A stretch of DNA of 64,000 nt from an uncultured Clostridia bacterium (GTDB lineage: Bacteria > Bacillota > Clostridia > Oscillospirales > Acutalibacteraceae), in contig CAMAZY010000004.1 in NCBI GenBank assembly GCA_945863885.1, positions 1-64,000 on the forward strand, given 5' to 3'. Under the pieces are notes generated by a model. That model saw only the letters and a program-made list of their open reading frames with translations, had not been told where the DNA came from and did not search any database. Below are positions 1-64,000 of this stretch, piece after piece. A program made the translations under genes and the position numbers. Position 1 is the stretch's first letter. The number at the start of each line of letters is the position of its first letter.

Positions 1-705
1 GCAGAAGAAACGGAAACAGTCGAAGCAAGAAGAGATCTTTCTGTAAGCTATAACAGACTCGGCGATATTTGTAAAGCCGAGGGCAACCTGCAAGCGGCAA
101 GAGAATACTATGAAAAGGCTCTTGAAATCAGAAAACGCATAGCAGAAGAAACGGAAACAGTCGAAGCAAGAAGAGATCTTTCTATAAGCTGTGAAAGACT
201 TGGTGATATTTGTAAAGCTGAGGGCAATCTCAAAGCAGCACGAGAATATTATGAAAAGGGTCTTGAAATAGGCGAACGTATAGCAGAAGAAACAGAAACA
301 GTCGAAGAAAGAAGATATCTTTCTGTAAGCTATAACAACCTCGGTGATATTTGTGAATCCGAAGGCAAACTGCAAGCGGCAAGAGAATATTATGAAAAGG
401 CTTATGAAATCAGAAAACGCATAGCAGAAGAAACGGAAGCAGTCGAAGCAAGAAGAGATCTTTCTGTAAGCTATGAAAGACTTGGTGGTATTTGTAAAGC
501 CGAGGGCAACCTGCAAGCAGCAAGAGAATGCTATGAAAAGGCTCTTGAAATCAGAAAACGCATAGCAGAAGAAACGGAAACGGTCGAAGCAAGAAGAGAT
601 CTTTCAATAAGCTATGAAAGACTTGGTAATATATGTAAAGCCGAGGGCAACCTGCGAGCAGCAAGAGAATATTATGAAAAGGCTCTTGAAATCAGCCAAC
701 GCATA
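1..705 (+). repeat. Five tandem 141-bp repeats encoding 47-residue TPR units
   Basis: The string gcagaagaaac recurs at 1, 142, 283, 424 and 565, and a diverged copy starts at 706, so the period is exactly 141 bp (47 codons). Copies differ at only a few bases. Such homogeneity suggests recent expansion or gene conversion. The array continues beyond the window edge. Confidence 0.93.
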
Positions 706-894
706 GCAGAAGAAACAAGAACGATTCAAGCTTATGATGACCTTGCGGTTTCATATTATAAAATGGCTTGTATAGCCAAGGGCGATGAAATAAAAGAATA
801 TTGCAGACGAGCCTACGAAATCTGGTCGACCCTCGCCGAGCAATGCCCCGACAATCCGGAATTTGCCCGTCGCCGTGACATCGTGAAACAATAA
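1..894 (+). CDS. TPR-repeat protein, 5' partial
   Basis: The reading frame is open from the first base and ends with TAA at 892-894, giving the last 297 residues of a longer protein. It consists of near-identical 47-residue helical repeats with the TPR pattern (core LGDICKAEGNLQAAREYYEKAL), followed by a diverged last repeat and a short tail ending RRRDIVKQ. TPR arrays of this kind mediate protein-protein contacts and in Clostridia are often fused to an N-terminal effector or sensor domain, sometimes TIR. The N-terminus lies outside the window, so the role cannot be assigned. It runs convergently into mutS2, with a terminator between them. Confidence 0.85.
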   Translation, partial: AEETETVEARRDLSVSYNRLGDICKAEGNLQAAREYYEKALEIRKRIAEETETVEARRDLSISCERLGDICKAEGNLKAAREYYEKGLEIGERIAEETETVEERRYLSVSYNNLGDICESEGKLQAAREYYEKAYEIRKRIAEETEAVEARRDLSVSYERLGGICKAEGNLQAARECYEKALEIRKRIAEETETVEARRDLSISYERLGNICKAEGNLRAAREYYEKALEISQRIAEETRTIQAYDDLAVSYYKMACIAKGDEIKEYCRRAYEIWSTLAEQCPDNPEFARRRDIVKQ

Positions 895-908
895 CATCTG
901 AACACACC

Positions 909-940
909 AAATCCGGGCTCGCGCCCGGATTTGCCTTTTT
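909..940 (+). terminator. Rho-independent terminator of the TPR gene
   Basis: A perfect 10-bp stem (909-918 with 923-932), four-base loop TCGC, then a T run at 936-940, 14 bp after the TPR stop codon. Confidence 0.88.
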
Positions 941-946
941 CGATTC

Positions 947-3334
947 CTATTTCAGCGTCACAATCGTCACGCCGCTTTCGCCCTCGCCGAAGGTGCCCAG
1001 ACGGAAGGACTTGACAAACTTATTCTTCCTCAGGTAGTCCTGAACGCCCTTGCGAAGTGCGCCCGTCCCCTTCCCATGTATCAGCGACACCTCGTTTAAC
1101 CCAAGCCGCAGACAGCGGTCAATATACCGGTCGATTTCGAGGATGGCGTCTTCTACGGTCATGCCCCGTAAGTCGCATTCGCTTTTTGCGGTTTCGGCGG
1201 GGTTAAAGACCTTGCCGCCCGACTTCGGTCTTGTTGATTTTTGCGCCGTCTTGCCGCCCGGGGACTTCATAAGACGAAGATTGCTTTCGGGCGTGCGCAT
1301 TTTGATGATGCCCGCCGTGACTTCGATTTCGCCCTTTTTGTTGGCGAGTGCGGTTACGGTTCCCGTCTTTCCGATGTCGGCAATGAGCACCTCGTCACCG
1401 ACCTGAAGCGGTCTCGGAAGCACATAATCGTCATCAGCGACAAGCTCGGAAACGGGATTGACAATATCGTCAAATTCATTCATACTGCGGCGCATAAGCT
1501 GCTTTGCCCGACGGGCGATTTCCGCTTTATCACGGCTTTTTTCACTTTCTTTTTTCAGCTTTTCAATTTCCTGCATGAGAGAATAAGCGCTGCGCTTCGC
1601 CTGCTCAATAATCTGATTGGCTCTTGCCCTCGCCTCGCTAAGTTCCTTTTCCCGAAGCGACTCGATGCTGTCTTTGTACTGCTGCGCTTCCCTTTTTTCT
1701 TTTTCGGCGGTGATACGAAGCTGTTCGGCGGTGTCACGCTTTTGTTCGTATTCCTGACGGCTTTTTTCAAGGGCTTCGACCGTCTTTTCGAAAGAGGCAT
1801 TTTCGCTTGATACAAGCTCCTTCGCCCGATCGATGATACCGTCCTCCATACCGAGACGGGACGAAATCGCAAAAGCGTTTGACCGGCCGGGAACGCCGAT
1901 TAAAAGCCGGTACGTAGGCTTTAAAGTCGAAACGTCAAATTCACAGCTTCCGTTTTCAACGCCGTCGGTCGAAAGCGCATAGCTTTTCAGCTCCGCATAG
2001 TGCGTTGTTGCGGCGATTTTAGCGCCTTTTTCGTGCAGTCTTTCGAGGATCGACATAGCAAGCGCCGCACCCTCAACCGGGTCGGTTCCGGCTCCGAGTT
2101 CGTCAATCAGTACTAAGGTTGACAAATCGGCTTTTTTTACAATGTCGATGATATTCGTCATGTGTGACGAAAAGGTGGACAGCGACTGTTCGATACTCTG
2201 TTCGTCTCCGATGTCGGCAAAAACGTTATCAAACACCGAAACCTCGCTTCTGTCTGCGGCAGGTATCATCAATCCGCACATCGCCATCAGGCATAAAAGA
2301 CCGATTGTCTTAATCGAAACAGTTTTACCGCCCGTGTTCGGGCCTGTGATAATCAGCGTATCAAAATCAACGCCGAGCGTGACATCGGTCGCAACGACTT
2401 TTTTCGGGTCAATTAACGGGTGACGAGCCTTTCTGAGAATGATTCTTCCGCAGTCGTTCAGAATCGGCGCAGAGGCTTTCATTTCATAGGCAAGCTTCGC
2501 CTTTGCAAAAATCACGTCAAGCTCAACAGCACATTCATAGCTTGTTTTGATTGTTTCGTAAAACGAACCGGCTTCAGCAGAAAGCTCGGAGAGAATCCGT
2601 TCGATTTCGTCCCGTTCCTTGCTTTCTAAAACCTTGATGTCGTTATTGGCTTCGACAACGGCGGCAGGCTCAATAAAGACCGTTGCGCCGCTTGATGAGG
2701 TATCATGCACAAGTCCTTTGATTTCCGCCCGGTGCTCGATTTTCACGGGCACAACATATCGGCCGTTTCGCTGCGTCACAATCGCTTCTCTTAAGAATTT
2801 CTGATAGTAGCCCGAGCGAACCATTTTGTCAAGCTGTTCCCGGACTCTCGACGAGGCGGCACGGATTTTGCGGCGGATATCGTAAAGCGCCGGCGACGCA
2901 TTATCGGACATTTCGTCCTCGCTGATGATCGCACCGTTTATCTTATCTTCCAGATATTTATTGGGTGTAATGACGTCAAAAAAGCTGTCAAGCCGTGTTT
3001 CGACGCCGCTGTTCTTGCTTCGCCATTCGCAGAGTCCTCGTATCGAGCGCAGTACCTCGGCGATATCCAGCAGTTCACGCATGGAGAGGACACCGCCCGC
3101 ATTCGCTCGAGAAAGGCTGTTGTTGACGTTGCGAAGCCCACCGAACGAGGGGGCGCCGAACCGTGCCATCAAGGTATGCGCATCAAGCGTCCGGTCAATA
3201 AGAACCTGCGCTAAATCAAGGTTACTTTCGGGTGTAATCAGGCCGATTGCGGTTTTCGAGTCCTCACAGCTTGCAAATTTCGAAAGGCCTGACAGCACCT
3301 TATCAAGTTCAAGTGATATGTAATGTTTATTCAT
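947..3334 (-). CDS. mutS2: Endonuclease MutS2
   Basis: 795-residue MutS2 ATPase. In Gram-positive bacteria this family acts in recombination control and in rescue of collided ribosomes rather than mismatch repair. The core/lever region is followed by the ATPase with Walker A GPNTGGKT (about 331-338) and Walker B LVLIDE (407-412), a long charged coiled coil (about 510-630), and a C-terminal Smr nuclease domain (about 718-795) with CDLRG and HGKG motifs. Length is normal for the family. The ATG at 3334 fits family N-termini (MNKHYISLEL); a GTG four codons upstream at 3346 is possible, and neither has a strong ribosome site. It is the last gene of the era-yqzL-recO-mutS2 unit, 34 bp after recO. 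Confidence 0.96.
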   Translation of the reverse strand: MNKHYISLELDKVLSGLSKFASCEDSKTAIGLITPESNLDLAQVLIDRTLDAHTLMARFGAPSFGGLRNVNNSLSRANAGGVLSMRELLDIAEVLRSIRGLCEWRSKNSGVETRLDSFFDVITPNKYLEDKINGAIISEDEMSDNASPALYDIRRKIRAASSRVREQLDKMVRSGYYQKFLREAIVTQRNGRYVVPVKIEHRAEIKGLVHDTSSSGATVFIEPAAVVEANNDIKVLESKERDEIERILSELSAEAGSFYETIKTSYECAVELDVIFAKAKLAYEMKASAPILNDCGRIILRKARHPLIDPKKVVATDVTLGVDFDTLIITGPNTGGKTVSIKTIGLLCLMAMCGLMIPAADRSEVSVFDNVFADIGDEQSIEQSLSTFSSHMTNIIDIVKKADLSTLVLIDELGAGTDPVEGAALAMSILERLHEKGAKIAATTHYAELKSYALSTDGVENGSCEFDVSTLKPTYRLLIGVPGRSNAFAISSRLGMEDGIIDRAKELVSSENASFEKTVEALEKSRQEYEQKRDTAEQLRITAEKEKREAQQYKDSIESLREKELSEARARANQIIEQAKRSAYSLMQEIEKLKKESEKSRDKAEIARRAKQLMRRSMNEFDDIVNPVSELVADDDYVLPRPLQVGDEVLIADIGKTGTVTALANKKGEIEVTAGIIKMRTPESNLRLMKSPGGKTAQKSTRPKSGGKVFNPAETAKSECDLRGMTVEDAILEIDRYIDRCLRLGLNEVSLIHGKGTGALRKGVQDYLRKNKFVKSFRLGTFGEGESGVTIVTLK

Positions 3335-3368
3335 GGCTTTCTTCACACTTTTGTGTGTCCCTTTCCGT

Positions 3369-4112
3369 TTATTCGGTCATATACTTAAAAAATTCGAGTG
3401 TTTTATAGTTTCTCATCGTTACGGATTTCATATATTTTTCGCTGACGGCGCAAAGAGCCGAAAGACCGTCTTTTGACATCTTGAAGCGAAAAACCTTTTC
3501 GGGGTCGGAAAAACAGATATGCCGCATCGCCGTCACGACGCCGAGACCGAGCGTGACCGTTTTTTCCTCAGGCTTGCATTTTTCACAGTAAAGCTTGCCC
3601 GTAAAGGTACTGAAATACATCTTTTCGCTTTCGTAGGTTCCGCACGAATCGCACGCAACAATTGCCGGCATATAGCCCGACAACGTCAGCATACGAAGTT
3701 CCGCCGCCGCTTTAATCAGATAAATGTCTTTTTTTGTGTTGGCAAGAAGATGCAGACAGTTGAGAAAAAGCGAAAACAGTTCCTCCGCCGGCTCCTCTCT
3801 CGGCGCCAGCTCTTCGGCAAGCTCACATATGTATTGGGCAAGAGACAGCTTGACAATGTCGCCCCGAAGCGAAAAAAACACGTCCTTCGGACAGCTTTCC
3901 CGTAGCGAATATGCACCGCTTTTGCCCTTTGTCAGACTCATATCCGAATAGCAGAATACGTCCGTCGTGTTTGCGTTGCGGTTTTTCGGGCTTCTTGCTC
4001 CGTTCGCAAACGCTTTTATAATCCCTTTTTCACGGGTAAGCAGGGTCAAAAGCTTGTCCCGCTCACCCGTTGCCTGTTCTCTGATGACAACAGCTTCAGT
4101 CCTGATAATCAT
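3369..4112 (-). CDS. recO: DNA repair protein RecO
   Basis: 247-residue recombination mediator that loads RecA onto SSB-coated DNA with RecR. The N-terminal OB-fold begins MIIRTEAVVIREQ, and a zinc site is visible as CDSC followed about 20 residues later by CEKC. The start at 4112 is set by GGAGG nine bases upstream; longer in-frame extensions lie inside the upstream gene. It overlaps the yqzL-like gene by 17 bp, suggesting translational coupling, and the gene order matches that known in Bacillus. Confidence 0.95.
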   Translation of the reverse strand: MIIRTEAVVIREQATGERDKLLTLLTREKGIIKAFANGARSPKNRNANTTDVFCYSDMSLTKGKSGAYSLRESCPKDVFFSLRGDIVKLSLAQYICELAEELAPREEPAEELFSLFLNCLHLLANTKKDIYLIKAAAELRMLTLSGYMPAIVACDSCGTYESEKMYFSTFTGKLYCEKCKPEEKTVTLGLGVVTAMRHICFSDPEKVFRFKMSKDGLSALCAVSEKYMKSVTMRNYKTLEFFKYMTE

Positions 4113-4284
4113 TTTTATATTCCTCCGCCGCAGGAAAATCAACGTCATAATTATTGATAAATTCCTGAGCAAATTCCTCACTGATTTCCATATCGTCCTC
4201 GCTGTCCGAAGCGTTTTTATAATTGAGAAAATCCGAAACTCTTCCGGTTTTCATAAAAATCCGCCAAAGCTCTTTTTTCGTCAT
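4096..4284 (-). CDS. YqzL-like small protein
   Basis: 62 residues, acidic C-terminal half. The N-terminus (MTKKELWRIFMKTGRVSDFL) resembles the Bacillus YqzL family, which has the pattern W..F..TG....YL and lies between era and recO, exactly the position seen here. Function is unknown. GGAG lies 8-9 bases before the ATG. Its 3' end overlaps recO by 17 bp. Assignment rests on the N-terminal pattern and synteny. Confidence 0.75.
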   Translation of the reverse strand: MTKKELWRIFMKTGRVSDFLNYKNASDSEDDMEISEEFAQEFINNYDVDFPAAEEYKNDYQD

Positions 4285-4356
4285 GCTATCATCTCCGCAA
4301 AGTTAATACAGTAATAATGTTGACTTTTCACGAAGAGATTACACATGGAAAATTTA

Positions 4357-5244
4357 TCAATCAAGTCCGAAATTGTGAATCAGACCCTCACGGTTGCGCC
4401 AGCCCTCTTTGACCTTGACCCAACACTTGAGGTTAATCCGGCAGCCGAAAAATTTTTCCATATCCTGCCTTGCATAGGTCGAAATCCGTTTTAAGGTCGC
4501 TCCTTTTTTGCCGATGATGATACCCTTATGGCTTTCTTTTTCGCAGTAGATGACGGCGTCAATATCCATCAGATCGCCGTCGGGTCTTTCTCTCATGCGC
4601 TCAATCGAAACCGCAACACCGTGCGGAATCTCTTTATCTAAAAGGCGAAGCATTTTTTCTCTGATGATTTCACCGGCAAGTACACGTTCAGGCTGATCGG
4701 TCAGCGTATCGTCCGGGAAAAAGTGTTCGGATTCAAAGGAAAGCTTCGAAAGCTCCGAGATAAGCTCCCGGATTCCGTCGTTCTTAACCGCCGACACGGG
4801 CACAACCGCCTCGAAGTTATAAAGAGCCGACAATTCACAGATACGGCTCATCAGTTCCGCCTTATCTTCAAGCAGGTCGATTTTATTGATTGCCAGCACG
4901 ACCGGCATCTTTTCTTTTTTGAATTTTTCAATCAGTTCTTTTTCGATGTCCTTTATATCACCTTTTGGTTCAACAACAAACAAACAAGCATCAACGCCGC
5001 CGATGGAATCAGAAACCGCTTTGACCATTTTTTCGCCGAGCTTTGTTCTCGGGCGGTGAAAGCCGGGCGTATCGGTAAAGACAAGCTGAATTTCCCCCTC
5101 GGTGAGAACACCCATGATTTTGGTTCTTGTTGTTTGCGGCTTTTCGGAAACAATAGCAATTTTTTGTCCGAGCATACGGTTTAATATCGACGACTTGCCG
5201 ACATTCGGTTTGCCGACGATTGCAATAAAGGCTGTTTTTGTCAT
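4357..5244 (-). CDS. era: GTPase Era
   Basis: 295-residue Era GTPase, which binds the 3' end of 16S rRNA and assists small-subunit assembly. The G domain shows G1 GKPNVGKS (11-18), the TTRTK effector loop, G3 DTPGFH (58-63) and G4 NKID (120-123). The C-terminal KH domain has GIIIGKKGATLK. Length and motifs are typical. GAGG is six bases from the ATG. It appears to be the first gene of the unit continuing to yqzL, recO and mutS2. A TATACT hexamer lies about 30 bp upstream, but no convincing -35 accompanies it. Confidence 0.98.
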   Translation of the reverse strand: MTKTAFIAIVGKPNVGKSSILNRMLGQKIAIVSEKPQTTRTKIMGVLTEGEIQLVFTDTPGFHRPRTKLGEKMVKAVSDSIGGVDACLFVVEPKGDIKDIEKELIEKFKKEKMPVVLAINKIDLLEDKAELMSRICELSALYNFEAVVPVSAVKNDGIRELISELSKLSFESEHFFPDDTLTDQPERVLAGEIIREKMLRLLDKEIPHGVAVSIERMRERPDGDLMDIDAVIYCEKESHKGIIIGKKGATLKRISTYARQDMEKFFGCRINLKCWVKVKEGWRNREGLIHNFGLD

Positions 5245-5361
5245 AAATCTACCTCAAAATCAAACGATAATTTTACATAGTATATGATAAATCAAAATTG
5301 TTATAAAATCAAGCCTGAGAGACATATTCGCCCAACATCTAAAATCCAATATCTAAAATCT

Positions 5362-5389
5362 AAAAAGGCTCAGCCGCAAAGCTGAGCCT
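5362..5389 (-). terminator. Terminator downstream of the folate transporter gene
   Basis: A 9-bp stem (5381-5389 with 5366-5374) with a six-base loop is followed on the minus strand by five T. It lies about 195 bp past the stop codon only because the candidate inserted element (5421-5582) separates it from the gene. Confidence 0.85.
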
Positions 5390-5420
5390 GTCGCCGGAGG
5401 AGTACGGCGAATATTCTTTA

Positions 5421-5582
5421 GGCAACCTCTATAAACTCGAGGCGTTCGGCATAGTGCACAAATGATGTCGGATTTTAGGCAAGAATCCGTAGGAATACTT
5501 ACTGTATTTCAAGGATTTTTAACGACAAAGACGGCATTAGTTGGGCATTATGACGAATACCGGGACGTTTTTAGAGGTTGTC
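5421..5582. mobile_element. Candidate MITE inserted at the stop codon of the ECF gene
   Basis: A 162-bp non-coding segment bounded by imperfect terminal inverted repeats: GGCAACCTCTATAAAC at 5421-5436 and GTTTTTAGAGGTTGTC at 5567-5582, matching at 14 of 16 positions. Both ends are flanked by TTTA (5417-5420 and 5583-5586), a likely 4-bp target duplication. The right TTTA contains the TAA stop codon of the minus-strand ECF gene. No transposase is encoded, as expected of a MITE. No second copy was noticed in this window. The rest of the 5245-5583 intergenic gap holds only the terminator and the region upstream of era. Confidence 0.65.
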
Positions 5583-5583
5583 T

Positions 5584-6204
5584 TTATTCTTCCGTGGGTG
5601 CCGGAACAGTCCTACGGATTCCCTTTTTCAGAATCTTTTCGACCGGGGCACAAAGCCGTTCGAGCACGAGAGCCAGCAGTACAATCTGAACCACGCCCAT
5701 ACCGAGGCTTTGCGGCCAGCGGGTTGCTAACTGTGCGGCAAACGGCGCACCGTAAGCAATCGAAATCCAAAGGGAATTCAGGAAAAACGAACAGATAAGC
5801 TGAATCAGACCGACCGCACCGACAATCCGCAGAATTTCATTGACTTTACTTGCCTGAGCGTCCTTTTTCCCGAAGAACACATACGAGCCGTTCTTCTTAT
5901 AAAGGAACAAGCCGTAAATTAAGCCCGACAGTACCGCCGAAACGGTAAAGCCCGGAAAGTAGGCACCGACAGGGAACAAAAGCGTTCCGACAACGTCGCC
6001 GATCCCGTAAACGAGCATTGCCTGGACGGGGCCGAACAGCCTTGCCGCAAGGACAACGGGGACAAACGAGAACCCGATTTTGAGATTCCACGTCTGAAAG
6101 GACAGCCATCGAGAAAGTACCACCTGTAAAGCGATTAAAAGCGCACAGCAAACAAGGTTAAGAAGTACTTCCGTCGATGTTTTTGACATCTTTTTTGTTG
6201 ACAT
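5584..6204 (-). CDS. folT: ECF transporter S component, folate type (FolT-like)
   Basis: 206-residue hydrophobic substrate-binding subunit of an energy-coupling-factor vitamin importer, with about six membrane segments. Features typical of the folate group include the N-terminal run with LKIGFSFVPVVLAARLFGP and a YGAPF segment near residue 150. Folate specificity is supported mainly by the tetrahydrofolate riboswitch upstream. The start at 6204 is set by GGGAG eight bases upstream; a GTG at 6213 would overlap that site. The ATPase and T subunits (EcfA, EcfT) are not in this window. The stop codon lies inside the target duplication of the candidate MITE. Confidence 0.9.
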   Translation of the reverse strand: MSTKKMSKTSTEVLLNLVCCALLIALQVVLSRWLSFQTWNLKIGFSFVPVVLAARLFGPVQAMLVYGIGDVVGTLLFPVGAYFPGFTVSAVLSGLIYGLFLYKKNGSYVFFGKKDAQASKVNEILRIVGAVGLIQLICSFFLNSLWISIAYGAPFAAQLATRWPQSLGMGVVQIVLLALVLERLCAPVEKILKKGIRRTVPAPTEE

Positions 6205-6212
6205 AAAAAACA

Positions 6213-6248
6213 CTCCCTTATTTTACCTGCACTCGCCGAAAAATAAGG
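6213..6248 (-). promoter_or_regulatory. Hairpin masking the folT ribosome site
   Basis: CCTTATTTT and AAAATAAGG (6240-6248 and 6216-6224, read on the minus strand) form a perfect 9-bp stem whose 3' arm includes two G of the GGGAG Shine-Dalgarno at 6213-6217. This suggests the riboswitch controls translation initiation rather than termination. The pairing is seen directly; its role is inferred. Confidence 0.55.
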
Positions 6249-6287
6249 AAGCGTGCCGGACTTGGCCGGAATTTCTTCGATAAATCA

Positions 6288-6385
6288 CAGCGGGATGCAA
6301 TCTGCACACCGCAAGGCAAAGCCTTTTCGTCTTCGGGACAACTCCCCGTCCCCGAAGCACTTATAACGCGTGCAGATCTACTCTG
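6288..6385 (-). ncRNA. Tetrahydrofolate (THF) riboswitch
   Basis: On the minus strand the RNA contains AGAGUAGAU, then GCGUUAUAAGUG, a GGGGACGGGG...GUCCC arm, ACGAAAAGGC, and GCGGUG followed by AUUGCAUCC. These are the ordered conserved blocks of the THF class. The outer arm pairs AUCUGCAC with GUGCAGAU perfectly. It lies between a sigma-A promoter and the ECF folate S component, its expected target. Confidence 0.93.
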
Positions 6386-6396
6386 TAGACTTGTCG

Positions 6397-6425
6397 ATTT
6401 TAACAGATAAAAGCGGAAAAGTCAA
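6397..6425 (-). promoter_or_regulatory. Sigma-A promoter of the THF riboswitch-folT unit
   Basis: TTGACT (6420-6425) and TAAAAT (6397-6402) with exactly 17 bp between, just upstream of the riboswitch start. Confidence 0.8.
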
Positions 6426-6438
6426 TAGGCAAAACGGG

Positions 6439-7806
6439 TCAGTACGGCAAAAAGGCGTTCGTATAGTCATATTCGCCCGTTCGACACAGTAGGTCACGGA
6501 AAATTTCGTCAAGTCTAAGCGGTTTTCCGTTTGGTTCTTTCAGCTTTACAACCAGCCCGATGCGCTTCATAAAAGCCATGAAAGCTTTATATTCGACGGT
6601 ATCTTCCGTGTATTTGCGCTCGCCCGAAAACATCTGACAAACAACTTCAAACATGAAGTCTTTCACTTTCAGGTCGGCGCAGACCGGGTCAACCTTACCG
6701 GGAACGAGAAGAAGTCTTCCGAGCGTCTTAAAAGTAAGATTGTTGACGATTTTTCCGATGAGACAGAACATCGGCCAAAGCTTTTCGATTGTATCCTCGC
6801 CTAAGTTGACGAGCTTTCCGATCATCTTGAACTTCTCGATGTCGTTTTCCATAAAGTCGAAAGCGTCCTTCAAAAGGCAAAGGAAATGATCTTTCATGTA
6901 GGTTTCAAGGTCTTTGTCCCCGAGTCCGTCAAAGGTATCGATGTTCAAGGTTTTAACATCAAGTCCGTTCTTTTCGATTGTCACCTTTCGGATAGGTGAC
7001 GGATAAGCCGTGATACAGCCCGTGTTGATATGGTAAAGCTTGTTGCCCTTATCGGTCACAATCCGTTTAATCGACTGCATATGCGTGTGACCCGTGAAGA
7101 TAAATTCGATTCCACAGTCCGCCAGAAACGGAACCGCTGTCTCGTGTCCGCCGAGCATATCAATCGGCGAAAACAGCGGATACAAAAGCGACGGCGCAAT
7201 CGCCGGGTGATGCGTGACGGCGATGACCCGTTCGCCGTTTTGCTTGGCTTCTTCCGCCTGTTCCTTTATCCAGTCAAGGCAATCATCATAATAACCGCAG
7301 AACTGCCGTCCGTCTCCGTCATCGTTGAGCATGAGAAATCGCACGCCGTCAAAGGGTATGACGCTGTAACTGTAAGACGGAACGTGCTCGCTCAATTTAT
7401 CATTCCAGCCGAAGTCGGCATAAAGCGAACGAAGTTCTTCTCTTGTGTACTTCGGAACAAGGAACGTGCCGTTGTCGTCGTACCCTTTTGCCTCCATGTA
7501 AAAATCATGGGTCGCAAAGGTGACGTAGACCTTTTTGCCGGCTGCTTTCAGCTTTTGAAGCTTCGTGACAAGCAGGTCGTGGCTTTGCTGTTCGCCGTCA
7601 AACGTCAGGTCGCCCGAAATGATAATTACCTCGTTGTCCTTGTCGGCAATCAGCTTATCAAACACCGCATCAACAATCGCTTCGGATTCAGCGATACATT
7701 TCTGGTCATAGTGGCATTTTTCTTCAAAATATTTTCCGTGTGAGCCGATTTGCTTTGTCGCATAAAGGTGTAAATCGGTGATCTGGTAAAAGTTCATGTT
7801 TTCCAT
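6439..7806 (-). CDS. Calcineurin-like metallophosphoesterase
   Basis: 455-residue protein of the two-metal phosphoesterase fold. Visible motifs are DLH (11-13), SGDLTFDG (65-71), a THD at 99-101, VTHHP (197-201) and FTGHTH (237-242), followed by about 200 mostly helical residues of unknown role. The third motif, normally GNH[DE], reads ATHD here, so the usual metal-binding Asn is replaced by Thr. Substrate is not predictable. The start at 7806 has AGGAG six bases upstream. It follows iolE after a weak hairpin, so it may be read through from the inositol operon. No signal peptide is visible, so it is probably cytoplasmic. Confidence 0.85.
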   Translation of the reverse strand: MENMNFYQITDLHLYATKQIGSHGKYFEEKCHYDQKCIAESEAIVDAVFDKLIADKDNEVIIISGDLTFDGEQQSHDLLVTKLQKLKAAGKKVYVTFATHDFYMEAKGYDDNGTFLVPKYTREELRSLYADFGWNDKLSEHVPSYSYSVIPFDGVRFLMLNDDGDGRQFCGYYDDCLDWIKEQAEEAKQNGERVIAVTHHPAIAPSLLYPLFSPIDMLGGHETAVPFLADCGIEFIFTGHTHMQSIKRIVTDKGNKLYHINTGCITAYPSPIRKVTIEKNGLDVKTLNIDTFDGLGDKDLETYMKDHFLCLLKDAFDFMENDIEKFKMIGKLVNLGEDTIEKLWPMFCLIGKIVNNLTFKTLGRLLLVPGKVDPVCADLKVKDFMFEVVCQMFSGERKYTEDTVEYKAFMAFMKRIGLVVKLKEPNGKPLRLDEIFRDLLCRTGEYDYTNAFLPY

Positions 7807-7839
7807 TCGTATTCTCCTAAAAATCAGGTTCATGAAAGC

Positions 7840-7868
7840 AAGCCGAACTCACAAAAGGGGTTCGGCTT
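7840..7868 (-). terminator. Weak hairpin after iolE
   Basis: A 9-bp stem (7860-7868 with 7840-7848) with an 11-base loop lies just after the iolE stop codon. No T run follows on the minus strand, so termination may be partial. Confidence 0.4.
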
Positions 7869-7885
7869 ATCATTGTAATGTCAGA

Positions 7886-8779
7886 TTAAAGTCCGGTCTT
7901 TTCTCTGATATAGCTTCTCGCTTTGACGGCGTATTCGAACGGATTTGCCTTTGCCGGATCCTGCTCAGCCTCAACAACAACCCAGCCTTCATAGCCGGCC
8001 TCGTCAAGAATATCGAAAACGGGCGTAAAATCAAAATCGCCGTCGCCGGGTACGGTGAACGAACCGGCTCTTACTGCGTCAAGGAAGGAATAGCCCTTTG
8101 TCTTTGCGTCCTCGATGACGTTCTTTCTGATGTCCTTAAGGTGAACGTGCTTGATGCGGTTGACGTACTTCTTGAGAACGCCGACAACATCTTCACCGCT
8201 GAAGGAAAGATGACCGGTATCGAAAAGAAGATAGACGAGATTCGGATCGGTGATTTCCATCAGCTTGTCAATTTCTTCGGCAGTCTGTACACCGGTTCCC
8301 ATGTGATGATGAACGGTGAAGTACATATCCTTTTCTCTTGCAAGCTCGCCCATTTTGTTAAAGCCCTTGCGAATAAGCTCCCACTGCTCGTCGGTATAGA
8401 CCGGCTTTTCGCCGAAGATGCTGACGGGCTTACCCTGAATGCTGTTACCCTGCTCGGAAGCGCCGATTACCCTAGCGCCGAGCGCGTGAAGAAAATCTCT
8501 GTGCTTAATAAACGCTTCAATCGTGGCGTCGTAGCCCTCGGAAAGAAGAAGCGACGAAAACCATGCGTTACAGATTCTCATACCACGAACGTCAAGCTTG
8601 TGCTTTAAAACGTCAACGTCCTTGGGGTATTTGTTGCCGATTTCACTGCCCGTAAAGCCGGCAAGTGCCATTTCGCTGACGCACTGTTCAAAGGTATTTT
8701 CTGCGCCGAGGTCAGGCAGGTCATCGTTTGTCCACGCAATCGGAGCGATTGCAAGAAAAACCTTGTCTTTGTTAAGCAT
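7886..8779 (-). CDS. iolE: Inosose dehydratase IolE
   Basis: 297-residue TIM-barrel enzyme of the xylose isomerase-like family. In myo-inositol catabolism it dehydrates 2-keto-myo-inositol to the diketone that IolD hydrolyses. Family-like segments include [31 protein letters not shown] and VHLKDIR, the last two holding metal ligands. The start at 8779 has GAGGAG nine bases upstream; upstream in-frame codons belong to iolD. It lies 17 bp after iolD in the iolG-iolB-iolD-iolE operon. Confidence 0.95.
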
Positions 8780-8796
8780 AAATTTAAACTCCTCTT

Positions 8797-10644
8797 TTAA
8801 TAAAGTCTTGCTTTTTCGATATTCGCTTTCATGTCCTCGTAAGCGTCCTGAACTCTCTTGCTTGTGGAAACCTCGGCAACGCCGACTCTCCACCACGAAT
8901 CGTAGCCGTCGGTCATGGACTTATGAGCGACCTTAATATCAAAGAACGTCGGGACGGTCTGTTTCTTCGAGTCCTCAAGCGCTTCTTCGAGCTCCTTCGG
9001 AGTCGAACAGCGGTACGCCTTACAGCCGTAGCCCTCGGCGATTTTCGCAAAGTCGGTGACGATGAGGTCACCGTCAAGCAGTCCGGTTTCGGCGTTACGT
9101 CTTGTAAAGCGGGTGCCGAACGTGTCGGTTCCCTGATTGTTCTGTAAGTTTTCGATACAACCCCAGCCGCTGTTGTCAAAGAGCATGATGTTGACCTTCT
9201 TGCCCTCCTGAACGGCGGTGTAAAGCTCGCTGTGAAGCATCAAAAAGCTTCCGTCGCCGACCATAGCGTAAACTTCTCTGTCAGGTGCGGCAATCTTGGC
9301 TCCGAGTGCGCCGCAGATTTCGTAGCCCATGCAGGAAAAGCCGTACTCAACGTGATAGGTGTACGGTGCATGCGATTTCCAGATTCTCTGCATACAGCCG
9401 GGAAGTGAGCCTGAGGCGGTGATGGCGATCGAATCCGGGGCAATTCCCTCATTGATGATGCCGAGGGCTCTTGTCTGAGAAAAGCCGTTCGGAAGCTCAA
9501 CCGAATAACAGCGATCGATTTCCTTGAAGAATTCCGCCTGAGCAGTTTTCGGCTCGTCGCCCCACTTCGACTTGTAGCCGTCAAGCTTTTGCATAATCGC
9601 TTCAAGCGAAAGCTTTGCGTCGGCGATAACAGCCGTGCTGTCCATCTTGAAAGCATCAAAGGAGCTGACGTTGATGGAAAGCATCTTAACATCGGGATTC
9701 TGGAAGCCCCACTTTGAGCAGGTCGTAAAGTCGGTCAGTCTTGTACCGACAGCGATAACAAGGTCGGTCTTTTTCGCAAGGCGGTTCGCACTTCCGGCAC
9801 CGGTAACGCCGATACCGCCCATATTAAGCCTATGATTCCACGGAATCTGTCCCTTTCCGGCTTGTGTTTCGCCGATGGGGATCTCATACTTTTCGGCAAA
9901 GGCAAGAACAGCCTTATAGCTTTCGGAATAGGTCACGCCGCCGCCGACAACAAGAAGCGGCTTTTCGGCGTTTTTGATCATTTCAACTGCGGCGTCGATT
10001 TCTCTGTCGGTCGGCACCCGTCTGTCCATGTACCAGACACGCTTACAAAGGAAATGGTCGGGATAATCGAACGCTTCGGCTTCGACGTCCTGCGGCATCG
10101 CAAGGCAGACGGCACCCGTTTCGGCGGGGTCGGTCAGCACACGCATAGCATTCAGACAAGCGGTCATCAGCTGTTCGGGTCGTTCGATTCTGTCCCAATA
10201 TTTGCAGACGGCTTTAAAAGCATCATTTGCGGTTGTCTTACAGCTTGTCGGCTGCTCAATCTGTTGTAAAACGGGGTCGGGCTGACGGCAGGCAAAGGTG
10301 TCGCCGGGGAGCACCAAAAGCGGAATCCGGTTCGCCGTTGCAGTACCGCAGGCGGTCACCATGTTGAGGGCGCCCGGTCCGATTGACGAGGTACAGGCGA
10401 TGATCTCACGTCTGTTTTTCTGTTTCGCAAAAGCGATAGCGGCGTGCGCCATGCCCTGCTCGTTATGTCCCTGATAATAAGTAAGGCTGTGTCCGCCCTG
10501 TTCAAGAGCCTGACCGATTCCGACAACGCAGCCGTGACCGAAGATTCCGAAAATTCCGTTTACGAACTTCGTTTCCTTTCCGTCAAAACAGACATACTGA
10601 TTGTCAAGGAATTTAACAAGAGCCTGAGCCATTGTAAGTTTCAT
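8797..10644 (-). CDS. iolD: 3D-(3,5/4)-trihydroxycyclohexane-1,2-dione hydrolase IolD
   Basis: 615-residue thiamine diphosphate-dependent enzyme that opens the inositol ring, giving 5-deoxy-D-glucuronate. The N-terminal PYR domain has [14 protein letters not shown] with the catalytic Glu. The middle domain holds [10 protein letters not shown], and the C-terminal PP domain has the cofactor motif [12 protein letters not shown] followed by the conserved DNSGWG. Length is normal. The start at 10644 has GGAG eight bases upstream; the longer frame lies in iolB. It works with IolE upstream and IolB downstream in the pathway. Confidence 0.97.
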
Positions 10645-10667
10645 GCTGTTTTCTCCTTTTTTCAGAA

Positions 10668-11465
10668 TTACGCCTCGGGCGGCCAGATTTTCTTTTCGTT
10701 CTCTTCCTTTGTCACCCAAAGATGCTCGGGGATAAAATAAGGCGTGATATACGGATTTCCGTCAAGATTGCGGATTGTCCATAAGTACCACATCGCATAA
10801 CCCGGAGCAGTCGTCTGCGGATGGGTTTCACCCTTTGTAATCAGGACGGTTGAGTTATTGTGCGTCTTGATAACGTCCTCGTCAAGCTCGGCAAAGCCGT
10901 AGCCGTTTTCGGGGTTGAATTTATAGAAATAAACCTCCGGCTGCGGGTGATTATGGGGCGGATAACTGCTCCACTTACCGGGATAGCCGATAACCTCGCC
11001 GATAACGAAATTCGAATACGGTGCGTTCGATTGGTCGAAAACGGTTCTAACGATTCTTGTCGAAGCCTCACGCATCGTGCCCTTACCTCTTTGCTCGCTT
11101 CTGCACTCCTCGGGGGTATAAAGCTTCGGGGGAAAGGTCGTTTCGTTATCCGTACGGTGAACGCACCATTCGCTTTCACCGTGAGCGGTGATTTTGATTT
11201 CGACATCGTTCGGAACGTGAAGCACCCACGGATCATAGTCAAAGCAGTTCGGTCTTTCGATTTCAACAGTCTTGCCGTCAAATTCAACGGTCGCCTTACC
11301 GTAGGTGAAAAGATAGACTCTTTCAAGATGCTGACTTTCTGAAAAAACGTCGCCGTCCTTCATGCGAAGAATACCGAAGTCCATCAATGCGCCCTGCTCG
11401 GCGTTATCCATGGTTGTGATTTTATTGTAACCGTAAGGGAAATCCTTGGGTCCTCTGATATGCAT
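10668..11465 (-). CDS. iolB: 5-deoxy-glucuronate isomerase IolB
   Basis: 265-residue cupin-fold isomerase converting 5-deoxy-glucuronate to 2-deoxy-5-keto-gluconate. Diagnostic segments are HIRGP near the start, the metal-binding region PPHNHPQPEVYFYKF (about 165-180) and TTAPGYAMWYLWTIR. GAGG lies eight bases before the ATG. It lies 14 bp after iolG and 23 bp before iolD. Confidence 0.96.
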   Translation of the reverse strand: MHIRGPKDFPYGYNKITTMDNAEQGALMDFGILRMKDGDVFSESQHLERVYLFTYGKATVEFDGKTVEIERPNCFDYDPWVLHVPNDVEIKITAHGESEWCVHRTDNETTFPPKLYTPEECRSEQRGKGTMREASTRIVRTVFDQSNAPYSNFVIGEVIGYPGKWSSYPPHNHPQPEVYFYKFNPENGYGFAELDEDVIKTHNNSTVLITKGETHPQTTAPGYAMWYLWTIRNLDGNPYITPYFIPEHLWVTKEENEKKIWPPEA

Positions 11466-11479
11466 TGTAAAACACCTCT

Positions 11480-12493
11480 TTACAGAATTTCGGAAATTTT
11501 AACGGGTCTGCCCTCTTTTAAGGACTTCTTCGCCGCAAGAGCAATCAGGATGGCATTGAGTCCGTCCGTACCGGTTGTCGGGGTCGGCTTGTCGTTCTGA
11601 ACGGCGTCAACGAACTGAATCATTTCGTCACGGAACGACTGCATATATCTTTCGAGGAAGAAATAAAGCGGTTTATCGGTCATAACGGCATCGGCATTCA
11701 TCAGCGTAACGTTTGTCGGGGTGTCATTTGCGGCAACGGCGGCGCCGAGGGAACCGAAAGCTTCGACTCTCTGGTCATAGCCGTAAGCGGCACGGCGGCT
11801 GTTGTCGATTACGCCGAGAGCGCCGTTTTTGAACTTCAGGTTGATGATAGCGGTATCAACGTCGCCGGCTTCGCCGATTGCCGGGTCGACAAGGCAGGTA
11901 GCATTGACGAAGATTTCTTCAACCTCACTGCCTGCGATGAAGCAAGCCATATCGAAATCGTGAATCGTCATGTCAAGGAAGATTCCGCCCGAAACAGCGG
12001 CATATTCGGCTGACGGCGGCTCGGGGTCACGGGACGTGATCTTGACAAGCTCAAGATTACCGATTTTACCGTCGTTGATAAGCTCTTTAATATGGGCGAA
12101 GTTATGGTCAAAACGTCTGTTGAAGCCGACCTGAAGCTTGACGCCTGCTTCCTTTACGGTATCGATAACGGCCTGAACCTTTTCCGGGGTCAGGTCAACC
12201 GGCTTTTCACAGAAAACGTGCTTTCCGGCCTTTGCGGCTTCGATGGAGATGTCTGCATGCGTGTCGGTCGAAGAGCAGACAAGAACTGCGTCGATTTCGG
12301 GATCCAGGAGCATATCCTTATAGCTGTCGTAAACCTTTTCTACGCCGTATTCGTCGGCAAGTGCCTGAAGTCCGTCCTTGAAAACGTCGGTGATGCCGAG
12401 CACCTTTGCGTTCGGGACGTTGTATGTAATGGACTTGAGATGTACCTTGCCGATTCGGCCGGCACCGATGATTCCGATGTTTAACTGCTTCAT
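11480..12493 (-). CDS. iolG: Inositol 2-dehydrogenase IolG (Gfo/Idh/MocA family)
   Basis: 337-residue NAD-dependent dehydrogenase. It has the Rossmann motif GIIGAGRIG at 7-15, the EKP signature at 96-98, and an IHDFDMACF segment that carries the catalytic Asp/His. Family members oxidise inositols or related sugars; the setting next to iolB, iolD and iolE supports myo-inositol. The start at 12493 has GGAGG seven bases upstream. It is the first gene of the operon. iolC, iolA, iolJ, an iolR regulator and an inositol transporter are not in this window. Confidence 0.93.
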   Translation of the reverse strand: MKQLNIGIIGAGRIGKVHLKSITYNVPNAKVLGITDVFKDGLQALADEYGVEKVYDSYKDMLLDPEIDAVLVCSSTDTHADISIEAAKAGKHVFCEKPVDLTPEKVQAVIDTVKEAGVKLQVGFNRRFDHNFAHIKELINDGKIGNLELVKITSRDPEPPSAEYAAVSGGIFLDMTIHDFDMACFIAGSEVEEIFVNATCLVDPAIGEAGDVDTAIINLKFKNGALGVIDNSRRAAYGYDQRVEAFGSLGAAVAANDTPTNVTLMNADAVMTDKPLYFFLERYMQSFRDEMIQFVDAVQNDKPTPTTGTDGLNAILIALAAKKSLKEGRPVKISEIL

Positions 12494-12586
12494 TAAAATT
12501 CCTCCGTTGATTTTTGGATTTAAGTGAAACGGCGGCGAAAAAAGACAGATTTGCCTGTTTATGCCGTCAATATCACAGATATAAAA

Positions 12587-12615
12587 AGTATAGCACAACA
12601 AAAATCAATATTCAA
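12587..12615 (-). promoter_or_regulatory. Probable promoter of the iol operon
   Basis: TTGAAT (12610-12615), 17 bp, TATACT (12587-12592). The roughly 90-nt leader contains a short ACAG-N6-CTGT inverted repeat that could be an operator. Confidence 0.65.
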
Positions 12616-12679
12616 TAAAAATGAGCTAACTTCAACGCAGAAAATTAAATTTTTTTAAGCGGTTTTTTAAACAATCAAC

Positions 12680-12707
12680 GCCGCTGTATGCAAAGTCACA
12701 CAGCGGC
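12680..12707. terminator. Hairpin between the capA-like gene and the iol promoter
   Basis: An 8-bp GC-rich stem (12680-12687 with 12700-12707) lies just after the capA-like stop codon. The minus-strand exit is only moderately T-rich; the plus-strand exit is richer in T. Confidence 0.55.
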
Positions 12708-12719
12708 TGATTTTTAGTT

Positions 12720-14102
12720 TTATGCGGCTTCGCCGGCTGTGCTTTCCTCGACGGTAAGCGTTGTTGTCTCCTCGTCCGGTCTCGGAAGCGAGGCAAGATA
12801 ATCGTTACATTCCTTTACGCCCTCGGAAACAAGCTTCATCGTTCTTTCGTAGGAGCCTTCGGCAAGCGAAAGTCCGTTCGAGGACTTGTCCAGTCCCAAT
12901 GCAGCGGCGTTAAGATTCTCGCTGAGCGGTACAACGTTGTATACATTTTTTCCGCCCGAGGTATAAAGATGAACCCACGTCGGAACGACCTCGATATTTT
13001 CGAATACGACGCTTCCGTCGGAATACCGGGAAAAGCTCATCTTAAAGAACATTCCGTCCTCGGTGTGTCCGTCCTTGATTCCCATATGCTGTCTTCTCTG
13101 ATTCGAAATCATGTTACCCATCGAATAGACACAGACGGTCTTATGCGAAGAAGTCGTTGACGAAATCAGGTCAACGGGCTGAACGACGTGCGGATGACCG
13201 CCGATGATGACATCAACACCCATATCGCAAAGCTTTTGGGCAATATTCTTTTGGTAAGAGCTTTCTGAAAGGTTATATTCATATCCCCAATGAAGATAGA
13301 CGACGAGCACATCGGCACCTTTCTTTTTCATAGCGGAAAGCTGCGTTTTCAGTTCGGAATAAAACGCATCAAGATTATTATAATCAAAGGAGTTGATAAG
13401 CGGCGCCGTTTCGGTATCGACGACAATTCCGTTCATTGCCTTACGTCCGGCGGCCGGCGGATCGGTCTCATAGGTGTAACAGGTAATACCGAAGTTGATA
13501 CCGCCGATCTTCTTGACAAAGTATTTTGCGCCGTTTTCGCTTGTACGGGTTCCGACATAGTCAAAACCCTTTTCTTTGACAACCTGCTGGGTTCTTGTCA
13601 CACCAAATGCCGAGGAATCGTAACAGTGATTATTCGCCGTCAGCAGGCAGTCAACACCGGCACCCTTGAGAGCGTCGGCAATACTGTCGGGCGTATTAAA
13701 GCACGGATAGCTTGTATACTTGCGGCCGTTTTCCGTACCGGCAAGCGTCGTTTCAAGGTTTGCGACAAAATAGTCACACCCTTTGATTTCGGACGAACAA
13801 TAGGTAAAAATATTATTGAAATCGTATTCACCGCTCAAGGAGGAATAGGCCGCTTCATAAATCGGCTTATGAATCAGCACATCGCCCGTCGAGCCGATGG
13901 TGACGGTTTTTTCCTTCACGGGAACGGGCGGCTCGGTTACCGGCGGATCGGTGATACTGACACTACTGTTGACGGGGACAATATTCCCGTTCGATACGGT
14001 AAAAACGCAGGTGACAAAAATGCTGACAAGAGCGAGAGTTGTAATGATTACCAAAACGATTGTACTGATTGAAAGCTTATTCGTTTGTTTTTTAGAAGGC
14101 AT
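12720..14102 (-). CDS. CapA-family (poly-gamma-glutamate synthesis type) protein
   Basis: 460-residue protein with an N-terminal membrane anchor (about 15-37), a proline-rich spacer, then the PGA_cap fold. Characteristic segments include GSTGDVLIH, FVANLETTL, TANNHCYD, VVYLHWGYEYN and IIGGHPHVVQP, which supply the metallophosphoesterase-like active site on the outer face. Members take part in poly-gamma-glutamate capsule release or wall polymer processing; the real substrate is unknown here since no capBCD genes are near. GGAG is eight bases before the ATG. It is divergent from ligA and has its own promoter. Confidence 0.88.
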   Translation of the reverse strand: MPSKKQTNKLSISTIVLVIITTLALVSIFVTCVFTVSNGNIVPVNSSVSITDPPVTEPPVPVKEKTVTIGSTGDVLIHKPIYEAAYSSLSGEYDFNNIFTYCSSEIKGCDYFVANLETTLAGTENGRKYTSYPCFNTPDSIADALKGAGVDCLLTANNHCYDSSAFGVTRTQQVVKEKGFDYVGTRTSENGAKYFVKKIGGINFGITCYTYETDPPAAGRKAMNGIVVDTETAPLINSFDYNNLDAFYSELKTQLSAMKKKGADVLVVYLHWGYEYNLSESSYQKNIAQKLCDMGVDVIIGGHPHVVQPVDLISSTTSSHKTVCVYSMGNMISNQRRQHMGIKDGHTEDGMFFKMSFSRYSDGSVVFENIEVVPTWVHLYTSGGKNVYNVVPLSENLNAAALGLDKSSNGLSLAEGSYERTMKLVSEGVKECNDYLASLPRPDEETTTLTVEESTAGEAA

Positions 14103-14142
14103 ATTGAACTCTCCTTTCGTTTTATTTACTTTGTCGATTTAG

Positions 14143-14171
14143 ATTATATAGTATCAAAGTTTTTTTTGCAA
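14143..14171 (-). promoter_or_regulatory. Promoter of the capA-like gene
   Basis: TTGCAA (14166-14171), 17 bp, TATAAT (14143-14148). Confidence 0.78.
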
Positions 14172-14217
14172 CAGCAAAAGATAAAGAAAAACTGAAAAAC
14201 AGATGAAAATTTTGTAA

Positions 14218-16239
<2,022 letters not shown>

Positions 16240-16256
16240 GACACAGAAAAAAACAC

Positions 16257-16289
16257 AGCGGTCAGAGGCATTCACGCAATCTGACCGCT
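16257..16289. terminator. Bidirectional terminator between ligA and ispF
   Basis: A 10-bp stem (16257-16266 with 16280-16289) is flanked by an A run on the left and a T-rich stretch on the right, serving both convergent transcripts. Confidence 0.85.
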
Positions 16290-16312
16290 TATTTTCTGAT
16301 CTCTGTTTTCTG

Positions 16313-16780
16313 TTATCTCAGCAAGCATACCGCATGGGCGGCGATGCCTTCTTTTCTGCCGGTGAAACCCAAACCTTCCTCCGTGGTCGCCTTGACGCTG
16401 ACGCAGTCAATGTCGATACCGAGAGCGGCGGATATCATCGCCCGCATATCATCAATGTACGGACGAAGCTTCGGCTGTTGGGCAAGCACGGTTGCGTCTA
16501 CATTTTCGATTTCGAAGCCGGCTTCCCTCACCCTGCGGCAGACCTGACGCAAAAGCTGAATACTGTCTGCGCCCTCATACTGCGGATCGGTATCGGGAAA
16601 CAGCAGTCCGATATCGCCGAGCGCCGCCGCACCCAAAAGCGCATCGGAAACAGCGTGAAGCAATACGTCGGCGTCCGAGTGACCGAGAAGTCCCATTTCG
16701 AACGGAATTTCCACACCGCCCAAAATCAGCTTTCTGTCTTTCGCAAACTTATGCACATCATATCCGTGTCCTATTCTCAT
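16313..16780 (-). CDS. ispF: 2-C-methyl-D-erythritol 2,4-cyclodiphosphate synthase IspF
   Basis: 155-residue enzyme of the MEP isoprenoid pathway, forming the cyclic diphosphate. Zinc ligands appear in GHGYDVH (Asp8, His10), and [22 protein letters not shown] and [19 protein letters not shown] are family signatures. It overlaps rnmV by 4 bp (ATGA). It is the last gene of the comEC-holA-rnmV-ispF run. Confidence 0.98.
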
Positions 16781-17364
16781 TCTTCTATCTCCTTTACTTT
16801 TTTGATGAATTCTTCGTAGGTGACAAATGAGTTTAATATTTTGACAAGCGATGAGGTTGACATTCTTTCGGGAAGAGAGAGCACCGAAAGAAGCTTTTTT
16901 CGCTTGAGGCTGCTGTTTTCCCGTCCGGACAGTCCGGCTTCGTACAGGTCAAGGTTCGTAATCAGCCGCCGTTTTTCGTCTGTCTTACTTGCCGTGACGC
17001 CCGCCTTTTTGAAAGCGTCAAGAATCACCTGTTCCGATACACCTTCAACGCCGAGCTTACCCTCCTTTGAGCGTTCGGTTTTGCGCTTTTCCTTTCCGAA
17101 CAGGTCGGGGATATAGACGTTGATAATTTTGCCTTTCGGTACGCACGAGGAAATAAAATTGCGGATCACAAAGCCCGCCGAATCGCTGTCGGTCAAGACG
17201 ATAATACCCTTTTCCTTTGCAAGCCGCCGTATCAGCTTTTGCTTTTCGCTGTCTTTGAAAATCCCGAAGCCGTCGGTCTTGATAATCAGGCCGTCAATGA
17301 GGTTCGACAGCTTGATGACATCGTATTTTCCCTCGACAATCACGGGTCTGTCAAGCTTTATCAT
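16777..17364 (-). CDS. rnmV: Ribonuclease M5
   Basis: 195-residue Toprim-domain nuclease that matures 5S rRNA precursors in Gram-positive bacteria. The Toprim motifs are VIVEGKYD (catalytic Glu) and LTDSDSAG (DxD). The C-terminal part, with [18 protein letters not shown], matches the RNase M5-specific region. Four-base overlaps with holA upstream and ispF downstream suggest translational coupling. Confidence 0.93.
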
Positions 17365-18401
17365 ACCTTTTCACCTGCCGTAATCAGAAGCAGTTTCACC
17401 ATCAGCTGTTCCAGAACAAGCCGACCCGAATCGTAGCTTCTTTTCAGCTTCATATCGGCTTTCGAAAGTTCATCAAGACAAAGCCGAAGCCGGTCAAGCC
17501 CGATTTTTTTGCAGTCTCTTGCGGCGTTGGATAAAACGAATTCTTTGCCCTTATAGTTAAAGCTGTTCGCAAGCTCGCTTGCCTGTCTTCCCGAGTAGAC
17601 GGCGACCGCCGCCCGGTACAGATCGACATACGAGCCGATGATGGCGCCGTGGATATATTGCGGCTCGGTCTTCTGGCGAAGTAGCGTGTCGAAAACTTCA
17701 TACGCCTTGGTAAAGTCATTCATCATCAGTGCTTTCGTCAGGTTGTACACTTTTGCGTCAAGCGTCTTGACACAGACCGCATCAATGTCAGACTTTTTGA
17801 TTTCGCCCTCGCCGACGTAATGACATACCTTGGAAAGCTCATTGACAAGCACATTGAAGTCGTCGCCGACGCAGGAAACAAGATACTGCGCCGTATTCGT
17901 TTCAAGCACGCAGTTTTGTTTTTTCGCCGAGGAAATAAGTGGCTTAATCAGCTCCATACCCTTACGGCGGTTGAGTTCGCAGACCGCTCCGTATTGATCG
18001 AAAAGAGCAATCACCTTTTTGCCCGTCTTTTTCGAAAGACCGACGCTTCCCTGACGGAAAATCAGCACCGTACTTTCGGGAAGCGACGAAAACGTCTCCT
18101 CCATCGTTTTCAGTTCCTTATCGTTCAGCGAATCAAGCTTATAGTCGTCGACGGCGACCACCCGTTTTTCGCTCATCATCGGCATAAGAGACGCTCTCTC
18201 ATACACGTCCCGAAGGTCTAGTCCTGTGCCCTGAAACATTTCGTAATTAAAAGCCGCAAAGCTTTCGTCAACGTTCTTTTTGACGAGCAAGTCGGAATAA
18301 TACTGCTTCAAATAGGCTTCATCGCCGAAAATCAGATACACCTTGAAAAATTCACCGCTTTTTATGTGCTGTCTTAACTGCTTTTCATCAAATACCGCCA
18401 T
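17361..18401 (-). CDS. holA: DNA polymerase III subunit delta
   Basis: 346-residue clamp-loader delta subunit, which opens the beta clamp. The N-terminal segment YLIFGDEAYLK and the downstream LYNLTKALMMNDFTKAYEVF stretch are typical. The subunit naturally lacks a functional Walker A motif. GGAG lies seven bases before the ATG. The start lies inside the end of comEC (28-bp overlap), an arrangement common in Firmicutes. Confidence 0.93.
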   Translation of the reverse strand: MAVFDEKQLRQHIKSGEFFKVYLIFGDEAYLKQYYSDLLVKKNVDESFAAFNYEMFQGTGLDLRDVYERASLMPMMSEKRVVAVDDYKLDSLNDKELKTMEETFSSLPESTVLIFRQGSVGLSKKTGKKVIALFDQYGAVCELNRRKGMELIKPLISSAKKQNCVLETNTAQYLVSCVGDDFNVLVNELSKVCHYVGEGEIKKSDIDAVCVKTLDAKVYNLTKALMMNDFTKAYEVFDTLLRQKTEPQYIHGAIIGSYVDLYRAAVAVYSGRQASELANSFNYKGKEFVLSNAARDCKKIGLDRLRLCLDELSKADMKLKRSYDSGRLVLEQLMVKLLLITAGEKV

Positions 18402-20530
18402 TCGTTTTCTCCTTTCAAGGTGTATTTCCCGTCTTTTCCGACCGTAAGCACGATATCGGAATAATCGGCTGTCGAGTAAGCGCAGTCCGACGAGGTTTCA
18501 GATGATACTATTATATCTGTTTTCGTTTGATTATCAAGTAGGATTTTCGGATTGTTTGTAATCAGTACGTCCGCTTGGTAAAAATCTTCCGATACCGCAA
18601 ACCGTTTTCCGTAAATTTCAATAATAGCCTGACCGCCCGAAACACTTATCAGACAGTTTTCGTCAGCGGAAAGAACATTTCCGCTCACTGTCTTTTTGCG
18701 GTTTTCGGGAGACAGCGGTGACAAGTCTCTGTCCGCAGTCACGATGTGTCCGACCGGAATTTCATTTAAAAGAGCGGCGGCTTCTGCATTATCTCCGAGA
18801 ACCACGGCATATTCAACCGAACAGTTCTTTTCCACGAGGCTCCTTTTGATAAATCCGGCATGGTAGCTGTCGCAGCTTTGAATCAGAAGAATACTGCTCG
18901 TCCGGGTGGAGACGGAAACGGCAAGTCCGTTCTCCACTTCGTAAACGGTTATATCATAATGGGTGTTTTTATAGGAAGAATCAAGTACGGCTGTCATCGG
19001 AAAGCTCACCAGAAAAAAAACAGCCGCCGAAAAATACAAAGCCTTCTTCTTTTTCTTTATCGCCGCATACAAAAGTATAAAAAGGATAACGGTTATCGTC
19101 AGCCACAGCCACACTGTATCGGAGCGGAACCGATAAATCGAACGCTCTGACGAGCCGAAAAGCCGTACCGTGAAAAAGAAATACTTCGCTCCCGCCGAAA
19201 CAGCGGCGCCGAGAATGCCGCCGAGAACCGGAACGGCACAGAAAATCACAAACAGCCCCGAAAGCAGAACGAACAAGGTTATCACCGGCAAAAGCATCAG
19301 ATTCGTTACCACGCCGACAACGGAGACATAACCGAACGACATCGCCGCAATCGGCAAGGAAAAAAGGCTGACGCAAAAGCTTATCAGCGCACAGTCAATG
19401 ACCGCTTCGGCGGCAAAGCCGACAAACCGTCCTTTCAGCTTCGGCCGAAGCTTATCAAGGATAGTCCCGGACAGCGAAAGCGCAAAAACGATAATGGCTA
19501 AGGTTGCCGAAAAAGACAGCAGAAAGCTTAAATTGAAGCTTGCGTACGGATTCAGAAGCAAAATAACGACCGCCGCAAAACCGAGAGATTCAAGCGGGTC
19601 GGTCTGTTTTCCGGCCGCTTTTCCGACGAGATATAAAAGCATCATCAAGCCGGCTCTCAGTATCGAGCCGCTGAAATCGGCAAAGGCCATAATCAAGGCG
19701 GTAAAGATAAGCAAAAAGACCGCCGCTTTCCGTTCGTCAAGTCCTGAGAAGCCGACCGCCCGCATGATAAACAGCACCCATATCGAAAGATGCAATCCCG
19801 AAACCGCCATAATATGAGCCACTCCGGACGACCGAAAAAGCGAATAGACTTCGTCCGAAATAAAGCTTTTATCGCCGAACAGCACAGCAATGACAAGACC
19901 CGCCGTGTCGGAATCGAAGCTTTTCAAGACGATATTCTTGACCCGCCGCCTTTCGTTTTTGATAAGGAAAGACAGCCCGTTTCCGCCTTTTTGTATAAGG
20001 GTGATTTTCCCGAACGGATAAGTGCCGAGCAAAATCTTTTTGCTTTTATAAGACAGATGAACCGACTTATCCTTTTCGGAAAGCTTATAGACCTTACCCG
20101 TGTATTCGATTTTGTCGCCCGGCCCGAGCGTATCGGCAAGCTCGTCCGCTTTTGAAAGCGACAGCCTCACATTCGGCTTAAGAAGGCTATCCGAACCGAG
20201 AAGTTTCGCCTTAAAATAATATCTTCCGTTATTTTCCGTCGGATAATCGGTGATTTCAAGCTGTACTAATCTTTTCTCGGATATATTTTCCATTGCCGGT
20301 GCTTCGATCAAAGCCATCGTCGAAAGAGCAAGAAGACAGGAAACAGCAACGCTTATCAGAACCGTTTCGATAAAAGCGGATTTCGGGTTTCTTCCCTTTA
20401 TCAGATGAATCAAAAGCAAAACAAAGACCGCTGCGCTGACGGCAACGCAAAGCCACGGCGAGTCTGTCAGACACAGAACCGACAACGTGACAAGCATTGT
20501 TATTCCGGCAACCGCAAGCGGTCTTTTCAT
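18374..20530 (-). CDS. comEC: ComEC/Rec2-type DNA uptake channel with degenerate C-terminal domain
   Basis: 718-residue polytopic membrane protein related to the competence channel that passes single-stranded DNA. It has N-terminal membrane helices, an OB-like extracellular domain (about 85-190), and a competence domain with multiple helices including SGVAHIMAVSGLHLSIW, the family hallmark. The C-terminal about 200 residues occupy the place of the metallo-beta-lactamase-like domain, but no HxHxDH motif is present, so this part is probably catalytically inactive. No comEA or comEB lies nearby. An AGGAT ribosome site precedes the ATG. Confidence 0.9.
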   Translation of the reverse strand: MKRPLAVAGITMLVTLSVLCLTDSPWLCVAVSAAVFVLLLIHLIKGRNPKSAFIETVLISVAVSCLLALSTMALIEAPAMENISEKRLVQLEITDYPTENNGRYYFKAKLLGSDSLLKPNVRLSLSKADELADTLGPGDKIEYTGKVYKLSEKDKSVHLSYKSKKILLGTYPFGKITLIQKGGNGLSFLIKNERRRVKNIVLKSFDSDTAGLVIAVLFGDKSFISDEVYSLFRSSGVAHIMAVSGLHLSIWVLFIMRAVGFSGLDERKAAVFLLIFTALIMAFADFSGSILRAGLMMLLYLVGKAAGKQTDPLESLGFAAVVILLLNPYASFNLSFLLSFSATLAIIVFALSLSGTILDKLRPKLKGRFVGFAAEAVIDCALISFCVSLFSLPIAAMSFGYVSVVGVVTNLMLLPVITLFVLLSGLFVIFCAVPVLGGILGAAVSAGAKYFFFTVRLFGSSERSIYRFRSDTVWLWLTITVILFILLYAAIKKKKKALYFSAAVFFLVSFPMTAVLDSSYKNTHYDITVYEVENGLAVSVSTRTSSILLIQSCDSYHAGFIKRSLVEKNCSVEYAVVLGDNAEAAALLNEIPVGHIVTADRDLSPLSPENRKKTVSGNVLSADENCLISVSGGQAIIEIYGKRFAVSEDFYQADVLITNNPKILLDNQTKTDIIVSSETSSDCAYSTADYSDIVLTVGKDGKYTLKGENEWRYLMKSS

Positions 20531-20549
20531 TTTGCATCAATCCTATAAT

Positions 20550-21086
20550 TTACTTCGGGAATACGGGCAGCTTTTCAAGGAAGATAATATCATCTCTGTC
20601 TGCAGCGTCGCCCTCGGCAAGTACCGCCGCCTGTCCGACGATTTTTGCGTCGAACTTTTCAACAAGCTTTTCGACGGCGGCGAGCGATTCGCCCGTGCTG
20701 ATAACGTCGTCAAGAATCAGGACACGCTTGCCTCTGATTCTTTCACCCTCGTTGCCGTCAAGGTAAACGGTCTGTTCCTTTTGCGTCGTAATCGAGCGGA
20801 CATTGACGCAGACGGGGTCTTTCATATAGACCTTGACGCCCTTACGGCAGATGAAGTAGGGTTTTCCCGACTGTCTTGCCATTTCGTAAGCGAGCGGAAT
20901 TCCTTTCGCTTCCGGCGTGATGATGTAATCAAACTCCGGACATTTTTTGAGAAGCTCCGTTGCCGCCGCAACGGTGATTTCAACGTCGCCGAAGATGATA
21001 AAAGCGGCGATATCGAGATGCTCACTGACCGGGCACAGCGGAAGTTCTCTTTCGAGTCCGGCGATTTTCATTTTGTATGTTTCCAT
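20550..21086 (-). CDS. Phosphoribosyltransferase, adenine type
   Basis: 178-residue type I phosphoribosyltransferase. The PRPP-binding loop is RVLILDDVISTGES (about 120-133), preceded by the hood region and the ITPEAKGIPLAYEMAR segment typical of Apt-like enzymes. Adenine salvage (adenine plus PRPP to AMP) is the most likely reaction, but the group also includes related purine enzymes. GGAAAG precedes the ATG. It lies 19 bp upstream of comEC and 35 bp downstream of the HIT gene. Confidence 0.82.
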   Translation of the reverse strand: METYKMKIAGLERELPLCPVSEHLDIAAFIIFGDVEITVAAATELLKKCPEFDYIITPEAKGIPLAYEMARQSGKPYFICRKGVKVYMKDPVCVNVRSITTQKEQTVYLDGNEGERIRGKRVLILDDVISTGESLAAVEKLVEKFDAKIVGQAAVLAEGDAADRDDIIFLEKLPVFPK

Positions 21087-21121
21087 TTGTATTTCACTTT
21101 CCTTTGCAATAATTTTTCTGT

Positions 21122-21469
21122 TTATTCGACGCTTCCGAAGGTCAGCCCCAAAGGAGCACCGCCCAAAAGATGGAAGTGAAGATGATGAACGGTCTGTCCG
21201 GCATCGTCTCCGCAGTTATTGACAATGCGGAAGCCGTTATCAAGCTTCATTTCCTTACTGAGTCTTGCCGCAACCTCAAAAATATGGGCAACAAGTGCGC
21301 TGTTGGTTTCGTTGATATAAGCCGCCGAGGGAATATGCTGCTTCGGGATAATCAGAATATGCACCGGAGCCTGCGGATTGAGGTCGTTGAAGGCAACGAC
21401 CGTTTCGTCTTCGTAAACCTTTGTTGACGGAATTTCTCCGTTGGCTATTTTACAGAATATGCAGTCCAT
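21122..21469 (-). CDS. HIT-family (HinT-like) nucleotide hydrolase
   Basis: 115-residue histidine triad protein with the active-site motif HLHFHLL (His96, His98, His100) and the N-terminal CIFCKIANGEIPS signature. Members hydrolyse phosphoramidates such as AMP-lysine; the cellular target is unknown. AGGAGG lies five bases before the ATG. It appears to belong to the downstream-reading gene run with the phosphoribosyltransferase. Confidence 0.94.
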   Translation of the reverse strand: MDCIFCKIANGEIPSTKVYEDETVVAFNDLNPQAPVHILIIPKQHIPSAAYINETNSALVAHIFEVAARLSKEMKLDNGFRIVNNCGDDAGQTVHHLHFHLLGGAPLGLTFGSVE

Positions 21470-21487
21470 AAAAACCTCCTGTTATTG

Positions 21488-22579
21488 TCAGTTGTTCGGA
21501 TTCATATGATCCGGCGAAAAATCATTGTTGTTGAACTGATTCGGTGCTCCGTTATAGCCGGGCTGATTGGGTGTTCCGTTGTAACCGGGCTGATTGGGTG
21601 TTCCGTTGTAACCGGGCTGATTGGGAGCTCCGTTGTAACCGGCCTGATTGGGAACTCCGTTGAAGCCGGACTGATTGGGAGCTCCGTTGTAACCGGACTG
21701 ATTCGGTGCTCCGTTGTAACCGGGCTGATTGGGAACTCCGTTGTAACCGGCCTGATTGGGAGCTCCGTTGTAACCGGACTGATTCGGTGCTCCGTTATAG
21801 CTGGGCTGATTGGGAACTCCGTTGTAACCGGGCTGATTGGGTACTCCGTTGTAACCGGGCTGATTAGGAGCTCCGTTATAGCCGGATTGAACCATTTTTT
21901 GTTTTTTCTTCTTTTTTCTCAGAACAAGAATAATGCCGATCAACGCACCGACCATAGCACCGAAAATCACAAATCCGATGATGCCGGTTTCAGCACTATC
22001 CGTGGTATAGACCCCACCCTTGATAACAATACTGTTGAATAAATCTTCTGCGGCTGCCATTTCCTTTTTCGTCTGCGTAGTGCTGCCGACGGATATAATT
22101 TTTTCTTCAGTCGAAAAAATACAAGCAGACTGATTTGCTACGAAATCGGAACCGTCGGCATAAATATACCGAATTTCCAGATCGAGCCGGGTTCCCTTGG
22201 TTTCCCCAACTTCAAACGGTTTTATTTCCGATTTAAGAATCTCAAAATCGGCTGAATACATTTCAAGCGTATTCTTGACTTCGCGTTCAATTTCGGCGAC
22301 AAAGGAAGCCTTGACTGCCTGAAGCTGTACATCTGAAAGATCGGCATAACATTCCTTGTTGGTATTGTCATCCACCGTAAGATTGATATTTGAACGGGTT
22401 TCAACGCACGTCCACTGAACATAATCCATGCCGTTCAACTCATCTTCGGTTTTCGAGCTGAAAATTGAGGGTACATCAAAAGAAATGTATTCATTTTCGT
22501 ATTCTTTTGCCCATACAAAAACGCTGAGTGACGACAGCAGCAAAACAACCGACAAAAAGGTAACCATGATTTTTTTCAT
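21488..22579 (-). CDS. Membrane protein with secreted N-domain and GYNGxPNQx repeat tail
   Basis: 363 residues. An N-terminal signal peptide (1-24, cut near VWA-KEY) is followed by an exported alpha/beta domain of about 170 residues that I do not recognise, one membrane helix (about 199-220), a KKKKK stop-transfer cluster, then 13 tandem nine-residue repeats GYNG[AVT]PNQ[PSA] (233 onward) ending in FNNNDFSPDHMNPNN. The lysine cluster places the repeat tail in the cytoplasm, which is odd for a low-complexity PGYNG-type repeat. GGAGG precedes the ATG. It sits between alaS and the HIT gene. Function unknown. Confidence 0.82.
   Translation of the reverse strand: MKKIMVTFLSVVLLLSSLSVFVWAKEYENEYISFDVPSIFSSKTEDELNGMDYVQWTCVETRSNINLTVDDNTNKECYADLSDVQLQAVKASFVAEIEREVKNTLEMYSADFEILKSEIKPFEVGETKGTRLDLEIRYIYADGSDFVANQSACIFSTEEKIISVGSTTQTKKEMAAAEDLFNSIVIKGGVYTTDSAETGIIGFVIFGAMVGALIGIILVLRKKKKKQKMVQSGYNGAPNQPGYNGVPNQPGYNGVPNQPSYNGAPNQSGYNGAPNQAGYNGVPNQPGYNGAPNQSGYNGAPNQSGFNGVPNQAGYNGAPNQPGYNGTPNQPGYNGTPNQPGYNGAPNQFNNNDFSPDHMNPNN
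21536..21883 (-). repeat. Thirteen tandem 27-bp repeats in the membrane protein gene
   Basis: The 27-bp unit encodes GYNG[AVT]PNQ[PSA]. Variation between units is mostly at the fifth and ninth codons. The array is in frame throughout and ends 48 bp before the end of the gene. Confidence 0.95.
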
Positions 22580-22611
22580 TTTTTGATTCCTCCATTTTTT
22601 ATCTGAAAATA

Positions 22612-22663
22612 CGAAAGTCCCTCTGTTTTATTCTGCTTTACACATTTACAAGGGGGACTTTCG
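22612..22663 (-). terminator. Long-stem hairpin after alaS
   Basis: A 10-bp stem (22654-22663 with 22612-22621) with a 32-base loop lies 13 bp beyond the alaS stop codon. The exit is only moderately T-rich, so it may be a weak terminator or an RNA-processing signal. Confidence 0.4.
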
Positions 22664-22675
22664 AAAATTCCTTTT

Positions 22676-25315
22676 TTATTTTACCATATCTTTGACGATT
22701 TCACAAGCCTTTTTCAAAGCTTCCGGCAAAGCGTCGATATTCTTCGCACCGGCCATGGCGCTGTCGGGCTTTCCGCCGCCCGAGCCTCCGGCAAGCTTTG
22801 CGGTTTCTCTTGCGATATTGCCGGCATGTGCGCCGAGGGAAACGGCTGTTTTGCCGCAGCAGACGCAGATATTGCCTGTACCCTTGGCTTTCTGGATTCC
22901 GCCGACAACGCCGACGTATTCTTCGCCCTTGCTTCTTATCAGGTCGCACATCTTTCTCATCTCGTCAACGGTCGTGTCGCTGAGCATGGCTGTAACGACC
23001 TTGACGCCGCCGACATCTTCGGCATTTTCAAGCATTGACTTTGCTTTGATATTGGCGATTTCACCCGAAAGCTTTTCGAGCTCCTTATCTTTCGCCTTAA
23101 GGTCAGCCATAACCGAAGCCGCCTTTACTTCAACGTCCTTGACGTTGGAGGTTTTCAGCGTTGCGGCAACGTTGGAAAGCGTTTCAAGGCTCGAATTGAG
23201 ATAGAAAAGAGAATTAAGACCCGTTACGCCCTCAATTCTTCTGACACCGGCGGCAACGGAGGATTCGGAAACGATCTTGAACAGTCCGAGGTTGCCCGTG
23301 TTTTCGGCGTGTGTACCGCCGCAAAGCTCAACCGAGAAATCGCCCATCTTCACGACACGGACGGTATCGCCGTACTTTTCGCCAAAGAGAGCCATTGCGC
23401 CCATCTTCTTCGCTTCTTCAATCGGCATTTCCTTGGTTTCAACAGAATCAGCCGAAAGAATGACCTCGTTGACAAGCCTTTCAACCTCGGCGATTTCTTC
23501 TTTTGTGAGTGCAGAGAAGTGTGTAAAGTCAAACCGAACAAAATTTGCGTCAACAAGCTGACCTGCCTGTTCAACGTGGGTTCCGAGAACCTTGCGAAGA
23601 GCCGCCTGAAGAAGATGCGCCGCCGAGTGGTTGCGCTTGATGGCGTTTCTCTTTTCGGCGTCGACCTTAGCCGTCACGGCAGAATCCACCGCAAGGCTTT
23701 CACCGCTTACAAGGCGTCCGTGATGCAGGAATACGCCGTCGGCAGTCTTCGTCGTCGCAACAACCTCAAACGATGCGTCGCCGCAGGTGATAACGCCGGT
23801 GTCACCAACCTGTCCGCCGCTTTCGCCGTAAAACGGGGTGCGGTCAAGAACAAGCGTTGCATCCTGTCCTTCGGACACAAATTCCGCCTTTTCGCCGTCA
23901 ACGATAACAGCGATGATTTTGCTTTCGCTTTCGAGCGTTTCGTAGCCGACAAAATCGGTCTTTTCGATTCCCTTTGTCACGTTTCCGCTGCTCTTCCAGG
24001 CTTCTGCGCCGACATCCTTACGGGCAGCACGAGCCATTTTGCGGTTTTCTTCGACAAGGCGCTTGAACTCGTCCTCGTCAACACTTAAGCCTTTTTCGGC
24101 AAGAAGCTCTTTCGTCAGGTCAATCGGGAAGCCGTAGGTATCCTGAAGCTTGAATGCGTCGGCACCCGAAAGGGTCTTACCGTCAAGGTTTTCGATTAGG
24201 GTGTTGAGCATCTGAAGTCCCGTATCAACGGTTTTGGCAAAGCTTTCCTCCTCCGCTCTGATAACCTTGACAATCAGGTCATGCTTTTCGACAAGGTTCG
24301 GGTATGCGCTTTCGTTTTCCTTGATAACCGTTTCGCAGACCTCATAAAGGAACGGACGGTTGATGCCCAGAAGCTTACCGTGGCGGGCGGCACGGCGAAG
24401 AAGTCTTCTTAAAACGTAGCCCCTGCCCTCGTTTGACGGCATAACGCCGTCGCTTATCATAAAGGTTGTGCTTCTGATATGGTCGGTGATAACACGAAGC
24501 GAGATGTCCTTCTTTTCGTCGTCGTGATAGTTGACGCCTGCAATATCGATAACATGCTTCATAATATTGCGGACGGTATCGACCTCAAATAGGTTGTCAA
24601 CGTCCTGCATAATACACGCAAGTCTTTCAAGACCCATGCCCGTGTCGATATTGCAGGACTTCAAGCGGCTGTAATTGCCGTTGCCGTCGTTATCAAACTG
24701 TGTGAAAACAAGGTTCCAGAACTCGGTATAGCGGTCGCAGTCACAGCCCGGTCCGCAGGTCGGAGAGCCGCAGCCGTACTTTTCGCCTCTGTCGAAATAA
24801 ATTTCCGAGCAGGGGCCGCACGGACCTGAGCCGTGCTCCCAGAAGTTATCTTCTTTTCCGAGACGGACAATTCTTGACGGATCCACACCGACCTCCTTTG
24901 TCCAGATATCAAACGCTTCGTCGTCCTCTTCATAAATCGTAACCCAAAGCTTATCGATCGGCATTTCCATGACCTTGGTGCAAAATTCCCATGCCCATGC
25001 GGTCGCTTCATGCTTAAAGTAATCGCCGAAAGAGAAGTTACCGAGCATTTCAAAATATGTGCCGTGACGTGCCGTTATGCCGACCCGTTCAATATCGGGC
25101 GTACGGATACACTTCTGGCAGGTGGTCATTCTTTTTCTCGGCGGGGTCAGCTCGCCTGTAAAGTACTTTTTCAGCGGTGCCATACCGGCGTTAATCAGAA
25201 GCAGGCTTTTGTCTCCCTGCGGCACAAGCGAGAAGCTCGGCGCACGAAGATGTCCCTTGCTTTCGAAAAACGAAAGATACTTTTCTCTGATTTCGTTCAG
25301 TCCCATCCATTGCAT
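22676..25315 (-). CDS. alaS: Alanine--tRNA ligase
   Basis: 879-residue class II synthetase charging tRNA-Ala. The catalytic domain begins LNEIREKYLSFFESKGH, followed by the tRNA-recognition domain, the editing domain with HSAAHLLQAAL and the CGGTHAENTG zinc site, and a C-terminal oligomerisation/DHHA1-type region with a GGSGGGKPD motif. Zinc-rich inserts near CGSPTCGPGCDCDR are typical of bacterial AlaS. The ATG at 25315 is chosen for its GGAAA site and family N-terminus. Transcription is controlled by the T-box leader upstream. Confidence 0.97.
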   Translation of the reverse strand: MQWMGLNEIREKYLSFFESKGHLRAPSFSLVPQGDKSLLLINAGMAPLKKYFTGELTPPRKRMTTCQKCIRTPDIERVGITARHGTYFEMLGNFSFGDYFKHEATAWAWEFCTKVMEMPIDKLWVTIYEEDDEAFDIWTKEVGVDPSRIVRLGKEDNFWEHGSGPCGPCSEIYFDRGEKYGCGSPTCGPGCDCDRYTEFWNLVFTQFDNDGNGNYSRLKSCNIDTGMGLERLACIMQDVDNLFEVDTVRNIMKHVIDIAGVNYHDDEKKDISLRVITDHIRSTTFMISDGVMPSNEGRGYVLRRLLRRAARHGKLLGINRPFLYEVCETVIKENESAYPNLVEKHDLIVKVIRAEEESFAKTVDTGLQMLNTLIENLDGKTLSGADAFKLQDTYGFPIDLTKELLAEKGLSVDEDEFKRLVEENRKMARAARKDVGAEAWKSSGNVTKGIEKTDFVGYETLESESKIIAVIVDGEKAEFVSEGQDATLVLDRTPFYGESGGQVGDTGVITCGDASFEVVATTKTADGVFLHHGRLVSGESLAVDSAVTAKVDAEKRNAIKRNHSAAHLLQAALRKVLGTHVEQAGQLVDANFVRFDFTHFSALTKEEIAEVERLVNEVILSADSVETKEMPIEEAKKMGAMALFGEKYGDTVRVVKMGDFSVELCGGTHAENTGNLGLFKIVSESSVAAGVRRIEGVTGLNSLFYLNSSLETLSNVAATLKTSNVKDVEVKAASVMADLKAKDKELEKLSGEIANIKAKSMLENAEDVGGVKVVTAMLSDTTVDEMRKMCDLIRSKGEEYVGVVGGIQKAKGTGNICVCCGKTAVSLGAHAGNIARETAKLAGGSGGGKPDSAMAGAKNIDALPEALKKACEIVKDMVK

Positions 25316-25349
25316 TGTTATCATTTCCTTTCTGCTACATGAAAAAATT

Positions 25350-25602
25350 TTCAAAATGAATAAAAAAAGATACTTTTTGCTGTTTCTCGGGGTGAAGATA
25401 AACTCCACGGTACCACCCGACTTGCGCAAAAAGCACCACTCAAGTCCCTTAACGCGGGGAACGTCCGTCCTTTCGGCGGAAACTCGGCAGGCAGCACGCA
25501 CCGTCTTTCTTCGGCGGACAGCCTTTCAGCCGTGAGCTGTCCTCTCTTTTCCGACGGACGGATTGTTTCCTGCGTCACAGTATTTGATGTATTGAATTTT
25601 AC
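25350..25602 (-). ncRNA. T-box leader of alaS
   Basis: The minus-strand transcript contains GGGUGGUACCGUGGAG (reverse complement of about 25403-25418), the T-box sequence that pairs with the free CCA end of uncharged tRNA. Upstream are several GC-rich paired arms fitting stem I to III over about 180 nt. The specifier codon should be an Ala codon (a GCU or GCC lies in the GUGCUGCC stretch), but I cannot fix it by eye. A classical terminator stem followed by a T run is not obvious, so the control mechanism is uncertain. Confidence 0.87.
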
Positions 25603-25608
25603 CCGATT

Positions 25609-25637
25609 ATTTTACTATTCCTTTCGCTCTTTGTCAA
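25609..25637 (-). promoter_or_regulatory. Promoter of the alaS T-box transcript
   Basis: TTGACA (25632-25637), 17 bp, TAAAAT (25609-25614). It places the RNA start near 25602. Confidence 0.88.
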
Positions 25638-25686
25638 GAGTGGAAAGGCAGGCAATTTCTATATATCCCCCCGAAATTTTTATAAA

Positions 25687-25796
25687 TTACGGCGTTGCTT
25701 CATATTGAACGGTAATCAGCTCGCCCATTTCGTTCCGGCTGACCTCTACAACTTGGAAACCTCTGAATCAATCACAGCATACGCTTTGATGTACAT
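25687..25796 (-). pseudogene. Frameshifted coding remnant
   Basis: Two adjacent frames on the minus strand read like one protein end. A segment starting MYIKAYAVIDSE (from 25796) breaks near 25760 and continues one frame over as GFQVVEVSRNEMGELITVQ, ending at TAA 25687-25689. A protein-like frame seems to continue further upstream but is broken by a TAG just before the Met. I do not recognise the family. The rest of the 25640-26026 gap holds only the next promoter. Confidence 0.35.
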
Positions 25797-25930
25797 CTAC
25801 CTTGCATATTTTCCGCCAGAGCAGCACAAAAACCACTTGAAATCCGACAGGATTCCTGCGCGGCTTTTGCACTTTTCTGACGAAAATTCTGACGGCGTAA
25901 TCTGTACATCAGATTTAATCAGAGCTTCCC

Positions 25931-25959
25931 TTGTTTTTGTTCTGCCGATATGATAAAAT
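25931..25959 (+). promoter_or_regulatory. Promoter of the yhaO-yhaN-like operon
   Basis: TTGTTT (25931-25936), 17 bp, TAAAAT (25954-25959), about 68 bp before the first ATG. Confidence 0.65.
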
Positions 25960-26026
25960 ATATCGAAGATTCACAGAAAGGATCGGCAACAAGATTTGCG
26001 ATGCTTATTGCCGGGATGCAAATAAC

Positions 26027-27163
26027 ATGATAAGAATTTTTCAAACGGGAGATAATCACGTCGGAATGAAATATGCTTCGCACGAAAAGGGAGCGGTTTT
26101 ATCCGAAAAACGCATCGACGCATTTGAAAGCATGGTTCAGGCGGCCAACGAAAATGACTGCGGTCTTTTTATCATAACGGGTGATTTATTCGAAAATACC
26201 TACGCTATTGCCAAAAAAGATATCTGCCGTATCATTGATAGTCTTTCAAAGTTCAAAGGTACCGTGGCCGTTCTTCCGGGAAATCACGACTATTACGACC
26301 CCGATTCCAAGCTTTGGAAAGCCTTTGAAGCCGAAATACAAAAAGCCGACAACATTATGATTTTGAACAATTACAGACCGTTTGAGCTCACGGTAAACGA
26401 CGAGCCGGTAGTCCTCTACCCGGCTTTTTGCCGCAGTCTTCATTCCGCACCGGACGAAAACAATCTCGGCTTCATCAAAGAATTAACCATAATCCCCGAC
26501 GAAAAATACCGGATAGCAATCGCCCACGGCGCCGTCGAGGGGGAAACCATTGACAAAGAGGGCAAATATTTTCTGATGAGCCGCAAGGAGCTTGAAGAAA
26601 TCCCGGTTGATGTCTGGCTCATCGGGCACACACACGTTCCGTTCCCGAAAAACATCGGTGAAAAATACGCCGTCTGTTCAGAGAAAATCTTCAACTGCGG
26701 AACACACGTTCAGACCGATGTCTCGTGCAATACCGAGGGGCTGTGTTTTATTCTTGAACTTGAAAAGCAAGAAGTCGGAACATCAATCAAGGCTAAAACG
26801 TTTTGTTCGGGCAATCTTCGCTTTTACCGAAAATCGTTGACGCTCACGGCGGGGAAAGCCGAAGAAATACTTTCAGATGAACTGAAAGACCTCGGCGACA
26901 GTTCGGTCGTTGAACTGATTTTACAAGGCAGCATCACCGCCGACGAATACAGCCGAAAATCTGAAATTTTAGAAGCCTGTCTGAAAAGATTTACCGAAAG
27001 CCGCTATGACGACTGTAAGCTGAGCCGGCTTATAACAAAGCAGCTGATTGATTCGGAGTTTCCCGAGACTTCGTTTTCCGCTCGGTTTCTGACCGCTTTG
27101 TCCGATGAACCGAAGCAAGCACAGCTGGCATATGACCTTATCAAGACATTGAAAAGCCGATAA
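26027..27163 (+). CDS. SbcD/YhaO-like DNA exonuclease
   Basis: 378-residue metallophosphoesterase of the Mre11/SbcD/YhaO type. Ordered active-site motifs are TGDNHVG (7-13), ITGDLFE, LPGNHDYY, IAHG and IGHTHVP, followed by a C-terminal region of about 150 residues that would contact the partner ATPase. It lies 18 bp before the SMC-like ATPase gene, the usual nuclease-ATPase pair for processing DNA ends. The ATG at 26027 fits the family N-terminus (MIRIFQTGDNHVG) but has only a weak GGGA-type ribosome site. Confidence 0.85.
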   Translation: MIRIFQTGDNHVGMKYASHEKGAVLSEKRIDAFESMVQAANENDCGLFIITGDLFENTYAIAKKDICRIIDSLSKFKGTVAVLPGNHDYYDPDSKLWKAFEAEIQKADNIMILNNYRPFELTVNDEPVVLYPAFCRSLHSAPDENNLGFIKELTIIPDEKYRIAIAHGAVEGETIDKEGKYFLMSRKELEEIPVDVWLIGHTHVPFPKNIGEKYAVCSEKIFNCGTHVQTDVSCNTEGLCFILELEKQEVGTSIKAKTFCSGNLRFYRKSLTLTAGKAEEILSDELKDLGDSSVVELILQGSITADEYSRKSEILEACLKRFTESRYDDCKLSRLITKQLIDSEFPETSFSARFLTALSDEPKQAQLAYDLIKTLKSR

Positions 27164-27181
27164 AAAGGAGGCTTCATCATA

Positions 27182-29554
27182 ATGAAAATCAAAACCGTAT
27201 CCTGTACACAGTTTGCAGGAATCCGGAATCAATCGGTTTCGTTCCGGGACGGACTGAATCTGTTCTACGGAAAAAACGAAAGCGGAAAGAGTACGCTTGT
27301 CAATCTTTTGTCCCGCACCTTGTTTCAGTCCGCAAAACTTGACGCAAGAACGGATAAGGACTTCATCGCCCGGTATTTTCCGTCTCCCAAAAAAGATTCG
27401 CCTCTTTCGGGTGATTTTGCAGACGGAACCGTAACAATTCTAAAGGACGGAAAAGAATACACGGTTTCAAAGGAATGGAGCAGACAGCCCGTGTGCCGGC
27501 TGACGGCGCCCGAGGGCATCTTCAAAGAGGAGGAAACCGTTGATTCCGTTTTAAAAAATGTTCTCGGCTACGGTGAGGGCGTGTTTGCCGACTTTATCTT
27601 TTCTTCCCAAAGAAACACCGACATCTCACTTGAATCCGTTCTTGATGCCAAAAACGACACGCAGGCAAAAAAAGAACTGATTGCTGCCGTGACACAAGCT
27701 TTTTCCCAAAGCGACGGTATCCGTATAGACGAGGTTGAACAAGCGATACAGGAAAAAATCAGCGAAATAGCCGGAAAGCATTGGGACAGAGACCGAAATC
27801 AGCCGCAGCGGAAAGCCGGAAGATGGGTAAACGGTGTCGGCGGGATTCTTAAGGCTTATTATGCGCTTGAAGATGCGAAGCTGCTGACAGAAGAGCTGAA
27901 AAATCTTGAAACACAATATGACAGCGCATTTTCCGGATATTCACAAGCTGTATCACAGCTTAAGACTGCCGAAGAACAATTCAACCGGCTCAATTCCTAT
28001 GCCGCCTCTGCCGCCGTTTTCAGTGAAAGAAAAAGACGACTTGCCATTCTTGAAACACAGCTTGAAAAATGCCGGATAACCGCCAAAAAGTGGCCGGTAC
28101 TTTTATCGGAATATGAAAAGGCCTGCGTTCTTCAAAGAGAACAGGAAAGCCGCACCACAGCGGACAAGTATCAAAAAGCCGGGCAGATAAACGACGAACT
28201 GAAACAGTATCAGGCGGTTCTCTCCTCTTCCCCTATTATCGGGCAAAGCGATATCAACGAATTGAAAGCTTTGATGAGAAAAACCGAACAGCTGAAAAAT
28301 CAGCTTTGCGCCATGAACATCAGCGCAAAAATCAAAATGCTCGGCGAAAACAGCATCGATATTACCGCCATCGGAACCGGAGAGAAAATACCTGCCGGCG
28401 ATGAAATTTTCCTGAACCGGGCGGTTGAAATTTTAATACCGGGCGTCATGCAGATGCAGCTTTCTCCTGCCGATATCGACACCGATGAAATCCGCAGACA
28501 GCTTGCCGACTGTCACGAACGCATACAGGCGATTTTTCAAAAGTATTCGGTAAATTCCGTCGAAGAGCTCGAAGAAAAAGCGGTGTATCTTTCATCTGTC
28601 AGACTGAAAGAACAAAATGCGCAATCCGCTCTTGATGTTATTCTTAAAGAGGAAAGCTTTGAAGAACTTCAAAAAAGAGCGGTCGCTGTCACCGGGACGG
28701 TAAGACAGCAAAACGAGATTGAAAAGGATATTGCTGCTCTGACCGGCGGCTCCGATATCATGAGATTCATCGCTGTTGCACAGGCCGAAATGAAATCGCT
28801 TGAAGCGGAATACAGAAATCAAGAAACGCTCGGCAAAAGAATCGATGAAATAAGCCGGGAAACCGAAAAAATCGCTTCACAGCTTGCCGGCGCCACCGAT
28901 ATTCCAAAAGAGTATCTTGAAATTGAGGACATCGATGAATATTGCAATTACGAAAAAGAAAAGCTGACGCTTTTACGGAAAAACAGCGAACAGGCGTTCC
29001 GGAATAAAGCAGAAGCCGTTCAGCGCCTTGAAGTGTTCAAAGAAAATTACGGAGAAGACATTCAGGACAGGCTCAGTACGGCGTCGACCGATTTTGAAAA
29101 TCAAAAAGAACTTCTTGCCTGCTGGGAGCATATTCTCGAAGTTTTTTACGAATGCAAAAACAAAATCAACGATAATCCGACCGAGGATTTAGCCGAAAGC
29201 TTTCTTCATTATCTCACACAGCTGACAGACGAAAAGGTCACGTCAGCCTTTCCGGAAAAGGACAAGATAGAAATTTCCGTTTTCAGCTCGGATTCCCTCC
29301 TCAGCTTCCATCAGCTTTCCGAAGGCACGAAGCAAACGGTTTCACTTGCTTTCCGGCTCGCCGTCCTTGACCGTCTGTTTCCCGACGGCGGCGTCATTGT
29401 GTTCGACGATCCGTTTTCGGATATGGACAGCGAGCGAAAGCAAAAAGCCTGTAAGCTTGTCGAAAGCTGCGCCATGCGGCATCAGGTTATCTTTCTGACC
29501 TGTCACCGGGAATACGAAAAGCTGTTCGGCATCAAAGCCGAAACCGTCGGCTGA
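27182..29554 (+). CDS. SbcC/YhaN-like SMC-type ATPase
   Basis: 790-residue ABC-type ATPase, partner of the nuclease just upstream. The N-terminal half-domain has Walker A GKNESGKST (about 30-38). A long coiled coil fills about 200-660, and the C-terminal half-domain has the signature LSEGTKQTVSLAFRLA and Walker B VIVFDDPFSDMD. No CxxC zinc-hook motif is visible in the coil, which favours the YhaN type over classical SbcC/Rad50. GGAGG lies ten bases before the ATG. Predicted role is DNA end or hairpin processing. Confidence 0.85.
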   Translation: MKIKTVSCTQFAGIRNQSVSFRDGLNLFYGKNESGKSTLVNLLSRTLFQSAKLDARTDKDFIARYFPSPKKDSPLSGDFADGTVTILKDGKEYTVSKEWSRQPVCRLTAPEGIFKEEETVDSVLKNVLGYGEGVFADFIFSSQRNTDISLESVLDAKNDTQAKKELIAAVTQAFSQSDGIRIDEVEQAIQEKISEIAGKHWDRDRNQPQRKAGRWVNGVGGILKAYYALEDAKLLTEELKNLETQYDSAFSGYSQAVSQLKTAEEQFNRLNSYAASAAVFSERKRRLAILETQLEKCRITAKKWPVLLSEYEKACVLQREQESRTTADKYQKAGQINDELKQYQAVLSSSPIIGQSDINELKALMRKTEQLKNQLCAMNISAKIKMLGENSIDITAIGTGEKIPAGDEIFLNRAVEILIPGVMQMQLSPADIDTDEIRRQLADCHERIQAIFQKYSVNSVEELEEKAVYLSSVRLKEQNAQSALDVILKEESFEELQKRAVAVTGTVRQQNEIEKDIAALTGGSDIMRFIAVAQAEMKSLEAEYRNQETLGKRIDEISRETEKIASQLAGATDIPKEYLEIEDIDEYCNYEKEKLTLLRKNSEQAFRNKAEAVQRLEVFKENYGEDIQDRLSTASTDFENQKELLACWEHILEVFYECKNKINDNPTEDLAESFLHYLTQLTDEKVTSAFPEKDKIEISVFSSDSLLSFHQLSEGTKQTVSLAFRLAVLDRLFPDGGVIVFDDPFSDMDSERKQKACKLVESCAMRHQVIFLTCHREYEKLFGIKAETVG

Positions 29555-29580
29555 CGATAAAAACGTCTTACCAATCATCA

Positions 29581-29617
29581 AAAAAGCACACCGGCAAATG
29601 ATGTCAGTGTGCTTTTT
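29581..29617. terminator. Bidirectional terminator between yhaN-like and kdpE
   Basis: An 11-bp stem (29581-29591 with 29607-29617) includes A5 on one arm and T5 on the other, between convergent genes. Confidence 0.85.
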
Positions 29618-29618
29618 A

Positions 29619-30317
29619 TTAAATCTTCATCATGCGGTACCCGACTCCGATATGCGTCTGAATATACTGCGGTGAATCGGGATCTTTTTCAAGCTTTTTT
29701 CTGAGTGTTGCCATAAAAACACGAAGAGAAGCAATATCATTGTCCCAGCTGCTGCCCCAGATGCTTTGCGTAATAAAGGTGTGCGTCAGTACTTTTCCGA
29801 CATTTTTTGAAAGCAAACATAAAAGCTTATATTCAATCGGTGTCAGATGAAGCTCCTCTTCTCCAAGATAGGCACAGCCGGCGGCGTAATCGATGCGAAG
29901 CTTTCCGTTCGTAAAAACTGAGCTTTCAACAGACGATTCATTTTGCATCATGCTCAGCCGCCTTTGTGTCACACGAAGCCTTGCCAAAAGCTCCTCAACG
30001 GAAAACGGCTTCGTCAGATAATCATCGGCGCCCGCATCAAGAGCGTCGATCTTATCAGTGTCTTCGCTTCTTGCACTGATGACAATAATCGGCATATTTG
30101 ACCATGTCCGGATTCTTTTTATTACTTCGATGCCGTCCATATCGGGCAGACCCAAATCGAGCAGAACGATGTCGGGACTATGTGATGAAGCTTCCATGAT
30201 AGCACAGTCACCGTTCTGCGCTGTCAGATAGCGGTAATCATGGGCTTTTAGTGTTGTCGTAATCAGATTTTTTACAGAATTGTCGTCCTCGACAACTAAA
30301 ATAACAGGTTTATTCAT
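29619..30317 (-). CDS. kdpE: Response regulator KdpE
   Basis: 232-residue OmpR-type regulator. The receiver domain has VVEDD, the phosphorylation site in LLDLGLPDMDG, and a KPF Lys. The C-terminal winged helix has HLTPIEYKLLCLL and VGVGYRM-type ends. Identity as KdpE follows from its pairing with kdpD, which it overlaps by 8 bp. The ATG at 30317 has GGGAGG nine bases upstream. Its target is probably the Ktr/Trk potassium system next door, since no kdpFABC is in the window. Confidence 0.9.
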   Translation of the reverse strand: MNKPVILVVEDDNSVKNLITTTLKAHDYRYLTAQNGDCAIMEASSHSPDIVLLDLGLPDMDGIEVIKRIRTWSNMPIIVISARSEDTDKIDALDAGADDYLTKPFSVEELLARLRVTQRRLSMMQNESSVESSVFTNGKLRIDYAAGCAYLGEEELHLTPIEYKLLCLLSKNVGKVLTHTFITQSIWGSSWDNDIASLRVFMATLRKKLEKDPDSPQYIQTHIGVGYRMMKI

Positions 30318-33012
30318 GAAGTTGTACCTCCCCGGCAGGTAAAGCAATAGTGAACACCGCTCCGTGCGGTATATTATCGGAAACCTCAATCGTTCCCGCG
30401 TGAGCATTTACGATCGATTTACAAAGTGAAAGCCCGAGTCCGAGACTGCGCCGGCTGTCGGCGACCTTGTTGGCACCGCTGTAAAACATATCAAATACCC
30501 GTATTTTCATTTCGTCCGGTATACCGTCTCCGTTATCGGCAATGGATACATAGGCTCTGTCGCCCTGCTTCCACGTTTTAATAAGAATGTCCGAGCCTTT
30601 CGGCGTGTATTTAATGGCGTTGTCAACGATATTGATGATTACCTGTACCATGAGCTTTGAATCCATTTTTGCAAGCAGGTATTCCTCCTTGTTTTCAACG
30701 CTGATATGATGCTCGACGCTTTTCCGGTTCACATGGTGAAGCGCTTCGGTGACCACATCGTCCAGAAGATCTTCGGATAGATTCAGATTCAGCCTGCCCT
30801 GCTCGATTCTCGTTACCGAAAGCAGATTTTCAACAAGATTGATAAGCCACATCGAGTCGTCATAAATATCGGTGTAAAGCTGTTTTTTGGTTTCCTTGTC
30901 AAAGGAATCGCCGTTTGACAGCAGATTGCTGGCGTTGCCCGATATCGAGGTCAGCGGTGTGCGTAAATCATGAGAGATGGCACGAAGAAGATTCGCCCGT
31001 AACTGTTCGTTTTTCGCAAGAATGGCGGCTTCTTCCTTTTCTCTTGCATTCTTTTCGTTTTCAAGCGCAAGGGCACATTCGCCGAGAATCGAAAGCAAAA
31101 TACTGTTTTCAAAGGAATCAAGCGCCTGCTCGCCGATATAGATGCCGACGACCCCGTATACACGCTCATTGACCCGGACGGCAAGATACAGGCATTTTGC
31201 GTTTGAAAGCGTTTCGGTTGTTGCCCCTGCGTGCTTGTTATTCTTCTGCACCCACTGCGCCACAGCTTTTTCGTTTTCACTGAGGATCTCATCATCACAA
31301 GCCTTATCCGAAACCGTAAAAATATGCGGTTCGGAAAGCTTTCCGTCCTCTGAAAGATAAAATACAATATCTTTTCCCAAAAGCTTCACCAGCTGATTGG
31401 CCGTCGCAGACACAATTTCGTTTTTATCCTTCGCCTGCTGTAAAAGCTGATTGGTGTCGAAGAGCACCTTGGTCCGGTATGCCGCCTGAGCCGCCTTCTT
31501 TGCGTGATTCTTCAGCCGGATAGCCAGTGTGCTTGTAATAAAAGCGGCAAGAAACATAATAAGAAACGTAACGGGATACCCCTGATCATATGCCAGAAGC
31601 GTGAACTTCGGGTCGGTAAACAGAAAGTTGAAAACCAGAACGCTTACCACAGACGAAATCAGGCTGTATACTCTATGAGAGGTAACGACAGAGGTGACAA
31701 GCACGCCGAGAACATATACGATAATAATATTGGCGTCTACAAAGCCCCAACGCTGAAACAGCATACCGATACCGCTGGCCGCAAGCAGAATCACGGTGCT
31801 TTTGAGTATGTCAGCGAGAGAAACAATAATGGAGTTTCTTTTCTTCCCTCTTTTTGCACGGTACGCCGAGCCTTCACCGGCGGCGTCGGGAATGATATAA
31901 ACGTCAAGATTCGGGGCATTCGCAATCAGCTTTTCGGTCAGCGCCGGCTTACTGAAAATGCTTTTCCGGGTTGCAGAGCTTCTGCCGATAACAATTTTCG
32001 AAACGCCGGAAAGACGGGCGAATTCCGCAATCTGAAACGGTACGTCTTCCCCGTAAACCGTTTCGATTTTTGCCCCGAGCCGACTTGCAAGTTTTATATT
32101 GGCCGAAAGCCGCTTTCTGTCCTCCGGCGGCATAACCGAAAAATCAGGCGTTTCCACAAACAAAGCCGTAAACACACCCCGGAAAGCGCTTGCCATCCGG
32201 GCGGCGGTACGGATAATTTTTTCATTGGACGGTGACGACGAAAGGCATACCAGAATGTGCTCATCGGTATGGTATCCACTAAGATTCTTTATTCCTGCAT
32301 TTTCCGTCTGAAGATTCATGCGTTCGGCACAGCGCCGCAAAGCGATCTCCCGCAAGGCCGTGAGGTTTTCAATCGAAAAAGAAGCCTCAGCAGTCAGCTT
32401 GGCTTGTCCGGATATATGGATATCGCCCGATCTCATTCTTTCGATCAGTTCCTGCGGTTCAATGTCAACCAGCTCCACCTGCCCGGCATTGTCAAAAACA
32501 GAATCAGGGATTCTTTCACGCACAGAGATACCCGTAACGGACGCTACAGTATCGTGTAAGCTTTCGATATTCTGAACATTCAAGGTCGTATAGACATCGA
32601 TTCCGGCATTCAACAGTTCCTCGATGTCCTGATACCGCTTTGCGTGGCGGCAAACGGGCGCATTCGTGTGAGCCAGCTCATCAACGAGAATAAGCTGCGG
32701 CTTTCTTAAAAGGGCGGCGTCCAGATCAAACTCAGAAAGCATCATGCCGTCATTCTCCGTCACGATAGTGGCAAGACACTCAAGTCCGTTAACCATAGCC
32801 GCCGTTTGCGGCCGGACGTGCGGTTCAATATATCCGGCAACAACATCTGTGCCTCGCTGTTTTGCCGCATGGGCGGCTTTGAGCATCGCATATGTTTTAC
32901 CGACTCCGGCGGCATAGCCGAAAAAAATCTTCAAATGGCCTGCGGCGGTATTTTTTTCTTCCGTTTCTGTATCTTTCGCAAACTGTTGCGGGCTTTGCTT
33001 TTTTTCCTGCAT
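30310..33012 (-). CDS. kdpD: Sensor histidine kinase KdpD
   Basis: 900-residue potassium/turgor sensor. It has the N-terminal KdpD domain with Walker A-like GYAAGVGKT (32-40), a universal stress protein domain (about 250-375), four membrane helices (about 396-497), a GAF-like region and the kinase core with phospho-acceptor His681 in SHDLRTPLTS and ATP-binding N, G1 (DNGDGIP) and G2 (GLGLGLSL) boxes. The stress domain has S258-x-S260, 20 residues, then FTALF, close to the SxS-X20-FTAxY c-di-AMP motif described for staphylococcal KdpD. The ATG at 33012 has GGAGG seven bases upstream. Confidence 0.95.
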   Translation of the reverse strand: MQEKKQSPQQFAKDTETEEKNTAAGHLKIFFGYAAGVGKTYAMLKAAHAAKQRGTDVVAGYIEPHVRPQTAAMVNGLECLATIVTENDGMMLSEFDLDAALLRKPQLILVDELAHTNAPVCRHAKRYQDIEELLNAGIDVYTTLNVQNIESLHDTVASVTGISVRERIPDSVFDNAGQVELVDIEPQELIERMRSGDIHISGQAKLTAEASFSIENLTALREIALRRCAERMNLQTENAGIKNLSGYHTDEHILVCLSSSPSNEKIIRTAARMASAFRGVFTALFVETPDFSVMPPEDRKRLSANIKLASRLGAKIETVYGEDVPFQIAEFARLSGVSKIVIGRSSATRKSIFSKPALTEKLIANAPNLDVYIIPDAAGEGSAYRAKRGKKRNSIIVSLADILKSTVILLAASGIGMLFQRWGFVDANIIIVYVLGVLVTSVVTSHRVYSLISSVVSVLVFNFLFTDPKFTLLAYDQGYPVTFLIMFLAAFITSTLAIRLKNHAKKAAQAAYRTKVLFDTNQLLQQAKDKNEIVSATANQLVKLLGKDIVFYLSEDGKLSEPHIFTVSDKACDDEILSENEKAVAQWVQKNNKHAGATTETLSNAKCLYLAVRVNERVYGVVGIYIGEQALDSFENSILLSILGECALALENEKNAREKEEAAILAKNEQLRANLLRAISHDLRTPLTSISGNASNLLSNGDSFDKETKKQLYTDIYDDSMWLINLVENLLSVTRIEQGRLNLNLSEDLLDDVVTEALHHVNRKSVEHHISVENKEEYLLAKMDSKLMVQVIINIVDNAIKYTPKGSDILIKTWKQGDRAYVSIADNGDGIPDEMKIRVFDMFYSGANKVADSRRSLGLGLSLCKSIVNAHAGTIEVSDNIPHGAVFTIALPAGEVQLHE

Positions 33013-33073
33013 GTGCACACCTCCGAGTCGGTTTTAACACTGATCCAAGGACAATATAAAACTGTCTTTGTTT

Positions 33074-33079
33074 ATTATA
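33074..33079 (-). promoter_or_regulatory. Extended -10 promoter of kdpDE
   Basis: TGA followed by TATAAT (33074-33079) in the 106-bp gap before kdpD, with no clear -35. It implies kdpDE can be transcribed separately from the ktr genes. Confidence 0.5.
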
Positions 33080-33118
33080 TCACAGCAAGAAAACTTTTTC
33101 TACCGACATCAGCCCTTA

Positions 33119-33625
33119 TTATTCTTTATTGTTAAAGCTTGAAGCAAGCAATTCCGATAAAGCGTGTACATAAATACTCACATTGTTCTTAGTCCATATT
33201 GCCGTACAGGAAGCCTTTCCCGGATTCAGCGGTTCAATCGGTAAACGACAAACCGGGCACAAAAGGCTGCCTTTTTCGGCCCGGAATACATAGGTATTCA
33301 GATTTTCATATCCATCGGAAATATCGCCGGTTGTCAGAAAGCCGATGTCCGCTTGATGATTCGTAAGACTATCCCTGATTTCGTCCGGCGTAGCGGTAAA
33401 CAAATAGATTTCGCATTCGGGATACTTTTCGGAAAGTCTTTCAAAAAGCGGAATCATCTCCTGCACCGTATCGGGGCTTTCAAAAGCAACCCGAAGACTG
33501 CTGTTGCGTGTAGTCTGACAAATCTTTCTTTCATTGCTTTCCAATGCCGTATCTATTTTTTTCATCATAAGAAATCCGATAACAAGCACGACAGCAACCG
33601 CCAAAGCCAAAAATGCATATTTCAT
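33119..33625 (-). CDS. Membrane-anchored LysR-substrate-domain-like protein
   Basis: 168 residues with one N-terminal membrane helix (about 3-21), then a segment resembling the first half of a LysR-type effector-binding domain (LRVAFESPDTVQEMIPLFE, then IRDSLTNHQADIGFLTTG). There is no DNA-binding helix-turn-helix. A CPVC pair (about residues 122-125) is present. It lies between the potassium-channel regulator gene and kdpDE, so a ligand-sensing accessory role in potassium control is possible but unproven. The ribosome site is weak. Confidence 0.7.
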   Translation of the reverse strand: MKYAFLALAVAVVLVIGFLMMKKIDTALESNERKICQTTRNSSLRVAFESPDTVQEMIPLFERLSEKYPECEIYLFTATPDEIRDSLTNHQADIGFLTTGDISDGYENLNTYVFRAEKGSLLCPVCRLPIEPLNPGKASCTAIWTKNNVSIYVHALSELLASSFNNKE

Positions 33626-33640
33626 AGCACCGTCTTCTTT

Positions 33641-34291
33641 CTATATATGAAAACACCTTTGTATGTCCTTTGTGTTTCCGAGCACAAATACCGTATCTCC
33701 CGACAAAAAACGTGTCCCGGGAGTAATATTCATATTCATGACGCCTGAGCGCTTAATTGCCATAATGTTGATTCCGTGCTTTCGGCGGACATCAACCTGT
33801 TCAACCGTTTTTCCGATCCATTTTTCCGGTACGGATATTTCATATATCGCATGGTCATCATCAAGCTCGATATAGTCAAGAACATGGTCGGCGGTATACC
33901 GTATGGCTGTCCAATAAGCCACCTGCTTCTCCGGATAAACAATCTCGTCCGCACCGTTTCTCAAAAGAAACTTGGCATGAACGTCTCTTGCCGCCCGGGA
34001 AACAACGTTTCTTGCCCCGAGATCCTTCAGAAGAGAGGTGGTTTCAAGTGAGCTTTGAAAATCGTCGCCGATTGCCACAATGCAGACATCAAAATTGTTC
34101 ACGCCCAACGACTCCATAAATTCCTCGTTCGTGGCGTCGCCTATTTGTGCATTCGTGACATAAGGCAGGACAGCATTGACCCTGTCTTCATTTTTATCGA
34201 CCGCCATTATTTCGTGATGCATCTGATCGAGCTTGACGGCAACATGTCGACCGAATCTGCCCAATCCTATCAGTAAAACCGATTTCATCAT
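33641..34291 (-). CDS. Ktr/Trk potassium uptake regulatory subunit (RCK protein)
   Basis: 216-residue cytoplasmic gating subunit. The N-terminal RCK domain binds nucleotides through GLGRFGRHVA (about 9-18), and the C-terminal TrkA_C domain (about 135-216) is the usual c-di-AMP site in Gram-positive KtrA/KtrC. The first ATG at 34291 lies four bases from GGAG and the second ATG, next codon, seven bases, so translation may begin at the second. It lies 9 bp after the channel gene. Confidence 0.93.
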   Translation of the reverse strand: MMKSVLLIGLGRFGRHVAVKLDQMHHEIMAVDKNEDRVNAVLPYVTNAQIGDATNEEFMESLGVNNFDVCIVAIGDDFQSSLETTSLLKDLGARNVVSRAARDVHAKFLLRNGADEIVYPEKQVAYWTAIRYTADHVLDYIELDDDHAIYEISVPEKWIGKTVEQVDVRRKHGINIMAIKRSGVMNMNITPGTRFLSGDTVFVLGNTKDIQRCFHI

Positions 34292-34300
34292 GATTCTCCT

Positions 34301-35641
34301 TTATCCGACTGTGATTTTTTCCTGGGGATATTTGATTCCTGTTGCCGCTTTCTGGGACAAAGCCGCAAAGATAAGCGTAAGACCTCCGACCCTTCCGAAG
34401 AACATGAGCAAAATCAGGATCAGCCTCGACACCAAACCAAGCTGAGCCGTTATGCCGAGTGAAAGTCCGACGGTGCCGATCGCCGATGCGGTTTCAAACA
34501 GCGACACAAGCAACGGAATATTTTCAATCCGGCTGATAAGCATTCCGCCGGCGGCAAACAGAACAATATACATCAGAAAGATCGTCGCAGCGTTTCTTAC
34601 CGTATCTTCGGCGATACGCCGTTTGAAAAAATGCGTGTGTTCTTTCTTGCTGAAAACAGACAGCGCCGACGAAACCAGAACAGCGACCGTTGTCGTCTTC
34701 ATTCCGCCCGCCGTCGAACCGGGTGAACCGCCGATAAGCATCAGAATTATAATCATCATCTTGCCCGAATCACTCAAGGCTGTCAAATCCGCTGTGTTGA
34801 ATCCGGCCGTTCTCGGCGTTACCGACTGAAAAAGGGAACACAACAGCCGTTCGCCCAAAGGAAGCGATGAAAACTCAAAAAAGAAAAGGACGAATGCCGG
34901 GACAGCGATCAGCAAAGCCGTAACCGTAAGAATCACCTTGCTTTGCATACGGTATTTACGGAACCGAAGCTTGTTTTTCTTGATATCCTCCCACGTTAAA
35001 AAGCCGATGCCGCCGATTATAATAAGCGCCATGACGGTAAAATTCACAAACGGCTGTGTGGCATACGAAGTCAGCGAGGAATACGGTTCTTTGGCTCCCA
35101 TCAGATCAAATCCGGCATTGCAGAATGCCGATACGGAATGAAAAACCGAAAACCAGATTCCTTTCAACGGGCCGAAATCACGGCAAAAAAACGGCATGAG
35201 CAAAACCGCTCCGACAAGCTCGGTCAAAGCCGTAATTTTCAGAATCAGTTTGGCAAGCCGTACGATTCCGCCGACGTGATGGGCGGATATCGCCTCCTGC
35301 ATCGCACTTCTTTGCATCAGTCCGATTTTCCGGCCGGAGATTGCCGCAGCGGACACAGCCACCGTGACAATTCCCATACCGCCGACCTGAATCAGCAGCA
35401 AAATCACACACTGTCCGAACACAGACCAATACAAAGCCGTATCTTTGACAACGAGACCGGTAACACAAACCGCCGACGTTGCCGTAAACAATGCGTCTGA
35501 AAAGGCGGCGCACTGTCCGTCACGGGCTGCAAAAGGGAGCGAGAGCAAAAGACTGCCGGCAATAATAATCGCCAGAAAGCCCAATATAATAATCTGAAAC
35601 GATGTCAGATGCTTATGCTTACTTTTTTGCTTTTCGAGCAT
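34301..35641 (-). CDS. Ktr/Trk potassium channel subunit (TrkH/KtrB family)
   Basis: 446-residue cation transporter with four repeated M1-P-M2 units. The four selectivity-filter segments are visible: TSAVCVTGL, HSVSAFCNAGFD, SVTPRTAGFNT and ASAIGTVGLS, each with the central Gly that lines the filter. It works with the RCK subunit encoded next. ATG 35641 is preferred (AGGT six to seven bases upstream); an in-frame GTG at 35656 lies too close to its own AGGA site. Confidence 0.95.
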   Translation of the reverse strand: MLEKQKSKHKHLTSFQIIILGFLAIIIAGSLLLSLPFAARDGQCAAFSDALFTATSAVCVTGLVVKDTALYWSVFGQCVILLLIQVGGMGIVTVAVSAAAISGRKIGLMQRSAMQEAISAHHVGGIVRLAKLILKITALTELVGAVLLMPFFCRDFGPLKGIWFSVFHSVSAFCNAGFDLMGAKEPYSSLTSYATQPFVNFTVMALIIIGGIGFLTWEDIKKNKLRFRKYRMQSKVILTVTALLIAVPAFVLFFFEFSSLPLGERLLCSLFQSVTPRTAGFNTADLTALSDSGKMMIIILMLIGGSPGSTAGGMKTTTVAVLVSSALSVFSKKEHTHFFKRRIAEDTVRNAATIFLMYIVLFAAGGMLISRIENIPLLVSLFETASAIGTVGLSLGITAQLGLVSRLILILLMFFGRVGGLTLIFAALSQKAATGIKYPQEKITVG

Positions 35642-35690
35642 ACTATCTACCTGCACTATCCTTGTTTCATCAAATTCGTCTTTATTCTAT

Positions 35691-35706
35691 CTTAATTTGT
35701 ATTAAG
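35691..35706. promoter_or_regulatory. Palindrome upstream of the ktr genes
   Basis: CTTAAT and ATTAAG separated by four bases, about 50 bp before the channel gene and downstream of a TATAAT at 35738-35743 (minus). The position suits an operator, possibly for KdpE; this is inference. Confidence 0.35.
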
Positions 35707-35787
35707 TGCGTATAAATATGGAATTGATACCGTTAAGATTATATAAAGATTCAAGCGGAAAGTTTTCGTTTTCCTGCCTTAACACAG

Positions 35788-35818
35788 AAAAAAACGTGTT
35801 CCGCAATCGCAAAACACG
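35788..35818 (-). terminator. Terminator of mutY
   Basis: A 6-bp stem (35813-35818 with 35795-35800) is followed on the minus strand by seven T (35788-35794), about 50 bp past the mutY stop. Confidence 0.7.
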
Positions 35819-35865
35819 GTGAAATCCGTCCGGACAAATCAAAAAATCCGTTCCGGACATTTATA

Positions 35866-36921
35866 TTATTTGTCTTTTTCCAACAGCTTCCGATAAAAAC
35901 GAAAAGCGGAAGGCAATGCACAGTTTTGTAAAATTTCTTCTGCTGTTTTCCATTCAAACTGCGGGCTTTCCGTTCCGCATTCGACCCGATAGCCGTTCAT
36001 GTGCCACTCGATATGGGTAAAAATATGCTTTGCCGTTCCGCACGGCTCACAGGACATCGGCTCAACGCCTGCCTGCGATAAGAACGTTTCCGCCTCGCTC
36101 ATCGTCATGCGCCTAATGGCGTTCGGAAATTCCCACATTCCCGCAAGCAGACCGCTGTTCTCACGGCGGTGTAAAGCAATTTTATCGCCGCAGAAAAGCA
36201 GAAAGACCGTACGTTTTTCGGTTTTTCTCTTCTTTTTTTCGCTTCTGACGGGATACCGCTCGGTTTCGCCGGCAAGGCAGGCACAGCACAACGTATTCAG
36301 CGGACAAGCGGTGCATTTCGGCTCCCCGTTCGGAATACAGACGACTTCGCCAAGCTCCATGATACCCTCAGTCAGAGCGGCGGCATCCTTTCCAACCGGA
36401 TAGATCTCCCGCAAAAGCGCTGTCACTTCCCTTTTGACTTTCGGCTGCATAATATCCGCATCGCAAGCCGTCAGCCGCATAATGACACGCAGGACATTGC
36501 CGTCCACCGCCGGCTCCGGCTGACCGAAAGCAATCGAGGCGATCGCACCGGCGGTATATTCTCCGATTCCGGGAAGCTTTTTTAATTCATCCGCCGTTTG
36601 CGGCAGTTCGCCGCCGTAAACCGAAACGACCGTCTGCGCCGCTTTTTTGAGGTTGCGCACACGGCTGTAATAGCCGAGACCCTCCCAAAGCTTCATCAGC
36701 TTTTCGTCGTCAACCTCACTGAGTGACTCAATTGTCGGCAACTGAGACAAAAACCGCTCATAATACGGAATGACTGTTTCGATCCTCGTTTGCTGAAGCA
36801 TGGTTTCGGAAAGCCAGACATGATACGGCGAAGCGTCCGCCCGCCACGGAAGGTTTCTTTTCACTTTTTTATACCAACCGACAATCAGCGGTACGGCGGC
36901 TTGCAATTCTTCTTTTCTCAT
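35866..36921 (-). CDS. mutY: A/G-specific adenine glycosylase MutY
   Basis: 351-residue base-excision enzyme removing A opposite 8-oxo-G. The HhH-GPD domain has catalytic Glu39 in SETMLQQT and Asp140 in VDGNVLR, with the hairpin LPGIGEYTAGA. Four iron-sulfur cysteines lie at 195, 203, 206 and 212 (C-X7-C-X2-C-X5-C). The C-terminal NUDIX-like domain (about 235-345), with MWEFPN, recognises 8-oxo-G. GGAG lies six bases before the ATG. It is monocistronic with its own promoter and terminator. Confidence 0.96.
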   Translation of the reverse strand: MRKEELQAAVPLIVGWYKKVKRNLPWRADASPYHVWLSETMLQQTRIETVIPYYERFLSQLPTIESLSEVDDEKLMKLWEGLGYYSRVRNLKKAAQTVVSVYGGELPQTADELKKLPGIGEYTAGAIASIAFGQPEPAVDGNVLRVIMRLTACDADIMQPKVKREVTALLREIYPVGKDAAALTEGIMELGEVVCIPNGEPKCTACPLNTLCCACLAGETERYPVRSEKKKRKTEKRTVFLLFCGDKIALHRRENSGLLAGMWEFPNAIRRMTMSEAETFLSQAGVEPMSCEPCGTAKHIFTHIEWHMNGYRVECGTESPQFEWKTAEEILQNCALPSAFRFYRKLLEKDK

Positions 36922-36952
36922 AGCTTACTCCCGGATACAAAATGATACGTTC

Positions 36953-36981
36953 ATTATACCCGGAACGAACAGGATTTTCAA
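36953..36981 (-). promoter_or_regulatory. Promoter of mutY
   Basis: TTGAAA (36976-36981), 17 bp, TATAAT (36953-36958), about 30 bp before the ATG. Confidence 0.85.
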
Positions 36982-37062
36982 TAGAAGGCCCGGTATTGTA
37001 AAATCTTGCTGTACCGAAAAAGGATAGTATTTTTGCGTGTTTATAAAAGGTGTACGTTCACA

Positions 37063-37096
37063 AAAAGAAAAAAGAGCAGAACAAGTGTCCTGCTCT
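37063..37096 (-). terminator. Terminator of the zinc-ribbon CFI-box gene
   Basis: A 7-bp stem (37090-37096 with 37073-37079) is followed on the minus strand by a long T-rich run, just past the stop codon. Confidence 0.85.
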
Positions 37097-37104
37097 GAAA
37101 GGAA

Positions 37105-38121
37105 TTACCAATTGCGGTCATTATAAGGAGTATCCTGTACACCCTTATTATTGAGCCGTTGTACCATTTTGTCAAGGGTAGGTTTCCACATATTATTAAA
37201 CCATTCGGTTTTACCAAACCATTTTACAAGTGTGGGACTAATTGCATAATATGTATGGATAAAGGCCCTGCCATACCAAGTTTCGGCCAACGTGTCGTCA
37301 CGATAACGACGGAGCGTCCATACCTGTGGGCAGTCATATGAGCCGTATACAGCTGTTGCTACATAGCATCCGCCGGAACTAGTATTAACAGTTGGCGGCG
37401 TATATGAGCTGTCTTTTGCCTTAATTTCGTTCGTAAGTCTCGTAGTTTCTGTAGTGCGATAATTTGCATCAAAAAACTTGCTGTAATTTGAAACGAAACC
37501 ATTTTCGTGTTTCTGTACAGATACAAGTCTATCACTTTCAGAACTAAAACAGTTCTTAAGCGACTTTTCTAACATTGTATAAATAGATTTGGCTGCCACT
37601 ACTCGTTCGCTGCATTCTGCAAATACACCACTTACCGATGAATGCTGATAGTAATGATTTACGGCAACATTTGCAAACATTCCAGCAATTTTCTCAGAAT
37701 AAGTTATGACAGTATCTAAAGCCTTATTCTTCTCTTCTTCATCTTGTATATCAGAAATAAGCTTCATCGTGCTATCAATATTATTTGCAACAGAATAAGC
37801 AGCACTTGAGATGTTCATGATTTTGCACTGCATAGATTGATAGAAAACTTGGAAAAAAGCTGCTTCCCAGTTGTTAGGGTCTTCTTGCAGCACCATACCA
37901 TAATACTTTTCAGCATTTTCACTATTATCACAGTCACGAGCACGACGTGCCAAAATCAACAACTTTTCTGCTTCTTCAGATTTATCAACTTTAACAACCG
38001 TACCAAGCAGTTTTTTAGCTTCTTCTACAGAATACTTTGTGCCGCAGTTTTGGCATACATACATTCCATCTTGTTTAATCAAATCATCGCTGCCGCACAT
38101 TTCACATACCATAGATTTCAT
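37105..38121 (-). CDS. Zinc-ribbon protein with CFI-box-like C-terminal domain
   Basis: 338 residues. The N-terminal zinc ribbon is CEMC...CQNC (about 6-25). It is followed by a TPR-like helical stretch (about 50-90), a helical region, and a conserved C-terminal domain with GGCYVATAVYG, CPQVWTLRRYRD, ETWYGRAFI and SPTLVKWFGKTEWF. This end is common in Clostridia and named after its C[FY][IV]ATAVYG box; its function is not known. AAAGG precedes the ATG. It is expressed from a strong promoter within duplicated leader copy A and ends at its own terminator. Confidence 0.8.
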   Translation of the reverse strand: MKSMVCEMCGSDDLIKQDGMYVCQNCGTKYSVEEAKKLLGTVVKVDKSEEAEKLLILARRARDCDNSENAEKYYGMVLQEDPNNWEAAFFQVFYQSMQCKIMNISSAAYSVANNIDSTMKLISDIQDEEEKNKALDTVITYSEKIAGMFANVAVNHYYQHSSVSGVFAECSERVVAAKSIYTMLEKSLKNCFSSESDRLVSVQKHENGFVSNYSKFFDANYRTTETTRLTNEIKAKDSSYTPPTVNTSSGGCYVATAVYGSYDCPQVWTLRRYRDDTLAETWYGRAFIHTYYAISPTLVKWFGKTEWFNNMWKPTLDKMVQRLNNKGVQDTPYNDRNW

Positions 38122-38172
38122 ATTTGCACCTTTTACCCCCGCACCAATACCATAAAAGTCTGATTACAGTAT

Positions 38173-38377
38173 CGGGAGTTCCTTTCTCTTTAATATTCTG
38201 CAACCATCGAGCCGCTTCGTCCTGTTTGTCGGGCGCCCCTCGGTTTATTACCGTATCGACATAAAGGCGGAGTGCTTCAACGATTTCTTATCAGCGCAAC
38301 CTGATAAGATGTAACTTGATTATACATAAATGCAAGTTAATTGTCAACTATTTTTACAGTTTTTATCAAAAAATCCT
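38173..38377 (-). repeat. Duplicated promoter-leader module, copy A
   Basis: About 205 bp, nearly identical to copy B 774 bp away (38947-39150). On the minus strand it contains a consensus promoter, a hairpin CTTATCAG-N6-CTGATAAG, then about 130 nt. In copy A that stretch is an open frame (starting EIVEALRLYVDTVINRGAP) with no start codon, running into the downstream gene. It precedes the CFI-box gene. The rest of the 38122-38499 gap holds only the next gene's terminator. Confidence 0.85.
38319..38347 (-). promoter_or_regulatory. Consensus sigma-A promoter in leader copy A
   Basis: TTGACA (38342-38347), exactly 17 bp, TATAAT (38319-38324), a perfect consensus. A hairpin begins about 10 bp after the -10 box, at or near the RNA start. 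Confidence 0.9.
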
Positions 38378-38454
38378 ATTTCCTCCAGCTTTCTCACAGC
38401 CGACCAAAAAAGGTAAAAGCACCGACCAAAATCCAAGGAAAACTTCAGACAGAA

Positions 38455-38482
38455 CAAAAAAAGAGCAGGCAAAAACCTGCTC
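38455..38482 (-). terminator. Terminator of the small membrane protein gene
   Basis: A 7-bp stem (38476-38482 with 38463-38469) and seven T on the minus strand, 18 bp past the stop codon. Confidence 0.88.
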
Positions 38483-38499
38483 GATCCATACTTTTTTCC

Positions 38500-38889
38500 T
38501 TACGATTCACGAGGATCATTTGTATAAGTGTTCGGTTGCTGCGCATAAGCATTTGCCTGTGATTTAGCGGCTGCAGCACCTCTATCAGGCAAAGCAATAA
38601 CTAATAAATATCCCACAAGCGGAATATAAAATGCTATTTTTAAATATTTTGTATCTTTATAGCCTTTAATCAGTGCAACAGAATAAAAATATCCAGCAAG
38701 GATAAAATCCACCCAGATTATTGTCACTAAAACCAACGTACCAAGTATACACGGCAAAGCAATAGCAGGTTCTTCATTTGCAATACCAAATATAACAAAT
38801 GCGATACAGCCTGCAATAACAATCAGAAAAGTAAAAAACGAAACATTTTTATACATTTTTTTATCTAAGTCTTTCAGTCTTTTTCTCAT
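38500..38889 (-). CDS. Small membrane protein, unknown
   Basis: 129 residues: a basic N-terminus (MRKRLKDLDKKM), three or four hydrophobic segments (about 17-36, 43-70, 85-100), then a polar Ala/Gln/Asn-rich tail. I do not recognise a family. It is expressed from leader copy B, so it may be co-regulated with the CFI-box gene that follows copy A. A GGGGATTTGAGG stretch lies before the ATG. Confidence 0.7.
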   Translation of the reverse strand: MRKRLKDLDKKMYKNVSFFTFLIVIAGCIAFVIFGIANEEPAIALPCILGTLVLVTIIWVDFILAGYFYSVALIKGYKDTKYLKIAFYIPLVGYLLVIALPDRGAAAAKSQANAYAQQPNTYTNDPRES

Positions 38890-38946
38890 AACCTCAAATC
38901 CCCTTTTGCCCTCTCACAACCTCAGCAAACGTAGACCGTACTATTG

Positions 38947-39150
38947 CGGGAGTTCCTTTCTCTTTAATATTTTGCAACCATCGAGCCGCTTCGTCCTGTT
39001 TGTCGGGCGCCCCCGGTTTATTACCGTATCGACATAAAGGCGGAGTGCTTCAACGATTTCTTATCAGCACAAGCCGATAAGATGTAACTTCATTATACAT
39101 AAATTAAAGTGACTTGTCAACTACTTTTACAATTTCTATCAAAAAATCCT
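38947..39150 (-). repeat. Duplicated promoter-leader module, copy B
   Basis: Direct repeat of 38173-38377. The protein-like frame is broken by a one-base deletion near 39021. The hairpin is kept although its inner bases differ (CTTATCGGCTTGTGCTGATAAG-type). It precedes the small membrane protein gene. Within the 38890-39768 gap, the remainder holds a pseudogene (39241-39488), its terminator, an inverted repeat and the promoter of the large plus-strand gene. Confidence 0.85.
39092..39120 (-). promoter_or_regulatory. Consensus sigma-A promoter in leader copy B
   Basis: TTGACA (39115-39120), 17 bp, TATAAT (39092-39097). Spacer bases differ from copy A while both hexamers and the spacing are kept. 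Confidence 0.9.
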
Positions 39151-39180
39151 GTTACTCCCTGTTTCGTCACAATCGAACCA

Positions 39181-39215
39181 CAAAAAATAAATAGTGCCGC
39201 CGGATGATCCACTAT
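39181..39215 (-). terminator. Terminator of the decayed gene
   Basis: ATAGTG (39210-39215, minus) pairs with CACTAT (39191-39196) and is followed by a T-rich run on the minus strand. Confidence 0.55.
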
Positions 39216-39240
39216 GTAATACGTAAAAGCGGGACTTTGT

Positions 39241-39488
39241 TCACCCTTCGATCATTTCCGGCACAGCGTTTATATTCCCTGGGTCAGCAATTACAAATAA
39301 ATCCGGCTCGTCTTCACCGTCAACCGGACAGCTGTACCGGCTACCGCTGTTTGCAAACGCATAGCGTTTCACCTTGCGGGTATGCCGATGCCGCCGAAAA
39401 CAAGCACCGCCTCCCCTTTCTCGTTGCTGCAGTTCCGGCTTGTGATTTTACCGCTTTCCATATCGATTGTCCCCCCCGTTTCTTTCAT
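39241..39488 (-). pseudogene. Frameshifted small gene
   Basis: From ATG 39488 (AAAGG upstream) a frame reads MKETGGTIDMESGKITSRNC and goes on through EAVLVFGGIGIPAR to a TGA at 39372-39374. One frame over, protein-like sequence resumes as KRYAFANSGSRYSCPVDGED and later DLFVIADPGNINAVPEMIEG before TGA 39241-39243. A single frameshift near 39370 would join them into a protein of about 80 residues. A terminator follows. The family is unknown. A run of seven G near the start could also slip. Confidence 0.4.
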
Positions 39489-39573
39489 AGCGCCTTTTAA
39501 AAACAGAATCTTCAAAAATTTCTAAACAAACGCAAACATTTCTCAATTGTTTTCAATTTATACTATTCGTATG

Positions 39574-39590
39574 TCGTCACTATTTGACGA
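39574..39590. promoter_or_regulatory. Inverted repeat upstream of the reductase gene
   Basis: TCGTCA and TGACGA separated by five bases, about 90 bp upstream of the -35 box of the following promoter. It could be an operator; no regulator is known. Confidence 0.3.
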
Positions 39591-39680
39591 ATCCAAGACC
39601 ATCCCTTTGATTGCTTGCTTTAAGAAATCAGCTTTTCATTTAATAAAATCCTTATTGATTTAACTTGATTCATTTTCAAA

Positions 39681-39709
39681 TTGATTTTGTACACCGTGTG
39701 TGATATTAT
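39681..39709 (+). promoter_or_regulatory. Promoter of the four-domain reductase gene
   Basis: TTGATT (39681-39686), 17 bp, TATTAT (39704-39709) preceded by TGA (extended -10). Confidence 0.7.
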
Positions 39710-39768
39710 GAATCGTAATAAAAAGCCAAGAAGGAGGAAGCCGCAGTTTTCTTGCGGAAACGGAAAGA

Positions 39769-42700
39769 ATGATAAAAGAAGATCTGACGACACTCAAAAA
39801 CTTAAATGAAATGGTGCGTTACGGCGCTGAAAATTTCGGTGAGCGTAATTTTTTAGAGTATAAAAATCCCGACGGCACCATAGCCGCCAAAACCTATGCC
39901 CAATTTAAAGCCTCCTGCGATTCGGCTTGCCTTTGGCTTGCCGAAAAAGGTCTTGACGGCACACACGTCGCTCTTGTCGGTCCGACAAGCTTTGAATGGA
40001 TCACCGGCTATTTTTCCGCCGCGATGACAGGCGGTGCTGCGGTTCCCCTCGCCCCCTCGGAAACGGACGAAATGAACTGCCGGCTGATGGAGTTTGCGGA
40101 CGTAAGCGTTTTTGCTTTCGACAAAAAGCACGAAAGCCTTTATAAGCTTGCAAAAGAAACAGTCGGCTCGATTAAACTGTTTATTTCGCTCGATAACACC
40201 GCAAGCGACAAAGATGTTGTCAACTTCAGCGAGCTTCTTTCTCTTTCCGGCGACTATACCGGCGACCCTGACCCCGATACGATGTGCGCCATTGTGTTCA
40301 CCTCGGGCACAACGGGATTTCCGAAAGGCGTTATGTCGAGCCACAAAAATATGATTTACAGTGCAACAAGCGTTCACGTTGCCTGCCCGACAACAAGAAT
40401 GTTCTGCTGCCTGCCGATTCATCACAGCTTCTGCTTTACGGCGAACATCACCAAGAGCATCGTCCGGGGCAAGACCGTCTGCGTCAATGATTCGCTTGCA
40501 AACCTTGTCAGCGACTTACATCTGTTCAAGCCCGACAGCATTGTTGCCGTTCCGCAGATTGTCAAAAAGCTGATGGGCGGTGCGATCAAGTTTGCCGCTT
40601 CGAAGCCCGAGCTTCCCGAAGAAAAAGCCGCCAATATGTTCTTAGGCGGCAACATCATCGACATCATATCCGGCGGTGCTCCGCTTGAGGCGGCGGCAAA
40701 CGCCCGCTTCAACGCAACGGGTATCCTTGTCTTAAACGGCTACGGCATGACCGAATGTTCCCCGGTTATCGCCAACAACGCCGTCGGCTGTTTCCGTCAC
40801 GGCTCGGTCGGAAAACCCATTCCGTGTATGCAGGTCAGAATCGAAAACGGCGAAATTCTTGTCAAAGGTCCGTCGGTCATGCTCGGCTACTATAAAAACC
40901 CCGAAGCGACCAAAGAAGCCTTCACCGAGGACGGTTTTCTTCATACCGGCGACCTCGGTCACTTCGACGACGACGGCTTTTTGTATGTCACGGGACGGTG
41001 CAAAAACCTGATTCTGCTTGAAAACGGCGAAAATGTTTCGGCGGAAATGCTCGAAGAACAGTTCGCAAACGAGCCTCTTATTCAGGAGGTCATCTGCTAC
41101 GGTGAAAACGGAGCCATCTGCGCCGAGGTTTACTTAAACAAAGCCTTTATCACAGAGAACGGCATCACCGACGAAAACGAAGCCATGACCGCCGTTTTAA
41201 TGCGAATCAATGAAAATCTTGCAAGCTATCAGCGCATTTCAACCTTTAAAATCAGACCGGTTCCGTTTGAGCGTACCTCTTCATCCAAGATTAAGAGAAG
41301 TTCCAAAATGGATGCCGTAAAAAAGGAAATTGTCGAACCTGCCACCGACACCGAAAAGAAAGTCTGCCGGGCGGTCAAGGAGCTTTTACAGCTTCCCGAG
41401 GTCAGCGTCACCGACAACTTTTTTGCAATCGGCGGCGACAGCCTGAACGCCATGGAGCTTGCGGTCAGTCTCAACATCTCCGCTCAGCTGATTTACGATA
41501 AGCCGTTTCTAAATAAGCTTGCCGAGGAAATCGATGCGGCCGGGAACAAGCAAAGCGACAAGCTTGACGGTGTCAACGACATCATCAAGGCGACCGCTCA
41601 CACTGGGAAGAAGCACAGCGGCTACAAGTGTGCACTTCTGACAGGCGCAACGGGCTTTTTGGGCGTGCATATCCTCAAAAAGCTTATCGACAGCGGCGTT
41701 GAAACCTACTGTCTTGTCAGAAGCCGTGAAAAGCTTGACAATCAGCTGAAGTTCTATTTCACCGACTTTGACAGTCCGCTGATTCACGCCGTTACGGGCG
41801 ATATTGAAAAAGAAAAACTCGGTCTGAGCGACAAAAAATACCGTGAACTTGCCGACATGGTTGACACGGTTTTCCACGTTGCGGCAAATGTCCACCACGC
41901 AGGCGATTACGCCGACCTTGAGCGGACAAACGTCACGGGCACGAAAAATGTCATTGACTTTGCGAAAGCAGCTAATGCTGTTTTACAGCACACCTCGACC
42001 GTCAGCGTCCACGGTGCGGCAACGGTCAAGCAGACCAAGTGCAAATCCGTCTTTGACGAGAGCGTGCTTGACATCGGTCAGCGCTATACCGACAACGTCT
42101 ATATCCACAGCAAATACTGCGCCGAACAACTTGTTCTGTCTTCAAGAAAAGACGGACTCGAAGCGAATATTTACCGTATCGGCAACCTCACATGGAGAGC
42201 GAGTGACGGAAAATTCCAGAAAAACAGCGACGACAACGGCTTTTTAAGACGTGTTCATGCGATGCTCAAGCTCGGTCTCGTCAACGAGAACATGGACAAG
42301 TACCCGACCGACCTTACGGCGGTTGACGAGTGTGCCGACGCTTACGTCCGCCTTGCTCTTACGGGGAACGTGAACAAAATCTATCACATGATCAACCCAA
42401 ACTTCCTTCTGACCGAGGATATGTTCCGGCTTCTCGGCGTACCGTACAGACGGGTTTCAACGCTGGAAACGGTAGAGACCGTTTTTGCGAACACTGATGA
42501 CCGGGATATTCACGTTTATATGTTCTATCTCATCATCTCCGGACGTTCGGCGAATATCAAAATGAACAACAGCTATACGGTAAACAGGCTTTCCGAGGTT
42601 GGCTTTACATGGGGCAAGCCCGACAAGGCGTACCTGACCGTTTCCGACTCAGCCGACAGACCGAACGGTCACTGTCTCGACTTTACGCCGTGTAAGCTTA

Positions 42701-43902
42701 AACCGATGAGAACGGCAGGCGGCGTTTTAAATCCGATTCAGAAGCTGACGCTCGGTGTGATGCACGACGCAAAGTTCATCGACAGCGTTCTTCTTCACGG
42801 CGACAAGGCTCTCGACGAGCTAAAAGCCGAAATTCAAAAGGCGAATGTACAAAAGCCGATGTTTATTCTCTACCCCGGTGCGGAAAGACACGAAAAAATC
42901 GCTTCTTTCGTGTCCTCGGTTTCGGCTTCTCCGGTTTTGTTCAGCGGCATTTCAGCCGAACCGACAACCGAAAACACCGACGAAGCGTTAGCGGTCTATT
43001 TCGACAACGGCTGTGACGGCATCGTTGCCGTCGGCGGCGGTTCGGTGCTCGACACGGCGAAAATCACCGCTTTAAGGGCCGCCAACCGTAACGAGGAGAT
43101 CGACGATATCTGTAAAATCGACTCGCTCGCCGCCCCCTGCGTGCCGCTGTTTGCGGTTCCGACCACCTCGGGCACCGGCTCGGAGGTCACCGCGTTTGCC
43201 GTCATCACCGACACCGAGGAGAACAAGAAAAAGCCCTTCGTCAGCGACCGGTTCCAGCCGTTGGCTGTGGCTCTTGACCCGTCGCTTACCGTTTCCGTTC
43301 CGCCGATGAGTACGGCGTATACGGGAATTGATGCGTTGTCGCACGCTGTTGAAGCGGCGGTAAGCTCGTTTGCCTCCTCCTTCCCCGAGGACAAAGCGTA
43401 CTGCGCCAAGGCGGCAAAAAGAATTCTTCATTCTCTCAAAAAAGCGCATGACTGCCCGACCGACCTTGCTTCCCGTGACGAAATGCAGCTTGCATCCTAT
43501 GAAGCCGGTCTTGCGTTCAGAAGAATCGGAACAGGGTATGTTCACGCTGTCGCACACCGTCTCGGCGAATTCTATCATATTCCGCACGGTCAGGCGATTG
43601 CCGCCGTCTTTGTGCCGATCTTAAGAGCAAGTCTCCCCTGCTGTGAAAAGGCTTTGAGTGAGCTTGCAAAAGAATGTGCCGTTTCAAATTCCGACAGCGA
43701 CAAAGAAAACGCAGAAGCCTTCCTTGCGGCGGTCGAAAACCTGATTGCTTCTTTCGGCATTAAGGCGACCGATATTCCGTTTAACGAAGGCGACCTTGAC
43801 GAAATTGTCAGACGTGCGCAGGAGGAAGTGAAGCTGATGGGAGCGCCGAAGCCGTTTTCGGACGATACGCTTCGAAAGCTTATCAAGGAAATCTTCGCAT
43901 AA
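39769..43902 (+). CDS. Carboxylic acid reductase-like A-T-R protein fused to iron-type alcohol dehydrogenase
   Basis: 1377 residues with four parts. First, an acyl-adenylating domain (about 1-515) with the nucleotide loop VFTSGTTGFPKG (176-187), GYGMTE (324-329), HTGDLG (392-397) and a C-terminal SKIK lysine region. Second, a carrier domain (about 525-590) with phosphopantetheine site GGDSL (Ser558). Third, a thioester reductase of the extended SDR type (about 620-955) with NAD(P) motif LTGATGFLG and the YxxxK pair Tyr778/Lys782. Fourth, a group III iron-type alcohol dehydrogenase (about 965-1377) with GGGSVLDTAK (1089-1098) and likely metal ligands Asp1188, His1192, His1259 and His1273. Predicted reaction: carboxylic (perhaps fatty) acid plus ATP to acyl-carrier, to aldehyde, to alcohol. 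It is monocistronic. GGAGG lies 31 bases from the ATG. Confidence 0.9.
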   Translation: MIKEDLTTLKNLNEMVRYGAENFGERNFLEYKNPDGTIAAKTYAQFKASCDSACLWLAEKGLDGTHVALVGPTSFEWITGYFSAAMTGGAAVPLAPSETDEMNCRLMEFADVSVFAFDKKHESLYKLAKETVGSIKLFISLDNTASDKDVVNFSELLSLSGDYTGDPDPDTMCAIVFTSGTTGFPKGVMSSHKNMIYSATSVHVACPTTRMFCCLPIHHSFCFTANITKSIVRGKTVCVNDSLANLVSDLHLFKPDSIVAVPQIVKKLMGGAIKFAASKPELPEEKAANMFLGGNIIDIISGGAPLEAAANARFNATGILVLNGYGMTECSPVIANNAVGCFRHGSVGKPIPCMQVRIENGEILVKGPSVMLGYYKNPEATKEAFTEDGFLHTGDLGHFDDDGFLYVTGRCKNLILLENGENVSAEMLEEQFANEPLIQEVICYGENGAICAEVYLNKAFITENGITDENEAMTAVLMRINENLASYQRISTFKIRPVPFERTSSSKIKRSSKMDAVKKEIVEPATDTEKKVCRAVKELLQLPEVSVTDNFFAIGGDSLNAMELAVSLNISAQLIYDKPFLNKLAEEIDAAGNKQSDKLDGVNDIIKATAHTGKKHSGYKCALLTGATGFLGVHILKKLIDSGVETYCLVRSREKLDNQLKFYFTDFDSPLIHAVTGDIEKEKLGLSDKKYRELADMVDTVFHVAANVHHAGDYADLERTNVTGTKNVIDFAKAANAVLQHTSTVSVHGAATVKQTKCKSVFDESVLDIGQRYTDNVYIHSKYCAEQLVLSSRKDGLEANIYRIGNLTWRASDGKFQKNSDDNGFLRRVHAMLKLGLVNENMDKYPTDLTAVDECADAYVRLALTGNVNKIYHMINPNFLLTEDMFRLLGVPYRRVSTLETVETVFANTDDRDIHVYMFYLIISGRSANIKMNNSYTVNRLSEVGFTWGKPDKAYLTVSDSADRPNGHCLDFTPCKLKPMRTAGGVLNPIQKLTLGVMHDAKFIDSVLLHGDKALDELKAEIQKANVQKPMFILYPGAERHEKIASFVSSVSASPVLFSGISAEPTTENTDEALAVYFDNGCDGIVAVGGGSVLDTAKITALRAANRNEEIDDICKIDSLAAPCVPLFAVPTTSGTGSEVTAFAVITDTEENKKKPFVSDRFQPLAVALDPSLTVSVPPMSTAYTGIDALSHAVEAAVSSFASSFPEDKAYCAKAAKRILHSLKKAHDCPTDLASRDEMQLASYEAGLAFRRIGTGYVHAVAHRLGEFYHIPHGQAIAAVFVPILRASLPCCEKALSELAKECAVSNSDSDKENAEAFLAAVENLIASFGIKATDIPFNEGDLDEIVRRAQEEVKLMGAPKPFSDDTLRKLIKEIFA

Positions 43903-43915
43903 GAACAGCATACAA

Positions 43916-43960
43916 AATCACCGTAACAGCCTTGCCGCCGTTACGGTGATTTCTTTTATT
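43916..43960. terminator. Terminator after the four-domain reductase gene
   Basis: A 12-bp stem (43916-43927 with 43940-43951) is followed by TTCTTTTATT on the plus strand. The convergent exopolysaccharide transcript also ends here. Confidence 0.9.
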
Positions 43961-44309
43961 CCGAAAAGAACTGTCTGCACTTTTCTTCTATCCATGCTTT
44001 AACAAGCGCACGGCTGTCTTCCTCAAGTTCAAAAACCTCGGTTTCGACCGCATCGGGGTCGGTGTTTTCGAAGCTTTTATAGCCGGGGTAAACCGAAGCT
44101 TTCAATATTTCGGTTTCGGTTTCCTCCCCGTTATCTTGCGGTTCGCCCTTTATCTTTTCGATTCGTATCACATAATTGAAAAGCTTCCGGCCGAAAAAGC
44201 CCGTTTCGCCATCCGTTCCGCACGAACCGTAATAGGTATTATACGTTCCGCCGATTCTTGATCCGCCGATGAGCCAGTCAAGCCGCGGCACATTGATGGT
44301 ATACTCCAT
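43956..44309 (-). CDS. Hypothetical protein at the end of the exopolysaccharide operon
   Basis: 117 residues, acidic, no membrane segment. The N-terminal part is Gly/Tyr-rich (LIGGSRIGGTYNTYYGSCG), and the C-terminal part is helical with Glu clusters. I do not recognise a family. Its ATG overlaps the stop codon of the tyrosine kinase gene (TAATG) with GGGAGG upstream, so the two are translated together and it may modulate the kinase. Confidence 0.7.
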   Translation of the reverse strand: MEYTINVPRLDWLIGGSRIGGTYNTYYGSCGTDGETGFFGRKLFNYVIRIEKIKGEPQDNGEETETEILKASVYPGYKSFENTDPDAVETEVFELEEDSRALVKAWIEEKCRQFFSE

Positions 44310-45970
44310 TACTCTTCCTCCCCTTCGCTTTTGATTCTTTCCTTGATAAACTCGCCGCCGTCCGTTCCGCCGTAGCCGTACCCATAGCCGTAGCCCTTGG
44401 ACTCACCGCCGTAGCCGTATCCGTAGCCTTTCTTCTTGTCGGAATGACGTCCGTAGCCGTAGCCGTAACCCGATCCGTAGCCCGAATAGCCGTACTTTTT
44501 GCCGTAGCGTTTGCCGTAATAGCCGTATTTCTTACCGTAATAGGAGCCGTAACTGTAACCGTAATAGCTGCCCTTATAGCCCTCGAAGCCCTCGCTTACA
44601 GCGTTAAAGACAAAGCCCATTATGGTTGCATTGACGTCATAGACAAACTTGATGGACTCTTTCACCTTTTCAACCGGCGTGTAATCCTGACGTAAAACAA
44701 AAATCGTTTCGTCGGCACGGCTCATGATCTGCGCCGTATCGGATACAAGCGCTGTCGGAGCAACATCTATAATGACGTATTCATAATTTTCTTTTACATA
44801 ATCGAGAAGCGTGTCGTAATCTTCATGCTGATACTTTTTGGCCTTACCGTTTCCGGCAAAGAAAATATGAAGACCGTAATCGGATTTTGTGATGATATCC
44901 GCTATCTCACATTTTCCGGAAATCAAATCAATAATTCCCGGTTTATCCTCCGGGGCGCTGAGATATTTCTGAAGACTCTTTCTTGCAAGATCCATGTCAA
45001 GAAGCGCAACTTTTTTTCCGCTTTGGGCGATTGAAAGAGCAAGATTATACGACACTGTCGTTTTTCCTTCGCCGGGGCAGGCGCTTGTAACCGCAATAAT
45101 TTTTTTCTTATGCCGGTCGAGATGATTGACCACTCGCCGTTTCAAATAGCGGAACGCTTCCGAGAAGCCTGCATGCTTTTGCGAAATCGTAACCATAGTT
45201 TCGGCGTTGTTCCTGCGCTTTTTGATATTGACCCACGGAACCTCGACAAGACATTTCTGGTTGAGCTTCTTTTTGATGTCGTCACGCTGTCTGACAGTGT
45301 TTCTTGTCAGCGCATAGACAGCCATGATCAACAAGGAAAGAAACAGACCCGCCGCCGTGGCGGTCACGATTTCTTTTTTGCAGGAAAAAGGATTGGTCGG
45401 CTCGGTCGGCATTTTCGGCTTCGTAAAAATCGACATCTGCGTTTCACCGATGATGTACTGAGCAAGTCTCGGATAATGTTCAATGACCGCTTCGAGAAGA
45501 TTGTACGCATCCTCCGGAGAAGAGCTTGTCACGGTAATCGTGAAAATCGGCGCCGATTCAACGTTATTCTTCGCCGAAATCGTTCCGTTCATGGCATTTG
45601 CGCCAAGCTGATCGTACAAGATAGAGCGCATCGTTTCGCTGTTGATAATATAGCTGAAGGTTTTGGAAAGCTGTTCGGCAATGCCCGAATTATAGTAAGA
45701 AGAAAACGAGGAAGCGCCCGATGCGATAGAACTCGTGTTTTCCGCCGAAATAGAAAAAGAAGCCTGCGCAGTATAATAAGGCTTATATTCCTTTTTGCAA
45801 TAGAAATAAGCGGCAACACAAAACACAGCGACAAAAATAACCGCTGTCCACCAAAAGCGCTTGAACGCTTTGAATAAGTCAACCAAAAAAACATCAAGCT
45901 TTATGAAATCGCCGAGATAAGTTTCCTCTCCGGTATCAGGAGACTTTTGCACCGTGGTTTCGTCCTGCAT
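44309..45970 (-). CDS. Wzz-BY-kinase with tyrosine/glycine-rich tail
   Basis: 553 residues: an N-terminal membrane helix (about 40-58), an extracytoplasmic Wzz-like domain, a second helix (about 203-222), then a cytoplasmic BY-kinase domain with Walker A SACPGEGKTT (296-305), Walker A' VALLDMD (321-327) and Walker B YVIIDV (398-403). The tail (about 465-535) holds about two dozen Tyr in Gly/Lys context, the usual autophosphorylation site of such kinases but far richer than normal. It controls chain length and export of exopolysaccharide. GGAG lies six bases before the ATG. Confidence 0.92.
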   Translation of the reverse strand: MQDETTVQKSPDTGEETYLGDFIKLDVFLVDLFKAFKRFWWTAVIFVAVFCVAAYFYCKKEYKPYYTAQASFSISAENTSSIASGASSFSSYYNSGIAEQLSKTFSYIINSETMRSILYDQLGANAMNGTISAKNNVESAPIFTITVTSSSPEDAYNLLEAVIEHYPRLAQYIIGETQMSIFTKPKMPTEPTNPFSCKKEIVTATAAGLFLSLLIMAVYALTRNTVRQRDDIKKKLNQKCLVEVPWVNIKKRRNNAETMVTISQKHAGFSEAFRYLKRRVVNHLDRHKKKIIAVTSACPGEGKTTVSYNLALSIAQSGKKVALLDMDLARKSLQKYLSAPEDKPGIIDLISGKCEIADIITKSDYGLHIFFAGNGKAKKYQHEDYDTLLDYVKENYEYVIIDVAPTALVSDTAQIMSRADETIFVLRQDYTPVEKVKESIKFVYDVNATIMGFVFNAVSEGFEGYKGSYYGYSYGSYYGKKYGYYGKRYGKKYGYSGYGSGYGYGYGRHSDKKKGYGYGYGGESKGYGYGYGYGGTDGGEFIKERIKSEGEEE

Positions 45971-46014
45971 TGAAAACTCCGTTTCCTTTCCGGCCGCTTT
46001 GTTTTTGCGCAGCC

Positions 46015-47439
46015 TTATGTGTTTGAATAATAATAAGCACCGTAATTGTCGTATTTTTTAGACTTTGGAAGCTTGTCCGACAGCAGGTCGCTTTGTATCG
46101 TCCGGTAATCGTTCAGAATACAGCCCGCAAAGTAAGCGTCGGAATCGGTAAGTAGGTCAATCGTATCATTGATTTCGGCAATAAAGGTTTTATCCTGTCT
46201 GACGATAAGAAGCGATGCATCAACCTGATCGATGATGTTTTCGGCGTCCGCCGTAAGCGACATCGGCGGCGAGTCGATGATAATATAATCATACTCCTCT
46301 TGAAGCTTTTTCAGCATTTGCGAAAACCGGCTCCCACCCAACAGCTCAAAGGCGAACTGATAGCTGTTTTTTCCGTCAATGATACGAAGTCCGCTTTCGG
46401 TGTCGGTCTTGATGATATCTTCAAGTTCCGCCTTTCCGAGAAGATAGTTTCCGAACTCGTTATACGTCGTATTGACGGCGGGATTGAAAGTCTTATAAAC
46501 CGAGGGTCTTCTAAGGTCGATGTCGATCAGAACCGTCTTGTAACCTTTTTTCGAAAGATTGAGGGCGATATTCGTTGAAACGGTCGTTTTCCCCTCGTGT
46601 TCGTCAACACTTGTAATCAGTACGCTCTTGATTCCTCTTGAGCTTTTGAGATATTCAACCTTCGTCGAGATTCTGTTAATACTCTCGACAAAAGCGTAAC
46701 TGCAAAACGGATTGAAAATGTTGATTCTCAGCGGCTGCTTGTTTTTCTTGCTGATTTCTATCATCTGACGGCTCGGCTTTTCGTGATAAATCGTTCCGAA
46801 CAGACTTCCGTCAACATACTGTTCAATATCATTTTCCTGTTTTACGGTGTCCCGTAAATAAGAGAACAGCGCCAACAGAAGTCCGATCATGGCCGCCGAA
46901 GCAAGACCGGCCAGAATCGTCTTTTGCGAAACGGAGACCGTATTGTTCGGAAATGTTGCAACCGCCGGTGTTTTCAGAATGTTGATATAAACATCCTGAA
47001 ACAGGTTTTCGGCAAAAACATTTTCGTAATTTTCGAGAACCGCAACCACTGTTTTATACGAATCGACAGGCGACCGGCTCACGGCACTGATGGTAATCAG
47101 ATTCGTTTCCGGAACAGCCTGAGCCGTTACGTTCGCCATGTTGAAGTCATGAACATTTTCATTGATGATCTTCGCCATAACGTCACTTTTGAAGATGTTC
47201 TGGAACACCCCCGCCACCTCAATCGTTTTGGTGATATTGGAGGTGATATAGCCGTTCGAGTCACGCACATTGACCGCAACGGTTGTGCTGCTCTGATACG
47301 TCGGCTTGTAAGCATAACCGTAATATGTCTTGGTTCCCCAAAATCCGATCAGAAAAGCAAGAACAATCACCCAGAAATTATAAAGTATGTCCATCACAAT
47401 GGTATACAGATTGATGTTGGAAAGCTTCAGTTCTTTCAT
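46015..47439 (-). CDS. Second Wzz-BY-kinase
   Basis: 474 residues with the same plan: a Wzz domain between two membrane helices (about 16-37 and 174-192), and a BY-kinase domain with SVDEHEGKTT, VLIDIDLRRPS and YIIIDSPP. The short tail KKYDNYGAYYYSNT contains a modest tyrosine cluster typical of the family. Unlike the neighbour, both chain-length and kinase parts look canonical. It overlaps the upstream Ig-like gene by 4 bp (ATGA). A cognate phosphatase gene (CpsB type) is two genes upstream. Confidence 0.93.
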   Translation of the reverse strand: MKELKLSNINLYTIVMDILYNFWVIVLAFLIGFWGTKTYYGYAYKPTYQSSTTVAVNVRDSNGYITSNITKTIEVAGVFQNIFKSDVMAKIINENVHDFNMANVTAQAVPETNLITISAVSRSPVDSYKTVVAVLENYENVFAENLFQDVYINILKTPAVATFPNNTVSVSQKTILAGLASAAMIGLLLALFSYLRDTVKQENDIEQYVDGSLFGTIYHEKPSRQMIEISKKNKQPLRINIFNPFCSYAFVESINRISTKVEYLKSSRGIKSVLITSVDEHEGKTTVSTNIALNLSKKGYKTVLIDIDLRRPSVYKTFNPAVNTTYNEFGNYLLGKAELEDIIKTDTESGLRIIDGKNSYQFAFELLGGSRFSQMLKKLQEEYDYIIIDSPPMSLTADAENIIDQVDASLLIVRQDKTFIAEINDTIDLLTDSDAYFAGCILNDYRTIQSDLLSDKLPKSKKYDNYGAYYYSNT

Positions 47440-48296
47440 CCGTTCTTATCCTCACACATAACGATTATTCGTTCTCTTGTTATCCTCGTGTATTTTCCGG
47501 TCGTTTTTCCGGCCTTTTCTTCCGGAATCAAAAGATTGAGCCAGACGTCGTAGGCTCCGGGCTTTGACAGATCAAGAGCAGAGTCATCAATCTGAATCTT
47601 CCCTTCCTTAAACGGCTTTCCCATATAAGTAATACTGCCGATCATCTTTTTAAAATCAGGCTTTTTGTCTCCGGTCTTTACAAAAATCAGATGATTGCCG
47701 ACATTGATTCTGTAATTGCTGTCAAGAGAATACTGATCAACTTTAACGGCGTCAATCGTCCAGCGATAGATGAAGCCTTTGCTGTTGCTGACCTTATAAT
47801 TGATTGAAACACGGTTTCCGTCAACGTCTTCCTCGTTTACCACAACAGAAAGCCGGTCGGTAATATTCCCATCGAATTTATCGGTGACCGTTGCACTGCC
47901 GGAAATGTTAATGATTGCATTTTCGGGAAAGACAAGATCGTCGCTGAGATAAAAAGCCGGCGCTTCATAATCGGTAAAAATAATTTTTACGCTCTTTTTC
48001 GCAACATTGTTGTCGTTATCGGCGACACAGAACGTAACGTTCGACTCTCCCTCACTGATAAACTGCGAAATGCTTTCGATAAAAACTTTTCCGGTAAGAT
48101 CGCCGTCCTTGGAGTCTGTTGCCTTGACGTGCTTTAATAATTCTTTGTCGCTGACGTCACATTTTGCCTTTATCACTTCGGTGTCAACCGTAATAACAGG
48201 CTTTGTCGTGTCGATTTTTACACTCACACGGAACGTAATCGTCAAAACAAGCACAACGGCAAACAGCACGGCAACAAGCACACGCAAAAAACGCAT
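47436..48296 (-). CDS. Membrane-anchored Ig-like (DUF5011/HYR-type) repeat protein
   Basis: 286 residues: an N-terminal membrane anchor (about 4-23), then two or more beta-sandwich repeats of the bacterial Ig-like type (TTKPVITVD..., ATDSKDGDLTGKV, TDYEAPAF..., VTDKFDGNITDRL), where the D-K/S-x-D-G-D/N-[IL]-T pattern is diagnostic, and a C-terminal domain I do not recognise. It faces outward and may bind polymer or peptidoglycan. It is coupled to the second BY-kinase by a 4-bp overlap. AAGGAG precedes the ATG. Confidence 0.8.
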   Translation of the reverse strand: MRFLRVLVAVLFAVVLVLTITFRVSVKIDTTKPVITVDTEVIKAKCDVSDKELLKHVKATDSKDGDLTGKVFIESISQFISEGESNVTFCVADNDNNVAKKSVKIIFTDYEAPAFYLSDDLVFPENAIINISGSATVTDKFDGNITDRLSVVVNEEDVDGNRVSINYKVSNSKGFIYRWTIDAVKVDQYSLDSNYRINVGNHLIFVKTGDKKPDFKKMIGSITYMGKPFKEGKIQIDDSALDLSKPGAYDVWLNLLIPEEKAGKTTGKYTRITRERIIVMCEDKNG

Positions 48297-48308
48297 TCCA
48301 TCAACTCC

Positions 48309-49040
48309 TTAATACGTTACAACTTCGTCACGGATCACCCTGAGAGGATTCTCGTTAAAAATTCGGTTCACATAGCTCATGCCGAGCCGGTATGTCAGCA
48401 TCTCATGAGCCTGCTGCATTTCAGGTGTTCGCTGATACGGACTGTGACAGTCGCTTGCGACAAAATGGACAAGATGGTTGTCCAAAAGCCACTTCGAAAG
48501 CCGCTGCGCCTGCGGTCCGTATTTTCCCAAAGGACTTCCTTTATTGACCTGAAGCAGACAGCCCTTTTCGAGCAATCCGTACGCATCGGACGGATTTTCA
48601 AACAGGAAATTATATCGTTCGGGATGCGCAATAATCGGAATATAGCGAAACTGCATCAGCTGAGACAGCACATAGCTGACACGCTGAAATTCATCGTCAA
48701 AATCAAATTCAATCAGCACATACCGGGAATTGTTGATCGGGATAATTCCGCCCTCATCGGCGATTCGTCCGATTTCTGTAACGCCGAAATGCTCGGCGCC
48801 CTGATAAAGGCTGACTTTTATCCCCTGACTTTCACATTCCTGCCGAAGCTGTTTTCCGAAAGACTCTAACTGCTGCTTCGATACATCAAATCGGCATTGA
48901 TTTTTATTCAGATAGTGAGGCGTCATAACCATGCTTCTCGTTCCGCTCTCATAAGCCTGACGAATCATCGCAAGTGATTCTTCAACCGAGTCGGAACCGT
49001 CATCTACCCCCGGAATAATATGAGCATGAATATCAACCAA
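48309..49040 (-). CDS. CpsB/CapC-type tyrosine-protein phosphatase
   Basis: 243-residue PHP-superfamily phosphatase that dephosphorylates BY-kinases. Metal-binding motifs include DIHAHIIPGVDDG, TPHY, GAEHFG, IAHPERY and a late SDCH. The proposed start is TTG at 49040, preceded by GGTGAGG. The ATG at 49076 is rejected because it overlaps the -10 box of a promoter. It is followed by the Ig-like gene after 12 bp. Confidence 0.92.
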   Translation of the reverse strand: MVDIHAHIIPGVDDGSDSVEESLAMIRQAYESGTRSMVMTPHYLNKNQCRFDVSKQQLESFGKQLRQECESQGIKVSLYQGAEHFGVTEIGRIADEGGIIPINNSRYVLIEFDFDDEFQRVSYVLSQLMQFRYIPIIAHPERYNFLFENPSDAYGLLEKGCLLQVNKGSPLGKYGPQAQRLSKWLLDNHLVHFVASDCHSPYQRTPEMQQAHEMLTYRLGMSYVNRIFNENPLRVIRDEVVTY

Positions 49041-49066
49041 ATCCTCACCGCCTTTCGTATTGTTAT

Positions 49067-49096
49067 AGTATAGCATTTCTTTTATGTTCCGGTCAA
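49067..49096 (-). promoter_or_regulatory. Internal promoter before the phosphatase-kinase genes
   Basis: TTGACC (49091-49096), 18 bp, TATACT (49067-49072). It lies in the gap between the ABC transporter gene and cpsB, allowing separate expression of the regulatory half of the cluster. Confidence 0.7.
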
Positions 49097-49119
49097 TGAA
49101 TATACTGTCAAAATAATAT

Positions 49120-50847
49120 TCAGATCACAATTTCTTTTTCCGAAACCGTACAATCCGCAACCGAATATACCCGGCTGCATATTTCCATGACGCTTGTCTT
49201 ATGGGTAATCAGAATACAGGTTTTCTTCTGTGACAACGACTTGATATTCTCAAGAAGCTGTTTTTCCGTCGTCAGATCAATGGCGCTTGTCGATTCGTCA
49301 AGCAGAATGACGGGACTGTCGCTTAAAATGGCTCTGGCAACCGAAATTCTTTGAGCCTGCCCCTCGGAAAGCCCGAAATTGTCTTCGCCGATAGCTGTAT
49401 GAATGCCGTTAGGCATTTTGGATACAAAGTCATACGCACAGGCCGCTTTCAGCGCGTGGATAATTTCTTCGTCCGAAGCGTCCGGGCGAAGCATCCTCAT
49501 GTTTTCGGCAATCGTGCCCGAAAAAAGCGAATGACCCTGCGGAACATAGGCGAACGCCCGCCGTGTACATTCGGAAATACTCAGCTTTTCTCCGCCCTGA
49601 ACACCTTTTAAATAAGCGCTTCCTTTTTCCGGCTCAACAAGACTCAGAAGAAGCCGTAAAATCGTCGTCTTTCCCGCACCGGAACGGCCGACAAGAGCGA
49701 CAATCTCTCCCGGTTCGGCGTGCAGACTGACATGATGCAAAACCGGCTCGTCATCCTCATAAGAAAAGCTGACGTCCCGGACAACAACGGACACGCCGCT
49801 GTCCCGATTGTTTTTGATAAAGCGTTCGGTTTCTCCTCTGTCGGTGTTTTCGGCTTCAAGCTGCGTGATCTCCATCAGTCTGCTTGCCGAAACTGCTGAG
49901 CTGACGGCGTTCGGAATCAGAGAAACGATTGCGCTGAATGCTCCCGAAAGAACGGAGGAAAGCTGCATAAACATCGCCATTGTACCGAAATCAATGGCGC
50001 CCTTCCAAAGCCGGTAAACAGCAAATCCAAAGCAGGAATAGGATACAAGCAGACCGAAAAGCGAAACGCCGATGGAGGAGACCACCGCAATTTTATTCTG
50101 GCTTAATAGCGCCTCGGTCAGCGTTGACTGCACCATTTTGAAGCGGATATCGAAATCCGATTTCAAATCAAAAGCCTTTATGTTGTGGATTCCCCGGAAG
50201 GTCTCACTCAAAAAAGCGACCAATTCACTCGATGCGGAACGGACTTTTTTGGTACTCTCCCTCATTTTCGTAACAAATACCGCCGACACAATAACGGTTG
50301 CAGGCGTTCCGAGAAGTGCAATCAATGCCATCATCTTATCATAATGAAGAATCAGGAAAAAGGCACAGACGAACTGAAAAAATTTCGTAATAAAGGTCGG
50401 CAGCCAGTTCAAAACGCTTGCGCTGACGGTCGAAACGTCATTGTTAACACGATTGAGAATGTCGCCCGAACGGAAAGAAACGAAATCCTGCCACTTTGCG
50501 CTCATGACACGGGAGAACACATCCTGACGGATATTTTTCGTAACGTTTGTACTCGAAACGGCGGAAATCCTTGAAAGGACGGCATTGAGCAAAACAGAAG
50601 CAACGCCGAAACCGACATACAGACAGCCGAGCGTCAGAAGAGAAGAAGAGTCCATTCCCGTAACCGCATTGATCAGATTTTTGGAAATGACCGATCCGGC
50701 AAGACCGAAAGCGGTTGCAACAAAGCCCAAAGCGATATACAGCACAAGATAAGCCCTATACTCTTTTACATATTGCCATATCCACTTAAGCTCATCGGCT
50801 ATTTCACGGGCAGACATCGACCGGAGTCTTTCAACCGTCTTTTTCAT
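49120..50847 (-). CDS. ABC transporter, fused permease-ATPase (flippase type)
   Basis: 575 residues: six membrane helices (about 30-310) then an ATPase domain with Walker A GRSGAGKTT, Q-loop, signature LSEGQAQR and Walker B VILLDEST. Half-size exporters of this kind include MsbA and PglK lipid-linked oligosaccharide flippases. Since no Wzx is seen in the cluster, it may flip the lipid-linked repeat unit; drug or peptide export cannot be excluded. It is spaced 26 bp from the VanZ gene. Confidence 0.88.
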   Translation of the reverse strand: MKKTVERLRSMSAREIADELKWIWQYVKEYRAYLVLYIALGFVATAFGLAGSVISKNLINAVTGMDSSSLLTLGCLYVGFGVASVLLNAVLSRISAVSSTNVTKNIRQDVFSRVMSAKWQDFVSFRSGDILNRVNNDVSTVSASVLNWLPTFITKFFQFVCAFFLILHYDKMMALIALLGTPATVIVSAVFVTKMRESTKKVRSASSELVAFLSETFRGIHNIKAFDLKSDFDIRFKMVQSTLTEALLSQNKIAVVSSIGVSLFGLLVSYSCFGFAVYRLWKGAIDFGTMAMFMQLSSVLSGAFSAIVSLIPNAVSSAVSASRLMEITQLEAENTDRGETERFIKNNRDSGVSVVVRDVSFSYEDDEPVLHHVSLHAEPGEIVALVGRSGAGKTTILRLLLSLVEPEKGSAYLKGVQGGEKLSISECTRRAFAYVPQGHSLFSGTIAENMRMLRPDASDEEIIHALKAACAYDFVSKMPNGIHTAIGEDNFGLSEGQAQRISVARAILSDSPVILLDESTSAIDLTTEKQLLENIKSLSQKKTCILITHKTSVMEICSRVYSVADCTVSEKEIVI

Positions 50848-50873
50848 CTCTTCACCGCCTTACAAATAAAAAA

Positions 50874-51500
50874 TTAAACGTTTATTTTTCTCAAAGCCAA
50901 CGTAAAAACCAAGATTTCATACACCGCAAGAAGCGGAATCAATCCACGCACAAGCCTTTCGGGCTTTTCGGTCAAAAAAACAGGACGCCTGCCTTTTTTT
51001 GCCGTCCGGGCGGTCATAGCAGACCATAGTCCGAACCCGACCAACGCACCGACGGTGTTGTTGAGCAGATCGTCGGTCTCACAAACGCCGAGGCTGAACA
51101 AAAGCTGACAAAGCTCGGCAAACAGGCTGAGCAAAAAGCCGGACACACCGACCGTAAGAAAGCTGCTTTTCTTTTCGCCGAGCAAAAACGGCAGAAAGAA
51201 CCCGATCGGGATAAAAATGACAATGTTTTCGATAATCTGAGCGTACACATCGATTCCGTATTTTCCGGAAATCACCGCTTGATAGGACCACAACGGTGTC
51301 AGCTGTGCCTGAACATCGTGGGCGGTCCGCCGAAAAACGGCAAGATAAACGAAAAACAGACAGGCACACCCGAACAATACCACGCCGGCAATACGGGCAA
51401 GCCTTTCTTTTTCCCGATACTGAAAGCAATAATAGACAAACGAAAACACAAGCAAACCGGAAAACATCATCGTCACAAGGACGGCATCTCTTTCAAGCAT
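50874..51500 (-). CDS. VanZ-family membrane protein
   Basis: 208 residues, about five membrane helices, with the VanZ signature region (ENIVIFIPIGFFLPFLL, then FAELCQLLFSLGVCETDDLLNNTVGALVG). VanZ proteins affect glycopeptide susceptibility in some hosts, but most members like this one have unknown roles. GAGG precedes the ATG. It lies inside the exopolysaccharide cluster. Confidence 0.88.
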   Translation of the reverse strand: MLERDAVLVTMMFSGLLVFSFVYYCFQYREKERLARIAGVVLFGCACLFFVYLAVFRRTAHDVQAQLTPLWSYQAVISGKYGIDVYAQIIENIVIFIPIGFFLPFLLGEKKSSFLTVGVSGFLLSLFAELCQLLFSLGVCETDDLLNNTVGALVGFGLWSAMTARTAKKGRRPVFLTEKPERLVRGLIPLLAVYEILVFTLALRKINV

Positions 51501-51554
51501 TTTTTGAACCTCTGATAAAAATTTCGTACTCTTTTGAAAAAGGCCAATGCAGAA

Positions 51555-52673
51555 TCAATAATACCAGCCGAGAACGGAGCTGTAATAATGTGAATCCCAG
51601 TTCACAGCCATCTGATACCAGAACCAGACGGTATATAACGCACCAAACACTCCGACAACGGCGATTCTCGTATTCCCCTTGAAGCAGTATTTAAACAGCA
51701 TCGGATAGGTCAGGAGCTGATAGATGGTAAAGTATTCCGCCATTCGTCCCATCAGGTTTCCGCCGACGATCGCCGCCGCAATCCAAACGGCAGCATTGAC
51801 AAGAGACAGGTTCATGCAAAGACACCATTTCCGTTCGCTCCAAAGCTGCTTATTTTTACGGAAGATAAATCCTATAACGCAGGGAACCAAAGCAACAAAG
51901 GCTCTTAGAACATTGACGCCCTCGGCGTTCATAAGCTCCGTCATCTGATTCTCATATTTGGTATCCTCAAAGAAAATCTGCATTCCCTCAAGTACGGGAT
52001 TCAGGAAGATAATTGTCACCGCAAAAACAACGATAACCGCATACATCGTTTTGCTCCACGGCTTGATAAAGGCAAACAGCAGTGCAATCAGCATAACATA
52101 CGCCGTACCGTGGAACTGCGCCGCAATCACAATTACAACGACATACCAAAAGTATTTTTTCTGTTCAAGAAGCTTAAACGCCGCAAAGCATATCGTGACC
52201 GCCACAAACTGCCGCATACCGTTGAGCATATAAGTGAACTCGGTTGAAGCAACAAAGACAAACATACTGACGCCGGGCATAACGGAATAGTCCTTGAGAA
52301 TCAGACAAATGAAAACGATTTGAATGACGGCAAGTATAGTAAGCCAAACATTTGCATTGGGATAAATCATTTTAATGAGCGTTGCAAACATATAAAAGAA
52401 TTTATCTTTTTCATCGGGATCCGTCAGAATAGAAAAGAAATAGCGGAAGCTCGGTTCGGCATTATTGAAACTCAAAATATATGCATATGTATCAGCAAAG
52501 CTGGTTCTCATACCGGCAATAAAAATCAAAGGAATAAACGAGCATAATAGCGAAGCAAAGGTCGGTCTGACGTATCGCTTTCCGTTTTCGATTCCGGTCT
52601 TGACGATAAACCATTTTTTCCAGGTGAGCGCAACTAAGGTTGTCCAGGCAAAAATACCCCAGAAAACAAGCAT
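51555..52673 (-). CDS. EpsG-family polysaccharide polymerase-like protein
   Basis: 372 residues with about ten membrane helices. EpsG-type segments include GMRTSFADTYAY near the start and FTYMLNGMRQFVAVTICFAA in the middle. The family is thought to act as Wzy-like polymerases of exopolysaccharide repeat units. GAGG precedes the ATG. Neighbours are a GT2 glycosyltransferase gene and a VanZ gene. Confidence 0.9.
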   Translation of the reverse strand: MLVFWGIFAWTTLVALTWKKWFIVKTGIENGKRYVRPTFASLLCSFIPLIFIAGMRTSFADTYAYILSFNNAEPSFRYFFSILTDPDEKDKFFYMFATLIKMIYPNANVWLTILAVIQIVFICLILKDYSVMPGVSMFVFVASTEFTYMLNGMRQFVAVTICFAAFKLLEQKKYFWYVVVIVIAAQFHGTAYVMLIALLFAFIKPWSKTMYAVIVVFAVTIIFLNPVLEGMQIFFEDTKYENQMTELMNAEGVNVLRAFVALVPCVIGFIFRKNKQLWSERKWCLCMNLSLVNAAVWIAAAIVGGNLMGRMAEYFTIYQLLTYPMLFKYCFKGNTRIAVVGVFGALYTVWFWYQMAVNWDSHYYSSVLGWYY

Positions 52674-52695
52674 TTGTCCTCACCCGCCTTTCGTT

Positions 52696-53583
52696 TTACT
52701 TTTGCTTGTTAATTTTCAATCTGATATATAAATTCAACAGAACGCCGAACGGCACGGCAAGTATCGTCAAAAACTTTTTCGGCGACTTTTTGAGAAAATG
52801 CCGCTCTTTTGCAAAAATGCACGACGACACATAATGAATGGCGCCCGTGGCCGCTTCGGTAAGGCTTTGTGCATACTCCATTCTCATGATTCTTGCATAC
52901 ATAAAGCCCCTCGGGCTTTGTTTGTACTGCCGGAAGATGCTTGCTCCCGAGCCGTCGGACTGATATTCGACCCGACAAAGTGGCTCATCGAGCACAAGCA
53001 TTTCATAATCCCGGTCAATCATTGCATAAAGCGTACCGAGCGGTACAAGCTTTTCGCCCTCATATTCGGGGTACGGCGGATATTTTCTGACAACTTCCGT
53101 CCGAAGAACAAGCTTTTTGTCGCCGCTTCCGCCGTTTCGGTAATAGGAACTGAGCGTTGTTGTCTCAAGCCCCTCGGGGAAACCTTTTCCGATAACGTTG
53201 CCGTCAAAGTCTGTATCATAGCCTAACACACCGGCATATTTTTCGCTTCCCTCTTCGTTCCAGAAATCGAGAATTTTTCTGACCGCTTCTTCGCCGATCA
53301 TATCGTCGGAATCGATACAGGTATTCAGTTCGGTTTTTATGTTTTGATAGGCGACATTGTGCGCCGTGTGCATTCCGCCGTTTTTCTTATAGATATATTC
53401 GATCCGAAAGCCGCAGTCCTCTTTCTTGAAAGACTCAACAAGTTCTTTCGTGTTATCCGTCGAGCCGTCGTCGACAATCAGCCAGATAAAGTCCTTATTT
53501 GACTGCTGTCTGAGCGCTTCAAAGGCTCTCGGGAGCGTATGCGCACGGTTATACGCCGGGGTAAAAATCGTAAGCTGTTCCAT
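52696..53583 (-). CDS. Glycosyltransferase family 2
   Basis: 295-residue GT-A fold transferase. The N-terminus TIFTPAYNRAHTL is typical, IVDDGSTD and CIDSDDMI carry the metal- and nucleotide-binding Asp residues, and the C-terminal part has hydrophobic segments. Donor and acceptor are unknown. The start at ATG 53583 follows GAGTGG; an upstream in-frame TTG at 53598 would overlap the previous gene's end. Confidence 0.92.
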   Translation of the reverse strand: MEQLTIFTPAYNRAHTLPRAFEALRQQSNKDFIWLIVDDGSTDNTKELVESFKKEDCGFRIEYIYKKNGGMHTAHNVAYQNIKTELNTCIDSDDMIGEEAVRKILDFWNEEGSEKYAGVLGYDTDFDGNVIGKGFPEGLETTTLSSYYRNGGSGDKKLVLRTEVVRKYPPYPEYEGEKLVPLGTLYAMIDRDYEMLVLDEPLCRVEYQSDGSGASIFRQYKQSPRGFMYARIMRMEYAQSLTEAATGAIHYVSSCIFAKERHFLKKSPKKFLTILAVPFGVLLNLYIRLKINKQK

Positions 53584-53594
53584 ATTCCACTCTT

Positions 53595-54716
53595 TCAATT
53601 TTTCTTCGCTTTTTCAAGGTAAAAACTCTCAAGAAATTTTGCGCTTGTTTCACTGTCATAGCCGGCTTTTCTTATCTCAGCCGTTTTATCCTGTCTTTGA
53701 TACGGCATCTGGCTTTTTATTTTCTCTGCCCAGCCGTCAGCGCCTAAAGACAGCGGTAGAAACTCAACAAGCCCGGTTAAATCGCTTTCCGAAGAAACAG
53801 CATCGGACGCAAATATTGTCAGTCCGTTTGCCTGCGCTTCCACTATTGTCAACGGCAGCCCCTCAAAAACCGACGGAAACACGAAAACGTCCATCGCATT
53901 CAGATAGTTATAAACATCGGGTACAACACCGACAAAAACCGCCGAGTCCGAAAGACCGAGCCGCCTTACTTTCTCTTTCATTTCGTCAGCAAGCTTTCCC
54001 TCGCCCAAAAGAAGAAGCTTTCCGTTGATTCCGGAGCTTTTCAGACATTGAAAGACATCGATCAGAAAGCTTTGATTTTTAAACTCATCAAACCGACCGA
54101 CATGACCGATAACAAGCTCGTCGCCGAACCCATGTTTTTTTCGTATTTCCCTGCGCTTTGCTTCATCAAATCGGAAAGCCTCACAGTCAATTCCGTTGTT
54201 GACAACCGTAACAAAACCTTTTTCATAAAGCTTATCTCCGAAAAGATAGCGTCCCGCTTTTTCTCCGCAGGCGAAGCGATCGGTACAATACCGATTCAAA
54301 AGCCGCTTACAGACTCTTCTGAAGACGCTTGTGTAACAGTTACTTTGAAGCGCCACATGGCTGTGTGCGATCCGTACCCGAACGCCAGCTCTTTTAGCGG
54401 CATAAATCGGGAAAAGACTGAGAGCATTCATATGGCAATGAATAACCGTGAATTCTTTATGGCTGTAAAAAAATTCTTCAAGTGCTTTCATGTACCGCAA
54501 AAAATTCCTGATGCTTCTTTGTACGGGAAGACGGTATACACGGCCGCCAAGAGCTTCAATTTCATCTTCAAATTCTGCTTTTTCGGACACATGAACCAAA
54601 AAATCAAACTGAATTTTTGTCCTGTCGATTTTTCGGTAAAAATTCATCAGCATATTTTCAATGCCGCCTTTTTCCATATAGGTTACAACCTGAAGAACTC
54701 TGATAGGTTCACTCAT
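53595..54716 (-). CDS. Glycosyltransferase family 1/4
   Basis: 373-residue GT-B transferase. It has the N-terminal acceptor half (VLQVVTYMEKGGIENMLMNF), the GHVGRFDEFKNQ linker and the donor-binding EGLPLTIVEAQANG motif with the EX7E pattern. The EpsF-like group adds a sugar to lipid-linked repeat units. GGAG lies eight bases before the ATG at 54716; the longer frame has no ribosome site. Confidence 0.93.
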   Translation of the reverse strand: MSEPIRVLQVVTYMEKGGIENMLMNFYRKIDRTKIQFDFLVHVSEKAEFEDEIEALGGRVYRLPVQRSIRNFLRYMKALEEFFYSHKEFTVIHCHMNALSLFPIYAAKRAGVRVRIAHSHVALQSNCYTSVFRRVCKRLLNRYCTDRFACGEKAGRYLFGDKLYEKGFVTVVNNGIDCEAFRFDEAKRREIRKKHGFGDELVIGHVGRFDEFKNQSFLIDVFQCLKSSGINGKLLLLGEGKLADEMKEKVRRLGLSDSAVFVGVVPDVYNYLNAMDVFVFPSVFEGLPLTIVEAQANGLTIFASDAVSSESDLTGLVEFLPLSLGADGWAEKIKSQMPYQRQDKTAEIRKAGYDSETSAKFLESFYLEKAKKN

Positions 54717-54760
54717 AGTTTCAACTCCATCAAAATACAAACAGCACAGCCTGTCTGATT

Positions 54761-55738
54761 TCATTTTTTTATAATCTTCGGACTATTGATGTCAATCCAA
54801 CTACCCATTTTTAGGTCCCATTCCTCGGGCTCAATTTTATTGCAGCCACCACCGTGATAAAATGTGATTTCGCCGAAATAAACCTTGCCGTCAACATTGT
54901 AAAGGTCAACCCGGCAAAACGGAAACGGTTCGGAAAGCTTCCGGGCAATTTCAACCATGCGTTCAAAATTCTCAGGCTTCTCAATTTTCCCGTCCGAATT
55001 CGGTCTTGTTTCATAAACAGGCAAAAGATTGAACTGCATATCATAAATGTTTCTCGGATAATCGTGATTGTAAGTGCTGTCCGCATTCATCACGCCGACG
55101 TCAAGAAAAAGCAGCTTCGGCTCTCCGTCAAAGCACATGAACTTATAATCAAGCGGTAAATTTCCGTTTTTATCCCGAATTATTTTTTCGACAACAATTT
55201 TTCTGTCAATATTTTTGTAATTCCATTCATGAGACAGAACAAAAGCATTGTGATTGAAGATATATTTCAGCCTTTTTTTTGCCATTCTGAGTTGGGAATC
55301 ACTCATCGGATTTTTCGGATCATAAAAGATATGTCCGCCTGAATTATGATTGCACTTGATAACAACTTCTTCATGATACTTGGACACATCAAGCTGTCTG
55401 ATATCGATAAGCACATCAAGCTGGGGAATGAGAATATCTTCGTATCCGCAGTCTTTCACATAGTCTCTGACCGCATATTTATCCGAGCAAACGGTAAGCA
55501 TCGGGTCACGGTTATTCAGCTTCAGCCACCAGACCTTTTCATCAAAATACTTCGGATTTTCAAGGTTAAGATCTTTTCCGGTGTAAAGCTTGTAAAACCA
55601 TTTTGCGTAATGCTCCTCACTCCATACCGCACCGAGAAATGAGGCGACATTGTATTTTAAAGATGTATACAAATAATCGATTGTTCCGCCTTTACCCGAA
55701 AGATTGGAAATTGTATCTTTAATTTTCGAAAGTATCAT
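54761..55738 (-). CDS. TupA-like ATP-grasp protein
   Basis: 325 residues of the ATPgrasp_TupA family, common in surface polysaccharide clusters and named for teichuronopeptide synthesis. Typical segments are KYAVRDYVKDCG, VVIKCNHNSGGHI (nucleotide binding), DYKFMCFDGEP and FPFCRVDLYNVDGKVYFGEITFYHGGG (metal site). It probably ligates an amino acid or other group to the polymer; substrates unknown. It overlaps the epimerase gene by 4 bp (ATGA) with GGAG upstream. Confidence 0.9.
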   Translation of the reverse strand: MILSKIKDTISNLSGKGGTIDYLYTSLKYNVASFLGAVWSEEHYAKWFYKLYTGKDLNLENPKYFDEKVWWLKLNNRDPMLTVCSDKYAVRDYVKDCGYEDILIPQLDVLIDIRQLDVSKYHEEVVIKCNHNSGGHIFYDPKNPMSDSQLRMAKKRLKYIFNHNAFVLSHEWNYKNIDRKIVVEKIIRDKNGNLPLDYKFMCFDGEPKLLFLDVGVMNADSTYNHDYPRNIYDMQFNLLPVYETRPNSDGKIEKPENFERMVEIARKLSEPFPFCRVDLYNVDGKVYFGEITFYHGGGCNKIEPEEWDLKMGSWIDINSPKIIKK

Positions 55739-56712
55739 GACAAATTCTCCTTATACCACGCAATCGCAAGCCGGATTCCGTCCTCAAAGCTGTAATCCGG
55801 ATCATAGCCTAAAAGCTCTCTTGCCTTTGAGATGTCAGCGTTGCTGTGCTTGATGTCGCCCGCTCTGTCCGGTCCGAAAATCGGCTCCGTGTCCTTTCCG
55901 AGCGCCTTTGTCAGATGATAGTAAATATCAATCAGATACTCTCTGCCGCCGTAGGCGATATTGAACGCTTCACCACTTGCTTGCTTGCCGGCAAGGCAGG
56001 CTTTGAGATTCGCTTCAATGACGTTTTCAACAAACGTGAAGTCACGGCTTTGCTTTCCGTCGCCGTTGATGGTCGGACGCTCGCCGTTCAGAAGAAGCTT
56101 AATAAACTTCGGAATGACCGCCGCATACGCTCCGTCGGGATCCTGCCGCTTTCCGAACACGTTGAAATACCGAAGCCCGACCGTTTCGAGTCCGTAATGC
56201 ATCGCATACTGTTTGCCGTACAGCTCGTCAACGTGCTTGGTCAGCGCATAGGGAGACAGGAGATTTCCCTCTCTGCCCTCTTTTTTTGGAAGATTCGGCT
56301 CGTCGCCGTAAACGGACGAGCTTGACGCATAGACAAAACGTTTGACCTTGTTCTGCCGTGCCGCCTCCATCATATTGAGCGTGCCGCCGATGTTGACCTT
56401 TTCGTAATAAAGCGGCATTTCAATGCTTCTGGGCACACTGCCCCACGCCGCCTGATTGAGAACGTAATCCACACCCTCGCACGCTTTCATGCAGGTGTCA
56501 AGGTCGGTGATGTCTCCCTTGATAAAGGTATAACGGGGGTTCGAAAGAAACAAATCGACATTTTTCTGCTTACCCGTTGAAAGATTGTCCAGACACCGGA
56601 CGGTATAACCCATGTTGAGAATCGCTTCGCAAAGATTCGAACCGATAAAGCCCGCTCCGCCCGTTACGAGAAAAACGGTGTCCTTCGGAAATACAAGATG
56701 CTGATAGCCCAT
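55735..56712 (-). CDS. UDP-sugar C4-epimerase (WbpP/TviC-like)
   Basis: 325-residue extended SDR. It has the NAD motif TGGAGFIGSN (18-27), catalytic Ser triplet ASSSSVYG, YALTK (Tyr/Lys) and LRYFNVFGKRQDP. The FNVFGKRQDP ending and AAWGSVPRS segment fit the epimerases acting on UDP-GlcNAc or UDP-GlcNAcA. It pairs with the dehydrogenase gene immediately upstream, a WbpP-WbpO-like combination. GGAGG precedes the ATG. Confidence 0.92.
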   Translation of the reverse strand: MGYQHLVFPKDTVFLVTGGAGFIGSNLCEAILNMGYTVRCLDNLSTGKQKNVDLFLSNPRYTFIKGDITDLDTCMKACEGVDYVLNQAAWGSVPRSIEMPLYYEKVNIGGTLNMMEAARQNKVKRFVYASSSSVYGDEPNLPKKEGREGNLLSPYALTKHVDELYGKQYAMHYGLETVGLRYFNVFGKRQDPDGAYAAVIPKFIKLLLNGERPTINGDGKQSRDFTFVENVIEANLKACLAGKQASGEAFNIAYGGREYLIDIYYHLTKALGKDTEPIFGPDRAGDIKHSNADISKARELLGYDPDYSFEDGIRLAIAWYKENLS

Positions 56713-56715
56713 ATC

Positions 56716-58026
56716 TTATAACCTCCAGTAAGTGAAGCCTGCGTTTTCAAATTCGTTTTTGTCAAGAATGCCTTTGACATCAGCAAGAATACCTTTTCCG
56801 CCCTTGAAAAGCGCCGAAATGTCGGCAAGCGAAAGCTTTTTGAACTCGTCGTGCGCCACGGCAAGAATCACGGCGTCGCAGTCTTTGATACTGTCAAGAG
56901 AAGTAAACTCGAGTCCGTATTCCTTTTTTGCACCTGCCTTGTCCGCAACGGGATCGCAGAGTACAGGCTTGATTCCGTACTCGGAAAGCTCGTTTACAAT
57001 GTCGATGACCCTTGTGTTTCTTGTATCGGGGCAGTTTTCCTTAAAGGTGAAGCCCAAAACGGCAACCATGGCATCTTTTATCGTGCTTCCGCTTTTCGCA
57101 AGAAGCTTGACGAGCGACTGCACAACGTACTGACCCATGTCATCGTTGATGCGTCTGCCCGAAAGAATGACCTGACTGTGATAGCCGATCTGCTCGGCCT
57201 TGTACGTCAGATAGTACGGGTCAACGCCGATACAGTGACCGCCGACAAGACCGGGGGCGAACTTGAGGAAATTCCACTTCGTTCCCGCCGCCTCGAGGAC
57301 GGATTTGGTGTCGATTCCGAGCTTATGGAAGATGATCGAAAGCTCGTTCATAAAGGCGATATTGATATCCCGCTGGCTGTTTTCGATGACCTTTGCCGCC
57401 TCGGCGACCCTGATGCTTTCGGCTCGGTGTACGCCGGCTTCGACAACAAGCTCATAGACCTTGGCAACCGTATCGAGCGTCTCTTCGTCCATACCCGAAA
57501 CGATTTTTACGATGGATTCGAGCCGGTGTACCTTGTCGCCCGGGTTGATTCGTTCAGGGCTGTAACCGATTTTAAAGTCAACGCCGCATGTTAAGCCCGA
57601 TTCTCTTTCAAGTATCGGCACACAGATTTCCTCGGTGACGCCCGGGTAAACCGTTGATTCGTAGACAACGACACTGCCCTTTGTGAGGTTTCTTCCGAGA
57701 ATTTCGCTCGCACTCTCAACAGGAGTCAGATCCGGTGTATGGTCGGAATTAACGGGCGTGGGGACGGCAACAATATGAAACTTCGCTTCCCGAAGCTTCG
57801 TTTCGTCGGCGGTAAATTCAACCGTACAATTTTTAATCGCTTCGTCGCCGACCTCTTTTGTCGGGTCAACGCCGCTTTTATAAAGCTCAATTTTTTCCTT
57901 GTTGACATCAAAGCCTACGACCTTGACCTTTTTCGAAAACGCAACGGCAATCGGCATTCCGACATAGCCTAAGCCGACAAGAGAAATTTTTTCTTCGCCG
58001 CTGACAATTTTTTCATAAAGCTCCAT
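56716..58026 (-). CDS. Nucleotide sugar dehydrogenase (WbpO/TviB-like)
   Basis: 436-residue UDP-sugar dehydrogenase that oxidises C6 to a uronic acid with two NAD. It shows the Rossmann motif LVGLGYVGMP (16-25), VPTPV, YESTVYPG, the PERINPG motif and the catalytic Cys in GGHCIGVDPYYL. The PERINPGD motif points to UDP-HexNAc dehydrogenases rather than UDP-glucose dehydrogenase. Together with the epimerase it would give UDP-GalNAcA or a related sugar. Its ATG follows directly after the stop codon of the preceding gene. Confidence 0.94.
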   Translation of the reverse strand: MELYEKIVSGEEKISLVGLGYVGMPIAVAFSKKVKVVGFDVNKEKIELYKSGVDPTKEVGDEAIKNCTVEFTADETKLREAKFHIVAVPTPVNSDHTPDLTPVESASEILGRNLTKGSVVVYESTVYPGVTEEICVPILERESGLTCGVDFKIGYSPERINPGDKVHRLESIVKIVSGMDEETLDTVAKVYELVVEAGVHRAESIRVAEAAKVIENSQRDINIAFMNELSIIFHKLGIDTKSVLEAAGTKWNFLKFAPGLVGGHCIGVDPYYLTYKAEQIGYHSQVILSGRRINDDMGQYVVQSLVKLLAKSGSTIKDAMVAVLGFTFKENCPDTRNTRVIDIVNELSEYGIKPVLCDPVADKAGAKKEYGLEFTSLDSIKDCDAVILAVAHDEFKKLSLADISALFKGGKGILADVKGILDKNEFENAGFTYWRL

Positions 58027-59121
58027 TTATTTTCTACCTCCGTAAAGGGCGATTTTTTCCTTATAGGCTTCCACGACCCGCTGTCTGTCAAATTCGTTCT
58101 GCATTTTTTCGCGGCCGAGTCTGCCCATTTCGGCTCTTTCTTCCGCCGTCATTTCGGCAAAGCGCACAATGGCATCATACAGGCTTTCGGTGTCTCTCGG
58201 CTGAAAGCCGATACCCGTTTTTCCGTCGTCAAACGTTTCCCGGCACCCGGATATGTCACTTGCCAAAACAGGTCTGCCGCTGGAAGCCGCCTCCAAAAGC
58301 ACGTTCGCCATGCCCTCATGATAGGACGGAAGAATGACTGCATGGCTGTTTTTGACGAACGAGTGAACGTCCTCCTGCCAGCCGAGATAATAAATGCCGC
58401 CGTCGTCGGTGAAGCTGTCTTTGAGCTGCTCGCACTCTTTTTCGCACCAGCCGATGATGTCAAGCGTCAGATCGGGCTGGGTTTCTCTTGCTTTTCGGAC
58501 AGCGTCGCAAAGCTCAAAAATGCCCTTGTCTTTCATCATGCGTCCGACAAACAACAGCTTTGTGCCTTTTTCGTCCGGGTACGGCTCAAACGGGTGCTTT
58601 TCAAGATTAACGCCCGAGCCGGAAACCACGACGTGCTTTCCGGCAGCGACTTTCATTTTGTCAAACTTCTCGGAATGTTCTTTGTTTTGCAGAAACAGAC
58701 AGGAAATCTTCCTTGTGGCGTAGCGGTACAAAAGAACGATTGCCGTTTCAAAAAGCTTCCCTTTTTCGAACGCACCGCCCATGCCCGTAATCGTCGAAAT
58801 ATACGGTACTTTCTTCGCCGCACAGGCGATTCCGCCGTAAAGAGCGGGCTTTATCGTGTAGGTTAAAACAACGTCGGGCGAAAGCTCTTTTAAAATCCGC
58901 TTGTAAATTCGGATAAGCTTATATTCCTTTATCGGGTTCATACCGTACTGCGTAATCGGCGTTTCGATAATTTTGCAGCCCATTTTCTCGAACACTTCTG
59001 CGTGCTCCTGTCTCGGCATGGAAAGATAAACCTCGTTACCGTCATCGACAAGAGACTTTAAAAGCTCCATTCGGAAATAATAGAGCGTGACCTCATGATT
59101 GACAAGAAAAAGTATTTTCAT
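58027..59121 (-). CDS. Glycosyltransferase family 4 (PglA-like)
   Basis: 364-residue GT-B transferase. N-terminal LVNHEVTLYYFRMELL, TYTIKPALYGG and TGMGGAF, and C-terminal LFVGRMMKDKGI and SYHEGMANVLLEAASSGRPV, closely follow the PglA/WbpX pattern of HexNAc transferases acting on undecaprenyl-linked sugars. It may add the second sugar of the repeat unit. GGAGG precedes the ATG. It is followed without gap by the dehydrogenase gene. Confidence 0.92.
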   Translation of the reverse strand: MKILFLVNHEVTLYYFRMELLKSLVDDGNEVYLSMPRQEHAEVFEKMGCKIIETPITQYGMNPIKEYKLIRIYKRILKELSPDVVLTYTIKPALYGGIACAAKKVPYISTITGMGGAFEKGKLFETAIVLLYRYATRKISCLFLQNKEHSEKFDKMKVAAGKHVVVSGSGVNLEKHPFEPYPDEKGTKLLFVGRMMKDKGIFELCDAVRKARETQPDLTLDIIGWCEKECEQLKDSFTDDGGIYYLGWQEDVHSFVKNSHAVILPSYHEGMANVLLEAASSGRPVLASDISGCRETFDDGKTGIGFQPRDTESLYDAIVRFAEMTAEERAEMGRLGREKMQNEFDRQRVVEAYKEKIALYGGRK

Positions 59122-59136
59122 GTTCTTCCTCCTGCT

Positions 59137-61020
59137 TTATGCGGTGACCCGTGCGTTTTCGTCATTGAATTCCTTGACGACACTGTGAATCTCGTCTCTT
59201 ATCTCTTCCTGCGTCATTTTTTCCGCATTTCTGAGAACTTCAAGATGCGACAGCAGCTCTTCTTTTGACACCTTGGACGGATGACCGATGAAAATCAGGT
59301 CATTTGGCGTTTTTTCGATTCCCTCGGTGTTCAAAAGCAGTTCTTCAAAAAGCTTTTCGCCCGGGCGAAGTCCTGTATATTCAATCTTGATATCCACATC
59401 AGGCTCAAAGCCCGAAAGCTTGATCATATTTCTTGCAAGGTCGTCGATTCTGACCGGGTCGCCCATGTCGAGCACGAAGATTTCGCCGCCCTTGGCGTAG
59501 GAGCCTGCCTGAAGAACAAGCGAAACCGCCTCGGGAATTGTCATGAAATAACGGATAATATCCTTGTGGGTGACGGTGACGGGACCGCCGTGCTCAATCT
59601 GCTTTTTGAAAAGCGGAATGACACTGCCGTTCGAGCCTAAAACGTTGCCGAAGCGAACGGCAACAAAATCCGTGTCGGAGTTATCGTTCATCATTTCGAT
59701 AATCAACTCGCACATTCTTTTCGATGCGCCCATGACGTTCGTCGGGTTGACCGCCTTATCGGTCGAAATCAGTACCATTTTTTCCACCCCGTATTCAGAC
59801 GCCGCAGAAGCAACATTGAACGTTCCGAATACGTTATTCTTGATGGCCTCCGCCGGAGAATCTTCCATCAGCGGAACATGCTTATGCGCCGCCGCATGGA
59901 AAACAAGATCCGGACGATATTGTTCGAAAAGATCACGCACTCTTTCCTTATCTCTGACAGAGCCTATCAGCACGGTCAGATTAAGGTTCGGAAAATTATG
60001 CCGTAATTCCTGCTGAATCTGGTAAGCGTTATTTTCGTAAATATCGAAAATAATCAGCCTTTCCGGAGCGTACTTTGCAATCTGACGGCAAAGCTCACTG
60101 CCGATTGATCCGCCGCCGCCCGTAACAAGCACAATTTTATCTTTTATGTAACCGCTGATCTCGTCAAGATTGATTTTGATGCTGTCCCGTCCGAGAAGAT
60201 CCTCTACGTCAACCTTCCGGATTTTCTGAATATCGACCTCGCCGTTGGCAAGCTGATAAATGCCGGGGAGCGTCATGATCTGACAGTCTGTCTTTTGACA
60301 TATATTGATGATTTCACGCTTCTGAAGAGCCGTTGCCGAGGGCATCGCCACGATAATTTCCTCGACGTTATATTTTTTACAGTTTTCTTCGATTGTTTCT
60401 CTTCCGCCGACGACCTTGACGCCGTTTAAGAACCGTCCCTGCTTCATTTTGTCGTCGTCAATGATACAGACGATCTTATTTTCGGAGTAAGCACTGTTTT
60501 TCAGCTCTCTTACAACAATATCTCCGCTTGTTCCCGCTCCGATAAGCATGGTTCGCCTTTGCTTTTTCAGTGTTGTCGAGGTCAGCATTCTTGTGATCCG
60601 GTTCGCAAATCGGGTCACGCACACCGCCGCAATAAAGAACAAAAGCTTCATGAGCATATAGCTTCTCGGCATGCGGATATGAAAAACAAAAGCATAGATC
60701 ATCTCTGCACAAACCGTAACAATACAGGCGGAAATAATCCGCAAAAGCTCGCCGACTCCGGCATAGGCCCAAACCGTGCTGTACAGCCGGAAAGCGGCAA
60801 AAATCAAAATCGTCGCCACGGTCGAAAAAAGCATCAGCGACTTGAAGTTATCGAGAAAACCCGAAGCCACCAGCACGAAATAATCAAACTCAAACCGTGT
60901 AAACAATGCGCCGAAGCCCGCCAGATTGACTACAAAGGCGTCGACCGCAATCGAGATCAGAATCAAAATCGGTTTGGCTCTTTTTTTTATTTGATTTCGT
61001 TTTAACGTTTTTTCTTCCAT
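59137..61020 (-). CDS. Membrane nucleotide-sugar 4,6-dehydratase (WbpM/PglF/CapD type)
   Basis: 627 residues: four N-terminal membrane helices (about 20-150), a first nucleotide-binding region (MLIGAGTSGDIVVREL) and a second SDR domain with TGGGGSIGSE (about 295-304). The usual YxxxK is replaced by VMGASK (Met...Lys) with STDKA, as known for PglF/FlaA1-type UDP-GlcNAc 4,6-dehydratases. The product is a 6-deoxy-4-keto-HexNAc, precursor of bacillosamine- or QuiNAc-type sugars. The ATG at 61020 has GGG seven to ten bases upstream; a 9-codon extension to 61047 has no ribosome site. Confidence 0.94.
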   Translation of the reverse strand: MEEKTLKRNQIKKRAKPILILISIAVDAFVVNLAGFGALFTRFEFDYFVLVASGFLDNFKSLMLFSTVATILIFAAFRLYSTVWAYAGVGELLRIISACIVTVCAEMIYAFVFHIRMPRSYMLMKLLFFIAAVCVTRFANRITRMLTSTTLKKQRRTMLIGAGTSGDIVVRELKNSAYSENKIVCIIDDDKMKQGRFLNGVKVVGGRETIEENCKKYNVEEIIVAMPSATALQKREIINICQKTDCQIMTLPGIYQLANGEVDIQKIRKVDVEDLLGRDSIKINLDEISGYIKDKIVLVTGGGGSIGSELCRQIAKYAPERLIIFDIYENNAYQIQQELRHNFPNLNLTVLIGSVRDKERVRDLFEQYRPDLVFHAAAHKHVPLMEDSPAEAIKNNVFGTFNVASAASEYGVEKMVLISTDKAVNPTNVMGASKRMCELIIEMMNDNSDTDFVAVRFGNVLGSNGSVIPLFKKQIEHGGPVTVTHKDIIRYFMTIPEAVSLVLQAGSYAKGGEIFVLDMGDPVRIDDLARNMIKLSGFEPDVDIKIEYTGLRPGEKLFEELLLNTEGIEKTPNDLIFIGHPSKVSKEELLSHLEVLRNAEKMTQEEIRDEIHSVVKEFNDENARVTA

Positions 61021-61043
61021 TTTAACACACCCTGAAAACAGAT

Positions 61044-62675
61044 TCATTTTTTCATTTTTTCATAAGCCTTCATCAACGAAGGCCTTAGCTTTCTGCATTT
61101 GCGCCAGAAAAGCTCATAAGCTTTCCAGCGTAGCTTTTCTCCCGATATTTTTTCTCCCTTTCTGTAAAAAGCACAGCAGACGGCAATCAACTGCTCTTTT
61201 CCGATCGGCCCTTCCACAAAGGTCTGACTGTCCCCCGCAAAATACAAACCGTTCCGGTCTTTTTTTATTACACGGTGCAAAACATAGGCTCCGTTTTTTC
61301 TTTTGTATAAAACAACGTCTCCTTTTTTCGGCTCATTTTCGATGGCGGTAAGCTCAACGCTGTCTCTTCCGGGAACCAAAAACGGCGTCATACTGCTGCC
61401 CGTCACTTTCAAAACGGCAGTCTTTCCGCCTTCGAGCCTGCTGATCACGGCGCCGATAACAGCATCGTCAAATTCACGGTTTTCACCGGAAGATATAAGA
61501 CCGTAAGCTTCGAACTGTCGGATTCTTTCAGACGCAATTTTCATCGACTGTCCCGTTGATTTTACGCCGTTTGTGCGTTCAAAATAAGAAAACAGCCTCT
61601 TCAACGAGTAATACGGATAAAGCCACCTTCTGCCGTTCATTCCGGGATAAGCCGACTCAAGCTCGATGAAGCTTACAAAGGCTCTTTTCGCCGCACTTTT
61701 ACCGACGCTTCTTTCGCCCCGAACCGCCGAGAGTGTCAAAGCCGCACTGTGCGTCCTTTCGGCTGTACTTTTTCCGAAAACCCCCGCCGAAAGGACATCC
61801 GCAAGTAGCTTTTCAAAATTCACTTCCCGACCGGCAAACACCTGCGGACAAAACGCCGTCAGTCCGAAGTATTCTTTTCCGATTCTGAAGATATCGGCGG
61901 CAAAGCCGTCAGCGGAAATTTCGCAAAGCTTTTTGAAAACATAATCAAAATCAATTTCGTTAAAATATGTCTTGCAAAACAAAAGAATATCACAAATCTG
62001 CCGTATACCGAAGCCGCTTCTTATGTAATGCTTGAGCACATGGCAAAAAAGATACAGCAAATTGTCCGTAGGATCGAGCGTCCTGATGGCAACGCCTTGC
62101 ACCTGCGTGGTTTTAACACGCTTGCGGCTGTCGGCAAAAAAAACGTCCATTTTTTCGCTGATCCGATCACCGGGAAGAAAGAAAACCGTCTGTGCCTCCA
62201 CGACAAGTCCGCTTGCCTCATCGTAGACCGTAATCTGATTTTCGTTTTCGGTTTTTATCCGAAAACCGTTTTTTTCGCATATACCGAAAAAAAGCTTCCT
62301 TTCACTTTCGGTAAGAATCAGATCCTCATCACTTGAGGGTCTGAGCTCGGGTTCGGGGTAAAGGCACCGTAAGGTAATCCCCTTTACGCAAACGGGAACC
62401 GCACCGGCGTCCGCAAGCTCCTGATAAAGCTTCAAAAACCGTTCGGTCTTTCTTGTCTGCAATATCGTCCCCGCAATAACCGCCTTTTTGCTTTTTTCGA
62501 GAATGTCATCGGCTCCGTTCCGTCTTTTCAAGGCAGAAAAGCAGATTCCGAACATATTCTGTGCTACGGAAAGACGCAGTATCTCGGCTTCATAAGCCAC
62601 TTTTTCTTCGGATTGGGCTGTTCCGAAAAGATATTCGCCGATAAGCTTCAAAAAAACAGACTCTTGTTCGGTCAC
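61044..62675 (-). CDS. Nucleotidyltransferase-like protein fused to a signal peptidase (S26/S24) domain
   Basis: 543 residues. The N-terminal part (about 1-345) resembles the uncharacterised NTP_transf_5 family: VCVKGITLRCLYPEPELRPSSDEDL carries the acceptor Asp pair, and DPTDNLLYLFCHVLKHYIR is also typical. The C-terminal part (about 405-500) is a signal peptidase/LexA-like fold with GSSMTPFLVPG (nucleophile Ser) and KKGDVVLYKRKNGAYVLHRVI (general-base Lys). The start is GTG at 62675 with GGAGG six bases upstream. It heads the exopolysaccharide operon. Function of the fusion is unknown. Confidence 0.85.
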   Translation of the reverse strand: MTEQESVFLKLIGEYLFGTAQSEEKVAYEAEILRLSVAQNMFGICFSALKRRNGADDILEKSKKAVIAGTILQTRKTERFLKLYQELADAGAVPVCVKGITLRCLYPEPELRPSSDEDLILTESERKLFFGICEKNGFRIKTENENQITVYDEASGLVVEAQTVFFLPGDRISEKMDVFFADSRKRVKTTQVQGVAIRTLDPTDNLLYLFCHVLKHYIRSGFGIRQICDILLFCKTYFNEIDFDYVFKKLCEISADGFAADIFRIGKEYFGLTAFCPQVFAGREVNFEKLLADVLSAGVFGKSTAERTHSAALTLSAVRGERSVGKSAAKRAFVSFIELESAYPGMNGRRWLYPYYSLKRLFSYFERTNGVKSTGQSMKIASERIRQFEAYGLISSGENREFDDAVIGAVISRLEGGKTAVLKVTGSSMTPFLVPGRDSVELTAIENEPKKGDVVLYKRKNGAYVLHRVIKKDRNGLYFAGDSQTFVEGPIGKEQLIAVCCAFYRKGEKISGEKLRWKAYELFWRKCRKLRPSLMKAYEKMKK

Positions 62676-62715
62676 AGCGCACCTCCGACAATTTATTACA
62701 AAATCATACAGTATA

Positions 62716-62744
62716 AATATAGCAAAAAAATTAAGAATTGTAAA
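62716..62744 (-). promoter_or_regulatory. Promoter of the exopolysaccharide operon
   Basis: TTTACA (62739-62744), 17 bp, TATATT (62716-62721), about 40 bp before the GTG start of the fusion gene. Confidence 0.65.
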
Positions 62745-62799
62745 GGACTTCTCTGTATGAAATCAATAATTAGCATTAACAAATTTTGTAAGAAAGACA

Positions 62800-62830
62800 C
62801 AAAAAAACGACAGTGTTCGAAAAAAACACT
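62800..62830 (-). terminator. Terminator of the second VanZ gene
   Basis: A 7-bp stem (62824-62830 with 62811-62817), then TCG and seven T on the minus strand, 12 bp past the stop codon. Confidence 0.85.
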
Positions 62831-62842
62831 GCCGCAGACGAA

Positions 62843-63334
62843 TTATATCCGCTTTCGCTTGATTTTTACTATAATTCTGACAACAACGTAAAGCACTGTC
62901 ATTCCGACAACGACACCGAAGCCGTCAATCAGAACATCGGTCAGCTGACAGCTTCTTCCCTCGACAAAAAGCTGGTGAACTTCATCTGTCACTGCATAAA
63001 AGAAGCCGAACAGAAACACCAAAAGGAAGTACCTGAATTTTTCACCGAACGTAAACGCAAACGCACAAAGCAGAACTCCCAAGGAGGCAAACTCGGTCAT
63101 ATGCGCCGCTTTTCTGACAACAAACTGCAAGGCACCAATAACAGACTGCTGTTTTTCTTCGCCGAGCGAGGCAAAGCCGGGGTAAAACATCTTCGCAAGC
63201 ACCTGAATGAAGCCCGTACTTGTGCTGTCGGACTGTTCGGCTTTTTGGGCGGAAAAAGCAAAAATCGCAAACATATCGGCGATAAGTAAAAATACAATTA
63301 CCGTTCTTAAGACTTTTAACTTCCTGTTTTTCAA
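62843..63334 (-). CDS. VanZ-family membrane protein (second copy)
   Basis: 163 residues with four membrane helices. It has the VanZ pattern FAFSAQKAEQSD, VVRKAAHMTEFASLGVLL and AVTDEVHQLFVEGRSCQLTDVLIDGFG, which is the conserved core of the short VanZ type. The start is TTG at 63334 behind GGAGAGAG; no ATG lies close enough. It is preceded by an unknown membrane protein gene after 3 bp and ends at its own terminator, so it belongs to a different transcript than the exopolysaccharide genes. Confidence 0.88.
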   Translation of the reverse strand: MKNRKLKVLRTVIVFLLIADMFAIFAFSAQKAEQSDSTSTGFIQVLAKMFYPGFASLGEEKQQSVIGALQFVVRKAAHMTEFASLGVLLCAFAFTFGEKFRYFLLVFLFGFFYAVTDEVHQLFVEGRSCQLTDVLIDGFGVVVGMTVLYVVVRIIVKIKRKRI

Positions 63335-63337
63335 AAT

Positions 63338-64000
63338 CTATTCTCTCTCCTTTAACAGTTCATTGGCAAGGCGGGTGTTTCTCTCGATACAGCGTCTGAT
63401 GAGTAAGCCGGCGGGAAATACGAAAACACAAAACAGACGGCTGAAAAAATTCTTCGTTTTCACCGATGTCACCGAAAAAGTCCGGCCGTTTAAAAGCCGT
63501 GCACTTTCAAGAAGGCTGTCAACGCCTTTTTTCCGGGGTGACGCAACAAAAAGATAGCGGGAAAGAAAGGTCAGCTTTTTTATTGTAAGCCATGCGGCGG
63601 TACCGCTGAGAAAAAGAAGGACAAACGCCGCAAAGCAGACCCCGGACAGAAACAGCGGTGACTGATTAAACACAGTATAGCACATCAAAGCGAACATGGA
63701 AAGACAAGGCAGAAAAAAAGTCAGAAAACAAAGAAGAGAAAACAAAAAGAATGTCAAACCGTTTTTTACCGCCGGAAGAAACAAACCGGGCGAAAAAAAG
63801 GTAAAAAGATTGCTGAGCTGACTTTCCGTATTTTGTTCACGGTTCCAAAAGAAAAGAACCGTACCGAAACGAAGCGGTACTATGGCGGCGGAAAGAATCA
63901 GAGCCGCCGCAGGCACAGCAACATAAAGAATCGGCAATCCAAAAGACACGGTAAGCGTTTTCAGACCGAAGAACAAAACGAAAAACACGGCTGCTTCTAT
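63338..64000 (-). CDS. Membrane protein, 5' truncated by the window edge
   Basis: The frame is open to the end of the window, so at least 220 residues are present and the true start is probably outside. A GTG at 63988 is the first start-like codon but has no visible ribosome site. There are about four long hydrophobic segments and a basic C-terminus (LIRRCIERNTRLANELLKERE). I do not recognise the family with confidence. It lies 3 bp before the VanZ gene and is probably co-transcribed with it. Confidence 0.7.
   Translation of the reverse strand: MEAAVFFVLFFGLKTLTVSFGLPILYVAVPAAALILSAAIVPLRFGTVLFFWNREQNTESQLSNLFTFFSPGLFLPAVKNGLTFFLFSLLCFLTFFLPCLSMFALMCYTVFNQSPLFLSGVCFAAFVLLFLSGTAAWLTIKKLTFLSRYLFVASPRKKGVDSLLESARLLNGRTFSVTSVKTKNFFSRLFCVFVFPAGLLIRRCIERNTRLANELLKERE

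Follow-up and report, generated by a model that had tools for sequence, protein, structure and literature searches.

A clostridial adenylation-carrier-thioester reductase protein fused to an iron-type alcohol dehydrogenase: a predicted one-chain route from acid to alcohol

Overview

The window, the whole 64,000-nucleotide stretch of DNA analysed here, encodes a protein in which adenylation (A), carrier (PCP) and thioester reductase (TR) domains are followed by a linker and an iron-type alcohol dehydrogenase (ADH). On its sequence, the protein is predicted to be a single-polypeptide carboxylic acid reductase (CAR) that carries the reduction through to a primary alcohol, with a probability of roughly 0.72. 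If correct, this would be a bacterial, ATP-driven route from free acid to primary alcohol on one chain, built from a CAR-like module and an iron-type ADH, and a convergent counterpart of the eukaryotic enzyme ATRR.

Gene and domain organisation

The open reading frame listing of the window confirms the gene as first described, open throughout its 1377 codons. Its parts are as follows.

39769..43902, + strand: whole gene, A-PCP-TR-linker-ADH, 1377 aa (open reading frame, Pfam domains, motifs, carriers across the genus)
39829..40893, + strand: adenylation domain (AMP-binding), residues 21-375, with A3 FTSGTTGFPKG and A5 NGYGMTE
41005..41331, + strand: adenylation C-terminal subdomain, residues 413-521, with invariant Lys507
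41359..41475, + strand: carrier domain, residues 531-569, with phosphopantetheine serine Ser558 in GGDSL
41638..42342, + strand: thioester reductase core (NAD_binding_4), residues 624-858, with TGATGFLG, Thr744, Tyr778 and Lys782
42640..42780, + strand: conserved TR-to-ADH linker, residues 958-1004
42793..43893, + strand: iron-type ADH domain, residues 1009-1375, with GGGS at 1089-1092, Asp1188, His1192, His1259 and His1273

Six Pfam matches, each exceeding its own curated cut-off, follow one another along the gene: AMP-binding (E-value 4.6e-58), AMP-binding_C_3 (2.6e-06), PP-binding (4e-07), NAD_binding_4 (1.9e-43), Fe-ADH (8.2e-41) and ADH_Fe_C (7.3e-37). Catalytic motifs are kept in all four domains in every alignment row that covers them, and the original reading of adenylation, carrier, thioester reductase and iron-type ADH domains is borne out by both domains and motifs. 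Matches to the NCBIfam carboxylic acid reductase model (173.4 of 1300 bits) and thioester reductase model (174.5 of 213.35 bits) fall under the curated cut-offs; these scores, and the patchy occurrence of the gene, were counted against the acid-to-alcohol reading.

Adenylation and carrier domains

The A3, A5, A8 and A10 motifs of the A domain are intact, and Thr181, Gly183, Glu329, Asp395, Arg410 and Lys507 (the last presumably the A10 lysine) are invariant in 14 rows, one of which is a neighbouring ligase. Ser558 lies within GGDSL or GGSSL in 14 of the 14 rows covering it. One phosphopantetheinyl transferase of 216 aa was found in the genome, nearest to AusB, with a score under that model's cut-off.

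The A domain matches acyl-CoA ligases with a better score than CARs (6.5e-31 versus 1.4e-23). In the alignment, no acidic residue is present in the A4 stretch before the A4 helix positions of the fused proteins; such a residue is taken here to be the counterpart of Asp235 in NRPS domains. In addition, a FadD-like ligase gene adjoins the fused gene in nine of 12 carriers and is listed somewhere in the genome in all 12. Together, the A4 stretch and the adjacent ligase hint at an acyl substrate, and a chain that does not bear an alpha-amino group is most likely from the sequence. A fatty acid is a tentative assignment with slightly less than an even chance, plausibly of medium or long chain.

Thioester reductase, linker and alcohol dehydrogenase

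The TR domain contains both GxxGxxG and YxxxK, and the Thr and YxxxK positions are kept on alignment with AusA, MxaA and 6VTJ. The linker that follows is 40-47 residues long, is seven residues shorter in eight relatives and is absent in both A-PCP-TR relatives. Beyond the end of the TR query the chain continues for 417 residues, as against 7-125 residues in 25 other places where a TR was found; in none of these 25, from order and phylum samples, is an ADH attached to the TR.

The ADH domain passes the Pfam cut-offs and retains GGGS, GTGSE and the Asp/His/His/His metal positions, in agreement with the cofactor and metal motifs originally described as intact. Asp1188, His1192, His1259 and His1273 are taken to be metal ligands from FucO-type enzymes, and the metal-ligand positions are kept on alignment with methanol, 1,3-propanediol and other iron-type ADHs. 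The motifs are retained in 12 of 12 carriers. The position of FucO Asp39, presumably a coenzyme-choice site at which Asp favours NAD, is occupied by Ser, Thr or Cys in 11 of the 12 fused ADHs, which is compatible with NADPH, and by Asp in one (G029). The Asp in G029 was counted against the acid-to-alcohol reading, as was the ability of iron-type ADHs to run as oxidases.

Proposed reaction and alternatives

In the proposed reaction, the A domain would use ATP to form an acyl-adenylate and transfer the acyl moiety to the phosphopantetheine arm borne by Ser558 of the PCP. The TR would then reduce the thioester with NADPH, releasing an aldehyde, which the fused ADH would convert to the primary alcohol at the expense of NAD(P)H; the predicted net reaction is R-COOH + ATP + 2 NAD(P)H -> R-CH2OH + AMP + PPi. 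Fusion of the parts may limit escape of the reactive aldehyde. Every step of the chemistry is inferred, as are the direction in which the ADH runs and its coenzyme, any channelling or proximity effect, and the identity of the substrate. Because free aldehydes react readily and side reactions consume them when CARs are applied, the fusion could be of practical use. The overall reaction had been proposed earlier, and the domains and intact motifs support it at the level of sequence. The accompanying picture of known CARs as enzymes stopping at the aldehyde overlooked both the A-T-R1-R2 precedent and an over-reducing fungal CAR domain.

The latter bears on a rather unlikely alternative, in which the TR by itself completes the four-electron reduction and forms the alcohol, while the ADH recaptures escaped aldehyde or is structural or regulatory. 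Available text of PMC10168641 describes a fungal CAR reductase domain that turns benzaldehyde and octanal into alcohols, and four-electron reductions by some bacterial SDR-like enzymes and terminal NRPS domains; a reductase domain forming a peptidyl alcohol is modelled in the accessible part of PMC2835699. Matches of the TR include the MxaA and AusA reductase domains. Nevertheless, a redundant domain would be likely to decay, yet the ADH is conserved, with its motifs kept in 12 carriers and low dN/dS in the two measured pairs, which argues that it is not redundant. Moreover, one unjoined relative (G334) retains an ADH gene beside its A-PCP-TR gene, although a second (G069) does not. Iron-type ADHs are reversible, and it is similarly improbable that the ADH works oxidatively, either handling an alcohol-derived aldehyde or balancing redox between two substrates. 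Such a role would find some parallel in two Rhizobiales plasmid regions in which A and Fe-ADH genes lie in clusters that look catabolic, but both regions have an aldehyde dehydrogenase and no thioester reductase is listed in either. In the fused protein, ATP-driven TR chemistry would itself provide aldehyde on the same chain, and the NAD-favouring Asp is missing in 11 of the 12 carriers. Reduction of the acid through to the alcohol by TR and ADH together is the preferred reading.

Distribution and integrity of the fusion

A search for the four-domain order in other genomes found the fused gene in 12 of the 34 genomes covered for the genus, its own included, and in three of 15 of good quality (completeness of 90% or more, contamination of 5% or less), a patchy occurrence which shows that the gene is dispensable. 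Among the genomes searched, the joined A-PCP-TR-ADH form is limited to some members of one genus. A query across the junction (residues 882-1074) gave no match in phages, and none of the 83 stretches in viral contigs that fit the TR-ADH alignment pattern encodes a relative. Plasmid records with a match number 3023, but no single place in any of them reaches 80% coverage of the query; among the best matches are A and Fe-ADH as individual genes in Rhizobiales, which in the two regions examined lie beside aldehyde dehydrogenase and thioesterase genes.

Misassembly or chance fusion of two genes can practically be dismissed. In two carriers (G020 and G029) a contig ends close to where TR and ADH meet, but the TR-ADH junction is within a single open frame in 10 of the 12, the nine others spanning it are 52-68% identical to the window gene and the linker is conserved. 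Carriage of the fusion by independent genomes contradicts an assembly artefact, an objection that had also been named in the original description.

Selection was compared by domain in two genome pairs, on which the figures rest, dN/dS against a third genome (G027) being saturated. For the window gene versus G020, dN/dS was 0.057 for A, 0.066 for PCP, 0.067 for TR and 0.139 for ADH; for G012 versus G011 it was 0.117 for A-PCP, 0.137 for TR and 0.194 for ADH. Values are low across every domain in both pairs. The ADH part changes fastest, which was counted against the acid-to-alcohol reading. Decay of a domain was considered and rejected, the motifs being kept and dN/dS low in both measurable pairs; the catalytic residues of the ADH and reductase parts, whose loss had been named as a possible objection, are retained.

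In G334, a lone ADH gene (L056:6591-7760) is followed after 18 bases by the A-PCP-TR gene (L056:7779-10688), whereas G069 has no ADH gene beside its A-PCP-TR gene. The lone ADH of G334 clusters with the fused ADHs with support of 98/96, although the tree is weak evidence, carrying long-branch warnings and, except for FucO, drawing all seven paralogues from one genus. Its identity is 37-43% to fused ADHs versus 39-42% to the paralogues of the genus. This natural unjoined version offers a clean comparison of fused with separate parts.

Comparison with known systems

CARs with A-PCP-R organisation (5MSC, fungal NcCAR) share the first three domains and their order, dependence on the carrier and conversion of thioester to aldehyde, but their chain ends at the R domain, where the linker and iron-type ADH follow here. 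AdhE consists of an acyl-thioester-reducing aldehyde dehydrogenase domain fused to an iron-type ADH. It is alike in joining a thioester-reducing domain and an iron-type ADH on one chain, and its ADH part matches that of the fused protein. However, AdhE starts from acyl-CoA, uses an aldehyde dehydrogenase domain and requires neither ATP nor a carrier, whereas the route proposed here begins with free acid, activated by the A domain, and relies on an SDR-type TR for the reduction; a Pfam scan of the protein found no N-terminal aldehyde dehydrogenase domain.

Single-chain acid-to-alcohol reduction is already known from the eukaryotic glycine betaine reductase ATRR (A-T-R1-R2). In the available text of PMC11050029 it is reported from fungi and plant-parasitic nematodes, with atrr genes called exclusive to eukaryotes; on one chain, R1 takes the acid to the aldehyde and a second, C-terminal reductase takes the aldehyde to the alcohol. 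There, R2 is a YdfG-like short-chain dehydrogenase and the substrate is glycine betaine, while the fused protein, which likewise carries a second reductase after its A, carrier and first reductase domains, has Fe-ADH and ADH_Fe_C domains in that place. The unrelated second reductase, the eukaryote-only atrr genes and the glycine betaine substrate point to convergent design rather than the same family.

The myxobacterial ElbD, as described in part of PMC9131029, has FAR1-like, ACS, ACP and acyltransferase domains, and that review reports that no fatty alcohol could be detected. ElbD likewise combines an acyl-activating module, a carrier and a reductase in a single polypeptide and has a link to ether lipids, but its reductase is N-terminal, it carries an acyltransferase and no iron-type ADH is named there; in the present protein the reductase comes after the carrier and the Pfam scan found no acyltransferase domain. 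Marinobacter MaFAR also yields fatty alcohol from a single protein, although it starts from acyl-CoA or acyl-ACP and no A or carrier domain is described in the accessible text of PMC7744569. In a literature search with few subscription papers, no title or abstract opening among the matches listed, which partly concerned neighbouring topics, was about an A-PCP-TR-FeADH fusion.

Possible products

The products proposed originally (fatty alcohols for ether lipids or wax-like compounds, and detoxified aromatic acids) are guesses, and the gene raises the question of which alcohol the lineage needs. A search for wax-ester synthase (PF03007) gave no match in the genome, and likewise none in 14 controls. 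An alkyl-DHAP-synthase (AGPS)-like protein is encoded elsewhere in the genome, at L114:5137-6888, which lends weak indirect support to use in ether lipids. The free fatty acid would be converted to the alcohol on one chain, and AGPS would then exchange the acyl group of acyl-DHAP for the alcohol, an oxygen-free and FAR-free version of the animal pathway if true. Supply of fatty alcohols for alkyl ether lipids by this route, in a clostridial lineage that is probably anaerobic, is nonetheless unlikely. Ether lipids in such bacteria are described, in the available part of PMC9702350, as reduced diacyl lipids formed without DHAP or long-chain alcohols, and AGPS is not mentioned in that of PMC10076029.

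Genomic context and expression signals

Three putative signals flank the gene.

39681..39709, + strand: promoter-like site TTGATT-17-TATTAT with TG before the second hexamer, a sigma-70-like consensus match only
39731..39737, + strand: Shine-Dalgarno-like AAGGAGG, 31 bases before the ATG
43915..43952, + strand: terminator-like hairpin between convergent genes, with a 13-bp stem and T-rich tail (RNA fold z -6.2)

For the originally predicted terminator the hairpin is a candidate, although sites of this kind show no regional excess in 38800-44400 (six versus 8.4 expected). For the predicted promoter the promoter-like site is weak evidence, being one of nine matches on both strands of the same region versus 4.2 expected. 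A weak CCGCA/TGCGG hairpin (39741-39757) lies between AAGGAGG and the ATG and folds no better than shuffles (z 0.07), and no Rfam match at gathering score was found in 38000-46000. The gene appears to stand alone in the window, since the nearest sizeable open reading frames (38500-38889 and 43956-44309) are both on the opposite strand; a + strand frame of 98 codons (39204-39500) was not judged a gene. The monocistronic arrangement first proposed therefore fits the window but does not extend to seven relatives, in which a ligase gene precedes the fused gene on the same strand with approximately 80-150 bases between matches.

Domain structure and catalytic motifs

The fused gene (39769-43902, plus strand) is a single frame encoding 1377 residues, and the four-domain order originally predicted for it, adenylation (A), carrier (PCP), thioester reductase (TR) and iron-type alcohol dehydrogenase (ADH), is confirmed by Pfam. 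A linker separates TR and ADH.

Domains of the fused protein (Pfam models, all above curated cut-offs)
Residues 21-375, AMP-binding
Residues 413-521, AMP-binding_C_3
Residues 531-569, PP-binding
Residues 624-858, NAD_binding_4
Residues 1009-1171, Fe-ADH
Residues 1182-1375, ADH_Fe_C

Every alignment row that covers them retains the A3 loop, motifs A5 and A8 and the carrier serine (GGDSL or GGSSL), and Lys507, Arg410, Asp395 and Glu329 do not vary across 14 rows, the neighbouring ligase being one of them. In the TR, all covering rows hold TGATGFLG, the STxS segment and YIHSK, with the variants TGATGYLG and YIRSK in G334, a relative from the same order. The cofactor and metal motifs of the fused ADH had been described as intact, and GGGS, GTGSE and D-x3-H are indeed kept in all covering rows, as are two His residues spaced 14 apart that end in PHG. 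The roles of these motifs are presumed from the A, TR and ADH families. The best TR alignments are with AusA, MxaA and 6VTJ, an archaeal carrier-reductase structure, and the ADH aligns with methanol, 1,3-propanediol and lactaldehyde dehydrogenases. Asp39 of FucO disfavours NADP; at this position the fused ADHs carry Ser (three), Thr (seven), Cys (one) or Asp (one, in G029), and Asp is present in FucO and in the two genus paralogues with a pattern-readable motif, five other paralogues being unreadable.

The fused enzyme is predicted from its sequence to work as a carboxylic acid reductase (CAR) plus alcohol dehydrogenase and to resemble, by convergence, the eukaryotic A-T-R1-R2 enzyme ATRR, although it is a strict member of neither group. 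The one-chain conversion of an acid to an alcohol is itself already known and so is not new: ATRR, whose second reductase is YdfG-like, turns glycine betaine into choline on a single chain, and the same source states atrr genes to be exclusive to eukaryotes (PMC11050029). Also described are a fungal CAR reductase domain that over-reduces benzaldehyde and octanal (PMC10168641) and ElbD, in which FAR-like, ACS, ACP and acyltransferase domains are joined (PMC9131029). No bacterial enzyme of this type with an iron-type ADH was found among the papers that the literature searches listed. On two Rhizobiales plasmids (L115:4974-7704 and L116:5001-7745) an adenylate-forming enzyme gene occurs together with an iron-type ADH gene; thioesterase and aldehyde dehydrogenase genes lie alongside, and there is no thioester reductase among the listed genes.

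Presence and upkeep in the genus

The genome containing the window is a 2.6 Mb draft, 98% complete. Matches to the fused protein at E 1e-110 or better are present in 12 of the 34 genus genomes, its own included, and among 59 genomes compared only these carriers match both halves of the chain at high identity. The complete chain lies in one frame in nine carriers (own included). In G023 a contig end removes the first 64 residues but the TR-ADH junction is still spanned, and in G020 and G029 contigs end near the junction, leaving residues 1-1025 and 1021-1377, and 5-999 and 1011-1375, respectively. Compared with the window protein, G020 is 92% identical in the N-terminal part and 85% in the ADH part; G023 and G027 stand at 67-68%, G029 at 57% and 49% in its two parts, and the remaining seven at 52-54%. 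Distribution is patchy, with the gene in 3/15 genus genomes of at least 90% completeness and at most 5% contamination.

Nei-Gojobori dN/dS by domain, window gene versus G020, is 0.057 (A), 0.066 (PCP), 0.067 (TR), 0.090 (linker) and 0.139 (ADH), and for G012 versus G011 it is 0.117 (A-PCP), 0.137 (TR) and 0.194 (ADH); against G027, synonymous sites are saturated except in the linker (0.117). These values point to a joined gene that is maintained, with the ADH part under the weakest constraint.

Gene neighbourhood and the adjoining ligase

On both flanks of the window gene the nearest sizeable ORFs are on the opposite strand, and a 98-codon ORF (39204-39500, plus strand) was not judged a gene. 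The gene thus appears monocistronic in the window, as originally predicted, but does not look so in seven relatives (G004, G009, G011, G012, G015, G019 and G022), where it is preceded on its own strand by the gene of a FadD-like AMP ligase (about 556 residues), the matches being some 80-150 bases apart. A promoter-like site flanking the fused gene is weak evidence, because the region holds nine such matches against 4.2 expected. A flanking 13-bp terminator-like hairpin has z -6.2, with 0/200 shuffles as good, and a pattern scan of the region detected no excess of terminator-like sites (6 found, 8.4 expected). No Rfam family reaches its gathering score in 38000-46000. A perfect 12/12 sigma-70 consensus (TTGACA-17-TATAAT; 39092-39120, minus strand) is directed away from the fused gene. 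Two successive genes (44309-47439, minus strand), named by reading their sequence, resemble Wzz/tyrosine-kinase exopolysaccharide proteins, the first (44309-45970) ending in a long Gly/Tyr-rich tail.

The ligase adjoins the fused gene in 9/12 carriers, being convergent with it in G023 and G029; in G000 (the window's genome), G020 and G027 a relative of 58-59% identity, partial in G027, is on another contig. Among the matches listed, ligase relatives of at least 48% identity occur in all 12 carriers, and the only non-carrier with one is G008 (a 72%-complete genome; 56%, partial, at a contig end). Some ligase match at E 1e-120 is found in 30/34 genus genomes, those beyond the carriers and G008 being at most 46% identical. 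Part of this association may reflect common descent, since all carriers belong to one genus. First-look candidates for the fused-protein query number 10 to 25 in each of the 34 genus genomes (1.4 to 2.7 Mb), and many listed matches are FadD-like ligases, some closely spaced, an apparent expansion. In three genomes a LytTR DNA-binding protein, weakly SnoaL-like at its front, adjoins the ligase or a partial relative, and is perhaps its regulator.

Copies of the LytTR protein
L107:2263-3072, assigned by Pfam
L108:4945-5748, 82% identity
L110:4691-5488, 55% identity

Substrate and possible users of the predicted alcohol

In the fused A domains of the 12 carriers the A4 stretch HH/SH-x-x-C-x-T, presumably the site of Asp235 in amino-acid-activating domains, lacks acidic residues, which makes an alpha-amino acid an unlikely substrate of the fused enzyme. 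One PPTase (216 aa) was found with PF01648, a model positive in 10/14 controls; its nearest model is AusB (74.7 of 225 bits).

The wax synthase model PF03007 gave no matches, its controls being silent too. PF02913 detected one protein (L114:5137-6888, contig C7 of the window's genome, 583 aa), which matches alkyl-DHAP synthase (AGPS) structures at 3.6e-70 (2uuu) and 8.3e-53 (4bby, peroxisomal), the next enzyme being D-lactate dehydrogenase (7.5e-25). An SHHHG stretch is kept, and the best NCBIfam model, GlcD, scores 133.8 of 567.9, far under its cut-off. Neighbouring genes encode an FGGY sugar kinase and GlpO/GlpA-like (glycerol-phosphate-oxidase-like) oxidoreductases, none above model cut-off. 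AGPS substrates are fatty alcohols (PMC9131029), and this AGPS-like protein is a possible user of them. AGPS homologues are described from many bacteria (PMC11868695), so a single find is not telling by itself.

Rarity of the fusion and unjoined relatives

The same four-domain order was found nowhere outside the genus in the order, class and G334-family samples searched. With the full-length query, 394 genomes of the order (E 1e-100) gave three other matches, two A-PCP-TR proteins (G069, G334) and one A domain (G314); 391 of the class (E 1e-105) gave five A-domain matches; and 148 of G334's family (E 1e-105) gave G334 itself and two A-domain matches. The best two candidates were scored per genome (four in the family search), and such strict limits and few candidates could hide distant fusions; a TR-only search was therefore run (E 1e-25, up to five or six candidates per genome) on samples covering part of the species. 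It returned 17 places in 16/398 genomes of the phylum and 10 places in 10/295 of the order, each including the window gene; G334 is absent from the latter, so that sample missed it. At the 25 other places the chain stops 7-125 residues past the TR match. Within at most some 1.5 kb to either side, none of the frames of 250 codons or longer matches the ADH, a length limit below which a truncated fragment of an adjacent ADH gene would go unnoticed. A genome contig scan with six short exact peptide patterns returned three loci in two MAGs.

In G334, which belongs to a different family within the order, the same parts are unjoined: a 389-residue iron-type ADH gene is followed on the same strand, after an 18-base gap, by an A-PCP-TR gene, so that its ADH is upstream whereas the fused ADH is C-terminal. 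In a tree of 21 ADHs the G334 ADH groups with the fused domains (98/96), with long branches and a tool warning. Its identity is 37-43% to fused ADHs and 39-42% to genus paralogues, values that carry little signal. G069 has an A-PCP-TR gene, with no ADH-like ORF in the 17.5 kb read, where six neighbours were scanned with Pfam. The A4 stretch of the A-PCP-TR proteins at L056:6591-10688 and L055:4529-7501 contains Glu (HHTYELT and HHTFELT), which the fused proteins lack, suggesting that the substrate of these two proteins without ADH may differ from that of the fused enzymes.
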